Source: a virus. Taken from it: 20,280 nucleotides of DNA. Positions 1-20,280 of the stretch are shown piece after piece. The stretch is taken from IMG/VR virus record IMGVR_UViG_3300024259_000183, positions 1 through 20,280 of that record. One strand, given 5' to 3'. The notes under the pieces were generated by a model. The model was not told where the DNA came from. It did no database searches and was given only the letters and a program-made list of their open reading frames with translations. Position numbers and translations under genes: made by a program. Position 1 is the first letter of the stretch; each line of letters begins with the position of its first letter.

Positions 1-61
1 ATTGCTGTGCTTGATTGATAACTATGTCATTATCAGGGTCAAATTTTTTATAAATTGCCAT
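1..61 (-). CDS. Start of a phage protein, cut by the window edge
   Basis: Only the first 20 residues are visible (MAIYKKFDPDNDIVI...), and the frame runs off the left edge. The ATG at 61 is preceded by AAGGAG with good spacing, and it starts 11 bases after the stop of the gene before it, so this is a real start. Its place at the end of a run of virion genes suggests another structural protein. There is too little sequence to name it. Confidence 0.7.
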   Translation of the reverse strand, partial: MAIYKKFDPDNDIVINQAQQ

Positions 62-72
62 CTAATATCTCC

Positions 73-732
73 TTATCCTGCACTTGATAAATTAATTGGT
101 GCAGTTGGGCCAGGTTTAATTGTAATTGGAATTGTTGCGGTTGCACCGGTTTCATTACCGACTATTGTTAATTGTGTTACTTGAACCGTTGACACCGTTT
201 TTGAAAATACACGAACAGTGGTTGCAGAAACTGCTTGACTATTGGTAAGCTCATCCGTGTCCAAAAATACTGGAATTGTGTTTCCGTTATTTGGAACATC
301 ACCACCTGCGGCCACCTGTAAATATGCAACATTTCCGTTATGTAGAATAAAGGTGTATCCAAGTGTAGCATCACTTGCGTTCAATGTCAATGGAGTAATT
401 GGCTGGTCGCCAGGACCATTAAACACCATTGCAGAGACCGGTACTTGAAGTATCGGCATACGTGTTGTTGCTTTTGGAAGAGTAATTAATTTGTATCGCA
501 TAATCTGAGTTTCATCAGGGAATGCTTCCAATACTGGCATATTTTCAATTACCGTTCCATAATAATTTGTACCGTTAGGGTGACTAACATCTCATAGAGT
601 GTAGTCAATGTCATCATCAGATAAGGCAAACTTGGTAATTTTAAACTCGTTGTTACCTCGGGCTAATAATTCCCTTCCCTTTTTTGTTAGAATAGCATCT
701 ACCGTGACGGATGCGTTGTTGAGAAAACCCAT
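73..732 (-). CDS. Conserved virion structural protein (219 aa), one in-frame TGA
   Basis: The ATG at 732 follows AAGGAGAGCAAAC, a good ribosome binding site; the gene ends at TAA. The N terminus (MGFLNNASVTVDAILTKKGR, then LARGN...FKITKFALSDDDIDY) resembles a conserved structural protein of marine T4-like phages. The in-frame TGA at 592-594 (codon 47) falls in DYTL-W-DVSHPNG, just before the conserved NGTNYYG and IENMP stretch, so the standard code would lose this N-terminal quarter. It is the only Trp codon in the protein. The C-terminal half is beta-rich and low in charge. Function inferred from family resemblance and position; exact role unknown. Confidence 0.8.
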
Positions 733-819
733 GTTTGCTCTCCTTGTAAGTTTATATTTTAAGGTTGTATAACTATTTTTGTATATCTATAAATAGCTAT
801 TTTTCAAATTTTCACCAAG
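733..819. other. AT-rich intergenic gap between two structural genes
   Basis: This is the longest gap inside the structural region. It is very AT-rich and holds a 12-base palindrome (AAATAGCTATTT, 791-802). On the minus strand, AATATAAAC lies about 20 bases upstream of the start at 732 and is a weak partial match to a T4 late promoter. The palindrome lacks a T tract typical of a terminator. A promoter or processing site is possible but not shown. Confidence 0.35.
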
Positions 820-3800
820 TTACTTAACTCTCAACTTGGACTCTCCTGGTTCTTTCGTTACCAATACTGTTGGTGACGTTATTGTGATTTCCACAGGCAA
901 GCCACCATCGGTGGTTGTGTCTTTGGTTTGTTCACATCCATCATATCACAGATTCAACGTTGACCTGCTACGCAATACATTATATTCCGCAGGGACCAAA
1001 GATGATGAATGGTAATTGTCGATTGATTGACTGAATCTGGATGAATAATAATATTTTTGAATCATGCTATGTTCGCTTAAACGTGAGCCTGAAACATATG
1101 GTTCCAAAGCTTCCTCGAATATGAATAGTGGAATGCCCATCCCAAGTGAACCTGATTGATAATATGACCCAGTTAATATATATTTTGCAGGAGATTGAAA
1201 TACATCACCATCAAAGGTGTAATTCATATCAACATCATATCCAATATATCCTCTCCACAAGTCATAAGAACCAGATTGAACTCAATTAACCGACGCTGAC
1301 CCTGCATATGCATCATACGATGCGGTAGTTGACCAAAGATTAGACCCAGACCCTGCGAAATATGATTCTGAACCAGTTAATGCAAGTGTGTTTCCACCGG
1401 CCAAAGACGCAGAATGATAATCTTCACTTCCGGTCAAAACAACGCTGACATCAATTGTATCTTCATAGGAGTGATTCGTCCATTCAATCTTTTCACTTAT
1501 AACGACCTTTGAGCGTTCCAAAATGTTAGGTTCAATCAAAATTCCCACTCGTGCACTTGCACGAAATGGAATCAATTTCTGTAATTGGCTGAACAATGAA
1601 TTGTCATAATATCTAATCAGTCTCATGTAGTCCCAAAAATTATTTGGACTTGTATATTTTTGCCAGTATGAATCGGAGACACTATTCAAATCTTTATATG
1701 TTTGCTTGGCTATGTCTCGTGGGTCACCAATATATTGACTGAAATCCAAATCAGCAATGGACATAATAATGTCTTCATTGATAACATCGGTAGGTGCAAA
1801 ATATACGCCCAGTAAATTTGAATCAATTGGTGCGGTGTCAAACGAACTTTTTTCTTTGCGGATATTTGATGACAGCAATCTATTACCATCAGATTCCGGA
1901 ATAATGTTATTCGTTTCAATTCTAACTTTGCTTGCCATGTGTCGGTTTGGCCCAATGTCAGGAATCAGCAATTTCTGCTCATCTTCAATACTTGAATAAT
2001 TTGTTTCATTGGCAAACCCCACAGCACTACCCGTTTGGGTGTATGTTTGATTTGCGCTTGTATCTCGGACAGACGAATTAACAGAATGATTGATATTATC
2101 ATCAAATGAAAATCTTCTTACCAAATCTGTATATGATGCGGATGCGTGATTTCCATTGAATGATTTTGGAGCACCGACATGATTATCAAATGCAGTTATG
2201 CTCAATGGTGCCGTCCAATATCTGAATTCCATCATCGAACCACTAAATTGTGACCCAAATGCATTTCCACTTGAACCACCAACATACATCGTTCCACTTG
2301 CGGAGTAAGCCGCATTATAGGATTCCGATAATTCTGGATTCACGCTGGAACCTGAAATTGTCATTCCAGTAACAGACTCTAAATATATTTTGCTTGTACT
2401 TGAGTTGTATTTTTTGACCGCCAATTCATATTTGATTGCTTGGTTGTTGTTATCAGTTGTTAGTGGACCAACCTGCTTAACAATTGCAGACAGTGCTACA
2501 GAACCTGTAGCTACCGCATTGTCACCTGGTTTTATAGCTCGCTTAGGCCAACCAGTTACACCAATTAATTCATTTGTATATGCATTTTTTGATGTGTATG
2601 TGAACGTGATTGGCAACCCACCGACATTGACAGTTGTAAATTGACCGGATGTTGGAAAATTGGTTACGGATGTTAATGAAATACGTGTGGCTTCATACGC
2701 AAATGCAGAACTACTAATAGTAGACACAACGGATGGAATAATGCTACGCTTAACCATGGCAGAATAAAATTCACCATCGTAAATAGGCATAGCGGATGAA
2801 CTTATAGTTTGATATCCATTTGAACCGGATAGTGCAAATGCTACTGAGCCATAATTGTCGTCTGAGCCATTATCCTTTAAGTAGACTCCCCAATTGGCAC
2901 CCACATTCAATAGGGTCTGATTTGAACCAGTTGCTGATTTGAATCTAAATTCAACGGTGTCCGGCTTCCTACTACTGTTCGGGTCGCTGACCCAAGTTGT
3001 TTGAACATATTGTGCGCCCTTGAAATCAATAGCTTTGGTAAATTTGCGTGTTATTTCATATGAAGGTGCGGCACCGGTTTTTTCAGGGCCACCATATTCT
3101 TTTATTCGTAAAATTGTTGATGGAATTCCATAGCAATTAATCAAGCCCTGCAGTGCTCGCTTTGTTCCTTTGGTTTTCATAAAGAAAGGCATGTTGTTAA
3201 TCAGCCTGTTCCATATTTCCTTAGAAATATCCTCTTCACTAACAACGGATGTGGTTGAGTATGTTGAACCGGTTACAGTATATCCCAATTTATATTTTGG
3301 AAGTGAAATAAGAGACTTGCCATTGTATAGCTCCCAACCCAATGATTTCGCAACTGGGTACACCAAATCTTTGGACAGTCCACTGGTCAATTTATCGTCC
3401 CGAACGTGGATATCAGACATTGCTTTAATGTAAACCCAAATCCCGTCAAAATAATGACCCATCATATTCAAAAATGTCATGTAATCAACATTTGTGGAAT
3501 CTTCACCAACATGAAGTGGTGTTAAATGAACCAATCTATCCCTGTTATTCAAATCAAACAAGGATGCGGATGCAAGAGTTGTAGCATACCAAGCAACTGC
3601 TTCGGATGAAGTTACTGCATAATGTGTATATGGGTTAGATGAATTTTGCTTTGGCCATGAGTTGCTGAAGAATTGACCGTTTGAGCTTGTGGCATAAGAA
3701 GAGCTTTCAAAATACATATATTTTTCAAACGGGTCAAGTGCATTTTCAATTTCGTAAATTTTATTTTCGTATACCTTTATCCCCGCCGTCAAACTGCTTG

Positions 3801-5040
3801 TCACCGGAGTATTTGTAAGTGCCAAGGATGCACTTGATGCTAAATGGCTGTCAATAGTTGTTAGTTTTGATTTAAAATTTGCAATTCGGGTTGCCGCAGA
3901 ACTGAAATGAACAAAGTTTTCAAATTGACCATATTCAACGTTCAAGTCAACGCTGTCTAAACTGCTTGACAGAATTAAATTTCGTAGCTTTGTTGAGACT
4001 TCACTATTACCAGTTAATAGAGTTTCCTTGCTTTGATATTTCCCCTCGGTGGTATCAATTGGATTTTCAATGTCTGATAACAGCGGCTGTCGCAAAACAA
4101 CAGCATCAATCTTATCCTCAACAAACGGTATTAATGATACAGTTTCTTTATGCTGTGGTAACATTTCTTTAACCACCCAGCACAAATCACCCACTTCAAC
4201 ATCTTTAACCGGCTCATATAATTTATATACAATTGAGTGTGGATATTGTACCGCCGTTTTATCGTCTTTTTTATGATTGACGGTTAATTTTAAATTGTTG
4301 TCTCCAAAATTAAGAAGTGTAATTAAATTTTTTGCATCTCCGGTTTTGTATGTAATTGTCCAATTTCCATATGGATATGTGGCCATACCTGAATGAACAC
4401 CACCAACGTGCCCAATATCAAGTGCAACTTCATCCCAAGACTTGGCAGTATATATTAAATCGTTGCCAACAATCGCCGTAATATCAGATTCAAACGGTGC
4501 AAAAATCGGAGTTTCAATGATTGTACTTGTGTATATGTATTCTAATTTAAAATCAGAAACCCACATCACACCCTCATCACCACGATTACCATCAATCGCA
4601 ACATCATGAGGTAGTTCCAAATTCCAAGAGTCTGGAATAATAATTTCAGAAGTTTTCTGTTCTCATTCACCAATGGTGTTGTCAACATGTCGGTTCATGT
4701 TGAGACTAACTTTTCCAGGAGTGCCAGTTTGCACTCAATCATACTCAGTTCCGCCAAGATGTGTTCAGACCCATTCAGTCTCGGGGCTACTTTCCCCAAC
4801 CAATGTGTTTAAATTTGGATTTTCATTTACATGAATTCAATCAAATGTACCGAATTGACCGGCTTCACCCACGTTAGTTCAAACCCACTCACCGTCGGGT
4901 GACAATGTACCTTCCATCAAATTTGGATTAATTTCCGGCACAGCGGGGTCGTCAACAACAATAGACCCCTCAATTATATCAAAGTCTGCCGCCGGTGAAG
5001 GAAGTGCTGATAAATTCATATTAAAATTTGCTTGTGGCAT
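820..5040 (-). CDS. Very large virion protein (1406 aa) with ConA/LamG-like domain and Trp-rich N-terminal repeats
   Basis: One reading frame runs from the ATG at 5040 (AAAGGA upstream) to TAA at 820, with seven in-frame TGA codons: 4879, 4837, 4765, 4735, 4663, 1282 and 946 (first base on the plus strand). Residues ~45-110 hold two copies of a Trp-rich unit (NPNL...SP..EWVWT..G..-DW). Residues ~660-940 look like a concanavalin A/LamG-type beta sandwich (AIDFKGAQYVQTTW, VEFRFKS, GVYLKDNG, then FRYWTAPLS). Before it comes a conserved stretch IWNRLINNMPFFMKTKG. Such proteins in marine T4-like phages are tail or baseplate-associated and may bind the host surface; the precise role is unknown. The central 1100 codons use only TGG (17 times). 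Under the standard code this would look like three fragments. Confidence 0.85.
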
Positions 5041-5053
5041 TATTTGTCCTTTG

Positions 5054-5521
5054 TTAATTTAAACATATTGGCATGTTAAATGTATGTCCTGCATCTACTC
5101 TTTTTTGTTGTTTTGGGTTTGGCATTACTCGTTCAATTTCCCATAAATTTTCAACCAATTTTTCACCGTCTGTTCAATCAGTAATGGTTTTTCCGTTTTT
5201 AATAATTTCATTACAAAATACTAATTTTTTAACCACCCGACTCTCAGGATAAAAATTGGGAATCATGTTTCAATGTACTATGTCAAATAAAATATTGTAT
5301 TTTTCAAACCCAATTTGTGTGCCTTGTATCATAATATTTGACAATTGTTCAAGGTCCACTGGGTCGTTTGTTAATACAATATCAATATCCAATGTATTTA
5401 GTGGAGACTCTAACATTCCTCCACACAATCATATTTTATAATTATCAACTCCTGGAATAGCAAAAAAATCTACCAATCATTTGGATATATCTGCTACTTC
5501 AGGTTTGCGATATTGTTGCAA
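5054..5521 (-). CDS. Nucleotidyltransferase-like protein (155 aa), four in-frame TGA
   Basis: The frame ends at TAA 5054 and holds TGA codons at 5477, 5429, 5270 and 5174, each in a plausible Trp context (SKWLVDFF, YKIWLCGGM, DIVHWNMIP, ITDWTDGE); one TGG is also used. The stretch IWLCGGMLESPLNTLDIDIVL has the GG followed by a spaced DxD of the polymerase-beta nucleotidyltransferase fold, and FDIVHW could supply a third acidic residue. The substrate is unknown. No ATG is available after the upstream stop. The TTG at 5521 (MQQYRKPEVADI), with AAAGGTG about 10 bases upstream, is my best start, but it is uncertain. With the standard code the gene is invisible, because no fragment is long. It sits as an extra gene between virion genes. 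Confidence 0.75.
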
Positions 5522-5553
5522 AGTCGTGACGACACCTTTTGTATATTTAAAAA

Positions 5554-5583
5554 TTATGAACCGCCGTCATCACCACTACCGCC
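5554..5583 (-). repeat. Copy 1 of a 30-base repeat coding a GGSGDDGGS tail
   Basis: Covers the last codons and TAA of the PKD protein gene. It matches 6105-6134 at 28 of 30 positions; both differences are A/G changes in third codon positions. Confidence 0.8.
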
Positions 5584-6078
5584 TACACCACCAATTTCTT
5601 CAAAGGTCGCAGTAATAGTTTTATTCTCAGGCGACAAAATAATAGTTGTATTTCTTGCAGTTGTATTACTAATAGCGTCAGTATCTCCAGTCCACCTAAA
5701 AAATTCATATCCGTTAGCAGGATTTGCGCTAATTGCTATTGCAGTTCCAAATTGACTTGTTTGATATGTACCTGCGCCTGTGACAGTTCCTCCATCATTT
5801 GGAGTACGCTGTATTGTCAACACGCTTGTGGTAGCTGGGTCACTTGGTGGCGCAGTTCCGTCTGTGGAATTAACAATCACAGAATCCGTTCTAACATCTG
5901 TTCCTGAATCATTGGTTACCGTTAAACTCACAGTATACGTTCCAGCGGTTGGATATACGTGATTTGGGTTTGCTTGTGTTGAAGACTGACCATCACCAAA
6001 GTTTCATGAATATGTATCTGCAACCGTAGATGTATTAACGAAAGTTACCTGTAATGGTGCATTTCCTGTTATTGACAT
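5554..6078 (-). CDS. PKD-domain virion protein with second beta-repeat domain (174 aa)
   Basis: The ATG at 6078 follows AAGGAG. Residues ~5-58 are a PKD domain with the hallmark YSWNFGDG followed by HVYPTAGTYTVSLTV. Its Trp25 is encoded by TGA at 6004-6006 and is a conserved core residue of the family. After a Thr/Pro-rich linker, residues ~95-160 resemble the bacterial InlB/Flg_new-type repeat (GTAIAISANPANGYEFFRWTGD, ITATFEE), with a TGG-coded Trp. The protein ends in a flexible GGSGDDGGS tail that also ends the next gene upstream. PKD and such repeats in phages decorate capsids or tails and may help adhesion; which one is not shown. It likely belongs to the structural operon. Confidence 0.85.
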
Positions 6079-6104
6079 TTTATTTCTCCTTATATCGTTA
6101 TAAT

Positions 6105-6134
6105 TTATGAACCACCGTCATCACCGCTACCGCC
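6105..6134 (-). repeat. Copy 2 of the 30-base repeat coding a GGSGDDGGS tail
   Basis: Covers the last codons and TAA of the 461-residue virion protein. It matches 5554-5583 at 28 of 30 positions. Confidence 0.8.
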
Positions 6135-7490
6135 ACCACCTTCTTCATCATCGGGTGGGTCTGGCGTCGGCGTAACCGCAGACATAGTAAAACTTGCTAA
6201 TGGTAAATTCCCTGCCAACATGTTAAAATTGGCTGTTGGGTTGCCCATCGTATTAAATCCCAAAGGTGGGCCATTTGGTTTGGCTTCAGCCCATGTCCCG
6301 ACAAATCCAGTTGGTGGAATTTCAGGTTTAGGCTCTGTTGAATATGGTGTATATTTCATTCTAACATTTATATATTTGCTTGCATTTGATTTTTGTTTCC
6401 ATGTAGCCCTAATAATATCCCCGTGCTCTATTCCTTTACTTGCCAATGACTCAATGTGATTTCCAAACACACTTAGCTGACGATGTGGCAATGAATATTG
6501 TGCATTATTATCAATGAATTTCACTGCAAGAGAATCGTTTGAACCTTCACGGTCAACCCACATTGGATGATATCCAAGTCCTGGCGAGTCAACTCAATCC
6601 TGATACCCCACCGTTCAAGTAAGAGTAGGCCGTACAGCATCCACATGTAATATAGAATCCCAATCTGTGTCCGTTGGACTGTATTCAAAATCTGTCACTA
6701 TAACATTTGTATCCAATATTGTGAGTGCGGTATGTGTTCTGTTGTAGCCCGTTATGAAAGCGTCTTCAATTCTTAATTTTCCACCGACCATATTTTCATT
6801 TATACGGGTTGATTGGACATAGTACGATGGAATGTTAAATTCAAAAGTAGATGAGTCTTGTAAGTGCAATCTACCATAAGAACCACGAGTATCAGGCGTA
6901 TAAACCATTTCATCAGTATATAAATTTGCAAAATTATTTTTATAGCTGTCAAGCTTTATATCAAGTGGAGCCAATCTAATTTCTGTTTTTGATGGTGAAA
7001 TTGCTTGAACAAAATATTTTAATTCACGCACATCCAATTCTTCGGGCATGGAAGTGTCACCCTCTTGGCCTTTAAATATAACGCCATCAGAATTTACCCA
7101 ATAATCTTGCTGTTCAAATCCGGTAACGCTTGGTGGGCCGGAATACACCATCCCAATTTTTGTTGGAAGTGTTTCAACCAATACGATATCATCTTGCCCC
7201 GCAATGTTTCTGAAAAAATTATATACAACCTTAAAATCGCCAGATAGAAAACCCATTTTTCGTAAAGTATCGCCTGGCTTTAAAATGATATTTCCGGACG
7301 ATGCTATCTGATAATCCGACACCTTGCCCGATGTGATAAGATTGTCGCTTAAATCGTAAACATGAATTTCAACACGGTCGGTTGCCGCTACGGTTCCAAA
7401 AAGTGGACTATTCCAAAAATCGTTGTTTCCAACGGCATATGTTCCACCCGCTTTTAGTATCTTCAAGTCTTTATCAGTTAATCTTGACAT
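6105..7490 (-). CDS. Virion structural protein (461 aa), two in-frame TGA
   Basis: Start ATG at 7490 (MSRLTDKDLKILKAGG), stop TAA at 6105. TGA codons at 6615 and 6594 lie 21 bases apart (PTLT-W-TVGYQD-W-VDSPG) and join what would otherwise be a 291-residue and a 152-residue product. Six Trp codons are TGG. The N-terminal part is beta-rich. The centre carries LPTKIGMVYSGPPSV and a stretch on an inferred surface-exposed fold. The C terminus is Pro-rich (PTPDPPDDEE), then Gly-rich, ending GGSGDDGGS, identical to the tail of the PKD protein downstream. The start codon directly abuts the stop of the preceding gene, so the two are likely co-translated. No family is named with confidence; position argues for a tail or baseplate component. 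Confidence 0.8.
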
Positions 7491-7796
7491 TTACAATTCT
7501 CCGATATTACGGTCAATGACCAAATCCAACATTTCATCTGTTCTAATATTTGTACTCTGATTTGATACGACAACTTCTTGCCATGGTCCTTGCATTCCAA
7601 GCTCGGTTTGTTTATCTTCATAGGATATAAACACCCCTTTAGAATTCCTGAGCGTTTGACTGACTGTGGTTGATGAGCCTGATACCGCAAATTGCTCACG
7701 GTCTCTCGCCATCTGATTTTCATATTCAGCAATATCTCTATTTTCCAATGTTTGGAAATATTGATTATTTTCTAATTCTGCTATTGTGTATGGCAT
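7491..7796 (-). CDS. Small conserved phage protein (101 aa)
   Basis: Starts MPYTIAELENNQYFQTLENRD and ends DRNIGEL-TAA. The ATG at 7796 lies one base after the TAA of the gene upstream (TAACATG), which suggests translational coupling; a GTG at 7820 would extend it but would overlap the upstream gene without a better ribosome binding site. It has one TGG and no TGA. The first half is acidic and predicted helical, with ENRDIAEYENQMARDREQF as a possible coiled coil. I do not recognise a family. It lies between a capsid-targeted-type small protein and a large virion protein. Confidence 0.75.
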   Translation of the reverse strand: MPYTIAELENNQYFQTLENRDIAEYENQMARDREQFAVSGSSTTVSQTLRNSKGVFISYEDKQTELGMQGPWQEVVVSNQSTNIRTDEMLDLVIDRNIGEL

Positions 7797-7797
7797 G

Positions 7798-8175
7798 TTA
7801 TTGCATGGTCTTTCAGCCACGTAATGGGTGCATCTCAGCCGTTTCTAATTTCCACACAAGTGACCTAAACTCTTTAAATCAAACCTCTGCATCGTCCCTG
7901 TTTAGATTACGCAAAGAATTAGAAAGTTGGTGTGTGACTGAATGAAACTGTCTTTTACGCTTACCTCTAATCATTTTATCGGTTACAGATTTTAACGATT
8001 TATGCAATTTTTGTAGTTTCGCTTCGTCTCAACTGGCGTTAGCTTTATGCGCCATTTTTAACAAACCAAGATAATCAAAATCGTCACTTCACAGAGCACC
8101 GATTTTATATTTTTTAACCTCATTCAACGCTTGAATTTCTTCTCTAATCATCTCTCTTAATTCTGATTTTTTCAT
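7798..8175 (-). CDS. Small basic protein with LNE-type N-terminal leader (125 aa), four in-frame TGA
   Basis: Start ATG at 8175 after TAAGGAGCCGAG; stop TAA at 7798. The first 19 residues (MKKSELREMIREEIQALNE) nearly match the starts of two other small proteins here, at 13314 and 15393. The leader ends in L-x-E, the cut site preferred by T4-type prohead protease, so I infer packaging into the prohead and trimming after Glu19. The rest is Lys/Arg-rich and helical (KMIRGKRKRQ), which would suit DNA binding or injection. TGA codons at 8089, 8029, 7879 and 7813 (ALWSDD, ASWDEA, EVWFKE, RGWKTM) outnumber the one TGG. Under the standard code only scraps of this gene can be read. The function after delivery is unknown. 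Confidence 0.8.
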
Positions 8176-8184
8176 CTCGGCTCC

Positions 8185-9258
8185 TTATCTCACTACTTTA
8201 AATAATATATTCTCATCATGATATTGTACATTTTCATTCACGGTATCTGCGTCTGTAACCACTTTAATAATCACCCTATAATATCTCTCGGGCTGTAGTC
8301 CATTTGCCCATAGTGTAAAATAATTACCAGTTGAATCACAACTTACTTTAGAATAAGTATCAAATGGAATTATAATGTCTTCCGTGACCGCATCCCTGAT
8401 TGAATAATATGTGCTTCCACTTGGTAATGTATTGACAGTCAAGTTGGCTGAAGATGTAGCTCAGGTTCGGGTTACAAATCTTGGCTTACCAACCACTCTG
8501 AATTTGACCTTTGAAGTTTCCTTTATCTCAGGTTTCAATCCCTTGAAATAAATTACATGGTCTTCAAGCTGAGTTGATGATAACGCTGTTAATGAACCAG
8601 TGCTTCAGGATGAATTGTCCCAAGCAACTTCAAGCTTCGGTGGATAAATTGTATTGGTATCCCTTGAAAAATATTTGAATGTTCCTAAGTGGGTTGTATT
8701 CGCCTCATCAGCAACGCTTCGCTTGACTATGAATCCTTCGTTTGGAACACTTACACTTAGTCAGTTATTTACAATATCAGTTACGTCCATGCGCAAATCA
8801 TTGGAATCTAAATTAAAAGATTGTGAAGCTATATATGTGCTTCCGCTGTACCACAGGCCACCAACATCACTTGAGCCACTAATCCATTCAGAGTTCGGAG
8901 CACGATACCTTCAACTGGCCCCTGCTGTGGTCTGAGGGTCATCAAAATATTGTCCCTGACCCATTTGCCAGCTTTGACTAACTGGATACGCAAATAAGCT
9001 TTGGGTCACCAATAGTCCGCTGGACCCCGCATCATACATATTCAAATAAAATCTTGCAGTTGTTGGTATGATTCCGCTAACAATGGAACTTGAAATCTCG
9101 GACAAATCAAATTTAATGACCGGTCGTGATACGTTAATTGTTGTTGCGGCTAAATTCATAGCCTTCTCAACTTCCAAAATCTCATCAAGTCCGGTATTCA
9201 TGCTTGAGGACGCCTCATATAGTGTTGCGTCTTTATCTGCATACACGAAATATCTCAT
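8185..9258 (-). CDS. Virion structural protein, DNRLRE-like N-terminal domain (357 aa), four in-frame TGA
   Basis: Start ATG at 9258, overlapping the TAA of the endonuclease upstream (TAATG), with GGGAGAG in front. TGA codons at 8911, 8761, 8605 and 8461 (GASWRYR, NNWLSV, SSWSTG, RTWATS) link two pieces that look separate under the standard code; about five TGG are also used. The first ~190 residues (YADKDATLYEASSSMNTG, then RPVIKFDLSEI, RFYLNMYDAG, AYPVSQSWQMGQ, GASW, MDVTDIVN) resemble the DNRLRE/CBM-like beta sandwich seen in secreted and virion surface proteins. The C-terminal part is beta-rich (YRVIIKVVTDAD). It is probably a tail or baseplate component contacting the cell surface. The family assignment is from memory of its pattern. 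Confidence 0.8.
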
Positions 9259-9274
9259 TAGATTCTCTCCCTAA
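9249..9274 (-). repeat. Direct repeat flanking the endonuclease gene, downstream copy
   Basis: On the minus strand it reads TAGGGAG, seven bases, then TAATGAGATATT. It holds the ribosome binding site and first codons of the 357-residue virion gene, and the last codons of the endonuclease. The other copy is at 9917-9939. Confidence 0.7.
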
Positions 9275-9926
9275 TTTCTATAAATTCACACCCAAGCAAA
9301 TTCACAATTTCTTGTTTTCTTTGCATATCGTGTTTTGCTTGCCTCTCATGAAATGGCTCGTAATATTCAATTACCACGTTTTTCTCCAAGTCATATCCAT
9401 CAACTCAATATCCCAACTCTTTAATATGAAATTCCCCACCGTTTTCGGCGTGTTGAAATTTATACCCATGACTATCGCCGTATTCATCTATAACTTTACA
9501 TGCTGATGAATTATAATTTGGATATAATTTTCCATGTTTTTCTTCAAGCCCACGTAATGTACTTACTCTCATTTTAAGTAAGGTTTCAGTAGAATGTGTT
9601 TTGCCACGCATACCAACAGCATTATAATCACCCCTCTTAATAGCTTTACATACGGGGTTATTTTCCCCTCTAACGGAACAGCTTTTAGAACAAAATCTAT
9701 CACCAGTATTGTTTAATTCACGGGGTTCTATATAAAATGAATTATCACAATCTGTAGCTGAACATGTAATATATTTCCCATTTTTAATGCCAACATTCCA
9801 CGGCGTTGTTTCCTTTTTTGAACAGGACAGGCAATCGCTGTTGTTTCTATTAGCTTGATTTACAGAGCTTTGTTGGGAATAAGAAAGTTCAACATTACAT
9901 GAAGGGCAACGGCGGTAATATCTCAT
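9258..9926 (-). CDS. Free-standing homing-type endonuclease, Vsr/EDxHD-like (222 aa), one in-frame TGA
   Basis: Start ATG overlaps the stop of gp6 (TAATG at 9924-9928), and its own stop overlaps the next start. Two zinc-ribbon-like cysteine sets (CPSC...CLSC; C-x5-C...CSKSC) occupy residues ~8-90, and a NUMOD3-like piece (GKTHSTETLLKM) follows. The C-terminal ~90 residues form a nuclease-like domain: DEYGDSHGYKFQHAENGGEF, then DGYD, IEYYEPFH and HDMQRKQEI. It matches the C terminus of the endonuclease at 11907-12593 closely. Glu, Glu, His, Asp spacing suggests the Vsr-like EDxHD homing endonuclease group (family knowledge). TGA 9405 gives GYWVDGYD, just before the catalytic stretch, so standard-code reading would remove the active site. 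Such genes spread by cutting genomes that lack them. Confidence 0.8.
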
Positions 9927-9939
9927 TATAAGCTCCCTA
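9917..9939 (-). repeat. Direct repeat flanking the endonuclease gene, upstream copy
   Basis: On the minus strand it reads TAGGGAG, four bases, then TAATGAGATATT. It spans the end of gp6 and the start of the endonuclease. The conserved ribosome binding site and TAATG are shared with 9249-9274. Confidence 0.7.
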
Positions 9940-11917
9940 CCACTGTTCCGAGAATATCGGTTGTTGCGAATTTAAGTTCAAATATGCTTGGGTCAACGGA
10001 TGGATAAATCACACCATTCTTTGTAGCTGATTTAATATCATATATGTTGCCAGAATATCCAGCAGTTGAGTCTCATTTGCAGAATATCTCAACTGGAAGC
10101 CCAAGCGTTCCATCATCTTTGACCGGTGGAATAACCGAAGCAACGCCATCAACCAATGATAATTTATATGCAATATCCGATATAATAATCGGTTGATTTA
10201 TCTGCCACTCATCAATATCAAAGAAATCCTTGACAACCTCAATACATCTCAGCAACACTTCATTCCTGTTAAAATCTCGCTTGGTCATAATGGAGAATTT
10301 CACACCAATATTAATCACCCATGCGTTTTTAATATTTATTGCATCGGTCACCATACGGTATTGACTCAAATACATTTTCAAATTTTCCTTGACAGCCTGA
10401 TTTAATGTTGTTAATCGTTTGTTGCGGTCAAACCCAAGCGTGTACATGTTCAACGCCATTGGATTTGGAATGCGTGTTGGAATTCTTCCCATTAAACTTT
10501 TAATTGTGTTACCAACATCGTTCTCGGTAATCAGCGCATCGGGATTCGCAATTGCATCACTGCCTTGACTTAGTTGGTCATCCTGTACAAGGTAAACCTT
10601 TGCAATATTTCCATATTTAGCAGGAAGTGCATATGCTCTCACAATGTAATCCGGCTTTGTAACTGCTCGTTGCTGAGCTTGGAAATATGCCATAGCATTG
10701 TTTTTCGCTTCAACAACTGATTCGGCGGATTTGCCACCAACAGCCGCTTCAACATTTATTACATTTACTGAATCCTTCGCATCCTGCACCAACGATGCTG
10801 TTAAATTTTCATCATCTATTTCGTATGTAATATTTGAAATATTTTTTAGCTCACCCTGTGCAGAATTGTCATCAACGCCACCGCCGTATGTATATGTGAC
10901 AGTTAAGGTAGTATTAGATGGTGCCAAGCCATACGCCCGAGTTTTCAAAAAATTTGATGGGTCAAATGCAGTGTCCAAATAACTTGGGCTTCCTGGCAAG
11001 GATGACCCTACAGTATCTGGGTTCGGTACAATCTCTTCATCGGGGGAATCCGAAATACCGGCACCAAATCGTAATTCAGTCTTGTCATCTGAACGGATAA
11101 AAGTTGTGTAGCGTCTTGGTGTTTTCAAGAGCTTTAAAATATATGGTGCATCATCATTGTACTGCACAAGCTCTGGGTCATTGGCAGACGAATTTGACAT
11201 ATCTTGGAAAATAGTATCCTGTGCTAAGAATGGCACTTCATACCAATTGTTTCCATCGCTATCCACAATGCTAAGTATTTCAATTATGTTTGGATTTGCC
11301 AATACGATGTGTCTGTATTTTTCGGCATCACCCACGTTAAAATATTCAGAGGTCTTGTTACCGCTTGTAATGGCAACGGACTTTTTCAATAAATATTTTG
11401 ATGGAATTTTGGTTGTGTCGTCTACTTCAAAAATGTCAATTGACATCGGGCTGTATGAGCTTGAAAATTTAAAATTGCAATCCTCACTGGTTCTGAATAG
11501 CGTGTCATCCGTTGTAGCACGAATTTCTAAATCAGTTATATTCAATGCATAGCGCATATCAGGTCGCACATTGTCAGCGTCCCCAATACTTGGTACAGTT
11601 TGATATACTTCAACGTTTGTGGAAGCCGGTGTGGTCAATTTAGGCTTATATCCAAAGCTTTGGACGGTTTCAAAAACCGTGCGCTTCTCTTCAGCAAATC
11701 CTAATAGACTTTCTTTGAATTGGTTGTCAATGTAGTATGATAATACGTCACCTACATAGGCCGCCATTTCAATAAACATCATACCTGGTGAAGACTCATT
11801 AAAATCATTGTAAGAATCGGGATAATAAATTTTGGCAAATTCAATTAAATTATCTCTGAACGTACCGAAGTCTTTGTTGAGATACCGAATTTCTTTCTGT
11901 ACTTTTTTATCTGCCAT
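9926..11917 (-). CDS. 6: Baseplate wedge protein gp6-like, Baseplate_J family (663 aa)
   Basis: Start ATG at 11917 (MADKKVQKEIRYLNKDFGTF) preceded by GGAGAAGAAA; a TTG 12 bases upstream is less likely. The N-terminal stretch (RDNLIEFAKIYYPDSY, SSPGMMFIEMAAYVGDVLSY) is typical of large gp6/Baseplate_J wedge proteins of T4-like phages. The C-terminal half has the expected KPDYIVRAYALP, GNIAKVYLV and IVRAY-type core. gp6 dimers connect the wedges of the baseplate around the hub. The single TGA, at 10073 (EIFCK-W-DSTAG), adds the last 49 residues; three TGG are used elsewhere. It lies two genes after gp25, as expected, but with an endonuclease gene on each side. The stop TAA overlaps the next start. 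Confidence 0.88.
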
Positions 11918-12593
11918 TTTCTTCTCCAAATTTTATTCTTATAAATTTGCAATTTAATGCTTCTATAATCTCATTCTGACGTTGAATATCTTGTGGTCTT
12001 AATTCGCCACCTTTAAAATGAAACGGCTCATCAACCTCTATTCATACATTGTTTTTAATATCGTATCCATCTGCAAAATACGATAAACCTAAAGGAGATA
12101 TTTCACCTCCGTTTTTAGCGTGTTGGAAAGCATATCCATGTTGCTTACCATATTCATCTATAATATCACATGCTTTTGGATTAAACCCAGGAACAATTCT
12201 TCATCCATTTTCCACACAATCTATATTATGTTTGCGAGCTTCTTCCCTCTTCTTTTCCCGATTAGCTGGGTCAGTATAATATAATTTTACACCTTTGCTT
12301 ATTTTTTTCTTGTGTGAGATTGACAAGACCTTCCCACGTTGTGATTTACCTATTTTAGCTCGTGTTTCTTGTGTTACTTCATGCCCCGTTTTTATTTTAC
12401 TTATTTTTTGTCCCACACTTGGGTGTCGTTTCATGCCAACATGAGCGTTACCTATTTTGGCATTTCGTATGTCATCTTGCGACATGCACTTTTTACAAAT
12501 GCTATCTTTTTTAATCGCTCTAAGATAATTGGAACGGTTCGCATACCGAATTTCACAGGTACATTGTTTACAAATTCTAATATTTTCAGACAT
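11907..12593 (-). CDS. Free-standing homing-type endonuclease with NUMOD3-like repeats (228 aa), two in-frame TGA
   Basis: Start ATG at 12593 overlaps the TAA of gp25 (TAATG), and its end overlaps the gp6 start by 11 bases. An N-terminal zinc-ribbon-like pair (CKQC...CKKC) is followed by about three NUMOD3-like units (GMKRHPSVGQKIS, GHEVTQETRAKIG, GKVLSISHKKKIS), which bind DNA in homing enzymes. The C-terminal nuclease domain runs DEYGKQHGYAFQHAKNGGE, FADGYD, IEVDEPFH, QDIQRQNEI, with Glu, Asp, His, Asp in the order of EDxHD/Vsr-like nucleases. TGA 12201 (ENGWRIVPG) and TGA 12042 (NNVWIEVDEPFH) are the only Trp codons, and the second lies inside the active-site strand. Without recoding the catalytic half is lost. 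It is a paralogue of the endonuclease at 9258-9926 in the nuclease half only. Confidence 0.8.
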
Positions 12594-13012
12594 TAATACT
12601 CGCCCGTTTCATATGTCAGTGCAATCTGCTCTGTATTATTTGGATTGAGGGAAATAGAAAACACAAGGCCAACCACTATTCTGTTTTTGTCACGATTGGA
12701 AATATCAACGTCAACACTTTTGATGTCAACATATGGTAATCATACTCCAACCGCTTCACGGATACTTTCTTCCAACTGTATTGCCAAATCCTCTTCGGTA
12801 ATTTGCTCAAATATGTACGAATAAATATCCGCTCCAAAATCTGGCTGAAAAGGTCGCTCACCCTTGATGGTCATCAATAGGTTGCGAATATTGTGCTTTG
12901 CCTGTTCCAAAGTGGTTTTTGTCTGTCTGAACAAACCTTTGTGTGTGCGTCCTAATGGAAAAGACAACCCAATTCAAGTATCAGGATTTAAGTCGTTTTC
13001 TCTTGCTCCCAT
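12593..13012 (-). CDS. 25: Baseplate wedge protein gp25-like (139 aa), two in-frame TGA
   Basis: Start ATG at 13012 (MGARENDLNPDT-W-IGLSFPLG). The middle carries the gp25 family signature: TKTTLEQAKHNIRNLLMTI, KGERPFQPDFGADIYSYIFEQ. The C-terminal part (VDVDISNRDKNRIVVGLVFS) matches the usual strand-rich end, and the length fits the family. gp25 is the small wedge component that contacts the tail tube and sheath. TGA at 12974 and 12740 (AVGVWLPYVDI) are its only Trp codons; the second rescues the last 48 residues of the fold. The stop overlaps the start of the endonuclease downstream. An upstream AAAGGGAAAAC serves as ribosome binding site. Confidence 0.9.
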
Positions 13013-13026
13013 TTTAGTTTTCCCTT

Positions 13027-13314
13027 TTAATTATTCTTGTATTCGGGGTCAAGTTTTTTCATCTGTATCAATTCATCCCTGACCAATTCTCTATCCACGG
13101 AATCTCCACCACCCCACTCATACGTCGGGTTATTTTTTAACAATGATGCGTATGCCAAATTAATATCCCTCAATTTGAAAGTTCTTTTTTTCTTATCTGG
13201 ATATAGTCCTTTTGGTCCATAAAAGGAATTAAAATATTTAACAAAACTCTGAGTTACTTCATTCAAAGCTTGAATCTCTTCTCTAACAATCTGTCTTAAT
13301 TCTGATTTTTTCAT
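13027..13314 (-). CDS. Small protein with LNE-type N-terminal leader (95 aa)
   Basis: Begins MKKSELRQIVREEIQALNE, nearly the same leader as the small proteins starting at 8175 and 15393, followed by a different body (VTQSFVKYFNSFYGPKGLYP, LRDINLAYASLLKNN). I infer a capsid-targeting leader cut after Glu19 by the phage prohead protease. Its start overlaps the stop of the gene upstream (TAATG), with AGGGA about 8 bases before the ATG. One TGG, no TGA. The body is Lys-rich and otherwise unrecognised. Confidence 0.78.
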   Translation of the reverse strand: MKKSELRQIVREEIQALNEVTQSFVKYFNSFYGPKGLYPDKKKRTFKLRDINLAYASLLKNNPTYEWGGGDSVDRELVRDELIQMKKLDPEYKNN

Positions 13315-13868
13315 TAAATTTTCCCTGCTTTTCTATCTGTTATTTGCTTACTTTTATTTAAAACATCGCTATAATTGCGAACCAAATTATTTCTTACACC
13401 TTCAGGAACATCATCAACATTTACACCTTGACTCTTGATGGTTTGTACTGCACCAATTTCTAATTTTGTCTTAGCGTCCAATTCACCGCCATATTGTTCA
13501 CGCAATGCTTCTGTTACTTCTGTGGGCATAACACTTGCCCCTGGCATTCCGTCACCTTGTGGGATGCCGCCTTCAGTACTATTTAGAATTGAATTTAACA
13601 TTGGGTCTGAAACATAATCTATATCTGTTTTTTGTCTTGGTGGCATCGTTTCTTTGGCAATTCCCTCAGTCATCGTTACCGGTGGTTCCATTCCTGCAAA
13701 ATTTGTTGGTTGAGAGGTAGGCGCATTGAACAATGCTTCTTTTCCCTTATTAATAAATATCTCTGTAAGCTGTTTTTGTACGGCTAAATCAACTTGTTTT
13801 TTGATTGAACCTCGCATTTCTTTCTTTACAACTTCTCTGATAAGTGCAATTAATTCTGTCTTTTTCAT
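13314..13868 (-). CDS. Phage protein with MKKTEL leader (184 aa), function unknown
   Basis: Start ATG at 13868 after AAAGGAAAATAAA. The first residues (MKKTELIALIREVVKKEM) look like a diverged form of the MKKSEL leader used by the three small proteins here, but lack the clear LNE ending; QLTE near residue 35 and MTE near 66 are other possible protease sites. A helical segment (IKKQVDLAVQKQLTEIF) is followed by a Pro/Thr/Gly-rich linker and a helical C terminus (GVRNNLVRNYSDVLNKSKQ). It contains no Trp. I do not recognise the family. A scaffold or prohead-associated role is possible from the leader and position but not shown. Confidence 0.72.
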   Translation of the reverse strand: MKKTELIALIREVVKKEMRGSIKKQVDLAVQKQLTEIFINKGKEALFNAPTSQPTNFAGMEPPVTMTEGIAKETMPPRQKTDIDYVSDPMLNSILNSTEGGIPQGDGMPGASVMPTEVTEALREQYGGELDAKTKLEIGAVQTIKSQGVNVDDVPEGVRNNLVRNYSDVLNKSKQITDRKAGKI

Positions 13869-13884
13869 TTTATTTTCCTTTATT

Positions 13885-14244
13885 TTATTGTGTTCTAAAA
13901 ATTTCTAACTGTTCAAGAATGATGGCCTCATCCAAATCAAATGTAACGTCACCATCAATTGCTCCAAGGATTTCACCATCCTCAACGAATACTATAAACG
14001 GTAATGTCTTGATACCCAACTCAACTGCCAAATCATAATGGTCGTCAACGTTCACATGAATTATTTCAACGTCACTATATTCTGCGCCCAATGAATCCAA
14101 CAATTCCATGCTTGGTAGGCATTCGTCACACCATTCGGCATAAAAATTAACAACAACAAGACCCTCATCGGGAATATCTATGTCTCCTGCAATGGCAAAA
14201 CTGAACAGCATAACCAATGTTATTAATATATTAACGATTCTCAT
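13885..14244 (-). CDS. Exported thioredoxin-like protein (119 aa)
   Basis: Start ATG at 14244, with AGGAG 7 bases upstream. Residues 1-20 (MRIVNILITLVMLFSFAIAG) are a classic signal peptide with a short basic start, a hydrophobic core and A-x-A before the cut. The mature part is a thioredoxin fold: VVNFYAEWCDEC holds the W-C-x-x-C redox site (Cys39, Cys42), and IKTLPFIVF supplies the expected cis-Pro loop. It would act in the periplasm on disulfides of exported or virion proteins (inference). No lipobox is present. The start lies 14 bases inside the end of the membrane-protein gene upstream, so the two are coupled. The Trp of the active site is TGG. Phage thioredoxins are usually cytoplasmic, so the signal peptide is unusual. 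Confidence 0.85.
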   Translation of the reverse strand: MRIVNILITLVMLFSFAIAGDIDIPDEGLVVVNFYAEWCDECLPSMELLDSLGAEYSDVEIIHVNVDDHYDLAVELGIKTLPFIVFVEDGEILGAIDGDVTFDLDEAIILEQLEIFRTQ

Positions 14245-14524
14245 AATATGTCTCCTTAAAGTCTGCAACTTCTTTTTTGAGGTCTTTGTAATCTTCCTCC
14301 AATTCAATATTTGCTTCTTGTAAATCTTTAATCAATTCAGCATATCGGTTGGTTTTCAAATCAAATTCAACACGAGTAACGGGTGGTTTTGGTAAGCCTG
14401 CGGCATCCTTAATGTCGCCAATAATTTTATAATATCCACCGATTCCTAATGATATGACCACAAATATACTAATTAAAAATTTGAGGTTCATACTGATTTT
14501 GGTGTTGTCTCCGATTTCTGGCAC
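14231..14524 (-). CDS. Small membrane protein with coiled coil (97 aa)
   Basis: I choose GTG at 14524 as start because AGGAG lies 7 bases upstream; an internal ATG at 14491 (MNLKFLISIF) has no such site. Residues ~12-35 form one transmembrane helix (LKFLISIFVVISLGIGGYY). The C-terminal half is a charged coiled coil (RYAELIKDLQEANIELEEDY...LKKEV). This layout (one helix, then periplasmic coiled coil) resembles an i-spanin, but no lipoprotein partner gene is embedded. Its end overlaps the exported thioredoxin gene. It could equally be an anchor for that enzyme. No Trp codon is present. Confidence 0.65.
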   Translation of the reverse strand: MPEIGDNTKISMNLKFLISIFVVISLGIGGYYKIIGDIKDAAGLPKPPVTRVEFDLKTNRYAELIKDLQEANIELEEDYKDLKKEVADFKETYYENR

Positions 14525-14534
14525 TGCTCTTCTC

Positions 14535-15074
14535 CTATTTATATCCAACAAAAGGGAACGGGGTCGGCACTGGTCCTGCAGGGCTTGGTACTAACGCCAC
14601 GGTTGACCCGCCGATTGTCAATAGATGTTTCTTAAATGATGAAATCATACCGTCCAAGAAATCATCGTAGTTGTCTGAATTTTTTAATTGTATTGGAACC
14701 GGTGCACCTGGAACCAAAACGGTATTTGATACAATTGTTGTTGAGCTTGGTGGCAATTTAGCCACCGCCGGTGGTGCCCCACTTTTTAATAGTGCTCCAC
14801 TTCAATAGGTTACGGAAGCATTTCCCATAAGTATCGTAGCTGAGGGAACGGGCATTCCAACTTTCATTCCTTCAAACGCCTGTTGAAATATTGCCTCAAA
14901 TAATTTTTTATTGCCTTTCAAAATAGCATTTCCATATACGGCATCGCCGCCGGTCTTTACAGCATTCTCATATTCGGTTGCAAGCTTCTTAGCTAAATCA
15001 GCTTCTGTTTCCGCTTCAAAGGATTCCATATATTTTTTCATATTACTTTTAAACTTGTCTCACTTAATTGGCAT
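14535..15074 (-). CDS. Conserved phage protein, probably virion or assembly (179 aa), two in-frame TGA
   Basis: Starts MPIK-W-DKFKSNMKKYMESF at 15074; ends FPFVGYK-TAG. TGA at 15060 (codon 5) and at 14802 (SVTYWSGALL) are its only two Trp codons, so the standard code would cut the protein in two and lose its real start. The first half is helical and Ala-rich (ETEADLAKKLATEYENAV). The middle has a Gly/Ser/Pro-rich stretch (MPVPSATILMGNAS), and the C terminus is Pro-rich. A similar protein sits near the hub genes in other marine T4-like phages by my recollection; no enzymatic motif is visible. The ribosome binding site is weak (CGGA). Confidence 0.75.
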
Positions 15075-15087
15075 GATTATTCCGTAT

Positions 15088-15393
15088 TTATTTTGGGTTT
15101 ATTAAACGAGAGCCGTCGGGTGATTTTTTGGGTGCTGTCCTCGCCCCACCCTTCACTACAGTTGAACCACCCCGATTGGATAAATTTTTCCTTAAAAATG
15201 TTTCAGCGGATTCCACATTGGGAAATGGACCGTATGCGGTTGCATCATATGGCATTTCATCGTCATCATCATCTGTAACATATGCGTATCAGTTTGAGTC
15301 TTTTGCTTTAAAAATTTGAATCTCTCCTCCAGAACTTTCATTCAACGCTTGAATTTCCTCTTTAATAATTTGTCGTAATTCTGATTTTTTCAT
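15088..15393 (-). CDS. Small protein with LNE-type N-terminal leader (101 aa), one in-frame TGA
   Basis: Begins MKKSELRQIIKEEIQALNE at 15393 (AAGGA upstream), the same leader as the proteins starting at 13314 and 8175; I infer prohead targeting and cleavage after Glu19. The body (IQIFKAKDSN-W-YAYVTDDDDE, YGPFPNVESAETFLRKN) resembles a short domain often met in marine phage proteins with a YGPF...A..FL pattern. The TGA at 15289 gives the only Trp, in a WYAYV strand. The C terminus is basic (VVKGGARTAPKKSPDGSR), which would suit DNA contact. Function after delivery is unknown. Confidence 0.8.
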
Positions 15394-15395
15394 TG

Positions 15396-16442
15396 TTATT
15401 CCTTTGTTAGAAGTGTATCAAGTTTATTTTTAATGTCAGTTAATGCTTTCAAGTTTGCAGGAAAGGCTTTAACTGTCCCGCTCGGACCTGCACCGGTAGG
15501 TATGCCAGTAAGCCCCAAAATGGCGTCTATAAGCTCGCCAAGTAGCTCAACGGTAGTTTCCCCTAAAGCAAGGTGCTCGTCGGTTTTAGACCCTATCTTG
15601 GTCGTTATTTCGGGTGTTCCAATGTGGACGCCCTTTGCAGAATATATTAATGTCTCTTGAGTCTTGCTATTCAGTATGAGCCTGTTCGTATTAATAAATA
15701 TTTGATTTTCAGAAAACTCGTCGGGCGTAGCCGCCAAATCATGGGCGGGCGTGAAGTCAATTACTTCATTTGATATCATTCAAATCGAACTTGCATCATC
15801 GTTGATATTCTCAATAACCGGCTTGGCTCATTCTTGCTCTGAAACATCAGCATGACCAACCGACAATTTTAAATTCGGAGTCAAATCTTTTATATTGCTT
15901 CCAAATCTAATACCTTGACCAAATCTACCATTGAATAGTATGTCACCTTCGTATGGTCATAGCTGTCTAATTTTACTGTCAAATTGAAATTCTTCCATTT
16001 CAAAATCCCCATTGGGGACATCATGTAATTGGCTAAGACCAGGAACGACATTGAAATTTGGGGACGCTAACATATTCAATTTTTGACTATAATATAGGAA
16101 TCCCATATAGGATGAAATTATTACATATTCACCCTTGAGTGGATACTGCTTTATATTAGTGTCCAATGGCAATATCCAAGCAAGCTCATCTATTGATGTA
16201 TTTTGTTCGCTATTGACAAGGCGTGCCTTTATCGCTCCGATTAATGAAAAATCAGGAGCATTATTAATATCGGGCAAATCCTCTTCCAATAATAAAATAT
16301 CAACAACCTCAGCCGCTTCAAGCTCATAGAATTCCTCAGTTTCTTTTCGGGAATGTACCAACTTGAACACGTCAGTTAATGATGTGACTCCGGATTGTAG
16401 TGTGGGTAAGTTTTTTACACTATTCGTCTTCTTCCAAGCCAT
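15396..16442 (-). CDS. Baseplate hub-like virion protein with OB-type N-terminal domain (348 aa), three in-frame TGA
   Basis: Start ATG at 16442 (MAWKKTNSVKNLPTL), overlapping the gene upstream by 23 bases; stop TAA at 15396. Residues ~60-135 look like the OB-type domain of gp5-like hubs (IKARLVNSEQ...AWILPLD, YPLKGEYVIISSYMG). Then comes the conserved EGDILFNGRFGQGIRFGS. The C-terminal part (QIFINTNRLILNSKTQETLI, IYSAKGVHIGT) is repetitive and beta-rich, as in spike-associated regions. No lysozyme domain is seen. TGA codons at 15957 (RQLWPYEGD), 15828 (EQEWAKP) and 15780 (SSIWMISNE) join two fragments; two TGG lie near the start. It likely acts in the central hub or spike through which DNA leaves. 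Confidence 0.82.
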
Positions 16443-16845
16443 CCTCGGATTCTCCTGCTACTTTTTGTTTTAATTTTTTAACATTTTCGTTATCGGCTCT
16501 AACCAATCCCATTGCAGTCTCAGCATTTTCTAATAAAACCGCTTTCTCAGAATCGGACAGTCCAAATGCATCTTCAGACCCACCCTTACTTTCGGATGCA
16601 ATTAATCGTTGTACAATCATTGCCAATTTTATAAGGTGCTCGTCATTACGAACGTTTATGTCTAAATACTCTTTGATAATAGGAACCATGGAAGCGGCGG
16701 ATGCTTGGTCATCAATCATCTTCGCAACCTCTGCAATTAAGGCTTTTAACTGTTTCTTGGTATCCACCGAATTATCATATATATCCTTGAACAATGATGA
16801 AAGCGACTTGCCTTCAAATAGTTCAAATTCTTCTGTTGTTGCCAT
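16420..16845 (-). CDS. Conserved T4-like phage protein (141 aa), first gene of the structural operon
   Basis: Start ATG at 16845 after AGAGAGGTG; stop TAG. The start (MATTEEFELFEGKSLSSLFK) and a middle stretch (IIKEYLDINVRNDEHLIKLA) resemble a protein widely kept in marine T4-like phages; its role is not established to my knowledge. It is helical and acidic and lacks Trp and Cys. It lies directly after a terminator and a candidate late promoter, so it should be the promoter-proximal gene of the late operon. It overlaps the hub-like gene by 23 bases, which suggests coupled synthesis and perhaps a linked role. Confidence 0.8.
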   Translation of the reverse strand: MATTEEFELFEGKSLSSLFKDIYDNSVDTKKQLKALIAEVAKMIDDQASAASMVPIIKEYLDINVRNDEHLIKLAMIVQRLIASESKGGSEDAFGLSDSEKAVLLENAETAMGLVRADNENVKKLKQKVAGESEDGLEEDE

Positions 16846-16885
16846 AATACACCTCTCTTAGATAGATTTTATTCAATTATAACTT

Positions 16886-16893
16886 TATTCATA
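16886..16893 (-). promoter_or_regulatory. Candidate T4-type late promoter
   Basis: TATGAATA on the minus strand differs by one base from the T4 late box TATAAATA. It lies between the sigma-operon terminator and the first structural gene, about 40 bases before that start, which is the expected place. AT-rich sequence makes chance matches common, so position is the main support. Confidence 0.45.
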
Positions 16894-16914
16894 TATAATT
16901 ATCTAAAAACAAAA

Positions 16915-16938
16915 AAAGGGACTCAAAAGAGTCCCTTT
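16915..16938 (-). terminator. Rho-independent terminator after the late sigma gene
   Basis: A perfect 10-base stem (AAAGGGACTC / GAGTCCCTTT) with a four-base loop is followed on the minus strand by TTTTGTTTTT. It starts 17 bases after the stop of the sigma factor gene. The stem also has A residues on the plus-strand side, but no plus-strand gene is present. Confidence 0.9.
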
Positions 16939-16954
16939 AGGGTGTTGTGGTTAT

Positions 16955-17809
16955 TTAATCTCAAATGTAATACGAGCCGGTTGTTGCAGTATCCACAAAT
17001 CCGGTGGTATTATATTCCGTTAACAGCCTTTCATTGTATTTTTTCATCACATTGATTATGCGTGTGATGTGCTGAGTTTTTGAATTTGTCATTTCACGGA
17101 TAAGAACGTACAAATATTTCTTGTTGAAGTTCTCAATGTCAACCGCCGTATTCAACAAATACACCACAGCATTAGCAACATCAATATCCTTTTTCCTACG
17201 AAATACAACTGTCATATTGTTCTCTCAGAAATCAATAAGATATGTCAGATATTCCGATTTATCTTCACTCAAAAATTCAGAGTGTTGTTCGGTTACGACA
17301 TTCCTTTTATAATCAAGGGTGTCTATGTCATCGTGGATTGTCTTATGTTTGTAATTTCGAGTATTGTGCAAAATCAAATAGTGCTTGACCACAATGCTGA
17401 AATATGAAAACGCCTTACCGTTCTGTTGTTTGTATTTTTGGATGTTGCTTATCAGGAATGAAACCACTTCGTTTATAACTGTTGCCGGTGAATCGGAAAA
17501 GTTGTAAAATTTAAAAGTGTGAATGATATTTTCAACCAACTTTGTGAACGCCGGTTGAATTTCCTTTGCGTACATCAAATCCCTACCACGCTCAACCCGA
17601 GTCTTGAAGAACGATTCGTTCAAACAGGTAGAACATGTGCCTCAGTTTCTTGCATTTATTCCAAGCAATTTTGGTATGTTATCTATATCCACGTTTTCTT
17701 GAGTGATAGGAACACTGCTACAGCATTCACTATATCGGGTAGTCATCGCATTATATCGTACAATTGCATCTTCGGTTTCTTGCGTAAAATACATAGTTTT
17801 CTTAGCCAT
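16955..17809 (-). CDS. 55: Late transcription sigma factor, gp55-like (284 aa), three in-frame TGA
   Basis: Start ATG at 17809 after TTGGAGTAAT. The core matches the T4-type late sigma family of marine phages: YFTQETEDAIVRYN at the start, then AFTKLVENIIHTFKFYNF, VVSFLISNIQKY and GKAFSYFSIVVKHYLILHNT, which form the region-2-like part that binds the late promoter. TGA at 17642 (NARNWGTC), 17225 (LIDFWENN) and 16961 (YYIWD, two codons before TAA) are its only Trp codons; the standard code would yield three pieces. Residues ~26-75, with Cys29, Cys30 and C59-x-x-C62, appear as an insertion relative to the family pattern I know, where YN is soon followed by the PAF...LVENI core. It should drive the structural operon downstream. 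Confidence 0.85.
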
Positions 17810-17810
17810 A

Positions 17811-18080
17811 TTACTCCAATTTGTCGTCTGGCACAACAAGCTGTGACAGCGTATCTATTATTTGTTGAATGTCTTGAAAAATGAATCCAACTTCATCGTC
17901 CGCTTCAAACGACCCGTTTTTATCAACTTGGCGTAATTCTTCTTGGACGGCTAAAATTTTATATATAAAAGCCTCAATCCAAGTTTCTGCGGTTCGTAAA
18001 TTTTTTGATAAATTTCATACAACATACGTCAGTGTGCCGATGATTACAAGAAAAAATACGTTTAAAATTATACTAATCAT
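17811..18080 (-). CDS. Small membrane-anchored phage protein (89 aa), one in-frame TGA
   Basis: Start ATG at 18080 with AAGGAG upstream; TAA lies one base before the sigma factor start. Residues ~1-23 form a transmembrane helix (MISIILNVFFLVIIGTLTYV), and the TGA at 18015 gives Trp22 at its end. The rest is helical (ETWIEAFIYKILAVQEELRQ) and carries GSFEADDEVGFIFQDI, a motif common in short marine phage proteins of unknown role. Without recoding the anchor and body separate. Confidence 0.75.
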
Positions 18081-18088
18081 AATACTCC

Positions 18089-18841
18089 TTACTCGTCAAA
18101 AAGTTCCATCAATGTTTTTACTTGTGGCGTGGCCGTTTTTGGCGTTGGCTTGGCTATTTTTTTAACAGCCAATTTTTCATTATCAACAATGACCTTTTCA
18201 TTGCGATTCCATCTGTCAACTTCCATGCGAGTTGCCATCCAATCACCCCAATGCACAACGTGCTGGATGTTGGTTCTGAATTGTTTGTCTTTCCCGAATA
18301 CCATGTAATATGGTTTGTTAGTTTCGGCAAATACTCCATCTGCTAACCGGATGCCAAGCATTTCATTTTCGGTATACTTGATATCAAAATGTTGGAGCAG
18401 GAAAAATGTTCGGTCTGAAATTTCCATAAATTTGAGATTTGGATTTAAGTTGAATAATCTATTCTGAGTATTTTTTTGCCATTCTCTGTCTTCTACAACA
18501 TAAAATTCATGTTCGAGGTCGCCAAGCTTGCCCAAGTCGTGGTGCATAGCGGCAAATATTAATTCCTCATTTGTGAAATCAATGGTTCCGCCCATGTCTT
18601 CATACATGACTTTGACCTTTTTGGATGTATCTATAACATTTAATACGTGCTGTATGTATCCACCGATGCATGATAAGTGGAAATAGCCAAACGAACTTGC
18701 TGGCGAATAAACCAATCGGTCGCCAAAGTGTTCGTACATTTTTAATATTTTTTCTTTACGGGTGCCATCAAACGTATCTTCAATTATTTGAAAAAATCGT
18801 TTATGATTGGCCTCAATTTGTTCAACTGAGAATTCTATCAT
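18089..18841 (-). CDS. HD-domain phosphohydrolase (250 aa)
   Basis: Start ATG at 18841 with AGAGGT upstream, 20 bases after the tmRNA 3' end; stop TAA. The HD metal site is visible as GGYIQHVLNVI (His65) and AAMHHDLGKLGD (His101-Asp102). HD proteins cleave phosphate esters, often of nucleotides; the substrate here is unknown, but the neighbouring purine enzyme would fit nucleotide salvage. Four Trp codons are all TGG and there is no TGA. The C terminus is a Lys/Pro/Thr linker ending QVKTLMELFDE, which recalls clamp-binding peptides (Q..L..LF), a low-confidence idea. Confidence 0.85.
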   Translation of the reverse strand: MIEFSVEQIEANHKRFFQIIEDTFDGTRKEKILKMYEHFGDRLVYSPASSFGYFHLSCIGGYIQHVLNVIDTSKKVKVMYEDMGGTIDFTNEELIFAAMHHDLGKLGDLEHEFYVVEDREWQKNTQNRLFNLNPNLKFMEISDRTFFLLQHFDIKYTENEMLGIRLADGVFAETNKPYYMVFGKDKQFRTNIQHVVHWGDWMATRMEVDRWNRNEKVIVDNEKLAVKKIAKPTPKTATPQVKTLMELFDE

Positions 18842-18861
18842 ATGTATAACCTCTTTTTAAT

Positions 18862-19210
18862 TGGTGGAGATGCGCAGAGTCGAACTGCGGTCCGCAACGT
18901 TTAATCAAACAAGTCGTTCACAAGTTTAGTCATTTTCTCGCCGCTACTGAGTTAGAATAATGACAAATCATTCAGGGATTTATACCAATACCTGCGGTGT
19001 TCCAGTTTGAATTCGCTCATACAGTAAAAGCTATCTAATGACGACGTTGATTGCTACTATTAGAATCATAGGTCAACGCTGTGTAGCTTACGCTACAGCA
19101 GGGTATGCGTAGTTTGTGCCAGTTATCTTCTGGTTTTTAGTTTTTAAGACTCACTCTGTCTACTTGCACTTATTATCAAAAATCATCCCGTCGAATACCA
19201 ATACATCCCC
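18862..19210 (-). ncRNA. ssrA: One-piece tmRNA (transfer-messenger RNA)
   Basis: The 5' end GGGGATG pairs with CATCTCC before ACCA at the 3' end, giving a 7-base acceptor stem with a G3-U pair, the alanine identity mark. The T arm is CGCAG-TTCGACT-CTGCG. The 5' region carries the usual TATTCGACGGG. A tag frame reads GTNYAYPAVA-TAA, and its UAA lies in the tetraloop of hairpin TGTAGC-GTAA-GCTACA, as in typical tmRNAs. The tag start (GGC) is inferred. It frees stalled ribosomes and marks their products for decay. tmRNA genes are uncommon in phages. It is one-piece, unlike the two-piece form of most alphaproteobacteria. The tag ends in UAA, which stays a stop under the recoded code. Confidence 0.93.
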
Positions 19211-19258
19211 GAGCTTTGTACTACTTAATATACAACAATATTCTTACGAAAGCAAGAA

Positions 19259-19435
19259 CTATTCTTCAAAATCGTCAACAAAATGTCCGGCGTTCTCAAG
19301 CCCTTCCAAATTATATCCGTCAGATAAATCCTCATACTGTCCACGTAACAAGCCGTATACTTCTTCAATCTTACTTCAATCCGATTCTTCAAGGGCTTCC
19401 TCAATTAATCCAATTACTATGTCAAGCTTATCCAT
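19259..19435 (-). CDS. Small acidic phage protein (58 aa), one in-frame TGA
   Basis: Start ATG at 19435 after GGAGAATAGAA; stop TAG at 19259. It reads MDKLDIVIGLIEEALEESD-W-SKIEEVYGLLRG..., with the TGA at 19376 as its only Trp codon. It is helical and acidic. Under the standard code only 19 residues would be made, followed by a frame with no start. I know no function; it sits between the purine enzyme and tmRNA. Confidence 0.75.
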
Positions 19436-19499
19436 TTCTATTCTCCATTTAAGTTGTCTACACTATTAAATAGAAGAAACTTGAATTTTCGTCACGCAT
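19436..19499. other. Short gap before the 58-residue gene
   Basis: It holds the ribosome binding site of the 58-residue gene and a 13-codon frame without a ribosome binding site of its own. No clear promoter is seen. Confidence 0.4.
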
Positions 19500-20280
19500 T
19501 TAACCCATTAAGTGCGGCTTAGCTTCAACTTGACCGGCACTTGTTACTTTGATAAAATCGCAATTAGCTTGAAAGGTCTCAATATCCTCAGCACCACAAT
19601 AGCTCATAGCAGATTTCAATCCATCTGTCATGTCCTGAATGATGCGCTTGGCAGACCCCTTAAATTGAACACGAACACTGTTGCCTTCAATGTGAGTTGA
19701 TTCGCCCCTTGCCAATTTGGATGACAATGATGCTGACCCACGATATTCTTTGTATAGCTGTTCGTATGGAAACATGCCTTCTCTATTGAATGCGCCAGGT
19801 GTCTCCTTAGTGCCCGCCAAAAGTGAACCCAATACGACAGTATCGGCTCCTGCTCCGATGGCTTTAGCCATGTCTCCTGGCATTCTGATACCACCATTTG
19901 ATGATAACGGAACATGATTTCCCGCCCAGTATTTTGTAGAATCACCAAGTTCATAAAATGGAGAAGATGCGGAAACACATTCTTGCATAGACGAAATCAT
20001 AGGAATTCCAACGCCCGCTCTAATGCGAGTTTCGCACAGTGAACCGCCACCAACACCAACGTGAATTCCATCCGCACCCCATGTAACTAAATCACGCACA
20101 GCACCTGCAGTCGCAACCGTACCGACAAATAAATCAGTTTCTGGATGATGTTCCTTTAACCACTTCAACATACGTTTAACGCCAATGTGGTGAGCGTGTG
20201 CAACGTCAATCATAAGGATATCAGCACCTGCTTCAATTAATGCGGTGGCTCGCTCTCTGTCGGCTTCCTTGATGCCTATT
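19500..20280 (-). CDS. IMP dehydrogenase / GMP reductase family enzyme, 5' end missing
   Basis: The frame is open to the right edge, so only the last ~259 residues are visible; an internal ATG is not the start. The TIM-barrel signatures are clear: [37 protein letters not shown] with the catalytic Cys, [37 protein letters not shown] and EYRGSASL in the flap. The enzyme interconverts IMP with XMP or GMP. The end AGQVEAKPH resembles IMPDH, but the flap lacks the Arg-Tyr pair I expect there, so GMP reductase is possible. All three Trp codons are TGG. A phage-borne purine enzyme is probably metabolic support for genome replication. It is the most upstream gene seen. Confidence 0.88.

Follow-up and report, generated by a model that had tools for sequence, protein, structure and literature searches.

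Small proteins of uncultured T4-like phages share an N-terminal leader that probably serves as a capsid-targeting propeptide

We found three genes whose products begin with nearly the same 19 residues in an IMG/VR virus fragment that was analyzed in its entirety (20,280 bases; the window). A six-frame scan of the window gave these three copies and no more, all on the minus strand, with starts at 8175, 13314 and 15393. Their common N-terminus is MKKSELR(E/Q)(M/I)(I/V)(R/K)EEIQALNE. Leader 1 (8119..8175, minus strand) reads MKKSELREMIREEIQALNE↓V, with the predicted cut (arrow) after Glu19 as placed by the leader logo. Leader 2 (13258..13314, minus strand) reads MKKSELRQIVREEIQALNE↓V, and leader 3 (15337..15393, minus strand) reads MKKSELRQIIKEEIQALNE↓S. 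Pairwise, the leaders are identical at 16-17 of 19 amino acids and at 87.7-89.5% of their 57 nucleotides. The next 120 nucleotides are 25-33% identical, which is chance level, so the likeness is confined to the leader. An earlier note on this DNA had claimed a nearly identical start on the three proteins, a likeness in the DNA as well, and complete divergence thereafter; all of this held. Purine-rich, Shine-Dalgarno-like stretches (AAGGAG, GGGAAA and AAAGGA) lie upstream of the three starts. By megablast, the window had no close match among phage records.

Comparison of coding sequences indicates that TGA is a tryptophan codon in the window phage. In the standard code, a TGA cuts the ORFs from 8175 and 15393 short at 28 and 34 codons. 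With TGA read as Trp, products of 28 and 34 residues are ruled out, and the three leader proteins have 125 (8175-7798), 95 (13314-13027) and 101 (15393-15088) residues. There are 26 in-frame TGA codons among the window genes. The ORFs for a gp5-like protein, a gp25-like baseplate wedge subunit (12593..13012, minus strand), a gp6-like baseplate wedge subunit (9926..11929, minus strand), a PKD-domain protein and a homing endonuclease are unbroken once TGA is open, and they end in TAA or TAG. The gp25-like protein scored 82.6 bits against its PHROG with TGA as Trp and 53.6 bits in the standard code. In recoded relatives, 146 of 204 TGA alignment cells fall on Trp of standard-code homologues. The remainder are mostly Tyr or Phe, and TGG codons show this pattern too. 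The window's own alignment is a small sample: its 38 cells include 10 Tyr, 6 Phe and 6 Trp. No suppressor tRNA for TGA was seen in the related 140-kb genome G005, which also uses TGA for Trp. Stop-codon reassignment is a reported trait of phages, according to our search of prior work, and the window phage shares TGA recoding with code 4 phages. Unlike the other code 4 phages noted, it has this code within a T4-like group. The code, which makes two of the leader proteins visible, is new beyond the earlier note.

The three bodies behind the leaders are small. Cargo body 1 (7798..8118, minus strand; residues 20-125, stop included) is open only with TGA as Trp, with TGA codons at 8091, 8031, 7881 and 7815. 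The same is true of cargo body 3 (15088..15336, minus strand; residues 20-101 plus stop), with a TGA at 15291. Cargo body 2 (13027..13257, minus strand; 76 residues plus stop) belongs to the phrog_7799/cyanophage T4-GC 82 family. Its structural model is confident and all-helical (pLDDT 90), and a search of the PDB gave no match to the fold. In cyanophages and one Methylophilales phage, this type of body is a small stand-alone protein with neither leader nor LxE. Thus, it can act without delivery in a head, a point against a capsid-targeting role. The earlier note also saw a diverged leader on the 184-residue protein at 13314..13868 (minus strand), which starts with MKKTELIALIREVVKKEM. We did not accept this assignment: the protein matches the leader at only 7-8 of 19 amino acids and about 54% of nucleotides, and its residues 14-26 contain no [LIVMF]xE. 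No phage relatives of this protein were found.

The leader is apparently a widespread module that has so far gone undescribed. A degenerate DNA pattern retrieved 66 IMG/VR stretches; these, their neighbors and further searches gave 185 non-redundant leader ORFs. Phage contigs in IMG/VR carry up to 13 leaders in about 20 kb, the 13 lying within 19 kb. The bodies are mostly unrelated to each other, and most had no family when scanned against Pfam, PHROGs and NCBIfam. An alignment of 74 members has near-invariant K2, K3, S4, L6, I10, E12, E13 and terminal E, and conservation is stronger in the helix than at the cut site. Across contigs the codons vary while the amino-acid pattern is kept, with conservative swaps (R/K, I/L/M and E/Q). 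A known domain was rejected as the identity of the leader: no Pfam, PHROG or NCBIfam model matches more than 2 of the 74 members. The string MKKSEL was absent from the literature searched. In phage records, the sole resemblances were distant: leader-like N-termini in Flavobacterium phage immuto and in an uncultured phage of 484 kb. The immuto protein, MKKSQLREIIRKELQGYSNY, lacks LxE at the expected place. We found no virion proteomics for any leader carrier or for immuto. The exact leader pattern had no match in bacterial and archaeal genomes, so the host cannot be read from the leader. A second, short class of leader (MIKLIDLLKE and similar) occurs in the same phage group, with 57 N-termini compared to 1.7 in shuffled sequences. 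One body resembling an ADP-ribosyltransferase (ART) is carried by the long leader or by the short one.

We tested whether the leaders end in a cut motif of the prohead-protease type. LxE is a short motif, and single occurrences prove nothing. [LIVMF]xE was present at residues 16-25 in 175 of the 185 leaders (172 of them at 16-21), compared to a mean of 48-49 and a maximum of 68 in shuffles. It was missing from 10 leaders (~5%), which counts against reading the leader as a cut propeptide. The fetch pattern itself contained L-N-E, so every leader fitting that pattern was removed as a control. The motif persisted in 122 of the 132 that were left (shuffle maximum, 48), which rejects ascertainment bias as its cause. 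With LNE leaders removed as well, it was found in 96 of 106 (shuffle maximum, 38). The three window leaders all end in LNE; in the non-LNE leaders, P2 is K, S, N, T, Q, F, A or D. At P1', Ala (34, with 9.6 expected) and Ser (21, with 11 expected) were enriched and Lys (9, with 23 expected) was depleted. Positions of the motif cluster at 16/17 and 19/20, one helical turn apart. The terminal LxE moves as the helix changes in length, and [LI]xE is kept even where the helix is shortened by one turn. T4 gp21 cuts at L/I-X-E (PMC9026906). Every sequence test that we ran supported the earlier proposal that the leader ends in a cut motif like that of T4 internal proteins.

The window, at 20 kb, has no capsid or other head genes and showed no protease of its own, so we examined the protease in relatives only. 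Their major capsid proteins match T4 gp23. The capsid prodomain ends in LLENQA(K/R)QL(V/I)xE↓(S/A/T), in which x alone is free, at the place equivalent to that in gp23. The earlier note had suggested checking the major capsid protein for the same cut motif; in relatives the motif is present there, as QL[VI]xE↓[SAT]. An S77 protease (PF03420) was present in 12 of 12 records of a first set that hold a Gp23 capsid gene, and in 8 of 8 records of a second set that includes carriers of the long ORFs described below. The GELDHP and GISSRG motifs are conserved in these proteases. T4 gp21 undergoes C-terminal processing, and this is matched in the relatives by a conserved [VML]xE↓[SG] near the C terminus in 9 of 9 proteases.

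All three window bodies have homologues that lack the MKKSEL leader and lie within longer ORFs. These homologues begin at another LxE-type site, mostly [LI]NE. The homologue of the 8175 body, in a long ORF of record L184, starts at the junction DESINE↓AKRYKLG. The homologue of the 15393 body, in L154, has GLLNE↓SMSRW; LNES is conserved and the sequence upstream is unrelated. For the 13314 body, the junctions are AHLNE↓MDYRG (L141), KESLQE↓NLLSF (L142), NFIE↓SELKE (L098) and AIITE↓DFKD (L057). We extended this comparison to all leader bodies, using 46 homologous locations that lack a helix leader, some of which are related to each other. LxE was exactly at the body boundary in 23 of 46 (50%), compared to 2.3% at other positions in the same proteins. 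It was within 3 residues of the boundary in 36 of 46, compared to 14.8% at other positions. Counted by query family, 19 of 22 had a site within 3 residues.

The long ORFs are, somewhat more probably than otherwise, head-cargo polyproteins. Their [LIV]xE sites, often ESINE or ESVNE, would allow the prohead protease to free a number of injected proteins from a single chain within the head. Six E[SAT][ILV][NST]E sites occur in L184. At least three such sites were found in 4 of 1,921 proteins and in none when the sequences were reversed. Four long multi-site ORFs of relatives were scanned for a peptidase family or domain, and none was found. Putative cargo polyproteins with the leader-type cut motif, together with the size of the leader family, are new beyond the earlier note.

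We also compared the locations of leader genes. In G005, all nine lie within a structural block at 3.7-38 kb that holds terminase, portal, protease, scaffold, capsid and neck genes, and one of them directly follows the protease gene. Several leader genes in relatives lie between the protease and scaffold genes, and in the genome G003 most are near head or tail genes. The window leader genes sit in a baseplate block. In G002 (94-100 kb) and G030 (37-46 and 104 kb), several leader genes are away from head genes. These exceptions reject proximity to head genes as a strict rule; location supports a role of the leader in capsid targeting, without being a rule. Several long ORFs adjoin the prohead protease gene (those in L184, L142 and L141 lie close downstream of it), and some of their domains also occur separately as leader-tagged proteins.

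Based on these results we infer that a T4-like phage uses the leader as a capsid-targeting propeptide, a system that has been expanded to many cargo proteins. We put the probability of this reading at about 80%. The steps are inferred from sequence and would be as follows. During head assembly, an amphipathic 14-residue helix, MKKSELRQIIREEI, would dock the new protein onto the prohead scaffold core. The S77 (gp21-like) prohead protease would then cut after the terminal L-x-E, and the mature small protein would be freed inside the head, packaged with the DNA, and probably ejected into the next host, where it may act as an effector. The leader seems to be portable, and recombination would place it before many unrelated bodies. 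In other relatives, the same bodies appear to be strung together in longer ORFs with [LIV]xE between them, and one chain could yield several cargo proteins.

One leader-tagged protein from another contig, L058, bears on what the cargo may do. It has a weak match, below the cut-off, to Tox-ART-HYD1. A model of its body, of moderate confidence (mean pLDDT 69), resembles Tpt1/KptA enzymes, which have an ADP-ribosyltransferase fold (best E 1.4e-3, probability 1.00, TM about 0.38). T4 Alt is an ejected ADP-ribosyltransferase. The modeled L058 body may be a parallel to Alt; the resemblance is no proof of activity. By analogy, anti-defense roles of the cargo are plausible because T4 Ip1-Ip3 block Type IV restriction enzymes (PMC12373910).

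We considered three other explanations. It is possible, at perhaps the level of a serious minority view, that the leader is cut but yields, in place of injected effectors, head-assembly or core factors like gp67 and gp68 that act only during prohead building. The leader genes between protease and scaffold genes are consistent with this, as is the T4 precedent, in which core proteins are reduced to small fragments by cuts at this motif (PMC9026906). However, the bodies are too varied, and too patchy among relatives, for parts of a core, and the ADP-ribosyltransferase-like fold modeled for one of them is more like an ejected enzyme such as Alt. It is unlikely that the leader is instead an uncut docking helix that fixes small accessory proteins to the tail, baseplate or another part of the virion. 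Such a helix would fit the copies among the baseplate genes of the window, those far from head genes in some relatives, and the stronger conservation of helix over cut site. It does not explain why [LI]xE is retained while the helix loses a turn and P2 varies, why homologous bodies begin at this motif even when the sequence upstream of them is unrelated, or why the motif matches the sites in the major capsid protein and protease. Finally, a DNA or mRNA element (a translation enhancer or recombination hot spot) with an incidental peptide would account for window copies that are 88-90% identical in DNA and for unrelated genes that share this stretch alone, but it is very improbable given the amino-acid pattern kept across contigs through changing codons and conservative replacements, and the movement of the terminal LxE with helix length.

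A capsid-targeting propeptide has clear precedents. T4 internal proteins have propeptides of 10-19 residues with the motif L/I-X-E, and the first 10 residues of IPIII are sufficient for targeting (PMC9026906). T-even phages have a varied pool of internal proteins that are recognized by their signal sequence (PMC9026906, PMC12373910). As in T4 IPI-IPIII and Alt, whose targeting sequence (CTS) is cut by gp21, a short N-terminal segment ending in L/I-x-E precedes unrelated small proteins, and the phage group has a gp21-like S77 protease and a gp23-like capsid protein. This comparison is by functional motif and not by helix sequence. In length, the window leader (19 residues) is within the T4 range, and the motif is at 16-21 in 172 of 185 leaders. 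In contrast to the 10 residues that suffice in IPIII, the leader is a helix of 19-20 residues, KKSELRQIIREEI. Its repertoires (nine in G005, up to 13 in about 20 kb) are larger than in T4, and the group of the window phage also has the second, short leader type (MIKLIDLLKE). The giant phages phiKZ and SPN3US, whose head proteins have propeptides and are processed at multiple sites, have a diverged gp21-like protease, Glu at P1, and many internal and ejected proteins (PMC9026906, PMC10052503). Their cut segments are mostly discarded propeptides, whereas here the segments that lie between sites have homologues among separately encoded cargo proteins. The long ORFs also resemble the polyvalent proteins of phages and conjugative elements (PMC5512222), which have several cargo domains per chain and for which packaging and proteolytic separation have been proposed. 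Polyvalent proteins have an embedded peptidase for self-processing; the candidate cutter here is a separate prohead protease.

Injected proteins are hard to list today because they are small, change fast and have no database families. With a recognizable head-targeting tag, sequence alone would suffice to list which proteins uncultured T4-like phages inject, and the bodies would be a ready set of candidates for tests of anti-defense and host-takeover functions. The leader tag could double as a packaging signal. If the cargo polyproteins are real, they would be a strategy like that of RNA viruses (one chain, many products) operating in a capsid and processed by the prohead protease.

TGA encodes tryptophan in the T4-like phage fragment that makes up the whole window, and this code is common to several relatives, including the 140-kb phage G005, in which no suppressor tRNA was seen. 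This phage with TGA read as tryptophan also encodes a tmRNA (18862-19210, minus strand; tag peptide GTNYAYPAVA, determined with ARAGORN) that matches Rfam RF00023 at 97.5 bits.

Two homing-endonuclease-like open reading frames (9258-9926 and 11907-12593, both minus strand), related to each other, flank the gp6-like baseplate wedge gene (9926-11929, minus strand) on both sides; relatives of these were found in head-gene regions of other contigs. By eye, the product of 13885-14307 (minus strand), which has baseplate genes around it, is thioredoxin-like with an apparent signal peptide. An IMP dehydrogenase/GMP reductase-like enzyme (PHROG dehydrogenase; 19500-20279, minus strand) is cut by the contig end.

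Head-region open reading frames of four contigs from related phages (L184, L142, L098 and L126) share a recurrent basic domain, KYRAELNKYNRxxGTYGNGDxxDASHKxGKIxGFExxSKNRxRxEKSRLKKE, sometimes preceded by a DUF3008-like N-terminal domain.
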